The position numbers and the translations under genes were made by a program. Source: Flectobacillus sp. BAB-3569 (GTDB lineage Bacteria; Bacteroidota; Bacteroidia; Cytophagales; Spirosomataceae). Taken from it: a stretch of DNA of 64,000 nt. The stretch spans positions 124,001 through 188,000 of the forward strand of contig NZ_NJFZ01000009.1 in NCBI RefSeq assembly GCF_002270355.1. The letters are read 5' to 3'. The notes beneath the pieces were generated by a model. That model was not told the DNA's origin and searched no databases. It saw nothing but the letters and a program-made list of their open reading frames with translations. Shown one piece after another: positions 1 through 64,000 of the stretch (the stretch's first letter is position 1; each line of letters opens with the position of its first letter).

Positions 1-700
1 CATTTTCTTCGTGGTATCTTCTTTACTTAAATCAGTAGATTTAATATAGTTTTGAATGATGGGAAGATTAAACTTTTTCATAGCTCCCCAATAACCCATT
101 AGGCGCTCGTCGGAGATTTCTAAACTGGCAGGGCCATTCAGAATGGCTACTTTTTTAATGCCTTTTTGGCCAAAAATCTATTACTTCAAAAGCAGCATCT
201 GCGATATTCCCTCTTACTTTATTGACAGCAACATCTTTAGGCGCTCGGTCAAAAAATACGATAGGAATTCCATATTTTTCTAATTCTCTAAATTGATAAT
301 ATTGGGTAGTTTCGGCCGAAATAGAAGCAATAACGCCATCGACACGGCTGCTGATGAAGGATTTGATGGCTCTGTTTTCTCTTTCCAGTTTATCACGAGA
401 TTGACTAACAACTACATTATAATTTTCTGCTGAAATAACATCTTCAATGGCGGTAATCGCCTGGGAAAAAAACTCTTCTTGTAAATGAGGAAGTACAACG
501 CCAATTGTATAAGTTTTATTCTTTTTGAGCAAAATTGCCGCAGGGTTAGGAACATAATTGAGTCTTTGAGCCATTTCAAAAACCTTTTCTTTCGTTCTCA
601 AACCAATTCGTGGATGATTTTGCAATGCGCGTGAAACGGTCGAAATCGAAATATTCAACGCTTGCGCTATATGTTTGATTGTAACTTGTGTCTTTTGCAT
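1..700 (-). pseudogene. LacI/GalR-family transcriptional regulator, frameshifted and cut by the window edge
   Basis: Predicted sugar-responsive DNA-binding repressor. Residues 5-50 form the LacI helix-turn-helix (TIKHIAQALNISISTVSRAL), followed by the hinge (YVPNPAAILLKK) and a periplasmic-binding-like sensor domain (TIGVVLPHLQEEFF onward). The reading frame stops at residue 181, but the next frame continues (GIKKVAILNGPASLEISDERL) without a stop to the window edge. The break lies at a T run on the coding strand (positions 172-176), where removing one base or adding two restores the family pattern. It is transcribed divergently from galK-galT, which makes it a plausible regulator of those genes; that role is inferred from position only. 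Family assignment is firm; whether the gene is truly broken is uncertain. Confidence 0.85.
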
Positions 701-1091
701 ATTTTTCAGGAAGTCCCAAGCCTAGGCTTATGGAACTGCTAAATTACAAACATTCCTGCAATAGTCTTAGTAGGATTTACGATTCCCTAAATTGTGCAAA
801 TCTGTGCAAATGTTTGATTATACCCTTTATAGCTCATTTTACTTAAGATTTGTTAAATTGAGACTTTACCCAATCGGTTATGTTAGCTTTTTGCTTAAAA
901 AATTGATTCCTTTGAATATCCATTTGTGCCAACTGTATAAAAAAACTTTCAGATTGTGTTTTTTCAAGCTGTTTGGCCTACGGTGACAAGTAGGTTACAA
1001 GTCGAAGAGTAAAGCTTCTTGTTTGATATTCATCGAAAAGTACCAAGTCTATGTCATCTTACCTTATGCAATCTTTTTGAAACAACTTAAC
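701..1091. other. Divergent regulatory spacer between lacI-like gene and galK
   Basis: This 391-bp A+T-rich spacer must hold the promoters of both flanking genes. I see a direct repeat GTGCAAAT separated by 3 bases near 794-811, but no convincing LacI-type palindrome and no clear TAnnTTTG box at a sensible distance from galK. Short open frames here have no protein-like character. Confidence 0.4.
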
Positions 1092-2243
1092 ATGTATCCT
1101 GAATCAATCATCAAAAAATTTGTCGAAACCTTCTCGGCTGAACCAACCATTACAGTTCGTGCACCTGGACGTATCAATCTCATTGGCGAGCATACGGACT
1201 ATAACGATGGCTACGTTTTACCAGCTAGTATAGACAAGGCTATTTACTTTTCTGTTTCTCCACGTCCAGACAACGAATGTCATGTTGTTGCTTTCGATTT
1301 GGATAGTTCAACCGTTTTTTCGGTAGATAATCCTGTTGCTTCTGAGCATTCTTGGTGTAATTATTTGATTGGGGTAGTAGATGAGCTTCAAAAAGCAGGT
1401 AATCAGTTTGGTGGTTTCAATTTGGTTTTCGGAGGGGATATTCCTTTGGGCGCTGGAGTTTCTTCTTCGGCTGCAGTCGAAACAGGTCTTTCATTTGCAA
1501 TCAATCATATCTATGAATTAGGCTTATCGACTTTGCAAATGGTGCAAATCTCGAAAGCTGCCGAAAATAATTTTGTTGGTGTAAACTGTGGTATAATGGA
1601 TCAGTTTGCTTCAATGTTTGGCAAAAAGGATTCTGTAATCCGTTTGGATTGTCGTGATCTTTCGTACCAATATTTCCCAATTGCATTACCCAACCACGTG
1701 GTTGTATTATGCAATACTGGCGTAAAACACTCATTGGGCGATTCTGAATATAATACTCGTCGCTTGGAATGTGAAGAGGGCTTACGCTTGATTGCAACTC
1801 AATTCTCTGAGGTTAAATCTTGGAGAGATGTGTCATTTGATATGTTGGCTCAGGTGCAGGCTTCGATGACTGATGCTGTGTATCGTCGTGCCAGATATGT
1901 GATTGGAGAAATTGAGCGTGTAGAAGTGGCTTGCGAGGCTCTTTTACAACATGACTTAGCCACTTTTGGGCAAAAAATGTATGAAACCCATCATGGTTTA
2001 CAACATGATTATGAGGTTAGTTGTCCAGAATTAGACTTTTTGGTAGACCAAACCAAAGATAACGCTGCTGTCATTGGTTCTCGTATGATGGGAGGTGGTT
2101 TTGGTGGTTGTACTGTTAATATTGTCGAAAAAGCTCAATTAGACGCTCTTATTGCACAATTGACAGAAGCTTATCAAAAAGAGTATAACCGTGAGTTGGT
2201 GTATTATGTAGTAGCACTCACTAACGGAACAGAATTAGTTTAA
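1092..2243 (+). CDS. galK: Galactokinase
   Basis: Phosphorylates alpha-D-galactose at C1 with ATP, the first committed step of the Leloir pathway, in the cytosol. GHMP-kinase hallmarks are in order: galactokinase signature GRINLIGEHTDY at residues 26-37, ATP-binding PLGAGVSSSAA at about 118-128, the CGIMDQ segment with the probable catalytic Asp at about 170, and a C-terminal GGGFGGC loop. The 383-aa length matches E. coli GalK. The frame extends upstream to 1023, but the ATG at 1092 (MYPESIIKKF) gives the usual N terminus. galT follows 86 bp downstream on the same strand, so the two are probably co-transcribed. Confidence 0.97.
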   Translation: MYPESIIKKFVETFSAEPTITVRAPGRINLIGEHTDYNDGYVLPASIDKAIYFSVSPRPDNECHVVAFDLDSSTVFSVDNPVASEHSWCNYLIGVVDELQKAGNQFGGFNLVFGGDIPLGAGVSSSAAVETGLSFAINHIYELGLSTLQMVQISKAAENNFVGVNCGIMDQFASMFGKKDSVIRLDCRDLSYQYFPIALPNHVVVLCNTGVKHSLGDSEYNTRRLECEEGLRLIATQFSEVKSWRDVSFDMLAQVQASMTDAVYRRARYVIGEIERVEVACEALLQHDLATFGQKMYETHHGLQHDYEVSCPELDFLVDQTKDNAAVIGSRMMGGGFGGCTVNIVEKAQLDALIAQLTEAYQKEYNRELVYYVVALTNGTELV

Positions 2244-2329
2244 AAAAATAATCATGTCCTTAAGTAAAATTTAGGCATGGTAAAAAACAAAAAAGCTTAC
2301 AGTGTTTTGCTGACAGCTTACCATATTTT

Positions 2330-3367
2330 ATGAATTTCGACGAAAATCCACATCGTAGATATAACCCACTTACTGAAAGTTGGGTATTAGTATCACCGCA
2401 CCGTGCCAAACGTCCTTGGCAAGGTCAGGTAGAAAAATTAGCGAATGACGAACGTCCAGCACATGATCCAGATTGCTATTTGTGTGCAGGAAATACGCGT
2501 GCCAATGGCGAAGTAAATCCTAATTATGAGCAAGTGTATGTCTTCGATAATGACTTTGCTGCATTACTGAAAGATACGCCAGACGAAAAATATGAAGATG
2601 GCGAATTGTTTTTAGCAAAAACGGAAAAAGGCGTAGGTCGTGTGATTTGTTTTTCACCCGCTCACAACCTTACCGTTCCAGAAATGTCGGAGGAGGGAAT
2701 CCGTGCTGTTGTAGATGCTTGGGTGGCGGAATACAATGCTTTAGGGGCAAAGGATTTTATCAATTATGTTCAGATTTTTGAGAATAAAGGCTTTGTCATG
2801 GGATGTTCAAACCCACATCCACATGGACAAATCTGGGCACAAAGCGGTATTCCTGACGAACCGTTAAAGAAACAAAATGCACAAGCTAAATATTGGGCTA
2901 AACACAACCGTTCGCTTTTGGCTGATTATTTGGAAAAAGAATTAGAGAAAAAAGAGCGTGTATTGTTTGAAAACGAGCATTTTGTAGCTTTAGTGCCATT
3001 CTGGGCAGTATGGCCATTTGAAGCCATGTTGATTCCAAAACGTAAAATGGCGCGTATCAGCGAAATGACTTCTGAGGAACGTGATGCATTAGCAAATGCC
3101 TATAAGCGTTTGACAGTGAAATATGATAACTTGTTTGAGACATCATTCCCGTATTCTGCGGGTATTCACCAAGCGCCAACCGATGGTTTGCCTCACGAAG
3201 AGTGGCATTGGCATTTTGTGTTTTACCCACCTTTATTGCGTTCCGCAACGGTTAAGAAATTTATGGTAGGTTATGAGATGTTAGCCAATCCACAAAGAGA
3301 CATTTCAGCGGAAAAAAGTGCGGCAATTTTGAGAGATTTATCAGAAGTGCATTATAAAAGTATCTAG
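2330..3367 (+). CDS. galT: Galactose-1-phosphate uridylyltransferase
   Basis: Transfers UMP from UDP-glucose to galactose-1-phosphate, giving UDP-galactose and glucose-1-phosphate. Visible family features are the zinc-site CYLC at 49-52, the active-site NPHPHGQIW segment at 161-169 with the nucleophilic His at about 165, and the late HQAPTDG and HWHFVFYPP motifs. Its 345 aa fit the bacterial enzyme (about 348). With galK it gives two of the three classic Leloir enzymes; no galE or galM is visible in the window. A long palindrome follows the stop codon and separates it from the convergent cytochrome gene. Confidence 0.97.
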
Positions 3368-3374
3368 TAAATTA

Positions 3375-3442
3375 GCGAATTGTGATTGAGTGTGTGAAGA
3401 TGAACCATTTGAAAAGTCTTCAATCACTCAATCACAATTCGC
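3375..3442. terminator. Long palindromic repeat between convergent galT and cytochrome c
   Basis: The arms 3375-3392 and 3425-3442 are perfectly complementary over 18 bp, with a 32-nt loop. The placement between two convergent stop codons suits a bidirectional transcription stop or mRNA 3' stabiliser, but there is no T run as in a standard intrinsic terminator. The arm motif (CACTCAATCACAATTCGC) is a variant of a repeat seen in other spacers near 12.5, 23.3, 38.2 and 38.4 kb. Confidence 0.65.
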
Positions 3443-3451
3443 CACAGATGC

Positions 3452-4435
3452 CTATATTTCAGAAGTAAATTTGACAACCTTATTTTTTACAGGTTTTATA
3501 CTTTTGAGGTAGGTATAAATAGCTTCTATATCTTTTACCTTCATACCACTGTACATAGTCCAAGGCATCATAGTTTGAAATTGACCTTTGCCAACTTTTG
3601 GTGATTGGTAGGTGCTATCTGCATAAGCTTTGAATCTAGCTACAAACGCTTCTTTGGTCCATTTTCCTATCCCTGTTTCAGGGTCTGGTGTAATATTGGG
3701 CGAAACCAGTGTCCCGTATCCTGGCATTGGGAATACGAACCCTCCTGCATAATCCATTCCCGGTACTTTTCCTCCTTTATCATCTGGTTTTGTATGGCAT
3801 TCTCTGCAAGAAGCTATCGTAATTAAGTATTCTCCATACTTTAGCACATCATCTTCACGAGGTTTGGACATTGCTTTAGCTTTCTGCGGAATGGTATTAA
3901 TGATAAAATTCATTGGAAAATCTGAGGTAGAAGGAGGCGGTGTATTTTCAAGGGGTTTTAGTGTTCTGATATATGCGATAATATCATTGGCATCTTGAGG
4001 ATCCATCGAGGCGTAATAAGGGTATGGCATAATAGGAAAAAGTGCATGTCCGTCTTTACTCACACCAGTGGTCATAGCTCTATAAATTTCACCATCTGTC
4101 CAATTTCCAAGACCCGAAGGAGTGATATTCTTGGCAGTATAGCTGCCAGGGAAACCTAAGCGATGATCGAAGGTTTCGCCGCCTTTGCCTTCTGTACCTG
4201 CAATAGGAGGGGCAGCGAATAGGGTATAATCCCTCGTACTGTGACAGTCAATACAAACCGCCACGTGATTGGCTAAGTATCTACCATTTTCGATAGAGGC
4301 AGCGTTGGGTTTAATACTAATCTCAGGAGGAGGACCCACATCGGGCAGGGCAAGGGATACGTAGGATAGGATGCCGACGATTCCGATTATTACTATTGCA
4401 AAGAGTAATAAAAGAATTTTAGGTAGTTTTTTCAT
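3452..4435 (-). CDS. Diheme c-type cytochrome, membrane-anchored
   Basis: Predicted electron carrier on the periplasmic face of the inner membrane. Residues 7-29 form one hydrophobic N-terminal anchor or uncleaved signal. Two haem-binding motifs follow, CIDCH at 61-65 and CRECH at 210-214, each heading a cytochrome c domain with Met-rich candidate axial-ligand segments (MPYPYYASM; MMPWTMYSGM). The layout resembles the cytochrome subunits of membrane alcohol/aldehyde dehydrogenases, but no dehydrogenase subunit is adjacent, so the electron donor is unknown. The gene is monocistronic and convergent with galT. Confidence 0.9.
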   Translation of the reverse strand: MKKLPKILLLLFAIVIIGIVGILSYVSLALPDVGPPPEISIKPNAASIENGRYLANHVAVCIDCHSTRDYTLFAAPPIAGTEGKGGETFDHRLGFPGSYTAKNITPSGLGNWTDGEIYRAMTTGVSKDGHALFPIMPYPYYASMDPQDANDIIAYIRTLKPLENTPPPSTSDFPMNFIINTIPQKAKAMSKPREDDVLKYGEYLITIASCRECHTKPDDKGGKVPGMDYAGGFVFPMPGYGTLVSPNITPDPETGIGKWTKEAFVARFKAYADSTYQSPKVGKGQFQTMMPWTMYSGMKVKDIEAIYTYLKSIKPVKNKVVKFTSEI

Positions 4436-4644
4436 AGTTTATGGAGTTATACATTGTAGGGTTTACATGAGAAATAATCTTAAATACCTAAAAAATATAT
4501 AAACATCCAATCAAACTATTTGAATCTTATTAAATGGTATCTGTTTGTAAATGGTTGATTGTGTTGGGCTTGGTGGCAAAGGTGTATATATACGCAAAAC
4601 CTTGACAAGATTCTTTTGTTAATATCTTTACCACCAATTTTTTT

Positions 4645-5679
4645 CTACAAAATATCTTTTTTTATTCTTACCGAAAACTCTTCTAAATCTTGGTCTGTAA
4701 AATCCAAATGGGTTACAAAACGAACTTGATGTTTGCCAAATGTCGCTGCCTTGATACCAACTTCAGCCAATTTTTTGACATAGTCAGAAGATAGAATACC
4801 ATTATCCAAGGTGAAAATCACAATATTGGTATCTACTGGTAATACTTCAAGAACCTCTGCTTTTTGAGACATTAATTCGCCAATGGCTCTTGCACGCTGA
4901 TGGTCTTCTGTAAGTCTGTCAATATGATTATCTAAAGCATAAATCCCTGCGGCTGCCAAATAGCCAGCTTGACGCCAACCGCCTCCCCAACGTTTACGCA
5001 CACGACGGGCTTTCTTGATAAAGTCTTTTGTTCCTAATAAAACAGAACCCACAGGAATACCAAGTCCTTTGGATAGACAAATCGACATAGAATCGAACAG
5101 TTCACCATATTGTTTTGGCGATTCTTTAGTTTCGACTAAGGCATTGAAAATACGTGCTCCGTCCAAATGCAATGCCATGTTGTGAGCTGTACAAACTTCT
5201 TTAATCTTTACAATCTCTTGAATATCATAATAGGCACCCCCTCCTTTGTTTACGGTATTCTCTAAAGATACCAATCTCGAAATAGGATGGTGCAAGTTGT
5301 CTGGCTGAATCACATCAATGATTTGTTCTGCAGTAATTCGTCCTCTATTGCCATGAAGTAAATTCACAGATGCCGATGAGTTGGAGGCAATACCACCGCC
5401 TTCATACAAATACACGTGTGAGAGTGCATCACAAATCACTTCGTCACCTTGATTGACATGTACATTAATGGCGATTTGGTTGGTCATTGTACCCGACGTA
5501 CAGAATAATCCAGCTTCATAGCCAAACATCTCCGCAGCTTTGGCTTCCAGCTTTTTGACGGTGGTATCTTCTTCAAAAACATCGTCACCAACTTCTGCGT
5601 TAAACATCGCTTCGAGCATGGCTGGGGTAGGCTTGGTAAAAGTATCGCTTCTTAATTCTAAAGGTCTTAATTCACTCAT
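4645..5679 (-). CDS. ltaE: Low-specificity L-threonine aldolase (PLP-dependent)
   Basis: Cleaves L-threonine or allo-threonine to glycine and acetaldehyde. It is a fold-type I PLP enzyme of the GLY1/LtaE family: LRSDTFTKPTPAM at the N terminus, GDDVFEEDTTVKKLE at 31-45, TSGTMTNQIA at 61-70, the HLDGAR motif (Asp contacting the PLP nitrogen) at 171-176, and the Schiff-base Lys in CLSKGLGIPVGS at about 204. The 344-aa length is normal. It is divergent from the EamA exporter, with a 120-bp shared spacer. The symbol rests on family membership; substrate stereospecificity cannot be read from the sequence. Confidence 0.93.
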   Translation of the reverse strand: MSELRPLELRSDTFTKPTPAMLEAMFNAEVGDDVFEEDTTVKKLEAKAAEMFGYEAGLFCTSGTMTNQIAINVHVNQGDEVICDALSHVYLYEGGGIASNSSASVNLLHGNRGRITAEQIIDVIQPDNLHHPISRLVSLENTVNKGGGAYYDIQEIVKIKEVCTAHNMALHLDGARIFNALVETKESPKQYGELFDSMSICLSKGLGIPVGSVLLGTKDFIKKARRVRKRWGGGWRQAGYLAAAGIYALDNHIDRLTEDHQRARAIGELMSQKAEVLEVLPVDTNIVIFTLDNGILSSDYVKKLAEVGIKAATFGKHQVRFVTHLDFTDQDLEEFSVRIKKDIL

Positions 5680-5799
5680 GGGATTAGTAGTTGATGATAA
5701 TGTATTGTTTACAAAAATTGCTATCTAGATTTTCGGCAATTTACTTAATTTTGGAGAAGTGAAAAAATAACTACTTCTGTTTCCAAACTAATCAATACC

Positions 5800-6654
5800 T
5801 TGAATCAACTAACTAAAGCTTATCTATGCCTATTACTAGGCGTATTTTGCATTGCATGGTCAGCAATATTTGTCAAAATGGCTCATGCTCCAGCACTCAC
5901 TTCTGGTTTTTACCGATACTTTTTTTGCTTTGTGGGGTTATTGCCTATCTGGTTAGTAAAAGGCGTAAAAGTACCTTCTGCAAAAACGGTGAGCTGGATT
6001 GGTCTGGGTGGACTCTTATTTGTGCTGGATATGTCTTTCTGGAATATTTCTATCCTAAAAACTTCGGCTTCGGTTTCTACTTTATTGGCTAACAATGCCT
6101 CTGTTTTTGTGGGTTTGGGGGCTATGTTTTTTTTCAAACAACGTCTCTCTCGACGCTACTGGATGGGCTTGGGCGTATCTTTATTAGGTATTTTCATTGT
6201 GGCAGGAAGGGATTTACTTCAAAATCAAAGCGTTGGTGTTGGCCATCTAATGGCGATTACAGCGGCGGTATTTTATGCTGGATATATGCTGGTGACGCAA
6301 AAAGTCAGAGGAGGCATCGATACGGTCAATTTTATGGCATGGTCGCTTATACCGTGCATGATTCTTTCGTGGGGAATATGTTGGTTTGGTGACTGGCAGT
6401 TGCTTGGTTTTGATACCCAAACATGGTGGGCTTTTATCGCCATGGGCGTAATCTGCCATCTGGCGGGTTGGTTATCCATAAATTATGCTTTGGGGCATAT
6501 TCCTGCAGCGGTGGTGTCACCAACCTTGTTGCTCCAACCCGTATTGACGGCTGTTATATCTTATTTTTTACTCAATGAAGTTTTAAGAACAGAACAAATT
6601 GTAGGTGGTCTGATTGTAATGCTTGGTATTTATTTGGTCAACAAACGCAATTGA
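5800..6654 (+). CDS. EamA/DMT-family transporter
   Basis: Probable inner-membrane exporter of the drug/metabolite transporter superfamily. The 284 residues form about ten hydrophobic segments in two EamA repeats (roughly 8-135 and 150-280). No ATG lies upstream in frame before a stop, so the start is read as TTG at 5800 (MNQLTKAYLCLLLG), which places the first helix at the usual distance. Its 3' end overlaps the convergent downstream gene by 25 bp. Substrate unknown; proximity to threonine aldolase hints at amino-acid export but is weak evidence. A TAATTTTG box at about 5746-5753 could be its -7 element. Confidence 0.88.
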   Translation: MNQLTKAYLCLLLGVFCIAWSAIFVKMAHAPALTSGFYRYFFCFVGLLPIWLVKGVKVPSAKTVSWIGLGGLLFVLDMSFWNISILKTSASVSTLLANNASVFVGLGAMFFFKQRLSRRYWMGLGVSLLGIFIVAGRDLLQNQSVGVGHLMAITAAVFYAGYMLVTQKVRGGIDTVNFMAWSLIPCMILSWGICWFGDWQLLGFDTQTWWAFIAMGVICHLAGWLSINYALGHIPAAVVSPTLLLQPVLTAVISYFLLNEVLRTEQIVGGLIVMLGIYLVNKRN

Positions 6655-6986
6655 GATTGTAGTCTCTGAACCAAAAGATTGATAAGGCGTTTGGTCAATT
6701 CTTCTTCATTTTCTAGAAAAAGTTGATATTCTTCAAGTGTAAAATGACCTGCAATGATACCTTCGAGATAGTGCTTAAACTTCATATCTCTTTTTACCGA
6801 ATGACTAATATATTCGAGTTGTTCTGTTTCGGATAATTTGTAAAATGCTCCTTTTCTAACCGAAACATACTGTCGAAAAATAGCTAATAATAGCTCATTC
6901 TGTTGTTTGAGAATAGGTCTGAGTGTTTGATTCTGAAAGCTTTCTAAAACAGACTCACTGGGTTGTGTAATGATTTCTGGACGCAT
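6630..6986 (-). CDS. Conserved hypothetical protein of Bacteroidota
   Basis: A 118-aa soluble, mostly helical, charged protein with no signal peptide. I recognise the pattern (ESFQNQTLRPILKQQNELLL, later GHFTLEEYQLFLENE) as a small family common in Bacteroidota, sometimes labelled glyoxalase in databases without evident glyoxalase residues. No function is assigned. It converges on and overlaps the EamA gene tail by 25 bp, and lies upstream of the DUF5916 gene on the opposite side, separated by 86 bp. Confidence 0.8.
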   Translation of the reverse strand: MRPEIITQPSESVLESFQNQTLRPILKQQNELLLAIFRQYVSVRKGAFYKLSETEQLEYISHSVKRDMKFKHYLEGIIAGHFTLEEYQLFLENEEELTKRLINLLVQRLQSQLRLLTK

Positions 6987-7072
6987 AAATACTTTTTTTA
7001 TACTTTCCTAAAGTCTATACTTGCAAAGGATATTCAGGGCGAAAATGTTAATTTTTCTCCCTGAACTTTTAC

Positions 7073-9273
7073 CTAAAACTGCTTCAAATAAGATATTTTA
7101 CTAATCAGATGTTGTTCTTGTTGTTTGGTAAAATCAGTGCCTGTAAATCCTCTTTGGTTGAATACTAAATAAATATATGAAAGCGGGCGGTATTCCCACG
7201 AAAATCTAACATTGAAAGTATCTCGATTGTTTTGGGTATTTTTTTGGTAAAAACCAATCAATTGCAAACGTGGATTCAGCGCCAAACGTCCTTCTATGCT
7301 ATAAAGCTGAACGCTTTTAGATTCTTTCAAAATACCTACTTCTTTAAACTCATTGTTCTCAAAACCTAAATTAAAGGACGAATGAGGTGAAGGCGCCAGT
7401 CTCAAACTAAAAGAGGTATAGTTCAAACTTCCATCATAATATCCTCCTCGTTCGTGGTTTAGGAAATAAGAAATCTTTTTCGATTGGTCGCTACCTAGGT
7501 AAAGCGTATAGCGATTATAATTGTATTCAGCAGGTTTGATTTCGATATCTAAGGGTGCAAAAGATTCGTCGAGTCTTTGATAATAGTTAGCATAAAAAAT
7601 CCCCGCAAATCCACCAGATTGAAGATTGACCCAAATGGGATTAAAATTAAGCTGACGCTCCTGCAAGTTGCCAGTGGAGGCTTGGTGGTAATATTCAATA
7701 AATACGCCAGGTTCGAAGCTACGTACCCACTTTGGCAACCAAGGTTTTCGAACAGTCAAATAAAAGCCTGGGGTATTGCTCAGCACATCGTTTCTTGACA
7801 CAAAACCCATTTCAGGATTATACTCCTTGCTGACGTAAGACTGCGTGTACCATGCCACCACCTGATTGTTTCTGTAATGAAGCTGATTGTAAGCAGCTAA
7901 GCCTGTATTTGATTCGTTGGAGTTTTTAGAAAACATCGCCATCGAACTCAGCGAAAGCACATTGGATAAGCGGAAAAAGCCGTCTACAGCACCTGTCAGG
8001 TTATTGTAGTCATTGGTGTTTTTGAGGGTAAAGAGTGCTCCAATACGGTTTTGAGAGCCAATATTTTCCGAAAATCTTCCTACAAAAAAGTCAGTATTAC
8101 CAATATTTCCTCCATCATTCTGACGAATGGCAATGGCGCCAAAATTCCTTTTCTCAGAGCGATAGACCATTCTTGCACCTACTTCAATGGGTACAGGACG
8201 GGCATTGGCATCTAAGCCAATTCTTCTACTAAAAAATGGTTGAATACGCATAGCGCCACCCGCCAAATCTTCAATGGGTGACAAACCTACGCCAAATAAA
8301 GAAGCATTTTCAAGAAAAAACTGTCTCCTTTCAGGAAAAAAACAGAAAATCTTGTCACATTATTAACCTGTCGGTCTGCGTCGGCTTGGGCAAAATCTGT
8401 GTTGAAGGTCAGGTCTAAAACCGTATTGGGATTAATCGCCCATTTGATTTCGCCACCAGTTTTGAACGAACCCGAGCCGCCTTGCTTTTCATACTCAGAG
8501 CCTTTATAATGGTCAAAAGCATAGAGCATATAAGGAATAACACGGATATTGGTCACAGAAGGTGGAGGTGCTAAAAGGCTATCCAGGACCCCTGCGTATT
8601 CCATACGATTGACAGAAAAGGAGCGAGGATAGGGCGACCAAGTGTAGGTAGAATTACTAGAGCGACGATTTCTGAAAAAGTTGATTCCCCAAGCGTGTAT
8701 TTGTTGATTTTTGGGATAGCGCAAAGTTTGCCAAGGAATAGCTATCTCTGCTACCCAGCCTGAGTCTGAGCGAGAAGTGCGTACTCGCCAAAGTCCATCC
8801 CAATCTTCGTCGTAGAGGATGTCGTCGAAGGCAAGCAAATCTCGCTGAGTACCGTAAGGGTTGGTAATCATTGTCATGGCATTGCGTTTGTCATTGAAAC
8901 CATCAATAGTTACCCCGAAAGAATCGTGGTTGCGTGGTTCAAAATCTCTACGAAAATCAGGGGCACGTAAAAACTTTTTTCCTAAAGAATCATGACAAAT
9001 ACCAGCGATATACAGAAAATCCTTATTGTAAAGTAGTTTGACCGAAGTGTTTTGTTTGGCTTTTTGACCTTGATGCGGTTCTACCTCAAATTCGAGCCTT
9101 ACCGAAGGTGCCTTTTCCCATTCTGACTCATCCAATTTGCCATCTATTTTCAAGGGTTTAGTAATGTTCTTTGCAATGGTTTTTTGGCGAGGATGTTGTG
9201 GGGTAAAGGTATTTTGTGCCAATATCGATTGGGTGAGAAGCAAAAAACTTCCTAGCTGTAAAAGCTTTAACAT
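7073..9273 (-). pseudogene. DUF5916-type outer-membrane protein with CBM9-like N-terminal domain, frameshifted
   Basis: Two reading frames (8287-9273 and 7073-8284) together make one protein of about 733 aa, usual for this family. The N terminus has a Sec signal (MLKLLQLGSFLLLTQSILAQ), then a carbohydrate-binding family 9-like domain (KPLKIDGKLDESEWEKAPSV; SGWVAEIAIPWQTLRYP). The rest is rich in alternating beta strands, suggesting an outer-membrane barrel. The first frame ends in garbage (KMLLYLA) after an A7 run at 8336-8342; one extra base there joins it to FFLENASLFGVGLSPIEDLAGG. Known members are uncharacterised outer-membrane proteins. It may be intact in reality if the run is miscalled. 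Confidence 0.85.
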
Positions 9274-9971
9274 ATTGATAAAATTTACTTGTTGATGGAA
9301 GAAAGAGGTTAATTTTTTGGAAAAACAAAGTTTAAAAAACTCGTTAAAAGGTGCTGTAAATTTGTGTTGAATGGCAATTGAAACAGGGATAATGTACGTA
9401 TCTGATTTGATTTTAAGTCCATGGGCAAAATAAAATTCAAAATTGTTCTTTGGGCTTTTGGTGGTGGACTTTTGAAAATAGCATGGCTGTGGTTATTTAG
9501 AAACATTTTAACACTCATTGCCTTGTGCCTAAACACCTAACCAAAATCTTATTCTGCATGATTACTTAAGTTTTCCCCCAAAAAAATAACCCATAGCCCA
9601 AAGCTGATACCCAATAGCTCCAAACCTATTGCTCATAAAATTAGGGACAAAGCAAAGCCAAGTCCCTAACCCCTAACCAAATTAATTTTAATCTTTTAAC
9701 CAAAGTTGAGATTCACAAAATGGATGTCTCACCAGTCCATTCGCTACGTTCAGAAGAACCTCAACAAGTTTGTTAAACGAAGTGTAACCAAAAAACTTCT
9801 TGCAAAAATCATATTATTAGGACTAACCGCTAAATTTATTCGCCAAGCTTGAATAAGTACTCGACCAATGACGTTTTCAGCGTAAAAGGCACTTATCATT
9901 CGCTCGAAGTTGTTTGTCGAAAAAGCTTTTATTTTTTAACCTAGGGCGTTTTTTACACAAAGGATTATTCT

Positions 9972-9979
9972 TAATTTTG
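9972..9979 (+). promoter_or_regulatory. Candidate -7 box (TAATTTTG) for the LytS-type kinase
   Basis: TAATTTTG fits the Bacteroidota TAnnTTTG element. It lies 130 bp upstream of the kinase start and immediately before the inverted repeat that starts at 9980. The -33 TTTG element is not clear (a T-rich stretch sits at about 9950). Confidence 0.45.
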
Positions 9980-10091
9980 GTAAACAAGATTACCAAGAAA
10001 TAGCCTTAGGTGAGATTTTGGATACAGACAAAATAGAATTGGATTTTTATACGAAGTTGAAATACAGGATTTTATCAAAAATCTTGTTTAC
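9980..10091 (+). promoter_or_regulatory. Inverted repeat enclosing the lytS 5' leader
   Basis: GTAAACAAGATT at 9980-9991 is exactly complementary to AATCTTGTTTAC at 10080-10091, enclosing 88 nt. The right arm ends 18 nt before the TTG start of the kinase, so the leader RNA could fold into a closed domain next to the translation start, or the arms could be a spaced operator. No known riboswitch was recognised. Confidence 0.45.
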
Positions 10092-10109
10092 ACATATTAA
10101 CGCATTACA

Positions 10110-11234
10110 TTGGAAACATCAGCCGCTCTCAATCATACACGCACTGTTATTTTACAGGATATCCCGCTAAAGAAAATTCTGGCTAGACGAGCAGTTTATC
10201 ATACGCTTTTCTGGATAGTAATTAGCTTGTACAATACCCTTTATCTAGGTTTTTTGAAGGATGACTATTCAGAAGCTTTTTTTGAGTTTGCTGTAAAATT
10301 TCCTTTTTACCTGACCCTTGTGTACGGTAATATCTACTACTTTATTCCAAAGTTTTTATTGAAAGGTAAATATCTCCAATACGGGGTCTTGTTGACAGGC
10401 TCCACTTTGTTGGCCGTAGCCTGCTTCCAAACATTGATTAATCATTTGATTTATATCAACTATTGCCCTGTTGGTTACCGCTCAGATATTTTGTTTGATC
10501 CCAAGCCAACTGTCAAGCGAATGTTTGACATGATTTCGGTATTTGGTATGACTACGGGAATTAAATTGACTAAAGATTGGATTGGACACCAAGAAAAAAT
10601 CAAAGATCTTGAAAAACAAAATTTGAAGAATGAGTTGGAGTTTTTGAAATCTCAAATTCAACCCCATTTCTTTTTCAATACTTTAAATAACCTATATTCA
10701 TTAACACTAAAGAAGTCTGATTTGGCTCCAGAGGTTGTTGTAAAGCTTTCTGATTTAATGAGTTATATGTTGTATGAGTCAGATAGTTTGGAAACTACCC
10801 TTCGTAAAGAAGTAGAACATATCAAAAATTATTTGGACTTGGAAGGTTTGCGATTTGGCAAGCGTCTACACTTGGATTTTGATATCATAGGAGAGGTGGA
10901 CAAAAAGAAAATCCCACCACTTTTGCTTTTACCATTTATCGAAAATGCTTTTAAACATGGTACATCGCATGAGACTGGGGAAATTTATCTTAAAATTGAG
11001 TTGAATATCCTTCATGACAAATTGGTTTTTGGTGTGACAAACCCAAGATTTGAAAATCAATCTTCAAGGAAAAAACACAAAGGACTAGGCTTGAAAAATG
11101 TACAACGTCGTTTGGATCTTTTGTATGGTAAGAACTATAAGCTCCAGATATTACCAACGGCCAAAGAGTATTCGATTAGTCTAGAATTACCTTTTGAGCC
11201 TGTTGTTTTAAGTGAATCAAAATCAAATAAATAG
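10110..11234 (+). CDS. LytS/YehU-type sensor histidine kinase
   Basis: Inner-membrane sensor of a two-component system. Four hydrophobic segments lie in residues 28-155, then a short coiled coil (KIKDLEKQNLKNELEFLKSQ), the His_kinase domain with phospho-acceptor His at about 186 (QIQPHFFFNTLNNLYS), the N box with Asn at about 279 (PFIENAFKHG) and the G box (GLGLKNVQRRL). A stop codon lies four codons upstream and the next Met is at residue 140, so the start is read as TTG at 10110 (METSAALNHT). The LytTR regulator follows 97 bp downstream and is the obvious partner. The signal is unknown. Confidence 0.92.
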   Translation: METSAALNHTRTVILQDIPLKKILARRAVYHTLFWIVISLYNTLYLGFLKDDYSEAFFEFAVKFPFYLTLVYGNIYYFIPKFLLKGKYLQYGVLLTGSTLLAVACFQTLINHLIYINYCPVGYRSDILFDPKPTVKRMFDMISVFGMTTGIKLTKDWIGHQEKIKDLEKQNLKNELEFLKSQIQPHFFFNTLNNLYSLTLKKSDLAPEVVVKLSDLMSYMLYESDSLETTLRKEVEHIKNYLDLEGLRFGKRLHLDFDIIGEVDKKKIPPLLLLPFIENAFKHGTSHETGEIYLKIELNILHDKLVFGVTNPRFENQSSRKKHKGLGLKNVQRRLDLLYGKNYKLQILPTAKEYSISLELPFEPVVLSESKSNK

Positions 11235-11331
11235 CAGCATGACCCTTGGTAATTGGATTTCCACTTATGCTTAGGTCATGTTTAAACGCTATTTTTCCAA
11301 GGTTTGACGATATTCCCAAAACTAAATTTAT

Positions 11332-12075
11332 ATGAAATTAAAAACGCTAATTGTAGACGATGAGCCATTAGCCCTTGACGTGCTTGAGACTTTTATTCAG
11401 CGAGTAGAGGGATTGGAGCTTGTAGGGCGTTGTGAAAATGGCATTCAGGCATTTAATTTATTGCAAAAAGGAGGGATTGACCTTTTATTTTTGGATATAG
11501 AAATGCCAACTTTAGATGGATTAGAATTATTGAGAAGCTTACACAATCCACCCAAAGTAATTATTACGACTGCCTATCGTGATTATGCTGTAGAAAGTTA
11601 TGAGTTGGATGTGGTCGATTATTTGGTAAAACCTATCCCTTTTCAAAGATTTGTCAAAGCTGTGAATAAGGTTCAACAAAAATCAGAAGAGATAGATTTG
11701 GTTACCGAGGCCAACGCTTTCCAACCTCAAGCGCCTGCTGGTAAGCCAGAGGCAATGTTTATCAAAGTAGACAAACGAATCGTGAAAGTGTATTTCAATG
11801 ATATTCTGTTTATCGAAAGTTTGAAAGATTATATCCGAGTGCATACAACTTCTGAATCTTATGTGACTTATCAAACCATGAATGGCATAGGAGAAATACT
11901 ACCAGAAGATGATTTTGCTCGAATTCATAAATCATTCATTGTCGCGATTCATAAAGTAACTTCTATCGAAGCTAATGACCTGATTGTCAATAATCGCTCA
12001 TTGCCGATTGGAAGAAGTTTTAGAGAAGATATTCTTGAGAAAATTTATAAAACAGGAGTTTTAGCAGTGAAGTAA
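11332..12075 (+). CDS. LytTR-family response regulator
   Basis: Cytosolic response regulator paired with the upstream kinase. The receiver domain (1-120) has the acidic pair DD at 9-10, the phospho-acceptor Asp at 55 (LLFLDIEMPTLDGL), the conserved Thr in VIITTAYRDYAVE and the Lys in DYLVKPIPFQRF. A linker leads to a LytTR DNA-binding domain (about 140-245: FIKVDKRIVKVYFNDILFIE, FARIHKSFIVAI). Its 247 aa match the family. It ends at a hairpin with a T run at 12136-12162. Target genes are not evident. Confidence 0.95.
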   Translation: MKLKTLIVDDEPLALDVLETFIQRVEGLELVGRCENGIQAFNLLQKGGIDLLFLDIEMPTLDGLELLRSLHNPPKVIITTAYRDYAVESYELDVVDYLVKPIPFQRFVKAVNKVQQKSEEIDLVTEANAFQPQAPAGKPEAMFIKVDKRIVKVYFNDILFIESLKDYIRVHTTSESYVTYQTMNGIGEILPEDDFARIHKSFIVAIHKVTSIEANDLIVNNRSLPIGRSFREDILEKIYKTGVLAVK

Positions 12076-12135
12076 GTTCTGAGTCGGATTAATGCTGAAT
12101 TATCTGATTACTAGACAAAATTGGATTTACTAGTT

Positions 12136-12179
12136 CAAGACTTAGTCTTGGACTCATTTTTTAACAGTTTGAAACTGTT
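12136..12179 (+). terminator. Probable terminator of the lytTR gene, double hairpin
   Basis: CAAGACT/AGTCTTG (12136-12150) is followed by a T run at 12157-12162, then by a second small palindrome AACAGTTTgAAACTGTT (12163-12179). It lies about 60 bp after the regulator stop codon. Confidence 0.6.
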
Positions 12180-12560
12180 TTACAAAATTCAGTGAAAAAG
12201 TTCAAATACCTCTTTTTATATACCTCCGAAATCCAACATCAGAAATCCGAAATAGATAATTCTCTCAATTTCATCAAAAAAGCGGTCAGAAATTATTTTT
12301 CTGACCGCTTTTTTGATGAAACTACGGTATATCCAACTCGGCTCAAGACGCAATCATTGCGTCTCTACTGCTAGAATACAAATTTTTATAATTCACTCTA
12401 TCTCAACTCACTTAATTAGGAATAACTCATGTTTTGATGGTATAATACTGAATATGAATCGTATAAGTAAGTAAAGTATGACGTTTCTACAGCAGCAAAT
12501 ACGATATTTAGCATAATCACTCAATCATTAAATCACAAATCACTCAATTCTACAGGCAGG
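12180..12560. repeat. Composite intergenic repeat, locus A (GCGGTC hairpin family)
   Basis: The spacer carries a perfect 24-bp stem (arms 12269-12292 and 12298-12321, 5-nt loop) with the core AAAAAAGCGGTC, then the palindrome AGACGCAATcATTGCGTCT at 12346-12364, then an ATTAGGAATAACTCATG segment and CACTCAATCA-type repeats at about 12515-12548. All modules recur at locus C (38.18-38.47 kb) and most at locus B (23.14-23.29 kb), in different order or orientation. A 60-codon open frame over the stem is an artefact of the palindrome. Confidence 0.75.
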
Positions 12561-12586
12561 ATAAGCCCTTTAAAAAAGTAACACTA

Positions 12587-12620
12587 TTTGCAGTTATTAT
12601 ACAATTTACTGGTAGTTTTG
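12587..12620 (+). promoter_or_regulatory. Promoter of the ECF sigma gene
   Basis: TTTG at 12587-12590 and TAGTTTTG at 12613-12620 resemble the Bacteroidota -33/-7 pair, with a slightly long 22-bp gap. Transcription would start about 12627, leaving a short leader before the ATG at 12644. Confidence 0.5.
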
Positions 12621-12643
12621 CGCTGGGATGTAAAGAGGACTTT

Positions 12644-13240
12644 ATGGATAGTAATCTAAGGAATACACAACTTTGGCTGGCATTTAAAAGTGGCGATAGT
12701 GAAGCACTAGGGCAATTAGCTAGTGAGCATTACCGTGTACTTTATAACTATGCCACGAAGTTTACCAAGGATAGAGAACTGATCAAAGATTGTATTCAGG
12801 ATTTATTTTTATACCTATGGGATCAACGCGAAAATCTTCATTCGTCTCCTTTTGTGACTATTTATCTCTTAAAATCGCTTAAGCATAATCTTTTCAAAAA
12901 ACTCAATCAAGAAAAGAAATGGGTCTTAGATGATTTTGATACGGAGTCACCTTTTTCGGAAAATACCAATATCGAATCCACTATTATTGCTTTGGAGCTT
13001 TTTGCAGAAAATGAGCAAAAGGTGAGAAGTGTCTTAAATAACCTTCCTAGGCGACAACAAGAGGTTATTTTTCTCAAATTCTACGAAACGCTAAGCATCG
13101 AAGAAATTGCTGAAATCATGGATATGAACAAGCAATCTGTTTCTAATTTATTGCAAAGAGCGATTCATAACCTAAAACAAAATTGGCAATTAGCAGTGTA
13201 TCTTCTTTATTATCTGTACTTTAATGTCAGACTTCAATAG
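12644..13240 (+). CDS. ECF-type RNA polymerase sigma factor
   Basis: Directs RNA polymerase to a small regulon, most likely the SusC/SusD genes downstream. The 198 residues contain sigma-70 region 2 (about 25-90: YNYATKFTKDRELIKDCIQDLFLYLWDQ) and region 4 (about 135-185: LPRRQQEVIFLKFYETLSIEEIAEIMDMNKQSVSNLLQRA, a helix-turn-helix). There is no region 1 or 3, as expected for the ECF group. The FecR-family anti-sigma gene follows after 107 bp. In Bacteroidota such pairs respond to a ligand-loaded SusC carrying an STN domain, which is the case here. Confidence 0.95.
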   Translation: MDSNLRNTQLWLAFKSGDSEALGQLASEHYRVLYNYATKFTKDRELIKDCIQDLFLYLWDQRENLHSSPFVTIYLLKSLKHNLFKKLNQEKKWVLDDFDTESPFSENTNIESTIIALELFAENEQKVRSVLNNLPRRQQEVIFLKFYETLSIEEIAEIMDMNKQSVSNLLQRAIHNLKQNWQLAVYLLYYLYFNVRLQ

Positions 13241-13347
13241 TTTTTTCTTTTCTCGAAAAAATATTTCAAAAAAATAACTTCCAAAGTGAGTATCTGAGTA
13301 TAAGCAAAGGCTATTACTAGCAAAGTGCGAAAAATACAAGATATTCT

Positions 13348-14457
13348 ATGTTCGATTACAAAAACTTTTCAGCCAATGATTTTGCGATGGACGCATTCTT
13401 TCGAGAATGGGTACTGAAGCCTACACCCGATGCTTCAGCATTTTGGAAAAACTGGTTGTGGCAAAATCCAGAAAAATCAGAAGTCATTGAGAAGGCTCGA
13501 AAAATTGTAATCACGCTAAAAAATGCCCAAGAGGAAATTTCTGAAGATGAAATTGATGTGGCTGTTGCGCAAATTGTAGCCGCTGCCAATCAACGTGGAG
13601 CACAGCCCAAGCCTGTTATTCGTCCAATTTGGTCTTCTACAAACATGATTCGCTGGGCTGCCAGTATCATTGCTGTATTGGGACTTACTTGGTATGCTTA
13701 CGATTATTGGGGCAATAGACCCTCAGAACTATATACCCAAACGGTGGCAACTGTAGTAAGCAACCCTAAAATGCTCGAAACTTTCAATAAATCATCCGAG
13801 CCTATGGTGATTACCTTGCCAGATGGAAGTTCGGTCATTTTACAACCCAAAAGTAGGATTAGCTATCCTGCTCAGTTTGAAGATTCTGTTCGTGCGGTGG
13901 TGCTTTCTGGAGAAGCATTTTTTGAAGTTGCTAAAAATCCTCAACAGCCTTTTTTGGTATATGCCAACGAATTAATAACCAAAGTGCTCGGAACGAGTTT
14001 TACCATCAAAGCTTTTGCGAATGATTCGCAAGTAAAGGTGATTGTAAAAACGGGAAAAGTATGGGTTTATACAGCCAAAGACGCTCAACGACCTCAGGCC
14101 ATAGAAGCGACAGCCCAAGCTACCTTGGTACCTAATCAGCAAATTACCTTACTACGAGAAAAATTAGCCTTACAAAAAGCAAATATCTCGGCGCAAATGA
14201 TGCGTGAATTACCAAGTATCCAAACGCAGAGCTTTGAGTTCAAGCATACGCCATTGTCGGAAGTTTTTCAGATGTTAGAATCAACTTACCATGTAGAAAT
14301 TGACTATGATCAGCAATTAATGTCAGCTTGCGAACTTACGGCATCCTTGGGCGATGAGCCTTTACCAGAAAAGTTAAAATTGATTTGCTCAGTAATCGAG
14401 GCTACTTATGAGGTGCAGGAAGGAAAAGTAGTCATTCACGGAAAAGCTTGCAATTAA
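13348..14457 (+). CDS. FecR-family anti-sigma factor
   Basis: Single-pass inner-membrane regulator that holds the ECF sigma factor until signalled by the outer-membrane transporter. Residues 1-100 are the cytosolic part (FWKNWLWQNPEKSEVIEKA), the membrane segment is at about 102-121 (RWAASIIAVLGLTWYAYDYW), the periplasmic FecR domain covers about 150-260 (VITLPDGSSVILQPKSRISY; LSGEAFFEVAKNPQQPFLVY) and a DUF4974-type C-terminal domain about 295-369. Length 369 aa is typical. It sits between the sigma gene and SusC, matching the sigma/anti-sigma/transducer layout. Confidence 0.95.
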   Translation: MFDYKNFSANDFAMDAFFREWVLKPTPDASAFWKNWLWQNPEKSEVIEKARKIVITLKNAQEEISEDEIDVAVAQIVAAANQRGAQPKPVIRPIWSSTNMIRWAASIIAVLGLTWYAYDYWGNRPSELYTQTVATVVSNPKMLETFNKSSEPMVITLPDGSSVILQPKSRISYPAQFEDSVRAVVLSGEAFFEVAKNPQQPFLVYANELITKVLGTSFTIKAFANDSQVKVIVKTGKVWVYTAKDAQRPQAIEATAQATLVPNQQITLLREKLALQKANISAQMMRELPSIQTQSFEFKHTPLSEVFQMLESTYHVEIDYDQQLMSACELTASLGDEPLPEKLKLICSVIEATYEVQEGKVVIHGKACN

Positions 14458-14801
14458 GATGCTTTAGGCTTTAAGCAAACTTTTATGCATTCATGAGAAA
14501 TGTTTTTCCGTGAGCCCATAACTGGGAGCCGAAAGCCCAATAGTCGCTAACTAAGCTTATTTTTTATCAATCAAAAACAATCAACAATCTCAAATTTACT
14601 CTAAATGCCTTTTTTCTATAAATCAAAATCACCTCCGATGAGTGGAGACATCTTTGAAATCTCGCTCAAATAAAAAAAGCCGACGGTGCTACCAACACCA
14701 TCGACTTATTCTTGTACATCCGAAAGTTTCTCAGGCTTTTCATCAAGATTCTTGATGGACAGGATGCTTTATGTCAGTTTTTCAACCAACCAATCAAAAT
14801 T
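14458..14801. other. Leader and spacer upstream of susC
   Basis: A 344-bp spacer without a gene. The left part (14465-14560) holds degenerate GAGCCGAAAGCCC-like repeat text. An imperfect hairpin lies at 14677-14707 (CGACGGTG ... CACCATCG, 10 pairs with two mismatches), about 95 bp before the ATG, and may be a leader structure or weak terminator. No standard promoter box was seen, which would fit ECF-dependent transcription. Confidence 0.45.
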
Positions 14802-17800
14802 ATGTCAAAAAAACGACAATTCACTAAGATTCCAATCAAGATTATGCGAATCTCCTTTGTGCAGATGATTGTCTCAGTTTTGTGCATGTCAATTGCCAAT
14901 GCTGGGAATGTAAAAGCTCAAGATTTACTAGACCAAAAAGTGAGCATTGTCTCTACTAATCAGGCTTTTGAAAAAGTGTTGGAAACGCTTGAGCAAGAAG
15001 CTCATGTGAAATTTATGTATAGTCCTCAGCTTATCGCTTCTGGGCGTAAAGTTTCCATTTCAGCCAAAAAAGAAAAGCTTTCTACCCTGTTGGAAAGTCT
15101 TTTAAAACCTCTCAAAATTTCCTATGAAGTCGTAGACCGAAAAATACTCCTCAAACGTACAGAGCTTGGAGGTTTTTTAGAAAACAAAGTGACTACAAGC
15201 GTAGCACAAACCATCAAGGGGAAAATTACCGACGCAGAAAAGGGTGATGGAATTCCCGGAGTAAGTATCGCCATAAAAGGTACTAACCAAGGTACTGTCT
15301 CCGACGAACAAGGTAATTATACCCTGACAGTTCCTGACGAAAAGGCTGTATTAGTGATTACTTCGGTGGGCTATATCAAGGCTGAAGTAGTAGTAGGAAA
15401 TAGATTTACGGTAAATATTAGTCTCAATCCTGATACTCAAAACCTAGGTGAAGTAGTGGTGGTAGGATATGGTACTCAAAAGGTTACAAACGTTTCTGGT
15501 GCTATTGCCACGGTGAAAGGTGCTGATATTGAGCGACTTCGCCCTGTACGTCCTGAAGATGCTTTACAAGGTCGTGCTTCTGGGGTAACGATTATTTCCA
15601 ATGGTTCTCCAGGCTCAAAGCCAACGGTGTTAATTCGTGGTATCCCTTCTTTTTCGGGTACAGACCCTGTGGTAATTATTGATGGTGTACCCCAAACCTT
15701 AAATGACTTGAACGCTATTAATGCAGCAGATATCGAGTCAATGAATGTTTTGAAAGATGCTGCTACAACAGCGATTTATGGGGTAAAAGGAGGAAATGGC
15801 GTAATTGTAGTAACCACCAAGAACGGTGCGAAAAATCAAAAAGCAGAAGTTTCGGTAAGTTCAAACTACGGTGTTCAACAAGTAATGAGAACCATTGGGG
15901 TACTCAACGCTACAGAATACGCCGCAATCCTTAACGAAGGAAGTACTTTAGCGGGTGGCGGTCTGATTTTCAAAGACCTATCTAGTGTTGGTGTTGGAAC
16001 AAACTGGCAAAAGCAAATCTTCAAAGAAGCTCCTTTGCAATCACACAATGTTACGGTTCGTGGCGGAAGTGAGCAAGTACAGTATTTTGTTTCTGGAGGC
16101 TATACTGGGCAAGATGGTATTGTAGGTGGTGGAAAAAACTCAAACTTTAACCGTTTGAATTTGACTTCTAATTTGACTTTTCAACTTAGTAAAAAGGTTA
16201 AGTTATTATCCAATACCAGCTTTGTAAATATCCAAAGTGTTGGAGTTCAAGAGAATTCATTTAACTCGATTATTGGTAGTGCACTCAATTTTGACCCAAC
16301 TGTTCCTGTCTTGAATACCGTTCCAAATACTGTCGGGAAATATGGATTTAGTAATCTGTTGCTATCTGAAATTTTTAACCCATTGACTAAGCTTGACAAC
16401 AACTACAATCAAAGTAATGGTAACAAATGGTATGGGAAATTAGAGTTGCAATATGAGGTTATTAAAAACTTGACGCTTGCTTCTCGATTTGGCTATACCA
16501 ATTGGAATAACACTTACAAATCATTTACTCCTCTGGCTTTCTACGGTCCTCTCAATGTTGAAAATACCATGAATGCCGATGGTTCAACCGTGACGGGTCG
16601 TCATAATAGTGTTTATGAATCAAAACGTACGGATAATACTTACACATTCGAAACATTCGGAACATACAATTTTGCGCTCCCAAATGAGCACCATTTTGAA
16701 ACCGTTGCAGGTATTTCATTAGCCAAAGTTTCGGGTGACGAAACCAACGGTTCTCGCCAAGATGTACCATTTAACTCATGGGAATTTGCCGATATTACTG
16801 CCGCAACAGGTGTTAATACAGCAGACAATGTTAATGCTATTTCGATGGGAAATAGTCAATATTTCCGTAAAAACCTTTCTTATTTTGGACGTGTCAATTA
16901 CGATTGGAAAGATAAATATCTGGTATCATTTTCTGCTCGTCGTGATGGTTCTTATGCCTTTGGGGTTGATAATAAGTTCGCGAATTTCTATGCAGGTTCT
17001 TTGGGCTGGGTAGTATCTAGCGAAGACTTTTTTAATGTAGATTTTATTAACTACCTCAAAATCAGAGGAAGCTACGGTACAATTGGTAACGAAAACGTAA
17101 GTCCACAATATGTTGGCATTATTTCGGGCGGACCAAGCTATGCAGGCGATGCCAACAGTAATGGATATACCTTTGGTAATACCTTTGTGAGTGGCTCAAC
17201 GGTTGGCTCTTATGCAAATACTACCTTGCGTTGGGAAAAACAAATTCAAAGTAACGTAGGTTTTGATGCTCGTTTTGGAAAATACTGGTCACTTTCTGCG
17301 GATTATTTTGATAAATCTGTAGATGGTCTTTTGTTTACTCCTTCTGTTTCATTATACCTCGGAACTGCTGCACCTCCAACGGCCAATATTGGTTCTACGA
17401 AAAGCAATGGTATTGATTTGAACTTAGGTTTTACGTATCCTATTTCAAAGCAAGGACAATTTAGCACGAATATTACTTTTACTACGGCTAAAAACCTAGT
17501 AACAGCCACTAACTCAGATGGTACTGCCATCATTCCGGGAGGCAACTATTTCAATGGACAATCTCAAAGCGTGACCCGTTTCCAACAAGGATATGCGCCA
17601 GGGTATTTCTACGGTTACAAGACCGCAGGATTATTCCAAAATGCTGCTCAAATCAGTGAAGCACCGACTCAAACAGGAGCAGTGCCGGGAGATATCCGTT
17701 TTGTGGATGTAAACAAAGATGGTAAGATTACAGATTTGGATAAAACAGAAATAGGTAATCCATTCCCTGATTTTACGATGGGTTGGAACCTTAGTTTAAG

Positions 17801-18251
17801 TCTGAAAAACTTTGATTTTACGATGTTTACTTATGCTTCGGTCGGAAACGATGTATATCGTGCCTATGAAAGAAATGCTATTTACTCAAATAAGGATAGA
17901 AGTATTTTGGGGCGTTGGACAGGCGAAGGCTCAACAAATGACGCCAAATTCCCTCGTTTTTCTTTTGTAGATGCCAATAGCAATATCCGTGTGTCAGACA
18001 GATACGTAGAGGATGGTTCTTTTGTAAAAATCAAAAATATTCAGGTAGGATACACTTTGCCAACTAGCTGGGTATCAAACAAAGTATTTAGTAAGATTCG
18101 TGTTTATGCACAAGTAAAAAATGCTTACACATTTACTCGTTATTCAGGGTTTGACCCAGAAATCCCGGGAGGAATTTTGGATACGGGTGTAGACCGTGGG
18201 GTATATCCACAGGCACGTACTTGGTCATTAGGACTTGACTTGAAATTTTAG
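14802..18251 (+). CDS. SusC/RagA-family TonB-dependent transporter with STN domain
   Basis: Outer-membrane TonB-dependent importer for oligosaccharides. The ATG at 14802 (MSKKRQFTKI) is preferred over an upstream TTG at 14712 because it precedes the signal sequence (to about residue 40, ANAGNVKAQ). Next come an STN domain (about 41-115) that can signal to FecR, a carboxypeptidase-regulatory-like domain (KGKITDAEKGDGIPGVSIAIKG), the plug with VVVVGYGTQKVTNVSGA and VLIRGIPSFSGTDPVVIIDG, and a long barrel ending in the expected aromatic residue (LDLKF). Length about 1149 aa is normal for STN-containing SusC. SusD follows 47 bp downstream. Confidence 0.96.
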   Translation: MSKKRQFTKIPIKIMRISFVQMIVSVLCMSIANAGNVKAQDLLDQKVSIVSTNQAFEKVLETLEQEAHVKFMYSPQLIASGRKVSISAKKEKLSTLLESLLKPLKISYEVVDRKILLKRTELGGFLENKVTTSVAQTIKGKITDAEKGDGIPGVSIAIKGTNQGTVSDEQGNYTLTVPDEKAVLVITSVGYIKAEVVVGNRFTVNISLNPDTQNLGEVVVVGYGTQKVTNVSGAIATVKGADIERLRPVRPEDALQGRASGVTIISNGSPGSKPTVLIRGIPSFSGTDPVVIIDGVPQTLNDLNAINAADIESMNVLKDAATTAIYGVKGGNGVIVVTTKNGAKNQKAEVSVSSNYGVQQVMRTIGVLNATEYAAILNEGSTLAGGGLIFKDLSSVGVGTNWQKQIFKEAPLQSHNVTVRGGSEQVQYFVSGGYTGQDGIVGGGKNSNFNRLNLTSNLTFQLSKKVKLLSNTSFVNIQSVGVQENSFNSIIGSALNFDPTVPVLNTVPNTVGKYGFSNLLLSEIFNPLTKLDNNYNQSNGNKWYGKLELQYEVIKNLTLASRFGYTNWNNTYKSFTPLAFYGPLNVENTMNADGSTVTGRHNSVYESKRTDNTYTFETFGTYNFALPNEHHFETVAGISLAKVSGDETNGSRQDVPFNSWEFADITAATGVNTADNVNAISMGNSQYFRKNLSYFGRVNYDWKDKYLVSFSARRDGSYAFGVDNKFANFYAGSLGWVVSSEDFFNVDFINYLKIRGSYGTIGNENVSPQYVGIISGGPSYAGDANSNGYTFGNTFVSGSTVGSYANTTLRWEKQIQSNVGFDARFGKYWSLSADYFDKSVDGLLFTPSVSLYLGTAAPPTANIGSTKSNGIDLNLGFTYPISKQGQFSTNITFTTAKNLVTATNSDGTAIIPGGNYFNGQSQSVTRFQQGYAPGYFYGYKTAGLFQNAAQISEAPTQTGAVPGDIRFVDVNKDGKITDLDKTEIGNPFPDFTMGWNLSLSLKNFDFTMFTYASVGNDVYRAYERNAIYSNKDRSILGRWTGEGSTNDAKFPRFSFVDANSNIRVSDRYVEDGSFVKIKNIQVGYTLPTSWVSNKVFSKIRVYAQVKNAYTFTRYSGFDPEIPGGILDTGVDRGVYPQARTWSLGLDLKF

Positions 18252-18298
18252 TTTAATCTTATTAAAAAACACTGAGAAAATTAACTCGGTACTGGATT

Positions 18299-19798
18299 AT
18301 GAATACGAAAAAATACATATATACATTCTTGGTCATTGGGGCACTTTGTGGAGGATGTACCCAATGGGTTGACTACAGTCCAAAAGACGACTACAAAGTT
18401 ACAGATGCAGATTACCTTAAGTCTGAAACTGATTATAGAAGTATGGGCGTCAGCGTTTATACACCAATTCAATGGCTAAATCAGGTGGTTCCGATTGGAG
18501 ATATTGCCTCTGATAATGCGGTAGCAGGGGGTGAGAATGCGTCTGACGTATTGGATTTACAACAAATCGATGACTTTTTAGTAAACAGTCAGAACGGAAC
18601 TTTGACAGAAGTTTGGAAGGCTGCCTACGAAGGGATTAATCGTGCTAATTATCTCTATCAATATAAAGATACCAACCCATCAGGAGTAGCTGTCAACTTT
18701 GCAGGTAAAGATGCATTGTATGGTGAGGTGGCGTTTTTGAGAGCCTATTATTATTTTACCTTGGTTAAAGTCTTTGGGAATGTTCCACTTTTTGTAGATA
18801 AAAAATTAGGAATTGCTGATTCTAGAACGCTCAAGCAGGCTAAACCAGCTGAGATTTATGCTCAGATTGAAAAGGATTTAACCAACGCCATTGCGGTATT
18901 ACCAACTACTGATCCTAAAAATGGACGAATTACCAAATACGCCGCTCAGGCACTTTTAGGCAAGGTGTATCTCTATCAAAACAAGTTTGACGCCGCCGCA
19001 CCAGTGTTAAAAAGTGTGGTTGAAGGCCCTTATACCTTAGTTAGTAATTTTGGAAATATCTTCTTACAATCTGGTGAAAATGGTTCTGAAGCGGTATTTG
19101 AAATTCAATATTCAAATGCTTCTCCTTATTACAATTGGGGTGGTACTACTCGTGGACAAGGTAATTATGCTGTTCAACAATGTGGCATTCGTGGCTTAAC
19201 GGGTAATAGTCCTTATGCTGCGGGTTGGAGTACCAATTTGCCTACTCAAGATTTGGCTAATGCTTATGAGGCTGGCGATAGCCGCAAAGCCGTGACTTGT
19301 CTGGATATTGAGGCATACAAGGCTGCAAATCCTAGTTTCAATATTACTTATCAAGTAGCACCGTACAAAAATACGGGTTTGTATAACCAGAAATACCTTC
19401 CTCGTAAAGGCGAATCAAGTGGACAGATTGAGTTGAACTATTTGAATAATCAAAGGATTATTCGCTTGTCGGATGTGTATCTGATGTATGCAGAGGCTCT
19501 AAACCGCAAAACGTCTCCAGATGATGCAACGGCATTAGTATATCTCAACAGAGTTCGTCAAAGAGCATTTGGCGATAATAACCACAATGTGGCTGCTACA
19601 GGCACAAACCTTCGAGATGCCATCTGGAAAGAGCGTCGTCTCGAACTTGGTATGGAAGGTGACCGCTTCTTTGACCTTGTAAGAACTGGTCAGGCTGCTA
19701 CAAAGTTGACGGGTTTTAAAGTAGGCAAAAATGAAATTTTCCCTATTCCACAAGTCGAGATTGAAGTGTCTGGACTTGTTCAAAACCCCGGTTATTAA
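18299..19798 (+). CDS. SusD/RagB-family glycan-binding lipoprotein
   Basis: Surface lipoprotein that caps the SusC channel and binds the glycan. The signal sequence ends at a lipid-attachment Cys at 20 (ALCGGCTQW). Typical SusD text is present: WKAAYEGINRANYLYQY, GEVAFLRAYYYFTLVKVFGNVPLF (TPR-like helices), and the C-terminal IWKERRLELGMEGDRFFDLVRTG with the family end NPGY. The 499-aa length fits. It lies between SusC and a second lipoprotein of the same operon. Confidence 0.96.
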   Translation: MNTKKYIYTFLVIGALCGGCTQWVDYSPKDDYKVTDADYLKSETDYRSMGVSVYTPIQWLNQVVPIGDIASDNAVAGGENASDVLDLQQIDDFLVNSQNGTLTEVWKAAYEGINRANYLYQYKDTNPSGVAVNFAGKDALYGEVAFLRAYYYFTLVKVFGNVPLFVDKKLGIADSRTLKQAKPAEIYAQIEKDLTNAIAVLPTTDPKNGRITKYAAQALLGKVYLYQNKFDAAAPVLKSVVEGPYTLVSNFGNIFLQSGENGSEAVFEIQYSNASPYYNWGGTTRGQGNYAVQQCGIRGLTGNSPYAAGWSTNLPTQDLANAYEAGDSRKAVTCLDIEAYKAANPSFNITYQVAPYKNTGLYNQKYLPRKGESSGQIELNYLNNQRIIRLSDVYLMYAEALNRKTSPDDATALVYLNRVRQRAFGDNNHNVAATGTNLRDAIWKERRLELGMEGDRFFDLVRTGQAATKLTGFKVGKNEIFPIPQVEIEVSGLVQNPGY

Positions 19799-19821
19799 TC
19801 TCAATTTTTTCTTTGAAAAAC

Positions 19822-21402
19822 ATGAATCTCAAAAATATAGCATCCAGCATTGGATTGGCACTGGCAGTATTCGTATTGCCATCTTGTCAAGACCAACTCT
19901 ATACTGATATTGCATTTGTGGATAAAGCAAGTGCTCCAAGTAAGCTTTCGGCTTTATTTGAAATCACCCAAGATAATACGGGTATGGTAACCATAACACC
20001 TAACGGCGAAGGCGTTGCCTACTTTTCGGTAGCTTCTGGTCTGGCTGGTGCCACCCCAGCTACGGTAAACCCTGGCAGGAAAGTTCAGTGGAAATATCCT
20101 GAAGGCAATCATAGCGTAGTCGTGAAAGGCTTTAATGTGGGAGGGAAGAGTACCGAAACGACTTTACCTTTAACGGTATCTTTCAAAGCTCCAGAAAACG
20201 TCGAAATGACTGCCACCATTGACCCAACTAATCCTAAAAAGGTTAATTTAACGGCTAAAGGCTTATATGAAACAAATTTCAAAGCCTATTTCGGTGAAAC
20301 TGCCAACGAAGTGCCAGTCTCATTCAACGAAGGGCAAACGATAAGCTATACTTACAACTCTGTTGGCACATTCACTATCAAAGTCGTAGCGTTGAGTGGC
20401 GGTGCTGCTAGCACAACGGTTACCCAAAATGTAACGATTGTGAGCCCTGTGATGCTTCCGTTGGATTTCGAAACTGCTGGACAAGATTATACTTTTTCAA
20501 ACTTCGATGGAGGTTCGGTAAGTATTATCAACAACCCTCAGAAAAGTGGCATCAATACTTCTTCAAAAGTTGGGAGAATGATCAAATATGCAGGTCAGCC
20601 TTGGGGTGGTAGTTTGATTACCTTAGGAAGTGCGATGGATTTTTCGGTGAATAAATTCTTTTCCATGAAAGTATTTTCACCAAGAGTTGGAGCAAAAGTA
20701 TTATTAAAAGTAGAAAATGCTACCGACGGAAGTATTAGTTATGAAAAAGAAGTAGCTACCACAAAAGCGAACGCTTGGGAAGACCTAAGTTTTGATTTTA
20801 GTGCGATTAATACAAGCAACGCCTACCATAAGATTGTCTTGATTTTTGACTTAGGCACTATGGGCGACGGTTCTGCTAATTACACTTTCTTGTTTGATGA
20901 TATTCGATTGTATAAGCCAGTCACGGCTGAAAGTCTGACGGTGCCACTGACATTCGAATCTTCTACCTTAAAATATGATTTCGTCAATTTTGATGGGGGC
21001 AATGCAAGTGTTGTGGATAATCCACAAAAGACAGGTATCAATACGTCGGCAAAAGTGGGTAAAATGGTCAAGTCTGCTGGACAAACTTGGGGAGGTTCAT
21101 TTATTGCGTTAGAGTCTCCAATTGATCTTTCTGCTAAAAAAACCTTTAAAATGAAGGTATATTCTCCACGAGTAGGAGCAAAGGTGCTTTTAAAAGTAGA
21201 AAATCTAACCAATGGGGCGGTTAGTTTTGAGAAGGAAGTAACCACCACCAAAGCTAATGCGTGGGAAGAACTAACCTTTGACTATAGTGGCATCAATGCA
21301 AGTCAGTCATACCAAAAAATTGTGCTGATTTTTGATTTGGGAACGATGGGCGATGGCTCAGCTAATTTTACTTATTGGTTTGATGATATTATCCTTCAGT
21401 AA
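19822..21402 (+). CDS. Surface lipoprotein with PKD-like N terminus and two repeated carbohydrate-binding-like domains
   Basis: Probable SusE/SusF-position glycan-binding lipoprotein. The signal peptide (MNLKNIASSIGLALAVFVLPSC) ends in a lipidation Cys; the ATG at 19822 is preferred over the TTG at 19813. Residues 30-210 look like two PKD/Ig-like beta domains. The remainder is a tandem duplication of about 155 residues (about 212-368 and 374-526), each with PRVGAKVLLKVEN, TKANAWE and KIVLIFDLGTMGDGSAN. The repeats are very similar, suggesting recent duplication. Binding is inferred from position and domain shape; I cannot name a CBM family. Confidence 0.85.
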   Translation: MNLKNIASSIGLALAVFVLPSCQDQLYTDIAFVDKASAPSKLSALFEITQDNTGMVTITPNGEGVAYFSVASGLAGATPATVNPGRKVQWKYPEGNHSVVVKGFNVGGKSTETTLPLTVSFKAPENVEMTATIDPTNPKKVNLTAKGLYETNFKAYFGETANEVPVSFNEGQTISYTYNSVGTFTIKVVALSGGAASTTVTQNVTIVSPVMLPLDFETAGQDYTFSNFDGGSVSIINNPQKSGINTSSKVGRMIKYAGQPWGGSLITLGSAMDFSVNKFFSMKVFSPRVGAKVLLKVENATDGSISYEKEVATTKANAWEDLSFDFSAINTSNAYHKIVLIFDLGTMGDGSANYTFLFDDIRLYKPVTAESLTVPLTFESSTLKYDFVNFDGGNASVVDNPQKTGINTSAKVGKMVKSAGQTWGGSFIALESPIDLSAKKTFKMKVYSPRVGAKVLLKVENLTNGAVSFEKEVTTTKANAWEELTFDYSGINASQSYQKIVLIFDLGTMGDGSANFTYWFDDIILQ

Positions 21403-21511
21403 AATGGCTGAAAGAAATGTAGTCCGACTAATAGTAGGTGAATCAGAATCTGCTATTACTCTTCAGACTGATTTTCTAGAATTATTTATTCATGTTTAGA
21501 TTTTGACTTTT

Positions 21512-23119
21512 ATGAAATATACAATAAAATCAATTACAGCATTTTTGATTGCAAGTGCACTTGGTCTGACAGCCTGCAAGCAAACAGAATTTGGTTTTGG
21601 TGATATTATTACTCCGAGCAACTTGACTATTGTTGCTGATGTGATTGGAGTAGATGCTAATAATCCAAACGGTAATGGAACAGGAAGTGTGAATATCGCC
21701 GCACAAGCAGGTCAGGCACTTTCATATAAAATAGACTTTGGTGATGGCAACTCTCAGATGGTTCCATCTGGAAAAGTGGCTTACCGATATGCGAATCCTG
21801 GCACTAACGAATATGTGGTTTCGGTAAATGCGATTGGAACTGGTGGAGCCATGACCACTCTCAGTAAAAAAGTGAAAGTGTTTGTTGCATTCGAAATACC
21901 AAGTAATATCCTTACCGCAATGACTGGTGCTGGCTCGAAGGTTTGGATTACGGATAATGAGGCAATAGGACATGTGGGAGTTGGTCCTTCAGATGGTTTT
22001 ACTCCTAGTTGGTATGCTGCTGAGCCTAATCAAAGACCAGCCTGTTTGTATGATGACGAAATTACTTTTGCTAAAACTGCCAATAATCAAATTACCTTGA
22101 ATGTCGATAATAAAGGTCAGTCATCATTGATTGGCGCTGCAACGTCCTTCTACGGTGTTTCAGGACCAGACGGTTGTTATGATATTAGTACAGGTGGAAC
22201 AAAAGAGTTGACTTTTTCACCAGCAACTTCTGCTTCCACGTCCTCAAACTCGACTAGAGTTCAGTTTAGAGTGCCAGGAAATGGGATGGTGAATTTTGGA
22301 ACAGGAGGAACCACTTATGAAATTTTAGCACTTTCAGAAAATAGTATGACACTTAGAAGTATTGGCTCAGATGGTAACGCGTGGTATATGAAGCTAAAAC
22401 CTAAGTCAGCAACTACGCCAGTGACTGAAAAGAAACTCGTTTGGGCAGATGAATTTAATACTGATGGTGCTCCAAACCCAGCGGTTTGGGGATATGATTT
22501 GGGCAGCAACAATGGCTGGGGAAATAACGAGGTTCAAAATTATACCAACCGTGCGGATAATGCTGTAGTGCAAGGTGGCGTTTTGAAAATTACTGCTAAA
22601 AAGGAGAGCTATCAAGGCTCAAACTATACTTCAGCTCGTTTACTTTCACTCAATAAATATTCATTTACTTATGGACGTGTAGATATTCGTGCCAAACTGC
22701 CTGCAGGTGGTGGTACATGGCCAGCGCTATGGATGTTGGGGTCAAATATCCAGACTGTGGGATGGCCAGCTTGTGGCGAAATTGATATTATGGAAATGGT
22801 TGGCAACAAACCAAATGTAATACTAGGAACACTTCATTATCCAGGTCGTTCGGGTGGAAATGCTGATGGAGGAAGTACCACTATTACCAATGCTACCACA
22901 GAGTTTCATATCTATTCTGTTGATTGGTCGGCAAGTAGTATTAAATTTTATGTTGATAACAAATTATTTTACACTTTTGCCAACAATAGTACGCTACCAT
23001 TCAACAAGGACTTTTTCTTTATCATGAATATTGCCATGGGAGGCAACCTCGGTGGAACTATTGATCCAGCCTTTACTTCGGCTACTATGGAGGTGGACTA
23101 TATCAGGGTTTATCAATAA
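21512..23119 (+). CDS. Glycoside hydrolase family 16 lipoprotein (laminarinase-like)
   Basis: Surface endo-beta-glucanase that cuts the glycan before import. The signal peptide ends at Cys 22 (ALGLTACKQ); the ATG at 21512 is preferred over the TTG at 21503. Residues about 30-130 hold a PKD-like domain (YKIDFGDGNSQMVPSGKVAYRY) and another beta domain follows to about 300. The C-terminal GH16 domain (KLVWADEFNTDGAPNPAVW onward) carries the catalytic EIDIMEMVG with Glu 423 as nucleophile, Asp 425 and Glu 428 as acid/base, and the HxYSVDWSASSIKFYVD strand. The motif fits beta-1,3(-1,4)-glucanases. It is the last gene of the Sus operon. Confidence 0.94.
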   Translation: MKYTIKSITAFLIASALGLTACKQTEFGFGDIITPSNLTIVADVIGVDANNPNGNGTGSVNIAAQAGQALSYKIDFGDGNSQMVPSGKVAYRYANPGTNEYVVSVNAIGTGGAMTTLSKKVKVFVAFEIPSNILTAMTGAGSKVWITDNEAIGHVGVGPSDGFTPSWYAAEPNQRPACLYDDEITFAKTANNQITLNVDNKGQSSLIGAATSFYGVSGPDGCYDISTGGTKELTFSPATSASTSSNSTRVQFRVPGNGMVNFGTGGTTYEILALSENSMTLRSIGSDGNAWYMKLKPKSATTPVTEKKLVWADEFNTDGAPNPAVWGYDLGSNNGWGNNEVQNYTNRADNAVVQGGVLKITAKKESYQGSNYTSARLLSLNKYSFTYGRVDIRAKLPAGGGTWPALWMLGSNIQTVGWPACGEIDIMEMVGNKPNVILGTLHYPGRSGGNADGGSTTITNATTEFHIYSVDWSASSIKFYVDNKLFYTFANNSTLPFNKDFFFIMNIAMGGNLGGTIDPAFTSATMEVDYIRVYQ

Positions 23120-23140
23120 TAGGAGTATTAATGGTGTTAT

Positions 23141-23290
23141 GCCAAAAATCAAAAAGGCGGTCGAGAATTATTCTCTGACCGCCTTTTTTGCGAATATCAA
23201 CGCTTTAGGAACAAGTATTGTGTCTCTACAAGTGAAATTTAACTAAAAACAAACATTCTCTCATTCACACAATCACAATTCACTAAATAT
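23141..23290. repeat. Composite intergenic repeat, locus B, doubling as the GH16 terminator
   Basis: A hairpin with arms 23151-23167 and 23171-23189 (core AAAAAGGCGGTC, one bulged base) ends in T6 and would stop transcription of the Sus operon. It is followed by ACAAGTATTGTGTCTCTAC, a variant of the AGACGCAAT palindrome of locus A, and by TCACACAATCACAATTCAC at about 23262-23284, a member of the CACTCAATCA family. The order is the same as at locus A. Confidence 0.75.
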
Positions 23291-24768
23291 TAGTAAGCTC
23301 TAGCGAAGATTACACGACGAGATGAAGGATTGCCTGTATAAATACATTTGCCTTCTTCTTCTTTCGCATCCAAAGGAATACAACGAATGGTAGCTTTGGT
23401 TAACTCTTTAATTTTTTCTTCTGTTTCTGGCGTACCATCCCAGTGTGCTGAAATAAACCCTGGTTTTTCGTCCAAAGTTTTTACAAACTCATCCCACGAA
23501 TCAACTTCAAGGGTATTTGCTGTTCTGAAAGACAAAGCTCGGTTATAGATATTCTCTTGGATTTCTTCCAATAGATTTTGGATAACCTCTACCACGCCTT
23601 CAATTTCATACGTCTTTTTCTCTTTTGTATCACGACGTGCAATTTCAACCGTACCGTTGGCAAGGTCACGAGCACCAATTGCCAAACGTACAGGAACACC
23701 TTTCAATTCGTATTCAGCAAATTTGAAGCCTGGGGATTGCTTGTCAGAGTTATCGAATTTGACAGAAATTCCCAATTTTTTCAAAGTTTTAACAATAGGT
23801 AAGACTTTTTCAGAAATAGCCTCTAATTGTTCAGCACCTTTGAAAATAGGTACGATTACCACTTGAATTGGCGCTAATTTTGGAGGTAATACCAAACCTT
23901 CGTCATCAGAGTGAGCCATAATCAAAGCACCCATCAAACGAGTAGAAACGCCCCAAGAAGTACCCCAAACATAGTCTTGTTGGTTTTCTTTGTTAGAGAA
24001 TTTTACATCAAAAGCTTTGGCAAAGTTTTGACCTAAGAAGTGAGAAGTGCCTGCCTGTAAAGCCTTTCCATCTTGCATCATCGCCTCAATACAGTATGTA
24101 TCATCTGCACCTGCAAAACGCTCGTTGGCAGTCTTTTTACCACGAATAACAGGAACAGCCATAAACTCTTCAGCAAATGTAGCATATACATCTAGCATTT
24201 GTTCCGTTTCAGCAATGGCTTCTTCTTTAGTAGCATGAGCTGTGTGTCCTTCTTGCCACAAGAATTCGGCAGTACGTAAAAACAAACGAGTACGCATTTC
24301 CCAACGCACAACGTTTGCCCATTGATTAATCAACAAAGGAAGGTCACGGTATGACTGAATCCAGTTTTTATAAGTACTCCAGATAATAGCCTCAGAAGTT
24401 GGGCGAACCACTAACTCTTCCTCAAGGCGAGCATTGGGGTCAACAATTAATTTACCTTTATTGTCAGGGTCGTTTTTCAAACGATAGTGTGTCACTACAG
24501 CACATTCTTTGGCAAAACCCTCTGCATTTTTTTCTTCTGCCTCAAACAAACTTTTCGGTACAAAAAGAGGGAAATAAGCATTTGTATGTCCAGTTTCTTT
24601 GAACATATCGTCCAAAGCACGCTGCATTTTTTCCCAAATAGAATAACCGTAAGGTTTGATCACCATACAGCCTCTAACGGCAGAATTTTCGGCTAAATCG
24701 GCACGCTTAACAAGTTCGTTGTACCACTCAGAATAATTTTCGCTACGTTTTGGTAAGCCTTTGCTCAT
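23290..24768 (-). CDS. proS: Prolyl-tRNA synthetase
   Basis: Charges tRNA-Pro in the cytosol. The 492-aa protein is the short archaeal/eukaryote-like form (no editing insertion), common in Bacteroidota. Visible are the class II motif 2 region ([39 protein letters not shown]), motif-3-like sequence ([28 protein letters not shown]), an anticodon-binding domain ([11 protein letters not shown], onward) and the C-terminal zinc-type extension ending in [17 protein letters not shown] box on the minus strand at 24845-24852 is a plausible promoter. Confidence 0.97.
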
Positions 24769-25302
24769 GGGTTGTTTTATGGTTGGTTAATGCCCCTTTA
24801 GCTTAAAATGAGATTAGAATAACGCTAAATCGGCGAAAAATGTACAAAACTAATGGGGGAAAACGTTCTTTAAATAGTCTAAATACCAGAAATGAATATA
24901 AAATAAGTATTTGTTATCCATTCGGTTATGTTCGAGACCATGGTAATAGCATGATTAACAGTCGTCCCCAATCTATTACTAAATAACAAAACTCTAACCT
25001 CAACTTAACCTTATTTAGTTCATTTTCAAAGTATTGGACAATTGGAACATTTAAAGATTTAATTTTGTTAATGTTGTGTTAATTATCTTGCAAAGATAAG
25101 TTTTTGTAGTAAGTTTGTTACAAGAAATTTTTGCTAAGTTATTAATCTGGCCAGTTTATCTTAGAAAAAAACAATTCATTACCTTTTTGAGATAGTACTG
25201 GTTAATATTTTAAAACGTAGCACAATTCACTGATTGCTGATAAATATTAATAAATTATTTGTTTTATTGACAATACTCCTACAATCTAAAATTCAAACAG
25301 CT
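24769..25302. other. Divergent promoter region between proS and a lipoprotein gene
   Basis: This 534-bp very A+T-rich spacer holds the proS promoter (TAGTTTTG on the minus strand, 24845-24852) and presumably the lipoprotein promoter. A small palindrome TTATCTTGCAAAGATAA near 25084-25100 contains TATCTTTG on the minus strand and could be a second upstream start for proS. No gene is seen. Confidence 0.45.
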
Positions 25303-26394
25303 ATGAGCCTTCAGCATTCAATAAAGCACCTTTCAGCTATAGCGTTGATTGGTTTAGTTTGGGGTTGTAATACCTCCAAACAAGCAATTGTTTCCAAAAG
25401 CTCAAGTGGTGAAGTTTACGACGACTTGTACGCTTCGACAAGTGACGTAAGACCTACTACTTTGGGTGGGCGCATATACAATGAGCAAGGTTATGATGAA
25501 TCTACCTATCAAGCTCCTGTATATCGCAATGGTAATTCTACGAACAATTCGACACAGGGCACCAATGAGTATTATTCTCAAAATTGGTTAAATTCTCGTT
25601 CAGTTTATCAAAATCAAGACGACTATTCTGCTGGTTATAACAATGGCTACAACAATGGTTTTGCGAATGGTCTAAACAACAGATACGGTAATTTTGGTTT
25701 AAATAACTGGTACGCAAATCCTGCTATTTCATTCGGACTAGGATACAGTCGTTGGTCTCCATTTGGTTTTTCAACCATGGGGTATTATGATCCATTCTAT
25801 TCTAACTTTAATGATCCGTTTTGGGGATGGTCAAGTAGCCGTTGGATGTATGGCAATTCATTTGGCTATGGATATAATCCTTATGGTTTCGGAAGCTTTT
25901 ATGACCCTTATGGCTATGGGTTTTCGTCCTTGGCTTATGGAGGCGGATTCTATGGTGGCTATTACAATAATTACAATAACTACGTAGGTTCTGTTATTGG
26001 AGCAGAAACGCCAGCTAAATATCGTTCAAGACCAGCGTATGCGGCTTCGGCCTATAACTCAGATTTCAATAATAACAGAGGTGCAGCCTACAATCGTGGT
26101 AGTCGTACTAATGCTGATTATTCAAATACAAACTCAGATTATTATTCACGTCCTAGAAGAGATGGTAGTGGTGTAAACTACAATACAGGTACTACCACCA
26201 ACTCATCAAGAAGTTCTAACAGTAACTATTCTAACGGACGCAACAACTCTTGGGATTGGTCTTCTAATAACAACAATAGTAGAACAAACAATACGACGAC
26301 AAATTCAACTTGGAACAATTCTTCAAGTGGAAGTTCGTCAAGTGGCAGCTCTGGTGGCGGTGGCGGCGGAGGTCGTTCACGTGGTCCAAGATAA
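25303..26394 (+). CDS. Low-complexity Asn/Gly/Ser/Tyr-rich lipoprotein
   Basis: No function recognised. The ATG at 25303 (MSLQHSIKHLSAIALIGLVWGCNTSK) gives a lipoprotein signal with Cys at 22; an upstream in-frame start at 25234 is less likely. After residue 45 the 363-aa chain is almost entirely low complexity: Tyr/Asn/Gly blocks (YNNGYNNGFANGLNN; YGGGFYGGYYNNYNNY) in the middle, and Ser/Asn/Thr then Gly/Arg blocks at the C terminus (GGGGGGGRSRGPR). The composition is prion-like and suggests a disordered or cohesive surface protein. It is a single gene ending at a clear terminator. Confidence 0.82.
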   Translation: MSLQHSIKHLSAIALIGLVWGCNTSKQAIVSKSSSGEVYDDLYASTSDVRPTTLGGRIYNEQGYDESTYQAPVYRNGNSTNNSTQGTNEYYSQNWLNSRSVYQNQDDYSAGYNNGYNNGFANGLNNRYGNFGLNNWYANPAISFGLGYSRWSPFGFSTMGYYDPFYSNFNDPFWGWSSSRWMYGNSFGYGYNPYGFGSFYDPYGYGFSSLAYGGGFYGGYYNNYNNYVGSVIGAETPAKYRSRPAYAASAYNSDFNNNRGAAYNRGSRTNADYSNTNSDYYSRPRRDGSGVNYNTGTTTNSSRSSNSNYSNGRNNSWDWSSNNNNSRTNNTTTNSTWNNSSSGSSSSGSSGGGGGGGRSRGPR

Positions 26395-26417
26395 TATTAA
26401 CAAATGATTAACACTCG

Positions 26418-26452
26418 AAGCCTCGCAGAGTTGTACTTTGTGAGGCTTTTTT
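26418..26452 (+). terminator. Intrinsic terminator of the low-complexity lipoprotein gene
   Basis: AAGCCTCGCAGAG pairs with CTTTGTGAGGCTT across a 5-nt loop, and the stem runs into T6. Confidence 0.85.
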
Positions 26453-26560
26453 ACGTTAAATTAACAACAAAGTCCGTTATACTACCTCCACATGATGAGG
26501 GGTAATTCTCATAGAACTGTCCTTATTATAAAGAATATGATTTTAAACCGTAAGAATAAC

Positions 26561-28213
26561 ATGAAAGATATTCGTAAAGTATTACTTGCGTCTCTACTTA
26601 TGAGTTCGATAAGCGCTGGTTTTGCACAAGATAATAATTATGATGCATTGTCGAGACTCTTTTCCCAAACCGCTCCAAGTGGCTCTGCTAGATTTCAAGC
26701 ATTAGGAGGAAACCATTCGGCTTTGGGTGCAGATATCTCTTCCAATTCTAGCAATCCTGCTGGTTTAGGTTTTTATACTCGTTCTGAATTTTCTATTTCT
26801 CCTTCTTTTCAAATCAATTCAAACGCTAGTAGTTATATCGATACCAAGAAGACTAATGCCAATGCTGATAATTTTAACATAGCAAATATTGGAATAGTAT
26901 TTGGTGGGCAAGAGCCGAGATATAAAGATAGTTGGAGAGGAAGTTGGTCGATTTCCTACAATAGACAAAGTTCGTTATATAACAAGGTGAGTTTTGCAGG
27001 ACGTAATCTTCAGAGTTCCATGATGGATAGTTTTGGCGAGATTACAAACCGTGATATTAGAGATAATGGATTAACCTTACAAGATTTTAAAGATGGCTTG
27101 ACCAACGATGCCCCCAATTTTTACTATCAAACAGATATGTATTATTGGTCATTTTTGATTAATCCAAACGGTACTAACTCAGACCCATTTGTTGGTGCAG
27201 AAGGAGGAAAGTCTGTTGACCAGCGATATGATTTTCAGGCATCAGGTAGAACAAGCCAATGGACAATTGGTTATGGAGGAACTGCCAACGAAAAGTTCTA
27301 TATAGGTTTCTCTTTGGGATTGCCAAGTTTTAGATACGAAACTCAAACGGATTTTACTGAGAATATCGTTAACTATGATGCCATTCGTTCTTTCGCGTTT
27401 TCTAAATATCTTACTACAACAGGACAAGGTATCAACTTGACTGTTGGAACTATTATCAAACCTACGAATAACTTTAGAATAGGAGCAACTATTACGACTC
27501 CTACTTGGTATTCGATAGATGAGACCACTTCGTCTACTCTCAACGTTGATGTTGACCCTAGTAAATCAGGCGGAATTCAGCTCTCTTCAGATGTACTATC
27601 GGGAGGGAATTCGATAGGAAGTAAACTAGTTTCCTTAGGTTATGGTATTAATACCACAGGAGGTACTTCGTATATCACTCGTATTCCAAAGTTATCTACC
27701 CAACCAGTAAGCTCAAATTATGAATTAAGAACTCCTTTCAAAGCTAGTGGTGGAGTGGCTTATTTCTTTGGCAAAAAGGGCTTCCTATCGGCAGATGTTG
27801 AATATGTAGCTTATAAAGGTATGAAATTAAGTACGAATATGAACGATGCTTATTTCAAAGGAGATTTGGATTTTTATACAAAGTCTATCCAGAATACCTA
27901 TAAAAATGTTTTGAATGTAAAAGTAGGTGGAGAATACCGTATGGGTTTGTTTGCAGCACGTGGAGGCTTCGCTTATTATCAAAACCCTTATAATTCTAAT
28001 TTTGATAATGATGCAGTCAACCGTGCAATGATGGTGTATTCTGCAGGTGTTGGTATCAAAACGGGAACTTTCTATGTAGATTTGACAGGAATGTATGGCA
28101 AAACACAACAGGCCTATAACCCTTATGTGTTGAACGACTCGTCTTTATATGCAACTGCCATTATGGACCAAAGCTGGACAAGAGGTGTTCTGACGTTTGG
28201 CGTTTATTTTTAA
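26561..28213 (+). CDS. FadL/OMPP1-like outer-membrane transport protein
   Basis: Predicted outer-membrane beta-barrel, possibly taking up hydrophobic molecules. The ATG at 26561 (MKDIRKVLLASLLMSSISAGFAQ) gives a clean Sec signal; the upstream in-frame ATG at 26492 would add an unlikely 23 residues. After the signal come a Ser/Gly stretch typical of the family (QTAPSGSARFQALGGNHSALGADISSN; NPAGLGFYTRSEFSISPSF), many alternating strands, and an aromatic C-terminal end (TFGVYF) suited to barrel insertion. Length 550 aa is normal. Substrate unknown. Confidence 0.85.
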   Translation: MKDIRKVLLASLLMSSISAGFAQDNNYDALSRLFSQTAPSGSARFQALGGNHSALGADISSNSSNPAGLGFYTRSEFSISPSFQINSNASSYIDTKKTNANADNFNIANIGIVFGGQEPRYKDSWRGSWSISYNRQSSLYNKVSFAGRNLQSSMMDSFGEITNRDIRDNGLTLQDFKDGLTNDAPNFYYQTDMYYWSFLINPNGTNSDPFVGAEGGKSVDQRYDFQASGRTSQWTIGYGGTANEKFYIGFSLGLPSFRYETQTDFTENIVNYDAIRSFAFSKYLTTTGQGINLTVGTIIKPTNNFRIGATITTPTWYSIDETTSSTLNVDVDPSKSGGIQLSSDVLSGGNSIGSKLVSLGYGINTTGGTSYITRIPKLSTQPVSSNYELRTPFKASGGVAYFFGKKGFLSADVEYVAYKGMKLSTNMNDAYFKGDLDFYTKSIQNTYKNVLNVKVGGEYRMGLFAARGGFAYYQNPYNSNFDNDAVNRAMMVYSAGVGIKTGTFYVDLTGMYGKTQQAYNPYVLNDSSLYATAIMDQSWTRGVLTFGVYF

Positions 28214-28227
28214 GAAATAAAATTATT

Positions 28228-28263
28228 AAAAAAGGGTCTCCAATTAATTGGAGACCCTTTTTT
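28228..28263. terminator. Bidirectional terminator between the FadL-like gene and aroK
   Basis: AAAAAAGGGTCTCCAAT and its exact complement meet across a 2-nt loop with A6 and T6 flanks, serving the two convergent genes. Confidence 0.9.
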
Positions 28264-28266
28264 AAT

Positions 28267-28791
28267 TTATAACTGTTTCTCATTGATTTCGTCCAACAAC
28301 CAAAGTAATTGTTGTACCTCAATATTTCCATCAATTTTGATATCAGCACGCATATAGAAAGGTAAACGTGTTTCATATCTCTTTTTGAGGTCCTCGAATA
28401 GAGCCTGATTGCCGCTACTTTTATTAATCAAAGGTCGATTGTTGGCATCAGATAATTTGATGCGTTTGAATAAATCCTCTGGCAGTACATTGAGAAAAAC
28501 ACTGATGCCATTGGCTTTGATAAAATCCATATTATCAAAAAAGCAAGGAACACCTCCACCCGTAGCAATAACCAGTTTTTGATTAGGCGAAAATTGCTTC
28601 AAGATTTTGCTTTCTACTTCTCTAAAATGATTCTCGCCATTCCATTTAAAAATTTCAGGAATAGTTTGATTTTCATGCCGCTCAATCAGTTCGTCCATAT
28701 CTACAAATTTATATCCTATGGCTTTGGCTAATTGTCTTCCTAGCGTACTTTTCCCTGAAGAGGGCATTCCTACTAAAAATATATTTTTCAT
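28267..28791 (-). CDS. aroK: Shikimate kinase
   Basis: Phosphorylates shikimate at the 3-hydroxyl in chorismate synthesis. The P-loop GMPSSGKST is at residues 8-16, the shikimate-binding FVDMDELIERH with its Asp pair near 33-36, and the GGVPCF segment after it (IATGGGVPCFFD). About 174 aa, as usual. An ATG four codons earlier (28803) is possible; the start at 28791 (MKNIFLVGMPSSGKS) is the family norm. It lies 33 bp downstream of the DoxX-type gene on the same strand, so the two may be co-transcribed. Confidence 0.95.
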   Translation of the reverse strand: MKNIFLVGMPSSGKSTLGRQLAKAIGYKFVDMDELIERHENQTIPEIFKWNGENHFREVESKILKQFSPNQKLVIATGGGVPCFFDNMDFIKANGISVFLNVLPEDLFKRIKLSDANNRPLINKSSGNQALFEDLKKRYETRLPFYMRADIKIDGNIEVQQLLWLLDEINEKQL

Positions 28792-28824
28792 ATTGGTTAA
28801 CATCGAATGGCCTTTTGGAAAAAG

Positions 28825-29925
28825 CTATTGCAATTTTGATAAAACTTCTTCTTTATCGGGTGTTGCCTTGTTTGACCATTTACCTTTTACAGTACCATCT
28901 TTCAATAACCAAATAACAGGGTTAGCACGAGCAATGGTTTTTAGCACTTTAACATCAGCATTCAACACTACAACATCTAATTGATTTTGCTTGATAAAGT
29001 TTTGAGCGGCATCATCTGTCGAAGCGGTTACAAACCAAACCGTTACATCAGAGCCTTTTAGTCCTTGAATCAATTGTTTGATTTCTTCGATATGTCCTAA
29101 ATTGGCTTTTTCAACAAATGGGCTTACAATCATCAATTTCTTTCCGACAAAACTTTCTGCTTTGTAATCAACAGAATCACCTGTTCTGTAAAGGTTATAA
29201 TCTGTAATTCTAGCTTTGGCAGCATCCTCGTTCAACTGAATCATCTGTTTGAACTTCCAAGTTGTATCTGTTGGATACTCCATAAATTCTTGCTCTTTAC
29301 CACCTTTCTCCATGATATACTTAAACTTTGGAGCTTCAGCAGGCTTCATGTTATTCTTAATGTTTTCTCCGATGGCATAAGGTAAGCCGTCGTTTACTGG
29401 TAAATAATTAACAGCATACGTTCCTAACGCCAAGCAAAATACTAAAGATGCAGCTACCGCCCAACCTGTTTTTTTGTCAGCAAAAATATGACGTTGCCAC
29501 AGAATGATTAAAATAAAGAACATCAAAATCATGTCCTTGATAAACGAAGTCCAAGGTTTTAGTTTGATGGCTTCTCCAAAACAACCACAATCGGTTACTT
29601 TGTTAAAATAAGCAGAATAAAAAGTCAAAAAGCCAAAGAAAACAACAGTGGCTAATAATATCCATGAAGCACTTTTGAGTTTATATTGGACTAGTAAACA
29701 TACCCCCAACACCAATTCTAGCGTACACAAAAAGATAGATACATATAATGCCAAAGGTACCCAGAAATGCCAAAAGCCTGCCATCCAAGGAAAGTCAGTT
29801 GCGAATACATCGAAGTATTCTTCCAACTTGATTTCGGTACCAATTGGGTCGTTGAGTTTGATAAGTCCTGAAAAAATAAATATTACACCAACAAAGATTC
29901 GGGAAAAATGTGCGAGGAATTTCAT
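28825..29925 (-). CDS. BT_3928-type membrane protein: DoxX domain plus thioredoxin-like C terminus
   Basis: A 366-aa inner-membrane protein. Residues 1-185 contain a DoxX-like four-helix membrane domain (FLAHFSRIFVGVIFIFSGLIKLNDPIGTEIKLEEYF) with a Cys pair in FNKVTDCGCFGEAIKLKPW that resembles the MauE/DoxX redox type. Residues 210-366 form a soluble thioredoxin-like part lacking a CxxC (KKLMIVSPFVEKAN; VWFVTASTDDAAQNFIKQN; NPVIWLLKDGTVKGKWSNKATP). The family is conserved in Bacteroidota beside DUF1599 and folP, as here. A disulfide-related role is inferred, not shown. Confidence 0.85.
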   Translation of the reverse strand: MKFLAHFSRIFVGVIFIFSGLIKLNDPIGTEIKLEEYFDVFATDFPWMAGFWHFWVPLALYVSIFLCTLELVLGVCLLVQYKLKSASWILLATVVFFGFLTFYSAYFNKVTDCGCFGEAIKLKPWTSFIKDMILMFFILIILWQRHIFADKKTGWAVAASLVFCLALGTYAVNYLPVNDGLPYAIGENIKNNMKPAEAPKFKYIMEKGGKEQEFMEYPTDTTWKFKQMIQLNEDAAKARITDYNLYRTGDSVDYKAESFVGKKLMIVSPFVEKANLGHIEEIKQLIQGLKGSDVTVWFVTASTDDAAQNFIKQNQLDVVVLNADVKVLKTIARANPVIWLLKDGTVKGKWSNKATPDKEEVLSKLQ

Positions 29926-30256
29926 GATAGATAAAAAGGGGATTCTTGTATATTAGGGCTAAAATGTGAAATGTTAGTTTGGATAGAAAACTTTAAAACA
30001 ACCAAAAATATGCCATTTTTGAAAGTATAGCTAAATATACAAGTATTCAACCAAAATACATTTCAATTATTTTCTAGATGAAAGAACAAAATTAAGACAG
30101 CTCATTACATAAAACTGTTAATGAACTGTTAAAATGGAAATGAAAATGAGAAGATTATAGAGTTTTAAATAAGCGATAGTTAATAGTCTTGCTTTTGTAC
30201 AAATATTAAAATCACTTTCAAATTACACAATCTTCACATTTTCAAATTTACAGAAA
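29926..30256. other. Spacer between the DUF1599 gene and the DoxX-type gene
   Basis: A 331-bp A+T-rich stretch. I see no gene, hairpin or repeat that stands out; it presumably contains the promoter for the DoxX-type gene and aroK. Confidence 0.4.
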
Positions 30257-30816
30257 CTACTGCTGTTGTTGCTGTTGTTGAGCCATACCCATTTGGATAA
30301 GACAAAAAACTGCATAGTTCAACATATCCTGATAGTTGGCTTCAACACCTTCAGATACCAGTGTATGTCCTTGATTATCTTCGATTTGTTTAGTTCTGAA
30401 GATTTTCATCAAGATTAAATCTGTCATTGAGCTTACACGCATATCACGCCACGCCTCACCATAATCGTGATTTTTGTTTAATAACAAATTCAAGGTTTTA
30501 GTTACTTGTTCATCGTACAAATCACCTAATTCTTGCTCAGAGAACTCCATTTGTGATGAATTATCCAACTGCTTTTGAATCATCGCGATAATACAATAGT
30601 TGATGATGCCGATAAATTCACCTTCAATACCATCATCAATTTTCTGAACACCTTTTTCTTGAATAGAACGAATACGTTGTGCTTTAATAAAAATCTGGTC
30701 TGTCAGACTAGGCAAACGCAGAATACGCCAAGAGGTGCCATAATCTTTATTTTTTTCTGGAAAAGCTCTCTACAAATCGCAATTATTTGACGATACTCAA
30801 ATTCTGTTTTTGTCAT
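30257..30816 (-). pseudogene. DUF1599-family protein, frameshifted near the N terminus
   Basis: The intact C-terminal frame (30257-30715) is a DUF1599 protein: LPSLTDQIFIKAQRIRSIQE-type core, NKNHDYGEAWRDMRVSSMTDLILMKIFRTKQIE, ending in a Gln7 tail. The proper N terminus lies upstream in another frame, starting at 30816 (MTKTEFEYRQIIAICRELFQKK), and joins if the T7 run at 30750-30756 had one more base, giving the expected NKDYGTSWRILRLPSLTDQ. The family shows two copies of a K-DYG-x-W-R motif, one at each side of the break. I recall it being listed as nucleotide-modification associated, but the function is not established. Confidence 0.85.
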
Positions 30817-31003
30817 TTTTGGGAAAAATCTGTTGCTAAATATTTACCATTTATTGAATCTTAGCAGGGTACAGATAGGTTATCTATGTGAAACTGTTTT
30901 TGCAAAAATACCGCATTCAGTTCAAAATTCTAACAATATTCTTTTAATCAGCCTTAGAATCTAGTTTAAGGATACCATTGTGTGCCAAGTTTAGAATTGC
31001 TTT

Positions 31004-31011
31004 TATCTTTG
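31004..31011 (+). promoter_or_regulatory. -7 box (TATCTTTG) of folP
   Basis: TATCTTTG matches TAnnTTTG and lies 25 bp before the chosen ATG at 31036. A TTG at 30978-30980 could be the -33 element, with a long 23-bp gap. This supports the downstream ATG over the in-frame upstream start at 30982. Confidence 0.6.
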
Positions 31012-31035
31012 CACCATCAACTTTTATATGTGCGT

Positions 31036-31872
31036 ATGACTACTTTAATTAATTGCCGTGGCAAACTTATCGATCTTGCTCAACCTCGTGTCATGGGTAT
31101 TTTGAATATTACTCCTGATTCTTTTTTTGAAAGAAGTCGTGTACATACCGAAACGGAAATTTTGAATCAAGCAGAAAAAATGCTATCTGCTGGAGCCACT
31201 TTTTTGGATTTAGGTGGGCATTCTACTCGTCCAGGGGCAACGCCTGTATCGGAGGAGGAGGAAATCAAAAGAGTTTTGCCAGCCACAGAAATTATCCTCA
31301 AATATTTTCCCGAAGCATTAATTTCTATTGATACTTTCCGTTCTAATGTTGCCAAAGCTTGTGTAGAGGCTGGCGCCGTTATTGTCAATGATGTTTCAGG
31401 CGGTTTATTGGATGATAAAATGTATGAAACTGTCGCGAGTTTTGGCGATGTTCCCTACATCCTCATGCACATGCGTGGAACCATCGAAACCATGACGCAG
31501 TTGACGCAATATGATAATCTGGTGTTGGAGGTTTTGGATGAATTACAGCAAAAGGTAGCTCAGTTAAGAACCTTCAATCAACGTGATATTATCTTGGATT
31601 TGGGATTTGGTTTTGCCAAAAATCTGGATCAAAATTATGAATTGCTTAATCACCTACCTGACTTTGAAGTAATGAATTTACCGATGTTAGTTGGTGTTTC
31701 AAGAAAATCTATGATTTGGCGAAAATTAGATATTTTGGCCTCTGAGGCTCTAAACGGAACTACCGCACTCAACGTCGTCGCTCTAATGAAGGGCGCAAAT
31801 ATCCTAAGAGTACACGATGTAAAAGAGGCAATAGAGACCATTAGTTTGATTAAAGCTGTAAATGCGAGGTAA
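31036..31872 (+). CDS. folP: Dihydropteroate synthase
   Basis: Joins 6-hydroxymethyl-dihydropterin diphosphate to p-aminobenzoate in folate synthesis. Pterin-binding signatures are present: MGILNITPDSFF at 20-31, DLGGHSTRPGA at about 61-71, SIDTFRSNVAKA, VNDVSGG, and LDLGFGFAKN with VGVSRKSMI later. The FERSR after PDSFF replaces the usual FSDGG, as in other Bacteroidota. Length 278 aa is normal. It is divergent from the DUF1599 gene. The stop codon at 31870-31872 is the first triplet of a repeat element. Confidence 0.96.
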   Translation: MTTLINCRGKLIDLAQPRVMGILNITPDSFFERSRVHTETEILNQAEKMLSAGATFLDLGGHSTRPGATPVSEEEEIKRVLPATEIILKYFPEALISIDTFRSNVAKACVEAGAVIVNDVSGGLLDDKMYETVASFGDVPYILMHMRGTIETMTQLTQYDNLVLEVLDELQQKVAQLRTFNQRDIILDLGFGFAKNLDQNYELLNHLPDFEVMNLPMLVGVSRKSMIWRKLDILASEALNGTTALNVVALMKGANILRVHDVKEAIETISLIKAVNAR

Positions 31873-32145
31873 GTTAGTGAGCAAAATAAAATCTAATTTT
31901 TCTGTTTTAGGCACTAGGCAACAGGCACAAGGCAAAGTGTGTTAAAATATTTTTAAAAATCACAGACATACTTTTTTCCAAAGCCCACTGCCGAAAGCCG
32001 ATACCTGAAAGCCGAAAGCACAATCTTAAATTTTGAGCTTTTGGCTTTCAGCCCTGAGTATTCGTCAAATAGATATCTACCGTTACAAAAAAAACACTCT
32101 TTGCCTTGTGCCTGTTGCCTTTTCCCTAAAAGAATAAAAACTATT
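31870..32145. repeat. MITE-like composite palindromic element D1
   Basis: Starts with a 23-nt tip at 31870-31892 (TAAGTTAGTGAGC...), whose exact reverse complement ends the related copy at 45504-45526. An outer 22-bp perfect inverted repeat (31916-31937 with 32099-32120, GGCACAAGGC type) encloses an inner one (32005-32019 with 32037-32051, one mismatch, CTGAAAGCC type). Positions 31916-32034 align with 45389-45509 with only scattered differences. No open frame lies inside. Confidence 0.75.
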
Positions 32146-32149
32146 TATT

Positions 32150-32220
32150 TAGTTTTGTAATTAAAAATTTAGTTATAAATTCGAAGGGTAAATGTTATAA
32201 ACCTTATCACCCTTCGAATT
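32150..32220 (+). promoter_or_regulatory. Promoter box and leader hairpin of the TPR gene
   Basis: TAGTTTTG at 32150-32157 is a likely -7 box. It is followed by a perfect 12-bp inverted repeat, AATTCGAAGGGT (32178-32189) with ACCCTTCGAATT (32209-32220), loop 19 nt. The stem ends three bases before the ATG at 32224, so in RNA it would cover the initiation region; in DNA it could be an operator. Confidence 0.6.
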
Positions 32221-32223
32221 ACT

Positions 32224-33467
32224 ATGAAGAAACTCCTATTACTCCCTCTTTTTATTCTTCTACTTCATACCTTGACTATTGGTCAAAGTGGACAAAACTC
32301 TTGGCAAGAGTTGATTGCTAAAGGACAATATGCTAAGGCCACTCAGTTGTTATCGGCAAAAGAAGATACCCTTTCTCAAAATAATGTAATGACCTTGGCT
32401 TTTTGTCATCAAAAATTAGGACACCTTCCGCAAGCCAAAAAGTACTATTTGCAGTTACTGGAAAAAATCCCCAATCTCAAGAACTATTGATGAGCTTGGC
32501 TGGCATAGCAGACCGAGAATCAAATATCCCTCAAGCGCTAGGCTATTACCAAAAGCTTGTATCGCTCGATACTACCAATCATTTCTATCTGAAAGAAGTA
32601 GCAAGAAACCTTGTGAAACAAAGAAAAAATGAAGAAGGGATAGCTCTACTAGAAAAGGCTGTCAAATTAGATTCTTCTGATATTGATGCTTTGGCAGATA
32701 TTTCTAATCTTTTACTGAATGAAACCCAAGGAAGTAAAGCGATTAATTACATAAAAAAAGGAATGGAATTGGATAGTAATTCTATTAAAATGAGACAATT
32801 ACGGGCTAGGTATGCTTATCGTAATTTTGATTATGAACAAGTACGAAAAGATTTGAAGTACACCCTTTCAAAAGGTGATTCTTCCGTTTTGTATCAACGA
32901 TTATTGGCAACTTCCTATTTTTATTTGGATAGTTTGGCGCAGTCTATCTTTCTTTTTAATCGCTTGATAGAAAGGGGAGAGGATAACGAACTCGTTCGTG
33001 CAGGCTTTGGATATGCTTTATTAGCGGCTAAAGATCAAAATATGATTATCAAAGGAACACAAAATATGTTTACCGCAATTAAGCTTGGAACTTCAGAAAA
33101 GATTTCAGATTATCGTCTGGCTATTGCCGATGCTAACGTTCGATTGAAAGAATATAACTGGGCAGCAAAAGAATACAAGCATATTATTGATACTTATCAA
33201 CGTCCCAAGGCCATATTTAAACTAGCAGAACTTTATGAAAAGCATTTAAAAGATGCTGAATTAAGTAAAATCTATTACCAAGAATATGCTAGAACTTGTC
33301 AGTTAGAAAAGAGTAAGAAGAATATCGATTGTTCCAATCTAAATGTAGCCTTACAAAAACTCAATCTTGCGCCAGTCTCCAAAATCTATGCACAAGATGT
33401 AAAAGGAATTAAATCTGATTCATTAAGAATAGATACTGCAGATTCATTGCAAGTGGAGGATCATTAG
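32224..33467 (+). pseudogene. Secreted tetratricopeptide-repeat protein, frameshifted
   Basis: A protein-interaction scaffold of about 414 aa. The signal peptide (MKKLLLLPLFILLLHTLTIGQ) is followed by TPR units (GQYAKATQLLSAKEDTL; LGHLPQAKKYYLQLLEK; NIPQALGYYQKLVSLDTTN; NEEGIALLEKAVKLDSSD and more to about residue 340). The first frame stops at 32490, while the second continues to 33467. An A6 run at 32462-32467 needs one more base to read LLEKNPQSQELLMSLAGI continuously. Function beyond TPR binding is unknown. A tandem repeat array starts within 3 bp of its stop codon. Confidence 0.85.
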
Positions 33468-33469
33468 TG

Positions 33470-33775
33470 TTTCAGTGGCAAAGTGAACAGGCACAAAGGG
33501 ACAAAGGGTATTTCATTTTAGTGGTATAGTGAACAGGTGTAAAGGTACAAAGTGTTTGTTATTTCAGTGATAAAGAAATAGGCGTAAATGCACAAAGTGT
33601 TTGCTATGACAGGGGTATAGTGAACAGGCACAAAGGCATTAAGTGTTTGTTATGTCAGTGGTAAAGTGAACAGGCACCAATATATCAAGTGTTTGTTATT
33701 TCAGTGATAAAGAAATAGGTGTAAAGGCACAAAGTGTACAATGTTTTCACTTTGTGCCTTTGTGCCTTTACACTA
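33470..33775. repeat. Tandem array of six 45-46-bp units plus an inverted partial unit
   Basis: Unit phase points fall at 33474, 33520, 33566, 33611, 33657 and 33703, giving periods of 46, 46, 45, 46 and 46 bp. Each unit is a diverged copy of a CAGTGGTAAAGTGAACAGGC / GGCACAAAGTGTTTGTTA pattern. A reverse-complement partial copy (33748-33775) follows and includes the stop codon of the convergent acyltransferase. Units are contiguous with no unique spacers, so this is not a CRISPR array. Confidence 0.85.
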
Positions 33776-34621
33776 CTTATCCACTCTTTTATGCTTAAAC
33801 CTCCTATGTGACCAGAGCCAGTCGGATGGGTTTTCTTGGATTGATTTTTCTAGAGTTCTCGCATATATCTCAGTGATTTCCCCCAACTGATATTGATCAT
33901 AAGGACGTTCTACCAGTAGCGAATAATTTATGACATATCTTCCACGACGCTTACGTACCATTTCTCCATACAAAATGGGATAGTTAAAACTACGTGCCAT
34001 TTTTTCTGTGCCCAAGAAGAAATCAGTTTCTTGATGTAAAAAAGTAGTCCAATAAGCCAAATCTGGTGTTTCGGCAGCTTGGTCTGAGATAATCCCCACA
34101 ATACGAGGTTGCCCTTTCTTTTTCACCATTTCACGAAAAGTTTGCTTCATCGGAATGGGCGAAATATTAAAACGAGAACGAATGGTGTACATCAGTTTAT
34201 CAAAAAACGGGCTAGAAAGAGGTTTGTAAATCACATCAATAAGTACACCAGTCTGTGTAGTTCGAGGAGGTACAAGTTCCCAACAATTGATATGGCTCGA
34301 CATAATTAGCATCACCTCATTATTACGTAAGCATTCGTCAATCACCTCTTGCCCATTGATCTCCACCATTTTCTCTAAGTCTTTTACCGAAATTGTGAGT
34401 AATTTTAGGGACTCAACAATCACATCGCAGAGGTTATGATAAAAATCTTTCGCTAGTTTTTGATGCTCTTGGGATGTTTTTTCAGGAAATGAATTTTGTA
34501 TATTCATCAAAACAACCTTTTTCCTATACTTAATAATGTAAAAAGTTAGGAAAAATAGAAAATCTGAAAAACCGTACAAAAGTGGCATTGGAAGCCTAGA
34601 AAGCATTCTAAAAAACAACAT
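33773..34621 (-). CDS. Lauroyl/myristoyl-type acyltransferase (LpxL/HtrB-like)
   Basis: Predicted lipid A late acyltransferase at the inner membrane. An N-terminal hydrophobic segment (LLYGFSDFLFFLTFYIIKY) anchors it. The catalytic H-x4-E motif appears as SSHINCWE, followed by PLSSPFFDKLMYTIRSRFNISPIPMK, the GIISDQAAE segment and TEKMARSFNYPILYGEMVR. The 282-aa length and the end (ENPSDWLWSHRRFKHK) match the family. It is convergent with the TPR gene; its stop codon lies in the inverted partial repeat. Confidence 0.92.
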   Translation of the reverse strand: MLFFRMLSRLPMPLLYGFSDFLFFLTFYIIKYRKKVVLMNIQNSFPEKTSQEHQKLAKDFYHNLCDVIVESLKLLTISVKDLEKMVEINGQEVIDECLRNNEVMLIMSSHINCWELVPPRTTQTGVLIDVIYKPLSSPFFDKLMYTIRSRFNISPIPMKQTFREMVKKKGQPRIVGIISDQAAETPDLAYWTTFLHQETDFFLGTEKMARSFNYPILYGEMVRKRRGRYVINYSLLVERPYDQYQLGEITEIYARTLEKSIQENPSDWLWSHRRFKHKRVDK

Positions 34622-34826
34622 ATTAGAGATTTGATAAAAATCAGATTACTACTGAATTATGGTAGCGTAATTATTTTGGATAATACTCGAAATACTGAAT
34701 ATTTTAGAAACATAAATTCCAAATAAACATTGGTAAATTCTGTGAAAAAAGATTTTTTAACTTAAAAAATCGGCAAAAAGTTGCTTAATATTTGAAAAAT
34801 TACCCCAAATTCATTATTTTAGATAA

Positions 34827-35435
34827 ATGATTATTGATTTACATTATCTGCCAAGCCTAGAGTATTTTGCTTGCATTTTGCAGCACGATACCATTCAGAT
34901 AGAGGCTTACGAGTATTACGAAAAGCAAAGTTACCGAAATCGTTGTAAAATACTTGCTTCAAATAAAATTGATGTTCTTTCTGTTCCAGTACAAAATGGA
35001 AACTCGAAAATTATCGTTAAGGACATTAAGGTCGAGTACCATCAAGATTGGGTACGTCGTCATTGGGGAGCTATTTATTCTGCCTATGGGAAAGCACCAT
35101 TTTTTGAATACTATGCAGATTATTTTGCAAAAATATTTGAAAAGAAACCTGACTTTTTGTTCGATTTGAATATGGAGTTGCTGACAATTTGTCTTAAACT
35201 TTTGAAAGTCGAAAAAAAGATTATATTTACAGAAGAATACGAAAAAGTAGCTCAAAACGATTACAGAGGGCAAATACATCCGAAAAGGTCTTACAGCCAA
35301 AATAATATTTATGAGCCAATAATGTATCGTCAGAATTTTGGCAGTGATTTTGAGCCTAATTTGTCAATCCTCGACTTATTATTTTGTCAGGGAAATCAAG
35401 CCAGAAAGATACTTGAGCAATCAACTCTCAAATGA
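34827..35435 (+). CDS. WbqC-family protein
   Basis: A 202-aa soluble protein of the WbqC-like family (LHYLPSLEYFACILQHDTIQIEAYEYYEKQSYRNRCKI; LSVPVQNGNSKIIVKDIKVEYHQDWVRRHWGAIYSAYGKAPFFEYY). Members are often found with O-antigen genes or alone in Bacteroidota; the reaction is not established. It sits between the acyltransferase (divergent, possible link to surface lipids) and clpC (same strand, 95 bp downstream). Confidence 0.88.
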   Translation: MIIDLHYLPSLEYFACILQHDTIQIEAYEYYEKQSYRNRCKILASNKIDVLSVPVQNGNSKIIVKDIKVEYHQDWVRRHWGAIYSAYGKAPFFEYYADYFAKIFEKKPDFLFDLNMELLTICLKLLKVEKKIIFTEEYEKVAQNDYRGQIHPKRSYSQNNIYEPIMYRQNFGSDFEPNLSILDLLFCQGNQARKILEQSTLK

Positions 35436-35530
35436 ACAAACTTGGCGAATTTAGTGTTATTTAGGTAGTTTGGAAGTCTCAGTTGTCATTGCTTTTAAAC
35501 TATGAACCAGAAAAACAGAAACTCTTTCGC

Positions 35531-38077
35531 ATGGAGGCAAAATTTTCAAACAGAGTTAAGGAGGTAATCTCTCTAGCCCGCGAAGAAGCGATCAGGTTAG
35601 GACATGATTACATAGGCACGGAACACCTCGTTTTGGGTATGATTCGTGAAGGCGAAGGAATTGCACTCGAATTAATCAAGAAGTGTGGGGTAAATCTCGA
35701 AGACCTACGTATTACCATCGAAAAAGCTACTCAAGGAGTGGCTCGCTCTAATTACACCATTAAAAACAAACAGGATATCCCTTTGTCTCGTCAAGCAGAG
35801 AAAGTCCTTCGTGTGACTTACCTAGAAGCACGTATATTTAAAACGAATCTTGTTGGAACTGAGCACCTGTTGATGGCGATTCTCAGAGATGAGGACAACT
35901 TGGCTCGCCAAATTTTGGAAAAGTTCCAAATTAACTATGATATGATTAAGGACATGGTCGAATATCAATCTAACCCAAATATCAAATCGGGACCGTCTGA
36001 TACAGATGATAACGATGATGACGCAAGATCTTTTGCGAGTGGCTCGGGCATGGGTAGTGGTGCAACGGCTAATAAGGGAGCAGAGAAATCTAAAACTCCA
36101 GTATTGGACAACTTCGGTCGTGACCTTACCAAAATTGCTGAAGCAGGAAAATTAGACCCAATTGTAGGTCGTGAAAAAGAAATCGAACGTGTAGCTCAAA
36201 TCTTGTCTCGCCGTAAAAAGAACAATCCAATCTTGATTGGTGAGCCAGGGGTAGGTAAAACGGCTATCGCTGAAGGTTTGGCGCTTCGTATCGTTCAGAA
36301 AAAAGTATCTCGTGTGCTTTTTGGTAAACGTGTTGTTACTCTTGACTTGGCTTCTTTAGTGGCTGGCACAAAATACCGTGGTCAGTTCGAAGAGCGTATG
36401 AAGGCGGTAATGAACGAACTTGAAAAGTCTCCAGATGTAATCTTATTTATCGATGAGCTTCATACAATCGTTGGAGCTGGCGGTGCATCAGGTTCTTTGG
36501 ATGCTTCAAATATGTTTAAGCCAGCTTTAGCTCGTGGCGATATCCAAGTTATCGGTGCAACTACCTTAGATGAATATCGTCAATATATAGAGAAAGATGG
36601 TGCCTTGGCTCGTCGTTTCCAAACTGTAATGGTTGATGCCACTACGGTAGAAGAAACTATCGAAATTTTGAATAACATCAAAGACAAATACGAAGATCAC
36701 CACCACGTAACATACACTCCAGAAGCTATTGAGCAAGCGGTTAAGCTGTCAGAACGTTATATTTCTGACCGTTTCTTGCCAGACAAGGCTATTGATGTGT
36801 TAGATGAAGTGGGTGCTCGCGTACATATCTCAAATATTACAGTACCTGATGATATTGTGCAGTTAGAAGGAGCTATCGAAAATATCAAGAAGGAGAAAAA
36901 TGCGGTAGTTAAATCTCAAAAATACGAGGAGGCTGCTCAGTTGCGCGACCGTGAAAAACGTTTGTTGGAGCAATTAGACAAAGCTAAACGTGATTGGGAA
37001 GAAGACACCAAACGTCGTCGTTACACAGTGGCTGAAGAAAGTGTAGCAGAAGTAATTGCACAAATGACTGGTATTCCAGTAAGTCGTGTTGCTGCTACTG
37101 AAGGTCAGAAATTGTTGAACATGAACGAGGAATTGAAAGGTAAAGTTATCGGTCAAGACCAAGCGATTGTGAAGTTGGTGAAAGCTATTCAACGTACTCG
37201 TGTAGGTTTGAAAGATCCGAAAAAACCAATCGGTTCATTCATTTTCCTAGGACCTACAGGTGTTGGTAAAACTGAATTAGCGAAAGTCCTAGCTGGATAT
37301 TTGTTCGATAAAGAAGACGCTCTTATTCGTATCGATATGAGTGAGTACATGGAGAAATTCAGTGTGTCTCGCCTAATCGGAGCGCCTCCAGGATACGTTG
37401 GTTATGAAGAAGGTGGTCAATTGACTGAGAAAATCCGTCGTAAGCCTTATGCTGTTGTATTATTGGATGAAATCGAAAAAGCTCACCCAGATGTATTCAA
37501 CTTGTTGTTGCAGGTTTTGGATGATGGTATCTTAACAGATGGTTTGGGTCGTAGAGTAGACTTCCGTAACACAATCATCATCATGACGTCAAATATTGGT
37601 GCTCGTGATTTGAAAGACTTCGGAACAGGTATTGGTTTCTCAACAAAATCTAAAGCAGATAGCTTAGACGAAACTGTAAAAGGAACTATCCAAAATGCTT
37701 TAAGAAAAGCATTCTCTCCAGAGTTCTTAAACCGTTTGGATGATGTAATCGTGTTCAATTCACTTGAGCGTGAACATATCCATTCAATTATTGATTTAAT
37801 GTTGAAAAAATTGTTTACAAGAATTTCAGCATTGGGTTATACTGTGGAGTTGACCGAAAAGGCAAAAGATTTCATAGCAGAAAAAGGATATGACCAACAA
37901 TATGGTGCTCGTCCTTTGAACCGTGCAATCCAGCGTTATTTAGAAGATCCTGTAGCTGAAGAAATTCTGAAAGGTGATTTAGCCGAAGGCGATGTTATCT
38001 TGGCTGATTATTCTGGTGAAGGAGATTCTCTAACATTGACTCGTACTTCTGCGGCGGCACCTGCAACAGAAGAATAA
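35531..38077 (+). CDS. clpC: ATP-dependent Clp protease ATP-binding subunit ClpC
   Basis: AAA+ unfoldase that feeds substrates to ClpP. Start chosen at 35531 ([20 protein letters not shown]), because the in-frame extension upstream to 35483 is not conserved-looking. Domains: double Clp_N repeat 1-145, a Gly/Asp linker, AAA-1 with Walker A GEPGVGKT at 237-244 and FIDELHT, a central coiled region with a UVR-like segment ([19 protein letters not shown]), and AAA-2 with Walker A GPTGVGKT at 574-581, then the C-terminal D2-small domain. Length 848 aa is normal. It ends at an intrinsic terminator. Confidence 0.97.
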
Positions 38078-38093
38078 AATAAGTACGCTATTA

Positions 38094-38129
38094 AAAAGAG
38101 AGCTTGGAGAAAACTAAGCTCTCTTTTTT
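38094..38129 (+). terminator. Intrinsic terminator of clpC
   Basis: AAGAGAGCTT pairs with AAGCTCTCTT across a 10-nt loop, followed by a T run. Confidence 0.9.
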
Positions 38130-38185
38130 GTTTATGGATGTAGCATAATGGAATATAACATCAAAAACATGAACCATCCCTAATT

Positions 38186-38470
38186 TAGCGATTGAGTGAT
38201 TATGTGAAAATTTGTATTCAATCAGTAGAGACGCAATGATTGTGTCTTAAGTTATTCATAACTAGGATAGTAGCATCAAAAAAGCGGTCGAAAACATATT
38301 TTTCGACCGCTTTTTTGATAAAAACTTCGAGAATAATCCCAATCCTGATAATTCGGGATGACTTATGTTTGATGATACCATGCTAGATTTTAACTCAGCA
38401 TAGGACTAAAATATGTATTCACATAATCACTCATTCTCTCAATCAGTCAATCACTAAATTAGGGGGTGAC
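38186..38470. repeat. Composite intergenic repeat, locus C (GCGGTC hairpin family)
   Basis: Holds the modules of locus A, partly inverted: GCGATTGAGTGATT at 38188-38201 (inverted CACTCAATCA type), GTAGAGACGCAATGATTGTGTCT at about 38225-38247 (inverted AGACGCAAT palindrome), a perfect 20-bp stem (38275-38294 with 38300-38319, 5-nt loop, core AAAAAAGCGGTC), GGGATGACTTATGTTTGATGATA after it, CACTCATTCTCTCAATCA at 38427-38444, and a second GGGGGTGACTCATG. No gene lies in the 443-bp spacer. Confidence 0.75.
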
Positions 38471-38520
38471 TCATGTTCAATTCCTTTGAATTTAGAGTAA
38501 AGAATCCTTTCAGATGGAGC

Positions 38521-40386
38521 TTATTCTTTATTGACTTTACTTCTTACTTCATCAAATTTTGCACAATTACTCAAACAGTCTCCTTGTTTATTAAGCTTAA
38601 ATTTGTTTTGACTGCTATCTGTCAGGTCATAGTTTCCTCCAGAATCTAAACTTACTGTGCTGAAGATACAAGGTGCTACTTTTGCATTAAATTTATTGAT
38701 TAAACCCACTTGATTGACGCCTTTTGAAGCTACTGCTAATCCATTACTAAATGGTTCGAGAGACTGATATTCTGGGTTCACTTGGATTTTTCCTTTGGCA
38801 TCTACGTATCCATATTTACCTTCTGCATTTTGCACTAAGAAATAATCTTCTTTAGAAGGTGCAAATGATTTGAACTGACATTTGGTGATATACTTACCTG
38901 AAATATCTAAAGTCCCCCATAAACCATCTAGTTTTATAAATAGAATTTGTCCTTGAGCAGTTGTTTGAATACTTTCAAAAGGCTCTGGTGTGATTACTTT
39001 AAAGTCATCTTCTCTTACTAAAATTATCTTTGCATTTTTACCCTTATCTTCTGTTCTAAATGTCTTGATGACATTCATATTTTGCATGATAGAATCGGTA
39101 ACAGCATAACTAATTTTCCCCGCGTCAGGGTATTTGGTAATTGGTTGTACTATAATGCCACCATTGATATCGATTACTTTATCTGCTTTACAAGTTCCGA
39201 TTTTACTCCCTTTGGCGTCTAAATTACAACTCACAATTTCTTTTACTACCAAAAGTCCTTTTTTGTTGATTTTTCCAACAGATTCATACATCAATGGAAT
39301 AACTTCTTTGCCTTGTAGATTGATAAAACCAAATTTTACTCCTTTACCATCCACTACTTTACTAACAGGGATAAGGTCAAATTCTCCTAAACTTCCGATA
39401 GAGTTAAATTGCGGATTAATAATAACCTGAAAATCTTTATTGATTATACCCAACAGATTATTATCGTCTTGCACAATTGCTAAACCTCTTGAGTCAAAGT
39501 CACTAATGGCCTTGAAAGGTTTACTTACCTTTAAATTTTGAGCGTTGAAAACCTGTTGTTTATTCTCTTCAATACCTTTGATAAAACCTTGAGAATCTGC
39601 GTCTGTTAGTATTCCGTATTCAGGTTTTAAAAGAATATCTCCGTTGATAGTTGCCACGCCAAACTTATCACCAATCTTTACTTTCATTAGGCCATCCTTG
39701 CCTATAGGCGCAATCAAATCAAAGGTAGGAACAGGGGGCTGTTTATCTCCCAATTTCATAATTCCCCATTTGTTATTCAATTTGACTGCTAAACTTGTGT
39801 GACTAATAATGGTCATTTCGTCATAAAACGGTGAAAGAAACGTTCCCGTTTTGTCAAAGGAATTATCAATAATCGAATATTTACCACTCGCTATTTTGAC
39901 TAAACTAAAACCATTAGACAGCGCTTTGGCTGAAACTACATTTTCAAAAATATCACTTTCGACACCATTGTTATCAACAAAAAACCAATTGTATTTTTTT
40001 ACCAATGCTTTACCTAAGTTGAAAGGTTCTGCATCTTCATACTGTGCAGGTATATATTCTTCTCCACAAAGATTTACAAAGCCCCAGACTTGATCTTTTT
40101 TGATGCGTGCCATTCCTTCACGATAATTTTCAACAAAACCATATCTGACATTGCTTCTCAACCGGTCTAAGGGAAATGCTTCGATGCTTTTTCCGTCTAA
40201 ATCTGTTGTTCTTTCGAGTGGAACCCCAGATTTGTTATTGAAGCACATGAGAGCGTTAGCATTTTTACCTCCATCCTTATTTTGTGCTTCGGTAGTTATG
40301 GCAAGTAAGACCATAAGTACTGTGAAAAATATGGATAGTGGGTAAGTATTTAATCGTGAGTTTTGTGTTACAAAATAAGTTTTCAT
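38521..40386 (-). CDS. Secreted WG-repeat protein
   Basis: A 621-aa exported protein. The hydrophobic N-terminal signal (YPLSIFFTVLMVLLAITTEAQ) is followed by at least eight WG-type beta repeats, e.g. WGFVNLCGEEYIPAQYEDAEPF, FGVATINGDILLKPEYGIL, LGIINKDFQVIINPQF, FGFINLQGKEVIPLMYESV, YGYVDAKGKIQVNPEYQSL. WG repeats are common in Bacteroidota; their partners are generally unknown. It is a single gene, convergent with clpC across locus C. No enzymatic motif is seen. Confidence 0.9.
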   Translation of the reverse strand: MKTYFVTQNSRLNTYPLSIFFTVLMVLLAITTEAQNKDGGKNANALMCFNNKSGVPLERTTDLDGKSIEAFPLDRLRSNVRYGFVENYREGMARIKKDQVWGFVNLCGEEYIPAQYEDAEPFNLGKALVKKYNWFFVDNNGVESDIFENVVSAKALSNGFSLVKIASGKYSIIDNSFDKTGTFLSPFYDEMTIISHTSLAVKLNNKWGIMKLGDKQPPVPTFDLIAPIGKDGLMKVKIGDKFGVATINGDILLKPEYGILTDADSQGFIKGIEENKQQVFNAQNLKVSKPFKAISDFDSRGLAIVQDDNNLLGIINKDFQVIINPQFNSIGSLGEFDLIPVSKVVDGKGVKFGFINLQGKEVIPLMYESVGKINKKGLLVVKEIVSCNLDAKGSKIGTCKADKVIDINGGIIVQPITKYPDAGKISYAVTDSIMQNMNVIKTFRTEDKGKNAKIILVREDDFKVITPEPFESIQTTAQGQILFIKLDGLWGTLDISGKYITKCQFKSFAPSKEDYFLVQNAEGKYGYVDAKGKIQVNPEYQSLEPFSNGLAVASKGVNQVGLINKFNAKVAPCIFSTVSLDSGGNYDLTDSSQNKFKLNKQGDCLSNCAKFDEVRSKVNKE

Positions 40387-40815
40387 AAGGATGTCTTATA
40401 CAAAAGCAAGGTATAAATTAAAAGTTTGTTAGATTAATGAATATAAAATCGCGCACATTTCATGCCATTGTCCTAAAGAACAAGAATATTGTAGGCTACT
40501 TTATGTGCATCGAAGAAAATGCCGCAAATTTTTAATAAATGTTGGTGCGGTTTTAAAAGAGAATTGTTGAATACAATAGCTAAGTGAAGTGAACGGCGGT
40601 TTCAGAAGTTTCAAAAATAATCTGTTTTACTAGATTTTACAATAAAAACCTCTTCAAAAGTAAACGAACCACTCAATGTAAAGTCACCTTATTCTCTTGA
40701 TTTATTTTGTCATCTTAGTTGGTTCTGCTATTTTTGGGATTCAAAAAACTTGAATGCATCTGGCAATCTGACATTTGTCGGCAAACATTCATTTTCATTA
40801 AATTATTCAACAACA
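40387..40815. other. Spacer between the WG gene and fabG
   Basis: A 429-bp A+T-rich divergent promoter region. Weak palindromes (GCACAT near 40455 and ATGTGC near 40503; CCGCA near 40522 and TGCGG near 40548) are too short to call. An in-frame upstream extension of fabG (40750) is not conserved-looking. Confidence 0.4.
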
Positions 40816-41562
40816 ATGGGTTTACTAGAAAATAAAGTAGCTTTAGTAACTGGGGCTTCTAGAGGTATCGGACGAGCAATTGCTATTCGTTTTGCTCAAG
40901 AAGGAGCTCAAGTGGCTTTTACGTATTTGTCATCAGTAGAAAAAGGACAAGCTTTGGAAGCTGAATTGGCCGCTTTGGGTATCAAAGCGAAAGGATATCG
41001 TTCTGATGCTTCTGATTATCAGCAAGCAGAAGATTTGATGAATCAAGTTGTTGCCGACTTCGGTAAAATCGATGTTTTGGTAAACAATGCTGGTATCACA
41101 AAGGACGGTTTGTTGATGCGTATGACTGAAGAACAGTGGGATACTGTAATTCAAGTAAACTTGAAGTCGGTATTTAACTTGTCAAAAGCTGCTACAAAAC
41201 CAATGATGAAAGCAAAGTCTGGTTCGATTATCAACCTTACTTCTGTAGTTGGTTTGCGAGGCAACGCTGGTCAAGCAAACTATGCTGCCTCTAAAGCTGG
41301 TATCATCGGCTTTACAAAATCAGTAGCTTTAGAATTAGGTTCTCGTAATATTCGTTCAAATGCAATTGCCCCAGGTTTTATCGAAACTGAAATGACTGGT
41401 GAGTTGAATGAAGCAGCTACTGAAGAATGGAAGAAATCAATTCCTTTGAAACGTGGAGGTCAGGCTGAAGAAGTGGCAGACGCTTGCGTATTCTTAGGCT
41501 CGGATATGTCTCGCTATATCACTGGTCAAGTATTGCAAGTTGACGGTGGTATGTTGACCTAG
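40816..41562 (+). CDS. fabG: 3-oxoacyl-ACP reductase
   Basis: NADPH-dependent reduction of 3-oxoacyl-ACP in type II fatty-acid synthesis. Classic SDR layout: TGASRGIG cofactor loop at 12-19, NNAG at 90-93, catalytic Asn in VNLKSVFN, Ser at about 143 (NLTSVVG), and YAASK with Tyr 156 and Lys 160; the C terminus carries GFIETEMT and GQVLQVDGGM. The 248-aa length and the ATG at 40816 (MGLLENKVALVTG) are the family norm. It stands alone rather than in a fab cluster. Confidence 0.95.
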   Translation: MGLLENKVALVTGASRGIGRAIAIRFAQEGAQVAFTYLSSVEKGQALEAELAALGIKAKGYRSDASDYQQAEDLMNQVVADFGKIDVLVNNAGITKDGLLMRMTEEQWDTVIQVNLKSVFNLSKAATKPMMKAKSGSIINLTSVVGLRGNAGQANYAASKAGIIGFTKSVALELGSRNIRSNAIAPGFIETEMTGELNEAATEEWKKSIPLKRGGQAEEVADACVFLGSDMSRYITGQVLQVDGGMLT

Positions 41563-41581
41563 GAAATGCCAATTTCCTACT

Positions 41582-41625
41582 AAAAAAGCAATAGGTTTTC
41601 AAACTCGAAGATCTATTGCTTTTTT
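41582..41625 (+). terminator. Intrinsic terminator of fabG
   Basis: AAAAAAGCAATAG and CTATTGCTTTTTT form the stem, with an 18-nt loop and a T-rich tail. Confidence 0.85.
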
Positions 41626-41848
41626 GTTTTTACCACATTTTAAAAGTATTCTTGCCTTAAATTGCCATTTGTCGGGCTGTAACTTTGCAAAATCTTCCTT
41701 TTTAGGTTATTTTGAGTAAAATATCAATTGTGGAACGTCGTTTGCTTGATAGACGTGTTACTTTTCCTATTCTTAAAAATGTGGTCAAATGACTGAGGCT
41801 CGTTGTTTGCTAACGGACATTGTGAGTTTTGCCTAGTACTTTGTTTCT

Positions 41849-43933
41849 ATGAAATTCGACTTTTTATTTCAATCATCTCCTTGGTTTATTTTACTCTGCT
41901 TGTTGGCAGGGGCGATTTACGCATTTGTTTTATACCAAATTTCTCCAACGCCTTGGAATAAATCTACCAATCGCCTACTAGCGGCTTGTCGCTTCGTTAG
42001 TGTAAGCTTAGTTTGTTTACTACTCCTTAATTTCTTGATTCGTCAGGTAACCCAGTCTGTTCAAAAACGTACTTTGGTGCTGGCTATTGATAATTCGCAA
42101 TCTATGGGAGTTGCTAATAAGCAAATCTTGGATGGAGTACTTTCTCAACTAGAATCATTGAAAGAGAAGTTACAGGAAGAGGATTTTGAGATTTCTTGGG
42201 CAACGTTGGATGGACAAGATCCAGAAAAGGCAACAGATATTCAGTTTAATCAAAAAAGTACGAACCTTTCAAGTTTACTTTCTGGAATCAAAAATGCACA
42301 AGAGGGAAATAATCTTTCCGATGTGGTGCTATTATCTGATGGTATTGTTAACGAAGGTATCAATCCTAGTAGCGAAAAGTTTACTTTCACCGTACATACG
42401 GTTGGGCTTGGCGATACTATTCCCAAAAAAGATATAGCAGTAAAATCAGTCTATGCCAATAAGATTGCTTATTTAGGAAATAAATTCCCTGTTCAGGCAG
42501 ATATTAGTGCTTATGGTTTTCAAGGAAAAACAGTAAGTGTTTATCTAAAGCAAGGTAGAAAAGTTTTAGAAAAGCAAGTTATTAATTTTCAGCAAAAAGA
42601 TGATCTCAAAACAGTTACTTTCAATGCGCTAGCATCTCAAAAAGGAGTGCAACATTTTGTGGTTCAGGTAGATGTGCTTGGTGGTGAGTTTAGTAGCAAA
42701 AACAATCAACAAGATATCTATGTAGAGGTGATTGATGGAAAAGAAAAAGTTTTGTTGATGGCGCTTTCGCCACATCCAGATATCAAGGCCATCAAAAGTA
42801 TGTTGGATAAGAATGAAAATTTTGAAATAGATGTCAAAATTTTGACCGAAAATCCATTTCCAGATTTATCAAACAAAAACTATGATGTATTGATATTACA
42901 TCAGTTGCCAGATTATTTCAATTCTTATTCAAATATCTATAAACCATTACTTGATAAAGGAATACCAACGTTGTTTGTGCTAGGAAACCAAACGGGAACA
43001 ACGTATCTCAATCAGTTGAATCAAGTAATGCGTATCAATTCTCAAGCAGGTCAGACCGACAAAGTAACTGGCTATTATAACGGCAATTTTAAATCGCTCA
43101 ACTTTGAAGCAGTGTCCTTGGACTTAATCAAACAACTCCCACAGGTTTCGGTGCCTTTTGGTGATATTACACTTTTGCCAAATTCGGAAGTAATTCTTTA
43201 TCAGAAAATAGGTTCATTACAAACACAGAAGCCATTATTCGCTATTAATACAGGACCGAAGAAATCTGCTATTTTTGCAGGAGAAGGTCTTTGGACTTGG
43301 CGTTTAGAGGAATTTGATTTGACCGAAAAGCAAGAATTAATAGATGATATATTCTTGAAAGTAGTACAATTCCTATCTGCTAAAGACGATAAACGTAAAT
43401 TGAGAGTTTATCCCATTTCAAATGAGTTTTTGTTAAGCGATAAAGTTGTTTTTGAAACAGAGATATACAATGGCATTTATGAAAAAATGTATAATATCCC
43501 TGTGGCACTCGAATTAAAAGATGAAAAGGGTCGTGTTAGAAAATATAATTATACACCATCTGCTGATAACTCTAAGTTTGAAATTAGTGCCTTGCCTGCG
43601 GGCGTTTATCAGTACAAAGCCAATGCAAGTGTGTTGGGTAAAAACGAACAAAGCACAGGTGAATTTATTGTAAAAGATTTACAAGTAGAATTAAGTAATA
43701 CTACTGCAGATTTTGATTTGCTAAGACAATTATCAGCACAAACAGGAGGGAAGTTTTTATCAGCAAGTCAGCTTTCACAGCTTGAAAAGCAAATTTTAGC
43801 GCACAAAGCTCCAGAAAAAATTGAGGCCAACGAAGACCTTAAAGAGTTTATTAATCTCAAATGGGTATTCTTCTTAATTATTGCATTGCTCACTACCGAA
43901 TGGGTTGTTAGGAAGTATATGGGCGGGTATTAG
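41849..43933 (+). CDS. Membrane protein with von Willebrand factor A-like domain
   Basis: A 694-aa inner-membrane protein. Hydrophobic segments at about 11-29 and 47-66 precede a vWA-like domain with a MIDAS-type DxSxS (TLVLAIDNSQSMG, Asp 81 to Ser 85) and VVLLSDGIVNEG. The long middle region is beta-rich with a class-I-amidotransferase-like section (DVLILHQLPDYF), and one C-terminal helix (WVFFLIIALLTTEWVV) ends near GGY. This resembles BatA-type or large membrane vWA proteins of Bacteroidota. Monocistronic here; function unknown. Confidence 0.85.
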   Translation: MKFDFLFQSSPWFILLCLLAGAIYAFVLYQISPTPWNKSTNRLLAACRFVSVSLVCLLLLNFLIRQVTQSVQKRTLVLAIDNSQSMGVANKQILDGVLSQLESLKEKLQEEDFEISWATLDGQDPEKATDIQFNQKSTNLSSLLSGIKNAQEGNNLSDVVLLSDGIVNEGINPSSEKFTFTVHTVGLGDTIPKKDIAVKSVYANKIAYLGNKFPVQADISAYGFQGKTVSVYLKQGRKVLEKQVINFQQKDDLKTVTFNALASQKGVQHFVVQVDVLGGEFSSKNNQQDIYVEVIDGKEKVLLMALSPHPDIKAIKSMLDKNENFEIDVKILTENPFPDLSNKNYDVLILHQLPDYFNSYSNIYKPLLDKGIPTLFVLGNQTGTTYLNQLNQVMRINSQAGQTDKVTGYYNGNFKSLNFEAVSLDLIKQLPQVSVPFGDITLLPNSEVILYQKIGSLQTQKPLFAINTGPKKSAIFAGEGLWTWRLEEFDLTEKQELIDDIFLKVVQFLSAKDDKRKLRVYPISNEFLLSDKVVFETEIYNGIYEKMYNIPVALELKDEKGRVRKYNYTPSADNSKFEISALPAGVYQYKANASVLGKNEQSTGEFIVKDLQVELSNTTADFDLLRQLSAQTGGKFLSASQLSQLEKQILAHKAPEKIEANEDLKEFINLKWVFFLIIALLTTEWVVRKYMGGY

Positions 43934-44034
43934 GTTAATAATGAGGATGATTCGTTTCACAATTGTAATAATATTTGTTCGTTTTCTATATGATAATTGT
44001 GTATTTATAATGATTTATAAACAAGCGGATTGAT

Positions 44035-44619
44035 ATGGAAAATATAAAAATAATAAAGAGACGCTCTGATGATAACTGGATAGTTCGTTTACCTAGGAGG
44101 ATGGAACATCTCACCAAACAAAACATACAACCAAGTAATAGAAATATTCAACCTAAAAGGTTTAATCCAGCCAAGAGCTTACACAATATCCTAAAAAGTA
44201 CTTCTCTAAAAGTAGAGACTTACCGAAAGTATTATACAAAACCTTACTTATCTGAGGGAGGTGTTATTTCTTTTCCTGTAAGAGGAAAGAGAGACTTGAT
44301 ATTAATTGTTGAAAAAGTTTATGAGGAAAGTCCCAACTCAACTATTGAGATTCTAGAGTATAATAGTGAGCGTCCTTCACACCATGCAAAGAGTTTAGAA
44401 GAGGTTGAAACCGCACTTCAAAATTCAACTCAAGGAATTCTTGAAATAGCAAATAAGAGTCTCGCTAACGCTTACCAAGAATCAAAGGATAAAGGATTGA
44501 CCGTCTGTGTGTTGAGAGGAAATGAAATTGTAGAAGAGTTTTCTGATGGCACAACCAATATTCTCAAAAAGATTAGTCCAAGAAAAAAAATAGTATCTAG
44601 AACCTTTACACTTAAATAG
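44035..44619 (+). CDS. Hypothetical partner gene of the zeta-like kinase (possible antitoxin)
   Basis: A 194-aa soluble protein. Residues 1-45 are basic. The C-terminal third has ANKSLANAYQESKDKGLTVCVLRGNEIVEEFSDG, which resembles the short segment (A-x-x-E-H-x-x-x-G-x-x-I-x-V-W-R-D-G-K-V) I know from small genes placed directly before zeta-type kinases. It ends in TAG immediately followed by the TTG start of the kinase, so the two are translationally coupled. An antitoxin role is inferred from this layout, not shown. Confidence 0.75.
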   Translation: MENIKIIKRRSDDNWIVRLPRRMEHLTKQNIQPSNRNIQPKRFNPAKSLHNILKSTSLKVETYRKYYTKPYLSEGGVISFPVRGKRDLILIVEKVYEESPNSTIEILEYNSERPSHHAKSLEEVETALQNSTQGILEIANKSLANAYQESKDKGLTVCVLRGNEIVEEFSDGTTNILKKISPRKKIVSRTFTLK

Positions 44620-45363
44620 TTGGCTACACTATATGTATTTGCAGGACCAAATGGTTCTGGTAAAAGCACTATCACTGAAAGTATTAAAAGTGAAGTTGAT
44701 ATAGGTATTTATTTGAATGCTGATGAGATAGAAAAATCACTCATAGAGAATAGATGTTTTAGTTTCAACTCTTTGATTAATTGGGAGATAGAAGAAGCCT
44801 CCTTTAAAGATTTTTGTAGAGGTCATGGTTTAAACAAAAAAGTATCTGACCCTGATTGGCTAGAGAAGATACATCTGCAAGACAATAAATTATTTTTGGA
44901 TGTAGGGCTAAATATCAATTCTTATCTGTCTGCGTTATTAGTTGATTTCTTACGTGTCGAGTTTATAAATCAAAAGGTGGATTTCAGCTTTGAAACTGTG
45001 ATGTCTCATTCCTCCAAACTGGATTTATTGAGCTCAGCAAAAGAGAATGGCTACAAAATAGTTTTATATTTCGTAACAACAGAAGACCCAATAATTAACG
45101 TAATGCGAGTGCAAAACCGTGTTGAAAAAGGAGGGCATACAGTTTCTGAACAGAAAATAATTGAACGTTATTACCGTTGTATGAACTTGTTAAACGAAGC
45201 TATTAAAATTTCTGATGAAGCATACTTATTTGATAACTCAGGCGATGGAGAAGCAGCTGCTTATTTTGCTAAAGTTTTAAATGGAGAAAATTTTATTTTT
45301 AGTGACGAATGTGAAGAATATCCTAACTGGGTTGACAGATATATAAGTAATCGTGAAGAATAA
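44620..45363 (+). CDS. Zeta-toxin-like P-loop kinase (COG4185 type)
   Basis: A 247-aa ATP-binding protein. Walker A is GPNGSGKST at 9-17; later motifs of zeta-like kinases appear: YLNADEIEKSL, DFSFETVMSHSSKLDLL (normally FETTLS), GYKIVLYFV, and RVQNRVEKGGHTVSEQKIIERYYRCMNLL. Members phosphorylate UDP-sugars or other substrates, and some are toxins. The gene starts at TTG directly after the partner stop, with no ATG before the P-loop. A copy of a palindromic repeat begins about 25 bp after its stop. Confidence 0.88.
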   Translation: MATLYVFAGPNGSGKSTITESIKSEVDIGIYLNADEIEKSLIENRCFSFNSLINWEIEEASFKDFCRGHGLNKKVSDPDWLEKIHLQDNKLFLDVGLNINSYLSALLVDFLRVEFINQKVDFSFETVMSHSSKLDLLSSAKENGYKIVLYFVTTEDPIINVMRVQNRVEKGGHTVSEQKIIERYYRCMNLLNEAIKISDEAYLFDNSGDGEAAAYFAKVLNGENFIFSDECEEYPNWVDRYISNREE

Positions 45364-45530
45364 GATTTAATTTATGTGTTTAGTGACAAGGCAACAGGCA
45401 CAAGGCAAAGAGTGTTAAAATGTTTTTAACGACCACAGACATGCATTTTACCCCAAGCCCACCGCCGAAAGCCGTTACCTGAAAGCGCAAAGAACAATCT
45501 TAAATTTTATTTTGCTCACTAACTTAACTG
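45364..45530. repeat. MITE-like composite palindromic element D2
   Basis: Positions 45389-45509 align with 31916-32034 of element D1, including the identical 22-nt core (45389-45410). D2 lacks the right GGCACAAGGC arm of D1 and instead ends with ATTTTATTTTGCTCACTAAC... at 45504-45526, the exact reverse complement of the left tip of D1. The element begins right after the kinase stop codon. Confidence 0.75.
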
Positions 45531-45572
45531 GGAAAAATAATTAAATAAAATAAAGGTATTAGTCTTATTTCA

Positions 45573-45605
45573 AAAAGAAGCTCTCCCAAAGAGCTTCTTT
45601 TTTTT
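45573..45605 (+). terminator. Intrinsic terminator after the kinase gene
   Basis: AAGAAGCTCT and AGAGCTTCTT pair across a 5-nt loop; T8 follows. It ends transcription before the leu operon. Confidence 0.9.
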
Positions 45606-45969
45606 CAATGTTTTGAAAGATAGAACTTTACCCTATTGGCTACTCCGCATTTTTAGGAATCACCATCCGTAAGTATTTCCACCTAAAATAAATAATTTTA
45701 GTCAAATAGATGCATTTGGCCTAAAATCGCTATAGTTTGAACTCATGGCGTTATGAGTTATTGGATTATTTTGTGGTAATTTGTTGTGTGATTCAGAGGA
45801 ATACCCAAATCTTATTTGGTTTTTTCTTTAAATTGCCATTGGTTCTTAGTTTTCGAAGAAAATTATCCTGATTTATATTTTGAAAATAGACTAAATCATG
45901 CGTTTTTCTACCTAAGACCTACCGATTATTCTCTATTCGTTACATATTATTTTTTTTACAATAAAGTTT
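45606..45969 (+). promoter_or_regulatory. Long leader/promoter region of the leu operon with an attenuator-like hairpin
   Basis: A gene-free 364-bp stretch before leuC. It contains a 7-bp palindrome AACTCAT/ATGAGTT at about 45740-45759 and a terminator-like CCAAATcttATTTGG stem (45805-45819) running into T7, about 150 bp before the leuC ATG. The second structure could attenuate transcription if the promoter lies upstream. I see no leucine-rich leader peptide and no T-box. Confidence 0.4.
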
Positions 45970-47373
45970 ATGAGTAATTCAGCAAGTACCTTGTTCGACA
46001 AAGTGTGGGATGCACACGTTGTTCGCAAAATTGAAGATGGTCCAGACGTATTTTTGATTGACCGCCACTTCATTCACGAAGTAACTAGCCCAGTGGCATT
46101 TTTGGGTCTTGAAACGAGAGGCATTAGTGTGCTTTATCCGGAAAGAACTTTCGCTACTGCTGACCATAACACGCCAACTATCAACCAACACTTACCTGTA
46201 GAGGATCCACTTTCTGCTAATCAGTTGAAAGCTTTGGAGACAAACACAGCAAAGTATGGTATCTCTCACTGGGGATTAGGTAACCCTAAAAATGGTATTG
46301 TACACGTGGTAGGACCAGAAAATGGTATTACTCTTCCGGGTATGACTATCGTTTGTGGTGACTCTCATACGTCTACTCACGGTGCATTTGGTGCAATTGC
46401 CTTTGGTATTGGTACATCTGAAGTTGAGATGGTACTTTCTTCACAATGTATCATGCAACCTAAGCCTAAGAAAATGCGTATCACTATCAATGGTACCTTG
46501 GGTAAAGGTGTTACACCAAAAGACGTTGCTTTATTCATTATCTCACAAATTACAGCATCAGGTGCTACAGGATACTTTGTAGAATATGCTGGTGAGGTAT
46601 TTGAAAATATGTCGATGGAAGGTCGTATGACTGTGTGTAACCTTTCTATTGAAATGGGTGCTCGTGGTGGTATGATTGCTCCAGACCAAACTACTTTCAA
46701 TTATTTGGAAGGTCGTGAGCTAGCGCCAAAAGGCGAAGCTTGGGAAAATGCTTTGGCTTACTGGAAAACTTTGAAGACTGACGAAGGTGCTACATTCGAT
46801 CATGAATTGACTTACGAAGCTTCACAAATTGAACCTCAAATTACTTACGGTACAAACCCAGGCTTGGGTACAGGTATCACACAAAAAATCCCTACTGCAT
46901 CAGCGGTAAAAGATGGCGAAGCTTCTTACAAGAAATCTTTGAACTACATGGGATTTGCTGAAAATGAGGAAATTATCGGTAAACAAGTTGACTACGTATT
47001 CTTAGGAAGCTGTACAAACGGTCGTATTGAAGACTTCCGTGCATTTGCTTCAATCGTAAAGGGACGTAAGAAAGCTGATAACATCACAGCATGGTTGGTG
47101 CCAGGCTCTCATATTGTTGAGGCTCAAATTAAAGAAGAAGGTATCTTAGATATCTTGACAGAAGCAGGTTTCTTGTTGCGTCAGCCAGGATGTTCAGCAT
47201 GTTTGGCTATGAACGACGACAAAATTCCAGCTGGCAAATATGCAGTAAGTACTTCAAACCGTAACTTCGAAGGACGTCAAGGCCCAGGCTCACGCACACT
47301 ATTGGCATCGCCATTAGTAGCCGCTGCCGCAGCAGTTACAGGTGTTGTTACTGACCCTAGAGAGCTATTGTAA
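45970..47373 (+). CDS. leuC: 3-isopropylmalate dehydratase large subunit
   Basis: With LeuD isomerises 2- to 3-isopropylmalate. An aconitase-type protein of 467 aa with [29 protein letters not shown], the three [4Fe-4S] Cys ligands in [11 protein letters not shown] and [11 protein letters not shown], and the final [15 protein letters not shown]. First gene of the operon leuC, four-helix gene, leuD, leuA/cimA, four-helix gene, leuB. The spacer after it carries one arm of a repeat that brackets the inserted four-helix gene. Confidence 0.97.
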
Positions 47374-47857
47374 TTTTAGCTTTCGGCTGTAGGCTTTCAG
47401 CAATCGGCAAATTTTCTACACTCTTCAAAATATCTTAACCTTATGAGGGACTTTAGAAAACTTCATATTTGGCGACAAGCACATGAGATTTGTTTATTGA
47501 TTTATAAAGAAACTCAATTGTTTCCAATTGAAGAGAAATACGGAATTACTTCACAATTGAGAAGAGCCGCTGTTTCTGTTCCTAACAATATTGCTGAAGG
47601 TTGTGGTACAATCGGAGAAAAAGAATTTGCCAGATACCTGAAAATAGCCTATAGTTCAGCTTCAGAGGTTGATTATTTGTTGTTATTATGTTACGATTTA
47701 GGTTTTTTGTCTAAGGAAAAGCATGAACTACTATTTTCTAATCTCACATCGCTGAAAAAACAGATTTTTAGTTTTATTATAAAATTAAATGCTGAAAGGA
47801 TTTAGGTGTTAGCCTTTTATCGAAAGCTGACAGCCCATACCCGACAGCCCTCAAAAA
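47374..47857. mobile_element. Putative inserted unit 1: four-helix-bundle gene bracketed by inverted repeat arms
   Basis: The leuC-leuD spacer is 484 bp and holds one ORF in the operon direction. The left arm GGCTGTAGGCTTTCAGC (47385-47401) is complementary with gaps to the right arm (GCTGACAGCC at 47826-47835 and ACAGCC at 47844-47849), so the gene sits in the loop of an imperfect hairpin. The arm motif is the CTGAAAGCC/CTTTCGGC family also found between leuD and leuA. I call it a mobile unit only tentatively; no target duplication was identified. Confidence 0.5.
47443..47805 (+). CDS. Four-helix-bundle protein (23S rRNA intervening-sequence / S23 family)
   Basis: A 120-aa helical protein with the family pattern: FRKLHIWRQAHEICLLIYKET, then the diagnostic YGITSQLRRAAVSVPNNIAEGCG and FARYLKIAYSSASEVDYLLLL. 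Relatives are encoded in 23S rRNA intervening sequences, in Avd-like accessory genes of retroelements, and in many Bacteroidota spacers; they are thought to bind nucleic acid, and their role is not settled. It lies inside the leu operon in the same direction, within inverted repeat arms. A second member of the family is 2.7 kb downstream. Confidence 0.92.
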   Translation: MRDFRKLHIWRQAHEICLLIYKETQLFPIEEKYGITSQLRRAAVSVPNNIAEGCGTIGEKEFARYLKIAYSSASEVDYLLLLCYDLGFLSKEKHELLFSNLTSLKKQIFSFIIKLNAERI

Positions 47858-48454
47858 ATGGCTTACGATAAATTTCAAATATTAACTTCAACAGCTGTTC
47901 CGTTGCCATTGGAAAATGTGGATACGGATCAAATTATCCCTGCTCGCTTCTTGAAAGCGACTAAACGTGAAGGATTCGGAGATAACCTTTTCCGCGACTG
48001 GCGTTATAATGGTGACGACTCTCTTAAGCAAGATTTCGTTCTAAACAACCCAACTTACTCAGGTAAAATCTTAGTAGCAGGTCGTAACTTCGGTTCAGGT
48101 TCTAGCCGTGAACACGCTGCTTGGGCTATCTATGACTACGGTTTTCGTTGTGTAGTTTCTAGCTTTTTTGCAGATATCTTCAAAGGTAATGCCTTGAATA
48201 TCGGTATCCTTCCAGTACAAGTTAGTCCTGAGTTTTTGGACAAAATCTTCCAAGCTATCGAAGCAGACCCTAAAGCAGAATTAGTTGTTGACCTTCCAGC
48301 TCAGACTATCTCGATTGCTGCCACTGGAGAAAGCGAAAGTTTTGCTATCAACGGTTACAAAAAACATAATATGCTGAACGGTTTTGATGACATCGATTAT
48401 TTACAATCAATGAAAGAAGAAATCAAAACATTCGCAGAGAAGAGTTTGTACTAA
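47858..48454 (+). CDS. leuD: 3-isopropylmalate dehydratase small subunit
   Basis: Swivel domain partner of LeuC, 198 aa. Visible signatures: [19 protein letters not shown] near the N terminus and the substrate loop [23 protein letters not shown]. It normally follows leuC closely; here a 484-bp spacer with a four-helix gene separates them, yet both stay on the same strand. A strong hairpin follows its stop. Confidence 0.97.
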
Positions 48455-48465
48455 TATAGCACATG

Positions 48466-48537
48466 GCTTTCGGCCATCAGCTATCGGCATCAGCATTAAA
48501 TTTTTTTGCTGAAAGCCTATAGCTGATGGCCGAAAGC
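48466..48537. repeat. Large palindrome between leuD and leuA/cimA
   Basis: The left arm 48466-48494 and right arm 48508-48537 form a stem with 19 consecutive perfect pairs (GCTTTCGGCCATCAGCTAT with its complement), then GGC and TCAGC pairs, loop 13 nt and A/T-rich. Another copy of AGCCATCAGCT follows at 48542-48552, ending at the next start codon. It contains no ORF. The motif matches the arms around the four-helix gene of unit 1. Confidence 0.85.
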
Positions 48538-48553
48538 TGTTAGCCATCAGCTA

Positions 48554-50067
48554 ATGAGACATATCGAAATTATGGACACCACTCTCCGCGATGGAGAACA
48601 AACCAGTGGTGTATCTTTTTCCGCTCCCGAAAAACTGACAATTGCACAACTTCTGTTACAGGAAGTAAAAGTCGACAGAATTGAGATTGCTTCTGCTAGA
48701 GTATCCGAAGGCGAATTCCAAGCTGTAAAAAAAGTTACAGAGTGGGCTTCCGAAAATGGATTTATCGATAAGGTAGAAGTATTGACATTTGTCGATGGAG
48801 AAACCTCAGTAAATTGGATGCTGGAGGCAGGGGCTAAAGTAATGAATTTGCTTACCAAAGGTTCCCTCAACCACCTAACCCACCAACTCAAAAAACACCT
48901 GAGCAACATTTTTCAGATATTGCTAAGGTTATCGAACTCGCTGGTTCAAAAGGTATTGATTGTAATGTTTATCTCGAAGACTGGAGTAATGGAATGCGTA
49001 ATTCTCAGGAATACGTATTACAATATTTAGATTTTTTGACGAAACAACCTATCAAAAGAGTCCTTTTGCCTGATACGCTTGGGGTTTTGACACCAAGAGA
49101 AACATTCGAGTATATCGATTTGTTGGTGAAGCGCTATCCAAATACGCATTTTGACTTTCATGCACACAACGATTACGATTTGAGTATCGCCAATGTGATG
49201 GAAGCCATCAAAGCGGGAGCTCATGGCTTGCATTTGACAGTGAATGGTATGGGCGAGCGAGCTGGCAACGCCCCTCTCTCGAGTGCTATTGCTATTATCA
49301 ATGACTTTATGAAGGAGGAGGCTACAACTTCTGTTAATGAAAGTTCATTGTATACCATTAGTAAATTGGTTGAAACATTCTCTGGTTTCCGTATTCCTGT
49401 GAACAAGCCAATTACTGGTGAGAATGTATTTACACAAACTGCAGGTATTCATGCAGATGGCGACAACAAAAAAAATCTTTACTTCAATGACTTGATGCCA
49501 GAGCGTTTTGGTCGTCAACGTAAATATGCATTGGGTAAAACCTCAGGCAAAGCTAATATTGAGAAAAATCTTCAGGAGCTAGGTATTAAATTAGATGATG
49601 CCGATCTCAAGAAAATCACTCAACGTATTATTGAACTAGGCGATAGAAAAGAGGTGGTAACGCGTGAAGATTTACCATACATTATTTCCGACGTTCTTGA
49701 TAGCAATACTATTGAAGAAAAAGTCATTGTATTGAATTATGTATTGACACATTCTAAAAACCTTAAACCTTCTGCTACAGTTCAAGTACAAGTTCGTGAG
49801 AGAATTTATGAGGAAAGTGCTCAAGGAGATGGTCAATATGATGCTTTTATGAATGCCTTAAAAAAGATATACTGTCTCAAAGGTGTTTCATTGCCAAATC
49901 TTACCGATTATGCCGTTCGTATTCCTCCAGGTGGAAAAACCGACGCCCTTTGCGAAACTATCATTACATGGGATTACAATGGCAAAGAGTTTAAAACCAG
50001 AGGGCTAGATTCAGACCAAACTGTATCCGCAATCAAAGCGACACAGAAGATGTTGAATATTATTTAG
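48554..50067 (+). pseudogene. leuA: 2-isopropylmalate synthase / citramalate synthase family protein, frameshifted
   Basis: Condenses acetyl-CoA with 2-oxoisovalerate (LeuA) or pyruvate (CimA). The first frame (48554-49030) begins MRHIEIMDTTLRDGEQTSGVSFSAPEK and loses homology after an A6 run at 48890-48895; one added base joins it to TPEQHFSDIAKVIELAGSKGIDCNVYLEDW and on through DFHAHNDYDLSIANV and GERAGNAPLS. The C-terminal LeuA_dimer regulatory domain (about 365-504) ends with RGLDSDQTVSAIKATQKML. Total about 504 aa. LeuA versus CimA cannot be settled from the sequence; the operon favours leucine synthesis. The indel is likely a sequence error. Confidence 0.85.
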
Positions 50068-50619
50068 TTAGGTTCAAAGTGAATTAGGCACAAAGGCACA
50101 AAGTGTGTTAAGTGCGTGGAGTACAATCAATAATATTCTTAGGTTAGCATCTATTCTACACTATGACACAAATAAAAAGTTTTAGAGATTTATTGGTTTG
50201 GCAAAAATCTATGAATCTTGTTACTGACATATATCAACTTACGAGAAATTTTCCTCAGGCGGAAATGTTTGGACTTACTTCTCAATTACGTAGAGCAAGT
50301 ATTTCAATTCCAAGTAATATCGCTGAAGGTTATGGACGAAATACTTCTAAGGGTTATCTTCGATATTTGCAGATTGCGCTTGGGTCGTTATACGAAATTC
50401 AAACTCAATTAGAGATAGCCAGTAACCTACATTTTCTTGAGATTTTTGATTTTAATAAGATGATAAGTTTGTGCTTAGAAATAGAAAGAATGTTAACGAG
50501 CTTAATCGCAAAAATAAAAGCTAAAATAGCTTAATATATAAATTTAGAATTAAAACTAAATAAAGGGATTATCCACTTTGTGCCTATGTGCCTTTGCGAC
50601 TTATCCCTATAATTATAAA
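50068..50619. mobile_element. Putative inserted unit 2: four-helix-bundle gene bracketed by inverted repeat arms
   Basis: The spacer leuA-leuB is 552 bp and holds one ORF in the operon direction. GGCACAAAGGCACAAAGTG at 50087-50105 pairs with 50574-50592 in 18 of 19 positions, placing the four-helix gene in the loop. The arm belongs to the GGCACAAAGG repeat family seen in the 33.5-kb array. As with unit 1, mobility is inferred. Confidence 0.5.
50163..50534 (+). CDS. Four-helix-bundle protein (23S rRNA intervening-sequence / S23 family)
   Basis: A 123-aa helical protein: SFRDLLVWQKSMNLVTDIYQLTRNFPQAEMFGLTSQLRRASISIPSNIAEGYGR, then YLRYLQIALGSLYEIQTQLEIA. It is clearly related to the gene at 47443 but diverged through much of its length, so the two are not a recent tandem duplication. 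It lies between leuA/cimA and leuB in the same direction inside inverted repeat arms. Function as for its relative: probable nucleic-acid-binding bundle, role unknown. Confidence 0.92.
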   Translation: MTQIKSFRDLLVWQKSMNLVTDIYQLTRNFPQAEMFGLTSQLRRASISIPSNIAEGYGRNTSKGYLRYLQIALGSLYEIQTQLEIASNLHFLEIFDFNKMISLCLEIERMLTSLIAKIKAKIA

Positions 50620-51690
50620 ATGAAAAAGCATATCTTAGTCGTTCCCGGTGATGGCATCGGACAAGAAGTTACCGCTGTAGGTAAAAAAGTATTAGAGAAA
50701 ATCGCTGAGAAATTCGGTCATGAATTTACTTATGACGAAGCGCTTATCGGTCACGTTGCTATCGAAGCTACAGGAGAGCCACTTCCTGCTGAGACTTTGG
50801 AGAAAATGCGTGCTTCTGATGCAATCCTTTTTGGTGCTGTTGGTCACATCAAATATGATAACGATCCACATGCAAAAGTTCGTCCTGAACAAGGATTGTT
50901 GAAAATGCGTAAAGAGTTAGGATTGTATGCTAACTTACGTCCTATCAAATTGTTTGATGAGTTATTAGAAGCATCAAGCATCAAGCCTGAAATCTTGAAA
51001 GGCGCAGATATCTTGTTCTTCCGTGAGTTAACAGGTGACGTATATTTCGGTAAAAGAGAACGTATCGAAGACGGAAATACAGCGTATGATACGATGATTT
51101 ATAGCAAATACGAAGTAGAGCGTATTGCTCGCAAAGCATTCGAAGCAGCTATGACTCGTGGTAAAAAATTAATGTCAGTTGATAAAGCAAACGTGTTGGA
51201 ATCTAGCCGTTTGTGGAGAGAAACTGTACAAGCAATTGCTCCAGAGTATCCAGAAGTAGAAGTAACACATCAATTTGTTGACTCTGCTGCGATGATGTTA
51301 ATCAAAGATCCAAAGCAATTTGACGTAGTCGTAACAGGTAACTTGTTTGGTGACATCTTGACGGATGAAGCTTCTCAAATTGCTGGTTCAATGGGTATGT
51401 TGGCATCTGCTTCAGTAGGTGACAGTACAGGTGTATATGAGCCAATTCACGGATCTGCACACGATATTGCTGGAAAAGGCTTAGCTAACCCAATGGCTTC
51501 TGTATTGTCAGCAGCGTTGTTGTTGGATATCTCTTTCGGCTTGAAAGAAGAAGCAAACGTAGTAATCAACGCAGTAGACCAAGTTCTAAAAGCTGGTTTC
51601 CGTACGGGCGATATCGCTACAAAAGATACTCCTAAAGATATGATTTTGGGAACAGATGCAATTGGAGAAGAAATTTTGAATAGAATCTAA
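50620..51690 (+). CDS. leuB: 3-isopropylmalate dehydrogenase
   Basis: NAD-dependent oxidation and decarboxylation of 3-isopropylmalate. Landmarks are VVPGDGIGQEV near the start, the LRPEQ-type region (KVRPEQGLLKMRKELGLYANLRP), RELTGDVYFG, the DxxxD metal site in FGDILTDEASQIAGSMGMLASAS, and EPIHGSAHDIAGKGLANP. The ATG at 50620 (MKKHILVVPGDGIG) gives 356 aa, the usual length; the in-frame extension to 50578 reads through the repeat arm. Last gene of the leu operon, followed by a terminator. Confidence 0.97.
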   Translation: MKKHILVVPGDGIGQEVTAVGKKVLEKIAEKFGHEFTYDEALIGHVAIEATGEPLPAETLEKMRASDAILFGAVGHIKYDNDPHAKVRPEQGLLKMRKELGLYANLRPIKLFDELLEASSIKPEILKGADILFFRELTGDVYFGKRERIEDGNTAYDTMIYSKYEVERIARKAFEAAMTRGKKLMSVDKANVLESSRLWRETVQAIAPEYPEVEVTHQFVDSAAMMLIKDPKQFDVVVTGNLFGDILTDEASQIAGSMGMLASASVGDSTGVYEPIHGSAHDIAGKGLANPMASVLSAALLLDISFGLKEEANVVINAVDQVLKAGFRTGDIATKDTPKDMILGTDAIGEEILNRI

Positions 51691-51713
51691 TTCTAATCAA
51701 ACATAATCTTTCT

Positions 51714-51750
51714 AAAAAAGGGGCTGAGTAATCAGTCCCTTTTCTTTTTA
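51714..51750 (+). terminator. Intrinsic terminator of the leu operon
   Basis: AAAAGGGGCTGA and TCAGTCCCTTTT (one G-T pair) form a stem with a 4-nt loop, then CTTTTT. Confidence 0.85.
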
Positions 51751-51841
51751 TAAAAGTTTACTGATTTGGGAGAAAACTAAAAATCCCTGTAGCTTTGTGC
51801 ATTATTAATGTTGAAACCATGGTTTTCGCTCTCTCAAATAT

Positions 51842-52702
51842 TTGTTCATTACCTTCTTCCTAGGATATTATCCACTTTTTGCACAGTCGGATACGCTGCA
51901 TCATCAAAGATTACGGAATTTAATTTTGGCTGAATCAGTTGCTTACACAGGAGCAATTGCAGGACTAAGTTCGGCTTGGTATGGTGAAAAAGCACAAGGC
52001 TTTCGCTTTTTTGACGATAATTCAGAATGGCTTCAAATTGATAAATTAGGGCATTTTTATACCAATTATCATTTGACCAGAGTGAATTCTCAAGCCTTCA
52101 GATGGGCGGGCTTATCTCAACAAAAAGCCGCGTTATGGGCAGGTATTTCTAGTTTAACCTTCATGACTACCATCGAAATACTGGATGGTACTCAGCCAGA
52201 TTATGGCTTTTCTTGGGGCGATATGGCAGCAAATATCCTTGGACCAAGTCTTTATGTCGGGCAGCAATATTTGTGGGGCGAAACCCGAATACAGCCCAAG
52301 TGGTCATTTCATAATACTAGCCTTGCGGCTCAAAACCCAAAGCTTTTGGGAAAATCCGCAAGTGAACAATGGCTCAAAGATTACAACGGACAGACCTACT
52401 GGTTTTCTGGAAATATCAGTAGTTTTTTACCGAAACAAAATAAATTTCCAAAATGGCTTAACTTAGCTGTAGGGTATGGTATTCAAGATATGGTCAATGC
52501 AGAAGTAGCTAAGAGTCAGCAAAATGGGTTTTTTCCATACCGACAATATTATCTCGCAGTAGATTTTGATTTGAGTCATATCCGAACAAAATCTAAATTC
52601 TTAAAAGGTCTTTTATTTCTTGTAGACCAAATCAAAATTCCTGCTCCAACGCTTGAGTTTAGTGCTAAAAACGGGATAATTTTTCATCCTATCTATTTTT
52701 AG
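51842..52702 (+). CDS. DUF2279-family exported protein
   Basis: About 286 aa, Bacteroidota-specific. The start is a TTG at 51842 giving a short signal (MFITFFLGYYPLFAQ); an ATG-initiated frame from 51808 (MLKPWFSLSQIF) is shifted relative to it, so a real start further upstream joined by an indel is possible. Core text: LAESVAYTGAIAGLSSAWYG, WLQIDKLGHFYTNYHLTRV, TTIEILDGTQPDYGFSWGDMAANILGPSLYVGQQ, which match the DUF2279 family. Suspected envelope protein of unknown function. Confidence 0.8.
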   Translation: MFITFFLGYYPLFAQSDTLHHQRLRNLILAESVAYTGAIAGLSSAWYGEKAQGFRFFDDNSEWLQIDKLGHFYTNYHLTRVNSQAFRWAGLSQQKAALWAGISSLTFMTTIEILDGTQPDYGFSWGDMAANILGPSLYVGQQYLWGETRIQPKWSFHNTSLAAQNPKLLGKSASEQWLKDYNGQTYWFSGNISSFLPKQNKFPKWLNLAVGYGIQDMVNAEVAKSQQNGFFPYRQYYLAVDFDLSHIRTKSKFLKGLLFLVDQIKIPAPTLEFSAKNGIIFHPIYF

Positions 52703-52825
52703 CATGAACCAATATTTTAGAAATAGGATTTAAGAGAAAATAACATTTCGTTACCCAAATTGTCTGTAATATTGTATAAAAATAGGTAGCTGAGCTATCA
52801 TTCAACCAACGAAAACAATTTTAAA

Positions 52826-53818
52826 ATGAATATAGGAGATAGAGTTCGTCTTGTGCACGGGCGTGAAGAAGGAATAATAACTAAAGTCTTACCAAATAAT
52901 ATCGTAGAAGTAGAAATTGAAGATGGTTTTCGTATTCCAGTAAAAAGGAATGAAGCTGTAGTAATTTCGGAATTGGAACAAAAGGTTTTTAAAGCACCAG
53001 TTGCATCCTCGCCGACTTTCGAGCCTCAGCGTTCTATTTATGACCGTGTTGGTCCAACAACTTCCGATGTTTTATCGAACAAAGGTATCTATATGGCTTT
53101 TGTGCCTGTCAACGACCGTGAACTTTCTCAGTACATCATCAACAATACTGACTGGGATTTGCCGTTTATGCTATCGGTAGGCACAGATCCTCATCATAAA
53201 GGCTTGGCTTCAGGGATATTGAAACCCAAAACGCAGCAAAAAGTACAACATGTTTTAGTGCCAGAGTTCGAAAATTGGGGAACCTTTACTTTTCAAGCGT
53301 TCTATTATCGCCCTGCATTTATGCAGTTGAAGCAACCCTTGATTAAGTCGATTAAATTCAGAATTAATACATTTTTTAAAAACAAACAAAAGGCACCAAT
53401 TCTTAATCAAGATGCCCATTTGTTTCAATTAGATATTGAGGATTCTATAAATCCAGTTAAGATTGAACCAGAAAAGATTGTAGAGAAAATGTTTGAGAAA
53501 ACATCATCTACGCCCACGCTGGTTATACCACCCAAGCCAGCCAAAGTGGTAGATTTGCACATCGAAGAATTGTCAGATGACTATTTGTTCATGTCAAACA
53601 GACAGATGTTAGAATTACAGTTAAGTACTTTTGAGAAGCAATTTGAGGCTGCGATTGCTAACGGTATGGATGAAATTATTTTTATTCATGGCGTAGGAAA
53701 TGGTGTATTGAGAAATGAATTACACAAAAAACTTTCTGGACATAAAAACGTCAAATATTTCGAAGATTCACAAAAAGAAAAGTTTGGTTACGGTGCAACC
53801 AAAGTGAAAATCAAGTAA
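52826..53818 (+). CDS. DUF2027 protein with C-terminal Smr domain
   Basis: A 330-aa cytosolic protein. The N-terminal 60 residues are a small beta-barrel (NIGDRVRLVHGREEGIITKVLPNNIVEVEIEDGF), the middle holds the DUF2027 domain (about 85-200), and the C terminus is an Smr domain (about 250-330) with VVDLHIEELSDDY and the HGVGNGVLR motif. Smr domains are nuclease or nucleic-acid-binding modules, also found at the end of MutS2. The family is Bacteroidota-typical and its target is unknown. DUF4403 follows 37 bp downstream. Confidence 0.9.
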   Translation: MNIGDRVRLVHGREEGIITKVLPNNIVEVEIEDGFRIPVKRNEAVVISELEQKVFKAPVASSPTFEPQRSIYDRVGPTTSDVLSNKGIYMAFVPVNDRELSQYIINNTDWDLPFMLSVGTDPHHKGLASGILKPKTQQKVQHVLVPEFENWGTFTFQAFYYRPAFMQLKQPLIKSIKFRINTFFKNKQKAPILNQDAHLFQLDIEDSINPVKIEPEKIVEKMFEKTSSTPTLVIPPKPAKVVDLHIEELSDDYLFMSNRQMLELQLSTFEKQFEAAIANGMDEIIFIHGVGNGVLRNELHKKLSGHKNVKYFEDSQKEKFGYGATKVKIK

Positions 53819-53855
53819 GAATTAAAGACATTTTTCATTTAACCCTAATTTCACA

Positions 53856-55268
53856 ATGAAAAAATTGATTGCTGCCTTTGCTCTAGGAGCCCTCATTTTG
53901 CAAGGTTGCGCAAGTTCAAATAACACAGGTGCCAGTACCGCAAACCCAACTGCACCGACTGAATCTTATAATGTTAAAGGGAAACAAGTGGAACGCTATT
54001 TATCTACCTTAGGAATACCTTTCGAGATTACAATGGCAGACGTATCTCGTCAGATTAATACCAACGTCAAGGATTTGGTATTTGAGGACAATAGCATGGA
54101 CGACAACAATTATGATAATTTCATGTGTAAAGTCTGGAAGCGAGAAGATATTACGGTAACTGCCCAAAATGAGACTTTTAACTTCACTGTACCACTCAAA
54201 GTTTGGGTAAAAGTAGGATATAAGGTGATGGGAATGCAATTGCCAGCACAAGAGTTACAGTTTGATTTTAATGTGAAATTTGGTTCAAAATTCTCTATCA
54301 ACCCCAATTGGGAGGCCAATGTACAAAGTTTCCCGATGGGTTATGATTGGGTCAAAAAGCCAACCATTCGCATAGCTGGATACGATATCAATGTTACTTC
54401 TTTGGTCGAAAAAGCATTGACCTCCAAACAAGGAACAATCCTGAAGGCCTTGGATGATGCCGTGCGCAAAAATGTGGATATAAAGAAGTATGTTGTCCAA
54501 GCTTGGAATACTTCTATGCAACCTTATTTACTCTCAGACAAATATCGTACGTGGTTGAAAGTCAATCCTGTAGAGCTACAAATGACGCCATTGGTTACTA
54601 CAGGAAATAGCATTAAATCAACCATTGCCATTAAAGCATATACCGAGACAGTTACTGGGGCAAAACCTACAGTTCAGCCAGTAACCTCTGTTCCAGACTT
54701 GAAGGTTGTACAGCAAATTCCTGAAGATTTCCAAGTAGGAATTATTGCCGAAATTCCATTTAGTGAAGCTGCTAGACTTACAGCTGATACGCTTGTGGGA
54801 CAAAACTTTTCATTCAAAGAGGGTAAATATAATGTCGGTGTAACTGCCTTGGATATTTATGGTAGCAACGAAAAAGTAGTGATTAAAGCAGGATTGAAGG
54901 GCAGTGTCAATGGCAATATTTATTACAAAGGTATTCCAACATATAATCCCGAAACAAAGTCTGTTTATCTCGACCATTTTGACTACGATTTAGAAACAAA
55001 AAATCTATTACATCGTACGGCAAGTTGGATTTTTCAAGGAAAGTTTAACTCTGTAATGAAAAATGCCATGACATTTCAAATTGGAGGTCAAGTGGATGAT
55101 ATGAAGAAACAGATTCAAGCTAATTTGAACAAACAAGTTAGTAAAGGAATCAGCCTGAATGGAAATATTACAGACCTAAATCCCGACAAAGTTTATTTAA
55201 CACCAAACTCAATTGTCGCTGTGATTTTCGCCAAAGGCAAGTTAAATCTTAAAGTCGATGGATTGTAG
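53856..55268 (+). CDS. DUF4403-family lipoprotein
   Basis: A 470-aa lipoprotein: MKKLIAAFALGALILQGCASSNN, Cys at 18. The rest matches DUF4403 (LSTLGIPFEITMADVSRQINTNVKDLVFEDN; PFSEAARLTADTLVGQNFSFKEG; GKFNSVMKNAMTFQIGGQVDDMKKQIQANLNKQ), probably a two-lobed lipid-binding-like (BPI/SMP-like) fold. Envelope function unknown. It is the last gene before rnpB. Confidence 0.88.
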   Translation: MKKLIAAFALGALILQGCASSNNTGASTANPTAPTESYNVKGKQVERYLSTLGIPFEITMADVSRQINTNVKDLVFEDNSMDDNNYDNFMCKVWKREDITVTAQNETFNFTVPLKVWVKVGYKVMGMQLPAQELQFDFNVKFGSKFSINPNWEANVQSFPMGYDWVKKPTIRIAGYDINVTSLVEKALTSKQGTILKALDDAVRKNVDIKKYVVQAWNTSMQPYLLSDKYRTWLKVNPVELQMTPLVTTGNSIKSTIAIKAYTETVTGAKPTVQPVTSVPDLKVVQQIPEDFQVGIIAEIPFSEAARLTADTLVGQNFSFKEGKYNVGVTALDIYGSNEKVVIKAGLKGSVNGNIYYKGIPTYNPETKSVYLDHFDYDLETKNLLHRTASWIFQGKFNSVMKNAMTFQIGGQVDDMKKQIQANLNKQVSKGISLNGNITDLNPDKVYLTPNSIVAVIFAKGKLNLKVDGL

Positions 55269-55304
55269 TATTTCGTAGCTAGATAGGCTCGTAATTCGAG
55301 CATA

Positions 55305-55336
55305 TTGCAAACAATCCATAAATTTAGTTACCTTTG
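55305..55336 (+). promoter_or_regulatory. Promoter of rnpB
   Basis: TTG at 55305-55307 and TACCTTTG at 55329-55336 match the Bacteroidota TTG / TAnnTTTG pair (21-bp gap). The RNA 5' end then falls at about 55341. Confidence 0.7.
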
Positions 55337-55340
55337 TGGC

Positions 55341-55735
55341 GAAGTAAGTCGTCTTATCGCCTCTGCTTTATGTAGGGGAGGAAAGTCTGGACAACACAGA
55401 GCATCATGCTTCCTAACGGGAAGGCACGGTTTTGGTGACGAAAACGTGACAGCTAGTGCCACAGAAAATTACCGCCTGTAAGGGTAAGGGTGAAAAGGTA
55501 GAGTAAGAGCCTACCGCCCGTTTGGTGACAAGCGGGGCAGAGGTAAACCTCATGAGTTGAAAGACCAAATAGGCTGGCGAGAAGAACTTTCGGGTTTGGA
55601 AAAAGGGCTGCTCGCCCGATGTCAGTGGGTAGGTTGATAGAGCGTATCGGTGACGATTCGTCGAGATAAATGGTAAGACAGCGCAAAACTGGACATTTTG
55701 TGACTGACAGAATCCGGCTTATAGATTTGCTTTAG
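55341..55735 (+). ncRNA. rnpB: RNase P RNA (catalytic subunit, type A)
   Basis: Catalytic RNA that trims tRNA 5' leaders. Conserved blocks are present: GAGGAAAGTCTGGACAAC near the 5' end (55379-55396), the GCCACAGAAAATTACCGCC stretch, GGTAAGGGTGAAAAGG, and the 3' end ACTGACAGAATCCGGCTTATAG. The ends pair as P1: AAGTAAGTC (55342-55350) with GATTTGCTT (55724-55732). About 395 nt, a usual length. A 77-codon minus-strand frame across it is accidental. Confidence 0.97.
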
Positions 55736-55744
55736 GTCTTATGA

Positions 55745-55774
55745 CTACTCGGAGCTTGCTTCGAGTAGTTTTTT
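55745..55774 (+). terminator. Intrinsic terminator of rnpB
   Basis: CTACTCG ... CGAGTAG stem with extra inner pairs, followed by T6. Confidence 0.9.
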
Positions 55775-55876
55775 ACTACGTTTTGGCAAAAAAGGTCTTT
55801 GTGTGAGGTAATTTTGTGTCAACATAATTATCTTCTATAATTTTGAATACTTTTTTGAGATTTTTCCCAAAGAACC

Positions 55877-55906
55877 TTGCTAACTGCGTAATTTTGATTA
55901 TCTTTG
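55877..55906 (+). promoter_or_regulatory. Promoter of rpsP-rimM-trmD
   Basis: TTG at 55877-55879 and TATCTTTG at 55899-55906 with a 19-bp gap fit the Bacteroidota consensus well. The start would be about 55912, giving a 55-nt leader. Confidence 0.75.
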
Positions 55907-55968
55907 CACTCCAATTTACAAATACCATAACCGAGGGACGGGTTCCTTCACTAAAAAGTAAATAAAAA

Positions 55969-56490
55969 ATGGCTGTTAAAATTAGATTAGCACGTCGTGG
56001 ACGTAAAAAATTAGCGATTTTCGATATCGTAGTAGCAGATGCTAGAGCTCCTCGTGATGGTCGTTTCATCGAAAAAATCGGTACATACAACCCAAACACA
56101 AACCCTGCAAGCATCAATCTTAATGATGATAAAGCTTTACAATGGGTATTGAATGGTGCTCAGCCGACTGATACTGCTCGTGCGATTTTGTCATACAAAG
56201 GCGTATTGTTGAAAAAACATTTGCAAGTAGGTGTTAACAAAGGCGCTATTTCTCAAGAAACTGCTGATGCTAAATTCAGTGAGTGGAAGAATGTTAAAGA
56301 TTCTAAAATCTCTGGAAAAGCTGATTCATTACTTTCTAAGAAAGAAGCTGAGAAAGCTGCTCGTTTAGCTGAAGAAACTAAAGTAAATGCTGCTCGTGCT
56401 GAAGCTATTGCAAAGAAAAACGCTGTAGTTGAAGAAGCTCCTGCTGCTGAAGAGGCATCTCAAGAAGTTGCTGAAGAGTCTGCAGAGTAA
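55969..56490 (+). CDS. rpsP: 30S ribosomal protein S16
   Basis: Small-subunit assembly protein. The first 80 residues are the S16 fold ([73 protein letters not shown]). Residues 85-173 are an Ala/Glu/Lys-rich tail, a Bacteroidota extension doubling the usual length. First gene of rpsP-rimM-trmD; a hairpin with T run sits just after it and may lower downstream expression. Confidence 0.97.
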
Positions 56491-56518
56491 TTCTCAAAAA
56501 GACATTACCTATATTAAA

Positions 56519-56558
56519 TGATACAAATCTATTATTATTCTAGATTTGTATCATTTTT
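56519..56558 (+). terminator. Hairpin with T run between rpsP and rimM
   Basis: TGATACAAATCTA (56519-56531) pairs exactly with 56541-56553 across a 9-nt loop, followed by T6. It is probably a partial terminator or 3' end for the abundant rpsP message, since rimM and trmD normally share the transcript. Confidence 0.85.
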
Positions 56559-56618
56559 TGTTTATACTGATACTAAGGCCACTTTTAAACAAAGTTGTCC
56601 CTACCATAAAATACTACA

Positions 56619-57146
56619 ATGACTAAAGAAGATTGTTTTGAATTAGGTAAAATTACCAAAACTCACGGGGTAAAAGGAGAAGTTATTCTGTGGCTAGATG
56701 TTGACTTTCCTGAAGATTATGAGGAAATGGACAGCGTATTTCTTGAAGTAAGAGGTGAATTAGTACCTTTCTTTATGGATTCTTATCAACTGAGAGGAAA
56801 CCGTGCTATCGTAAAGTTTGAGGATTGTGATACTTTTGAAAAAGCAGAAGAACTATTGAATCTTCAAGCATTTTTACCTTTGGAAGTATTGCCCGAACTA
56901 GATGGAGAGCAATTTTATTACCATGAAGTAATAGGTTTTCAGGTGATTGATGAAAAACTAGGGGCACTTGGTCTTGTGCAAACAGTTTATGCAATGCAAG
57001 CACAAGACTTATTAGTAATGTCATATCAAAACAAGGAGGTATTAATTCCTGTAGATCCAGAAATCGTTTTAGGTGCGGATAAAGAAGCGCAAACGCTACA
57101 AGTAAATCTTCCAGAAGGCTTGCTGGATGTGTATTTGAATGACTAA
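56619..57146 (+). CDS. rimM: Ribosome maturation factor RimM
   Basis: Binds S19 in the 30S head and assists 16S maturation. 175 aa with the N-terminal RimM barrel (FELGKITKTHGVKGEVILWLDVDFPEDYEEMDSVFLE) and the PRC-barrel C-terminal half (YYHEVIGFQVIDEKLGALGLVQTVYAMQAQDLLVMSYQNKEVLIPV). trmD starts 19 bp after it. Confidence 0.95.
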   Translation: MTKEDCFELGKITKTHGVKGEVILWLDVDFPEDYEEMDSVFLEVRGELVPFFMDSYQLRGNRAIVKFEDCDTFEKAEELLNLQAFLPLEVLPELDGEQFYYHEVIGFQVIDEKLGALGLVQTVYAMQAQDLLVMSYQNKEVLIPVDPEIVLGADKEAQTLQVNLPEGLLDVYLND

Positions 57147-57164
57147 ATCAAACCCTTACTAATC

Positions 57165-57851
57165 ATGCGTATTGATATTATTTCGGTTGTACCCAAGCTA
57201 ATGGAGAGCTTTTTTGCTCATTCTATTATCAAAAGAGGTGCAGAGGCTGGCCACGTAGAAGTGGTATTACATGACCTTCGTGATTATTCATTGAGTAAGC
57301 ATCGTCAAGTAGATGATTATGCTTTTGGAGGTGGTGCAGGTATGGTATTAAGTATCGAACCCATTGCAAGATGTATTCGTCATTTACAAAGCCAAAGAAC
57401 TTACGATGAGGTGATTTATATGACGCCTGATGGTGAGCCTTTTAATCAGCGTATCGCAAATACTCTTTCATTGAAAGGTAATTTGATCTTCCTTTGTGGG
57501 CACTATAAAGGTGTTGATCAGCGTGTAAGAGATTTGTTTATTACAAAGGAAATTTCGATTGGAGATTTTGTACTTTCTGGAGGAGAATTGGCTGCTGCTG
57601 TTTGTGCAGATGCTATTATTCGTTTGATTCCAGGAGTATTAAATGATGAAACTTCTGCGCTTACCGACTCATTTCAAGATAATTTATTGGCTCCGCCAGT
57701 TTATACTCGCCCAGCAGAATTTGAAGGACACCAGATTCCTGAGATATTATTGTCTGGTCACGAGGCGAAAATTATCGAATGGCGCTTTGAACAAGCTCTC
57801 GAGCGAACTAAGCAGCGTCGACCTGATTTATTGGATGATTCGGTTTTTTAA
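57165..57851 (+). CDS. trmD: tRNA (guanine-N1)-methyltransferase
   Basis: Methylates G37 of tRNAs with SAM. 228 aa with the SPOUT trefoil-knot motifs: [49 protein letters not shown] and [23 protein letters not shown]. The rplS gene, often next, is not present downstream in this window. Confidence 0.97.
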
Positions 57852-58362
57852 TTAGCTGAAAAAGTTTAGCACGACTATTGCTATATAGATGATAGAGATT
57901 ACTACTCAATAGTAATACCGCCATCGATCTTCATAGAAGACGGATAACTATACTCATCAAAAAGGCTTCTTGGTAAAATCTATTAAATAATTACTAAAAA
58001 TAAGTATGCTTTTTTGATTCTAACTTTAGGATATGGAGTAAGGATGTGAATGTGTAGAAGTATAAGTTATACCAATCTATCAAAATCTACTAATAATTCC
58101 GCATGTAGCATGATTTTTCTATGGTAATTCAAAAAATCATAAATAGGAGTGTATCCAGAAATTTTATAGGGAATTATTTTTATTTCATAGTTATTTAGTA
58201 TATTGCATCGTAAATAATAGCAATTAGTGATACAGCAAGCATTTTTATGAGCTATATCACAGTTTTTCGAGGAATATAATTTTTTTTATATAAGATACTA
58301 AAAATAAACAAAGTAAGGATTATAATTCAGAAAGCTCGATGCTCGTAGTGTCGGGCTTTTTT
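57852..58362 (+). ncRNA. Possible small RNA or long 3' tail ending in an orphan terminator
   Basis: The 523-bp spacer after trmD has no gene. It has small palindromes (ATTACTA/TAGTAAT at 57898-57916; TCTTC/GAAGA around 57930) and ends in a real-looking plus-strand terminator (58331-58362), 480 bp past the trmD stop. Either trmD has a long tail or an independent short transcript ends here. No promoter was identified, so this is weak. Confidence 0.25.
58331..58362 (+). terminator. Orphan intrinsic terminator
   Basis: AAGCTCGA pairs with TCGGGCTT (one wobble) and runs into TTTTTT on the plus strand. The closest plus-strand gene upstream is trmD. Confidence 0.75.
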
Positions 58363-58374
58363 GTTTGTGTTTTT

Positions 58375-58641
58375 TTAGGTTTTGCTCAAAAAATAGCTTG
58401 CTCCTAAGATGATATATATCATTAAGTAGAACCTATAAAAGTATCTTTTCTGGATGTACTCAGGATTATTAGGATAAATATTTCCAAATAAACCCTTTAG
58501 CTCTTTTAGAAAGTAAGGCTTGATATTGATACTCCAATGATTATCTTGATAAACAATCTTTCTAAATTGACTTCTGTAAATCCCCATAGGTAAACTCCAT
58601 GCCATCCAAATCCAAAATAAAAAGGTATTTATCATCTTCAA
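58375..58641 (-). CDS. Small hypothetical membrane protein
   Basis: 88 aa with hydrophobic segments at each end (INTFLFWIWMAWSLPMGIY and FYLMIYIILGASYFL) around a charged middle (WSINIKPYFLKELKGLFGNIYPNNPEYIQKRYFYR). No family recognised. It looks like a real small protein by composition and start context, but no conserved motif supports it. Confidence 0.55.
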   Translation of the reverse strand: MKMINTFLFWIWMAWSLPMGIYRSQFRKIVYQDNHWSINIKPYFLKELKGLFGNIYPNNPEYIQKRYFYRFYLMIYIILGASYFLSKT

Positions 58642-58704
58642 AGGTTGTTTTGCAACGGTTTTAAACTATATACGATTATTTATGTATTTTGGATTTAGCA
58701 TAAA

Positions 58705-58736
58705 CAAAAAAAGGTAGATTTTCTACCTTTTTTTTG
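58705..58736. terminator. Terminator after the secreted protein gene
   Basis: AAAAAGGTAGA and TCTACCTTTTT with long A and T flanks; serves the minus-strand gene ending at 58766. Confidence 0.85.
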
Positions 58737-58765
58737 TTTTGTTCTCATTTTGGGTACGAAACAGA

Positions 58766-59719
58766 CTAGTTTAAGCTGAAATTTAGCTGGTACAGTTTCT
58801 TCTTTTTCTTTTTATCCTCTGTGGAGCTAATGTTTAAAGAAACCATATCTTGATCTGTCGAGGTGCTATAGCTAAGGTCAGTAGATGGTTGTTCAAGCCA
58901 ACTTCTTGTTAAAATTTGAAATTGCTTGACCAATTGTTGAAACTGAGTTTTGACTTCTTCCTCGCTTTCAGACTCAATTAATACAGATTTGTAGCTTGCA
59001 GATTGTCCTTCATTTTCTAATACGATAATCCCAGCCTTTCCTGATATTAACTCTGCTTTGGCGTTATATTTATCTTGACCAGTCGCTTTGTCCATTGCTT
59101 TCTCCTTACGGGCTACCTTAATTTTTTCTCCAAGAATATCTTTAAACTTATTTTTCTTAGCATTTAGCAAGGCTTTAAAATTCTTAGACAAGGAGGCATC
59201 TACTTTCGATTCTAGTGCATTTGGGGCGTAAATCGTCTTCCGAATAGAATATTTTCCTGTCTGACCAGCATCCATTGAGGTTGCCAAGAGTGTATAGACT
59301 CCGGTACTTGGAGCCGTGAAGTGAAATTTGTTAAAGCTATTACCTCCAAATGGGTTAGCATCGTAACTAAACTCAGTATTTACGCTTTTATTTGGGCTCT
59401 TTAAACCTAGCATTACTCTAAAATCACTTGACTGGTGTTCTAGAATCATTTCTTCGCCAGCTTTTAATGAGATTTTATAGGAGTCGTAATACTGCTTTTG
59501 ACCATTTTTATTTGAGGATAAGTCTTTAGGTAATAAACTTGCCACTATATAATCCTCGGCTTGAGTTTGGTTAGGCTTCAAAGGATTTAAGTTTAACAAA
59601 TTGGTAGAGTCAACAGCAACAGTGGCTTTGGAATTACCTTTTTTAGGAGTTTTCTTTTTCTGGGCAAATGTGGTTACAGATAGTAGCAAAAGACTACTAA
59701 TAAAGAGTACTTTTTTCAT
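58766..59719 (-). CDS. Hypothetical exported protein
   Basis: 317 aa. The ATG at 59719 (MKKVLFISSLLLLSVTTFAQKKK) gives a Sec signal; the longer frame to 59782 is unlikely. The region around 90-165 reads like a small beta-sandwich (YKISLKAGEEMILEHQSSDFRVMLGLKSP; FHFTAPSTGVYTLLATSMDAGQTGKYSIRK), similar to pre-peptidase C-terminal/DVUA-type domains. The C-terminal half (SASYKSVLIESESEEEVKTQFQQLV) is unassigned. No function proposed. Confidence 0.78.
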   Translation of the reverse strand: MKKVLFISSLLLLSVTTFAQKKKTPKKGNSKATVAVDSTNLLNLNPLKPNQTQAEDYIVASLLPKDLSSNKNGQKQYYDSYKISLKAGEEMILEHQSSDFRVMLGLKSPNKSVNTEFSYDANPFGGNSFNKFHFTAPSTGVYTLLATSMDAGQTGKYSIRKTIYAPNALESKVDASLSKNFKALLNAKKNKFKDILGEKIKVARKEKAMDKATGQDKYNAKAELISGKAGIIVLENEGQSASYKSVLIESESEEEVKTQFQQLVKQFQILTRSWLEQPSTDLSYSTSTDQDMVSLNISSTEDKKKKKKLYQLNFSLN

Positions 59720-59914
59720 TCTTAAAGTTTTAAAGTTTTTCCAATTTGCAAATAGTGACTTTCTGGACAAAGAAACAAGCAAAAAGTCGCTGATTTAGTC
59801 ATGATAATCGAATTACAAATTCGATTGATAATTTACTAGCAAAACGGAATAGCAAAAAGTCTATTATAAACAATTGTGTATGTGGTATCTCTTGAGGTTT
59901 GTAAATTAAACTTT

Positions 59915-59972
59915 TATGCTTTTTGTCAAAGAGGATACGACTTAAATCGCACCCTGTTTGACAAAAAGCATA
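59915..59972. repeat. 16-bp perfect inverted repeat downstream of trehalase
   Basis: TATGCTTTTTGTCAAA (59915-59930) is exactly complementary to 59957-59972, loop 26 nt. It lies 35 bp beyond the trehalase stop on the minus strand and could protect the mRNA 3' end; there is no T run. Confidence 0.7.
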
Positions 59973-60007
59973 CAGAACAAAATGTATCTACAAGTAATTA
60001 CTCGTGT

Positions 60008-61510
60008 TTATAGGTCACTGAAAAGTTTTAAGAATACTCCATTGGTCCAGCCAAAACCATCTTGATTGGGATATTCGCCGCCTCCACCTAGTAGGGTAGT
60101 GTCTACAACATTGTACTTTTCTGTCATTTTGCCAGTTTGGGTGTAGACCTTCTTGTTGGTCAGAAGCCATGCCTCTCTAACTTTGGTAGCCAAAACATCA
60201 TTATTATACAAACGAAGTCCTTTATAAGCTATCCAATGAAGTGGTGCCCAGCCGTTAGGCGAATCCCATTGCTGACCAGTCTTAAGTGTGGTAGTTAGGA
60301 GTCCTCCATCTTTCAAAAATTTAGTCTCTAAACTCATAGCCACCGAGTTAGCTTGTTCTTTTGTAGCAATTTCAAAGAAAAGAGGAAAAGTACTCGCCAA
60401 TGATTCTACCTGTGTTTGTGTCTGTTGAATGAAATTGTAATCAAAAAAGAGTTGTTTTTGAGGGTTCCAGCATAGTTCCAAAATAGCATTTTTCCGTTTT
60501 GCTGCTCGAGTTGCATATTTTTCCTGTTGCTCTTTATCTCCTAGTTTAAGATAAGATTGTTCCAAAACTGTTTCGATATGATAAAGCAAACAATTTAAGT
60601 CAATAGGAATAATTTGCGTGGTAACGATTTGTTCTAAATGCTTACCATCTGCTAGCCATCTACTACTAAAATCCCAACCTGATTCGGCAGCGGCTCTAAG
60701 GTCTCTAAATACTTCTGAAGATTTTCGGAGAGATAAGTGGGCTATTTCGATATCTTCTTTGTAAGCTTCAGGTCTAGGCGTATCCATGTCATCATAATAA
60801 CGATTTAATAGTGCACCTTTAGGGCCTTTGACAACGCGTCGATGTGCTTGCCATTCATTTGATAAGGAATCAAATCCACTCATCCAGAAATTATATTCCT
60901 TTTCGATAGCAGATAGATATTTTAGAAATAAATCATCACTCGAATCTTCTTGTAGCAAAGCTACCATTAAGGTGAAAAAAGGTGGTTGCGAACGGCTGAT
61001 ATAATAAGAACGGTTACCGTTTGGGATATGCCCTAAGGTTTTGATGAGAAAAGAAAAATTATCAACCATATTCTCAATCAAATCGAAGCGTCCACTTACT
61101 GAAAGCCCTAGCATAGTAAAGTATGAATCCCAGTAATAAATTTCTTGAAAACGTCCTCCAGGAACTATGTAAGGATAAGGCAAAGGAATTAAAGAACCGC
61201 CCACTTGGTCGGGTTGTCGTGTAAGAACCGCCCAAAGCCCATCTACATGTTGCTCGATAGGCTTTGCGGAATCACTTGTGTACTCAGTAGATTGATTAGT
61301 GGTTAGTATAAAGTTGGACTTGATAAATTCTTTTAAATCGAATTGTAAAAAAAGTTTTTGCTCTCGATAAGTATTGAGAATTTGGTCTTTTTCAAACCGA
61401 GGTACACAATCGTTAAATGTTTTGGAATCGGGAAAAATCCCACTCAGTTGTACGTCTTCGAATAGCTCTTCGAACGCACTTAACTCCAGATACTCAGCGT
61501 GCGTATTCAT
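60008..61510 (-). CDS. treF: Trehalase (GH37), cytoplasmic
   Basis: Hydrolyses alpha,alpha-trehalose to two glucoses. Both trehalase signatures are clear: PGGRFQEIYYWDSYF at 117-131 and QWDSPNGWAPLHW at 414-426; the catalytic-domain text GGGGEYPNQDGFGWTNG follows. No signal peptide at the N terminus (MNTHAEYLELSAFEEL), so it is the cytoplasmic TreF type. 500 aa is normal. It follows the MFS gene by 15 bp on the same strand, so substrate import and hydrolysis are coupled. Confidence 0.96.
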   Translation of the reverse strand: MNTHAEYLELSAFEELFEDVQLSGIFPDSKTFNDCVPRFEKDQILNTYREQKLFLQFDLKEFIKSNFILTTNQSTEYTSDSAKPIEQHVDGLWAVLTRQPDQVGGSLIPLPYPYIVPGGRFQEIYYWDSYFTMLGLSVSGRFDLIENMVDNFSFLIKTLGHIPNGNRSYYISRSQPPFFTLMVALLQEDSSDDLFLKYLSAIEKEYNFWMSGFDSLSNEWQAHRRVVKGPKGALLNRYYDDMDTPRPEAYKEDIEIAHLSLRKSSEVFRDLRAAAESGWDFSSRWLADGKHLEQIVTTQIIPIDLNCLLYHIETVLEQSYLKLGDKEQQEKYATRAAKRKNAILELCWNPQKQLFFDYNFIQQTQTQVESLASTFPLFFEIATKEQANSVAMSLETKFLKDGGLLTTTLKTGQQWDSPNGWAPLHWIAYKGLRLYNNDVLATKVREAWLLTNKKVYTQTGKMTEKYNVVDTTLLGGGGEYPNQDGFGWTNGVFLKLFSDL

Positions 61511-61525
61511 TTTAAAAGGTATTGT

Positions 61526-62800
61526 TTATAAAAAATGGTTAATGGCTACCGCCACCTTTGCCAAAGTCAATGGGATTGCTTTGGTAGCGGGATTGTATTC
61601 TTTTGAAAAAAACAAAAGCGTTATGAGAATCCCCATTGGAATCAATGAGAAATAAAAGGCTGTCTGACCTCCAAAGGCCTCAAAGATATGACCAGTTATA
61701 AATGAACCAGTTGTACCGCCTAGCGCTGAGAAAATAACGATAAGGCCAGACATAAGCCCGTGTTGTTTTTGTGGTAAGGTACTTAGAATAATAGAATTGA
61801 TTGCGGGATAGATAGGCGCGATTAAAAATCCAATGAGAGGAAAGACAAATGCTACTAACGGAGCATTTCCCCAGCCAGTAATGGCTTCATTTCCTAAATT
61901 TTGTGCAAGTGGTAATGCTAAAATAACAAGACTACCAGCTGCGATTATACATATAGTTAAGACGAATAACCAAGGGAATTTTCGTAATAAAATTCCAGCA
62001 AAAAAGCGACCCAAAGCTGCCGAAGCTGTGAGAATACTTGCCATTTGTACACTCAATGTTGCAGGTAAATGAAGTACTTTATTGTTGAAAGTCGGCAACC
62101 AACTCATAATACTTTGCTCGATAAGTACATAGATAAATGCACTTGCCACGAATACTAGCACCACTGGCACAATTGCCAAACGAAACATTTCGCCAAAAGA
62201 ACTGCTTTCGCTTTGAGAATCATTATTGGTAGTTTCTGAAACTGGAGTGGTGTACAATAACAAAAAAGCAATAATGGCTAAGCCTGCCAACCAATAATAT
62301 ACTTGTGTCCACGAACTTGAACTAGGATTAGTGTCATCGATAAAAAGACTAAAGATGAAGTTTCCTAGCAAGATACCAATCATAAAAAATGATTCGATGA
62401 AGTTCATAAAACTAATGTGCTCGCCTTCGTCTTTGGTGACTAAACCAATAGTGGCATACACCGAAACCTTTATTAAAGCGAATGAAATACCAACGGTGGC
62501 AAATAGCAACTTGGTCATCCAAAAGGTATTCATCAAAGGCATGGCAATGCTTGCTCCTGCTACTAATGCCAAAGCCAATAACATGGCTTTTTTATAACCC
62601 AATCGACCAATAAATGACGCCATAACAAACGACATAATAGCGATACTCAAATCCTTGAAAGCTTCTAAAATACCAGCAGAGGATTCGGAAATATGGTAGG
62701 TAGATTGTACCTGCAAAATAACCGTACCCACACTGTTGAGTAGCATGGCAAATAAGAAGTAGTTAATAAAAAGGGAGAGTTTGAGTCGCCAGTGAGCCAT
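61526..62800 (-). CDS. MFS transporter, probable trehalose/sugar importer
   Basis: 424 aa with about twelve membrane segments. MFS text is present (VMASFIGRLGYKKAMLLALALVAG after helix 2; LGRFFAGILLRKFPWLFV after helix 8). First gene of the trehalase operon, so trehalose or a related disaccharide is the likely substrate (inference from context). A terminator-like hairpin lies in its leader at 62824-62847. Confidence 0.88.
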   Translation of the reverse strand: MAHWRLKLSLFINYFLFAMLLNSVGTVILQVQSTYHISESSAGILEAFKDLSIAIMSFVMASFIGRLGYKKAMLLALALVAGASIAMPLMNTFWMTKLLFATVGISFALIKVSVYATIGLVTKDEGEHISFMNFIESFFMIGILLGNFIFSLFIDDTNPSSSSWTQVYYWLAGLAIIAFLLLYTTPVSETTNNDSQSESSSFGEMFRLAIVPVVLVFVASAFIYVLIEQSIMSWLPTFNNKVLHLPATLSVQMASILTASAALGRFFAGILLRKFPWLFVLTICIIAAGSLVILALPLAQNLGNEAITGWGNAPLVAFVFPLIGFLIAPIYPAINSIILSTLPQKQHGLMSGLIVIFSALGGTTGSFITGHIFEAFGGQTAFYFSLIPMGILITLLFFSKEYNPATKAIPLTLAKVAVAINHFL

Positions 62801-62823
62801 CGGTGTTATTTGATTGAGAAATA

Positions 62824-62847
62824 AAAGCGGACTGGAGAGTCCGCTTT
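62824..62847 (-). promoter_or_regulatory. Terminator-like hairpin in the leader of the MFS-trehalase operon
   Basis: On the minus strand AAAGCGGACT and AGTCCGCTTT pair perfectly across a 4-nt loop and continue into TTATTT, ending about 24 bases before the MFS start. No minus-strand gene lies upstream to be terminated, so it may attenuate the operon. Confidence 0.55.
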
Positions 62848-63098
62848 CTTAGATAAATTATATAAATGGTTAATGACGTACAAATTTAGCGTGTATTTTA
62901 AGCGGGTAACTACTCTTTTATTACGCAGTATTAGCACTGTATTAATATTTTTATATATAATTTTGAGAAACAATGAATAATTAGGTTTTATTGCATGCAT
63001 TCAATCTTCTCCTATTCCTAAAAAAATATTTCATTATTCTTTGGAAATGAGGGCATTAAAGACAAAAGTGAATTTCGTGTAACATTATCACTAAACCA
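62848..63098. other. Divergent promoter region of the trehalase operon and AraC regulator
   Basis: A+T-rich, 251 bp. No clear operator pair or TAnnTTTG box was identified for either gene. The minus-strand frame at 62806-63000 is not a gene. Confidence 0.4.
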
Positions 63099-63943
63099 AT
63101 GAAGACAGGCTACGAAAGAATACAGGCAGATGAAGGAAGTTCCTTTAGATTATTACACCAAAAAGTTAAAGCCGAGGATTTTGCTTGGGACTATCATTAT
63201 CACCCCGAAATTGAGATTGTTTGTGTATATGGTGGTAACGGTCGACGCCACGTGGGCAATCATTTGAGTTATTACCAAGAAGGCGATTTGGTATTAATTG
63301 GGTCAAATGTGCCTCATGGAGGCTTTGGTTTTGGTGCAATTGGCGAGCACGAGGAAGTGGTAATCCAGTTTATGCCTGATTTTTGGGAGAAGGTTTTTTG
63401 CACAAACCCGAAATGAAAAATATCAAGAAACTATTAGAGCGAGGCTTACAGGGTATCAAATTTGAAGGTGTCACCAAGCAAACAGTTTCAGAAGAACTAC
63501 TTAAAATAAAAGAGATACCGCCTTTTCAGCGGATGGTATATTTATTGAATTTATTGGAATTTTTAGCGAATTCAAATGAGTTTGAATTGTTGAATAAAAG
63601 AGAAACTCGCTATGATTTTGGCATGCGAGATCAACTTCGATTACGTAAAATTTACCAATTTGTGGAGGAAAACTTTACTACAGAAATAGAAGTTCAACAG
63701 GTGGCAGAACTAGCCAATTTGACTGTTCCTGCATTTTGTAATTATTTTAAGAAAAACCTCAATCAAACCTTCACAGACTTTGTGAATGAATACAGGGTAA
63801 ATCATGCTTGTAAATTACTCAATGAGGGTCGTACAGTAGCCGATGCTTGTTTTGAAAGCGGGTTTAATAATGTATCTTATTTTGGACGAGTATTTAAAAA
63901 ATTAAAACAAGTACAACCTTCTCAGTTTGCCTTGCAAAAGTAG
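63099..63943 (+). pseudogene. AraC-family transcriptional regulator, frameshifted
   Basis: Probable regulator of the divergent MFS-trehalase operon. First frame (to 63416): a cupin sensor domain (DYHYHPEIEIVCVYGGNGRRHVGNHLSYYQEGDLVLIGSNVPH). Second frame (from 63383): FLHKPEMKNIKKLLERGLQ and two helix-turn-helix units (IEVQQVAELANLTVPAFCNYFKKNL; VADACFESGFNNVSYFGRVFKK). A T5 run at 63380-63384 needs one more base to read FMPDFLGEGFLHKPEM, the family pattern; about 281 aa in total. As with the other homopolymer breaks, sequence error is likely. Confidence 0.85.
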
Positions 63944-64000
63944 AACTCTATCTAGTGAGAGACAGCGCTTTACGGAAATCGAAAGTGTTATTTATGACTT

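Follow-up and report, generated by a model that had tools for sequence, protein, structure and literature searches.

Genes of the IVP (PF05635) family recur across many bacterial groups together with paired repeat arms that enclose them, and the repeat unit of the arms goes with the lineage of the protein. Two such units lie in a leu operon of Flectobacillus sp. BAB-3569, within a 64,000-nucleotide stretch of contig NZ_NJFZ01000009.1 (here the window), where their arms belong to two different repeat families. Hairpins of both families are also scattered without a gene, generally in company with the gene elsewhere in the genome.

Two units between leu genes

Both units are located between leu genes, outside any 23S rRNA gene, with genes and arms all on the forward strand. 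Unit 1 separates leuC (45970-47373) from leuD (47858-48454) and comprises a clade A IVP gene (47443-47805; 120 aa) flanked by a 5′ arm at about 47379-47411 and a 3′ arm at about 47816-47848, as delimited by their best local pairing. Unit 2 separates leuA (48554-50067, split in the assembly over two frames, 48554-49030 and 48994-50067) from leuB (50620-51690) and comprises a clade B IVP gene (50163-50534; 123 aa) with arms at 50086-50105 and 50574-50593, identified by both the inverted-repeat listing and the pairing score. The two proteins matched TIGR02436 and PF05635, the latter with 118 bits (IVP1) and 136 bits (IVP2) against a cut-off of 33.8, and neither showed a nuclease or transposase domain in Pfam or NCBIfam. 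The label “four helix bundle” comes from NCBIfam, where TIGR02436 is so named.

The arms of unit 2 are 20 nt long and 95% complementary; those of unit 1 are weaker and imperfect, being missed under stricter inverted-repeat settings and found by the pairing score. For each unit, dinucleotide shuffling of the flanks never reached this score in 300 trials (p = 0.003, the lowest value attainable with that number), and in RNA folding with the coding part included both units surpassed all 100 shuffles (z of −3.7 and −3.9). Ranked against pairings in which the 3′ arm was taken from another locus, unit 2 came out on top (0.02) and unit 1 did not (0.29), as expected if the unit 1 repeat family is common to many other loci. 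The sequence-only reading of this DNA, which had placed two IVS/S23-type genes within inverted arms in a leu operon, was thus borne out by the PF05635 matches and the shuffles.

The same reading had assigned the arms to two repeat families that also occur without a gene, and this was confirmed. Unit 1 is built of GCTNTNRGC heptads and unit 2 of AGGCACAA octads. A gene-free hairpin of the heptad family lies between leuD and leuA at 48466-48537 (arms 48466-48488 and 48515-48537, 96% complementary), with further two-unit heptad matches at 14461-14476 on the forward strand and starting at 32037; gene-free octad copies span 33489-33767, with a two-unit forward match at 33489 and a reverse match from 33750. 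Genome-wide, exact three-unit matches, partly overlapping, numbered 16 for the heptad and 42 for the octad, and an IVP gene was present in none of the 13 octad stretches inspected in this genome. Within the genus, both repeat families are present in the three species that have the genes, and neither family was detected in two congeners without these gene lineages.

Recurrence of gene and arms

Across 101 leu operons in this family, most spacers were either short or occupied by an IVP gene or by a GxxExxY gene (PF13366), a member of the PD-(D/E)XK family that is unrelated to IVP and uses the same leu slots with similar arms. All 58 IVP or GxxExxY matches in these spacers run in operon direction. 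Spacers of at most 200 bp with no match to either family made up 67 of 100 at leuC-leuD and 55 of 90 at leuA-leuB, which supports the first interpretation in that relatives have these spacers and lack the insert. This was also seen in two congeners, with leuC-leuD spacers of 187 bp (G002) and 92 bp (G004) and leuA-leuB spacers of 420 and 382 bp, respectively, neither of the latter two containing an open frame of 50 codons. Divergence between occupied and empty spacers was too great for exact insertion points to be read. IVP clades are slot-specific in the protein tree, and inspection by eye showed IVP and GxxExxY genes alternating within one slot, with leftover arms beside or in place of a gene. 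The first interpretation needs to be widened to the unrelated GxxExxY family. Compared with G001, this species has leuC and leuD genes of 94% DNA identity and a unit 1 IVP protein of only 44% identity, which suggests that gene and arms of unit 1 may have been replaced. The tree separates their unit 1 IVPs, although in the AU test, for which the tree was drawn without L004 and L016, a joint grouping is not rejected (p-AU 0.08; unit 2, 0.09).

Paired arms around other copies were counted at p < 0.01, that is, with none or almost none of the shuffles as good. They were found in leu slots, gene fragments omitted, at 16 of 23 IVP and 23 of 27 GxxExxY genes, and at loci of the family outside leu at 29/33 and 13/25, respectively. 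The gene sets consist of top-scoring matches and are not random samples; in the many-phyla set, taken as the best 80 of 572 confirmed relatives, paired arms enclosed 52 of 77 IVP genes, the other 25 having no arms at this threshold (three loci were dropped, two for short flanks and one that had full flank length and was skipped, as happens only where bases are unresolved). Control open frames of the same loci had paired arms in only 7 of 229 cases. In spirochaetes, where frames were picked by profile and loci without a profile match omitted, the count was 13 of 26 (14 on a rerun with other shuffles), and a spirochaete relic was located between 23S and 5S rRNA. In cyanobacteria, surveyed within the order of a Rivularia record, it was 33 of 38 (32 on a rerun with other shuffles), nine of the 38 loci coming from a single genome; one cyanobacterial locus (L370) and one many-phyla locus (L281) have the same arms in the same genome and are most likely one gene. 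Rfam gave no match at the IVP genes of the 20 many-phyla loci searched out of 80. The supposition that arms accompany other IVP copies thus holds for the larger part of those tested, and for only half of them in spirochaetes.

Repeat unit and protein lineage

The arms are degenerate tandem repeats, mostly with units of 7 or 8 nt. Period 7 was seen in 28 and period 8 in 21 of the 52 paired arms of the many-phyla set, and period 7 in 30 of the 33 from cyanobacteria. Phase tests, from which arms lacking a clear period were excluded, showed a clear rule in the many-phyla set, with purine-G at a fixed position of the unit; the rule was absent in spirochaetes and at family loci outside leu, and in cyanobacteria units read backward did nearly as well, with no sense bias (17 sense, 12 antisense).

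Protein and arm distances were associated across 37 loci with a modest correlation (Mantel r 0.26, a value equalled in none of 999 permutations). Pairs with at least 60% protein identity and no flank homology shared the same period in 34 of 37 cases, compared with 81/147 at 50-60%, 171/418 at 40-50% and 23/42 below 40% identity. The octad pattern was present in all seven genomes with a leuA-leuB IVP (five of seven when matches within the unit itself are omitted) and in 3 of 114 other genomes, the leuA-leuB slot having been read in only part of these 114. The heptad pattern occurred in 21 of 24 genomes with a clade A IVP vs 18 of 97 without, counts that include matches inside units and depend on a clade A cut-off of 137 bits chosen after the table was seen. 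Some genomes have many heptad repeats and no clade A gene (92 in G035, 151 in G103 and 66 in G066), and at genus level one genus (g36) contradicts the association and another (g32) weakly supports it. In ten IVP pairs dN/dS ranged from 0.02 to 0.15 (an eleventh was saturated), so that IVP genes are under purifying selection where measured.

Known systems and competing explanations

The units resemble 23S rRNA intervening sequences (IVSs) with an S23 protein in sharing a PF05635 protein and ends that can pair into a stem enclosing its gene, but they sit in protein-operon spacers rather than in 23S rRNA. For the Coxiella burnetii 23S IVS, passages of PMC4990558 describe cutting of the stem by RNase III in vitro and tandem heptamers upstream of the S23p gene, the latter resembling the arms of the window units; excision by RNase III is reported for rRNA IVSs only, and the origin and function of these IVSs are called unclear in that paper. 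Dispersed heptamers with a G-rich strand, again resembling the window repeats, are described in passages of PMC4692102 for Xanthomonas (GGGAATC) and Nostoc (GGGGA(T/C)T). Convergent pairs number 70 in one Xanthomonas genome and 75 in another, and are few in Nostoc. These passages treat the heptamers in terms of quadruplexes, give no settled explanation for them and show no link to IVP genes; the main text makes no mention of S23, 23S or xcc0516.

A second parallel, to RAYT genes and REP sequences, had also been drawn from the DNA alone. As with REP/REPIN sequences, each gene lies between palindromic repeats whose family is also dispersed, with one gene per family in this genome and gene lineages that track repeat families, exceptions included. 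The RAYT protein (TnpA-REP) is an HUH nuclease. The two IVP proteins showed no HUH (Y1) domain, matching in Pfam only PF05635 and, weakly, bAvd, and the window arms differ in being tandem 7- or 8-mers. The link between protein lineage and repeat family is what the REP/RAYT reading predicts, and RAYT chemistry was excluded for IVP because Pfam and NCBIfam show no nuclease or transposase domain. Avd of diversity-generating retroelements is a remote relative, weakly matched by IVP2, but the genes directly adjoining the window units are leu genes; Avd/DGR identity was rejected with IVP2 below the curated cut-offs (34.5 vs 40 for Pfam bAvd, 24.3 vs 80 for NCBIfam DivGenRetAVD). Anti-phage defence was likewise rejected, PADLOC giving only weak matches (IVP2 to Cmr5, E 0.009; GxxExxY to Cas4, E 0.004; none for IVP1).

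We favour, with moderate confidence, the reading that the unit is the mRNA counterpart of a 23S rRNA IVS, with the IVP partnered to its hairpin family in a RAYT/REP-like manner. A long-range hairpin would carry a small protein gene between arms made of degenerate 7-nt (unit 1) or 8-nt (unit 2) tandem repeats, and the IVP, probably an oligomer without a known nuclease domain, would recognize the periodic strand containing G in the arms of its own family. Less confidently, this recognition may maintain or spread both the units and the gene-free hairpins; with least confidence, pairing of the arms in the transcript may loop the unit out of the leu message and allow RNase III to excise it, which would make the insertion almost harmless for the host operon. 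A wider version is more doubtful, namely a bacteria-wide class of genes in hairpins in which a nuclease-free oligomer or a PD-(D/E)XK protein recognizes arms of 7-, 8- or ~10-nt units and drives units and gene-free hairpins alike, rRNA IVSs and the cyanobacterial and Xanthomonas heptamers being special cases. No pairing of IVP proteins with hairpin repeat families appeared among the literature matches listed.

The arms might instead be a by-product of replication, through tandem-repeat slippage and hairpin-templated correction, with genes lying between them by chance and a protein inert on them. Their degenerate tandem structure, the varying repeat number among copies of one element (three or four units) and the genomes with repeats and no gene all fit this explanation, which we nevertheless regard as unlikely given the rarity of paired arms at control frames compared with IVP genes, the tracking of protein lineage by period across loci without flank homology and the co-occurrence of repeat families with the matching gene. 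Improbable, too, is that gene and arms are passengers of ordinary miniature transposable elements that insertion-sequence transposases mobilize. In one cyanobacterium (G334), ten similar copies have one end in common and eight have both, with 13-nt ends pairing at 12 of 13 positions and 7-bp target duplications at seven of the eight two-ended copies, and G316 has two occurrences of a 576-bp copy bounded by perfect 18-nt ends, one of them with a 10-bp duplication. Movement in these two genomes needs no IVP activity, since the unit lies inside the transposon-like ends, but no such ends or duplications were recognized by eye when occupied and empty leu spacers were compared.

Least probable of the alternatives, in our judgement, is that the IVP and GxxExxY genes have an accessory function in the leu operon, such as regulating leucine synthesis, with the arms as attenuators or terminators. 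Slot-specific clades, purifying selection and fixed operon direction would agree with such a role, as would the occupation of the leuA-leuB slot also in Niastella populi, a Chitinophagaceae genome and a Flavobacterium MAG. However, the majority of leu operons read are without these genes, two unrelated families swap in one slot and leave arms behind, and leu genes are nearby at only 3 of 80 many-phyla loci, yet paired arms enclose most IVP genes of that set; a gene-specific leu function was ranked low because the other 77 loci show no leu genes.

For the partnership of IVP and hairpin family, the link between lineage and repeat makes the function of the widespread PF05635 genes, the origin of rRNA IVSs and the Xanthomonas and Nostoc heptamers testable by one binding assay. 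If the partnership is real, a palindromic repeat family can have a non-nuclease protein partner, and the same design of gene plus arms may account for some unexplained DNA repeats.

Units in the leu operon and their spacers in the family

In the 6.6 Mb genome of Flectobacillus sp. BAB-3569, the sequence-only reading had placed one four-helix-bundle gene in the leuC-leuD spacer (unit 1) and another in the leuA-leuB spacer (unit 2), each between complementary arms, and this was borne out, both being PF05635 genes (IVP). The arms consist of GCTNTNRGC heptads in unit 1 and AGGCACAA octads in unit 2, with a pairing score matched in each case by 0/300 dinucleotide shuffles. Gene-free occurrence of the arm families also held, as a heptad-family hairpin with no gene inside lies between leuD and leuA. 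The genome contains five PF05635 matches in total. Other intergenic hairpins, at window positions 3375, 31884 and 38166, have periodic arms with different unit sequences. A gene pair 5' of leuC (44035-45363) could be a toxin-antitoxin pair; its second gene (44620-45363) is Zeta-toxin-like (PF06414, 35.6 bits) and its first gave no Pfam match. The leuA gene (48554-50067) is split over two frames, and the distance between the parts is 105 bases, compared with 106 in 93/93 relatives having both; the gene was either broken recently or misassembled here.

The search covered five genomes of the genus and 121 of the family (the window's own genome counted in both), and leu operons were collected for 100 family genomes out of the 120 besides the window's own and read with profiles for IVP and for the unrelated GxxExxY gene (PF13366, PD-(D/E)XK family). 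With the window and gene fragments included, the 100 readable leuC-leuD spacers comprised 18 with IVP, 11 with GxxExxY, 67 of ≤200 bp without either and four longer without either, the corresponding numbers being 7, 16, 55 and 12 for 90 leuA-leuB spacers and 1, 0, 91 and 2 for 94 leuD-leuA spacers. The 67 and 55 short spacers represent relatives without the insert at leuC-leuD and leuA-leuB, the comparison that the sequence-only reading had proposed. All cargo matches in leu spacers (58/58, broken genes counted per piece) ran in operon direction. By eye, an arm was left without an intact gene in two spacers (L061, L088) and beside a GxxExxY unit in two others (L071, L078).

Protein trees showed clades specific to slot rather than scattered, with eight slot-label changes for IVP (shuffled mean 21) and eight for GxxExxY (shuffled mean 25), and many leu-slot units therefore look like long-standing residents that have frequently been lost. 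Values of dN/dS were 0.02-0.15 in 10 of 11 pairs, dS being saturated in the eleventh. Use of the leuA-leuB slot was also seen in Niastella populi, in a Flavobacterium MAG and in one genome of the Chitinophagaceae. A HepT-like frame lies in L067 and in L071 (about 690 bp each), both among the longer leuA-leuB spacers (the L067 protein was scanned); in L071 it follows a frame that by eye, from its motif, looks like a nucleotidyltransferase, so that a toxin-antitoxin pair probably shares this landing place. In L056-L058 and other GxxExxY units, the 5' arm repeats seem by eye to extend into the first codons of the gene.

Paired arms and movement outside the leu operon

Paired arms (p below 0.01; all tested loci being top-scoring matches rather than random samples) were found in 39/50 full-length units of the leu slots (IVP 16/23, GxxExxY 23/27) and, elsewhere in the family genomes, in 29/33 IVP and 13/25 GxxExxY loci. 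A scan with one genome per species gave at least 572 relatives, and the 80 with the best scores were retained; by record titles this multi-phylum set spans Bacteroidota, proteobacterial groups, Nitrospirae, KSB1, SAR324, Acidobacteria, Planctomycetes, Clostridia, Spirochaetes, Cyanobacteria and candidate phyla. Here 52/77 testable IVP loci had paired arms compared with 7/229 control reading frames (110 codons or longer) at the same loci (Fisher p about 1e-31). Matches occurred in 34/149 spirochaete genomes, with paired arms in 13/26 tested loci and one relic (L358) between 23S and 5S rRNA, and in 87/120 genomes of one cyanobacterial order, with paired arms in 33/38 tested loci (nine from one genome), 30 of them with period 7. 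The arms are thus a general feature of these genes beyond the leu operon. Two Acido-Lenti-1 RNA matches lie close to an IVP gene of a KSB1 genome (L215, 3489-3534 and 4062-4107).

Between co-directional neighbour frames, IVP ran in the same direction at 59/64 multi-phylum loci, 30/33 family loci outside leu and 15/16 spirochaete loci, as did GxxExxY in 17/18, but cyanobacterial IVP showed no bias (17/29); operon life is therefore common and not required. One cyanobacterium (G334) has ten similar copies of the IVP unit, with one transposon-like end common to all and both ends in eight; 7-bp duplications flank seven of these eight, and three or four heptads were counted near the left end. In another (G316), a copy of 576 bp whose 18-nt ends are perfect is present twice, with a 10-bp duplication at one site. 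In both genomes the unit moves as a passenger. By eye, no such ends or duplications were recognised in the leu spacers. Two stretches of one cyanobacterial contig (L420 and L421, G282:C2) are identical over 2381 bases, either because a long segment was duplicated or because the assembly repeats it.

Architecture of the arms and coupling to protein lineage

The multi-phylum arms are degenerate tandem repeats with a best period of 7 in 28/52 and 8 in 21/52, while GxxExxY arms have mostly period 8 or 10. A purine-G pair held a fixed place in 0.93 of units of multi-phylum 5' arms vs 0.74 after letter permutation (33 arms), in 0.90 vs 0.63 for leu-slot IVP (13 arms) and in 0.93 vs 0.86 for cyanobacteria (25 arms, p 0.012; backwards reading 0.89). 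There was no effect in family IVP outside leu (0.65 vs 0.67, 13 arms; backwards reading higher, 0.80) or in spirochaetes (0.59 vs 0.56, eight arms), and the phase rule is therefore partial. Polarity is more regular, the G-rich strand lying in the 5' arm, on the sense strand of the gene: the share of units reached 0.8 or more in 29/33 5' arms vs 4/33 3' arms (multi-phylum), 8/13 vs 1/13 (family outside leu), 10/13 vs 5/13 (leu), 21/25 vs 1/25 (cyanobacteria) and 4/8 vs 0/8 (spirochaetes). Eight of the fetched gene-free stretches carry the octad pattern on each strand (L291, L292, L295, L296, L297, L299, L305 and L307), and by eye the G-rich arm came first in every one.

Protein distance was correlated with unit distance in the multi-phylum set (Mantel r 0.26, 0/999 permutations as high), also among pairs below 60% identity (r 0.14, p 0.002), and in the family set (r 0.31, p 0.002). 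The repeat period was common to 34/37 pairs of at least 60% identity without detectable homology of flanking proteins, and was shared by 81/147 pairs at 50-60%, 171/418 at 40-50% and 23/42 below 40%. Clade A, the protein lineage of the unit 1 IVP, has GCTNTN-type heptad arms in the leuC-leuD slot, and so does a KSB1 bacterium (L247) whose protein clusters with it.

Gene-free repeats and a possible role of the unit

Repeat families were counted genome-wide as three-unit patterns in the 121 family genomes. The octad pattern occurred in ten, including 7/7 with IVP read in the leuA-leuB slot; counted outside the unit only, it occurred in 5/7 vs 3/114 genomes, the slot being unread in part of the 114, and by genus in 3/4 vs 2/32 (p 0.005). 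The heptad pattern, matches inside units included, was present in 39 genomes, 21/24 with a clade-A protein and 18/97 without, at a cut-off of 137 bits chosen after the table was seen. Within the genus, the three species with the genes had 16, 13 and 12 matches to the heptad pattern, and 42, 20 and 23 to the octad pattern; the other two had none of either and possess other PF05635 genes, none reaching E 1e-20 with the clade-A profile. Genera g20, g22 and g27 agree with the association, g32 does so weakly, g36 is slightly opposite and g31 silent. None of 13 octad-pattern stretches read from the window's genome contained an IVP gene. Gene-free repeats thus follow the gene, with exceptions.

For the Coxiella rRNA intervening sequence, cleavage of the stem by RNase III is reported in vitro, and GACAGAT heptamers, two or three in tandem, lie 5' of the S23p gene (PMC4990558). 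Among the papers listed by full-text searches, which mostly do not reach subscription papers, no title or opening of an abstract connected such arms with PF05635 or GxxExxY genes. The nearest of those listed describes heptamer repeats, GGGAATC in Xanthomonas (two genomes, with 70 and 75 convergent pairs) and GGGGA(T/C)T for Nostoc; no link to an IVP gene was found in the available part of that paper (PMC4692102).

The two solved relatives, 2gsc and 2rld, have five chains per deposited entry, which fits an oligomer; Avd is a pentamer. What was observed is the unit with its periodic arms, their coupling to the lineage of the protein, and related repeats that carry no gene. Beyond this, a mechanism may be proposed in which the IVP oligomer would bind the periodic G-containing strand of its own arms, and pairing of the arms would allow the unit to loop out of the host message or to be excised from it.
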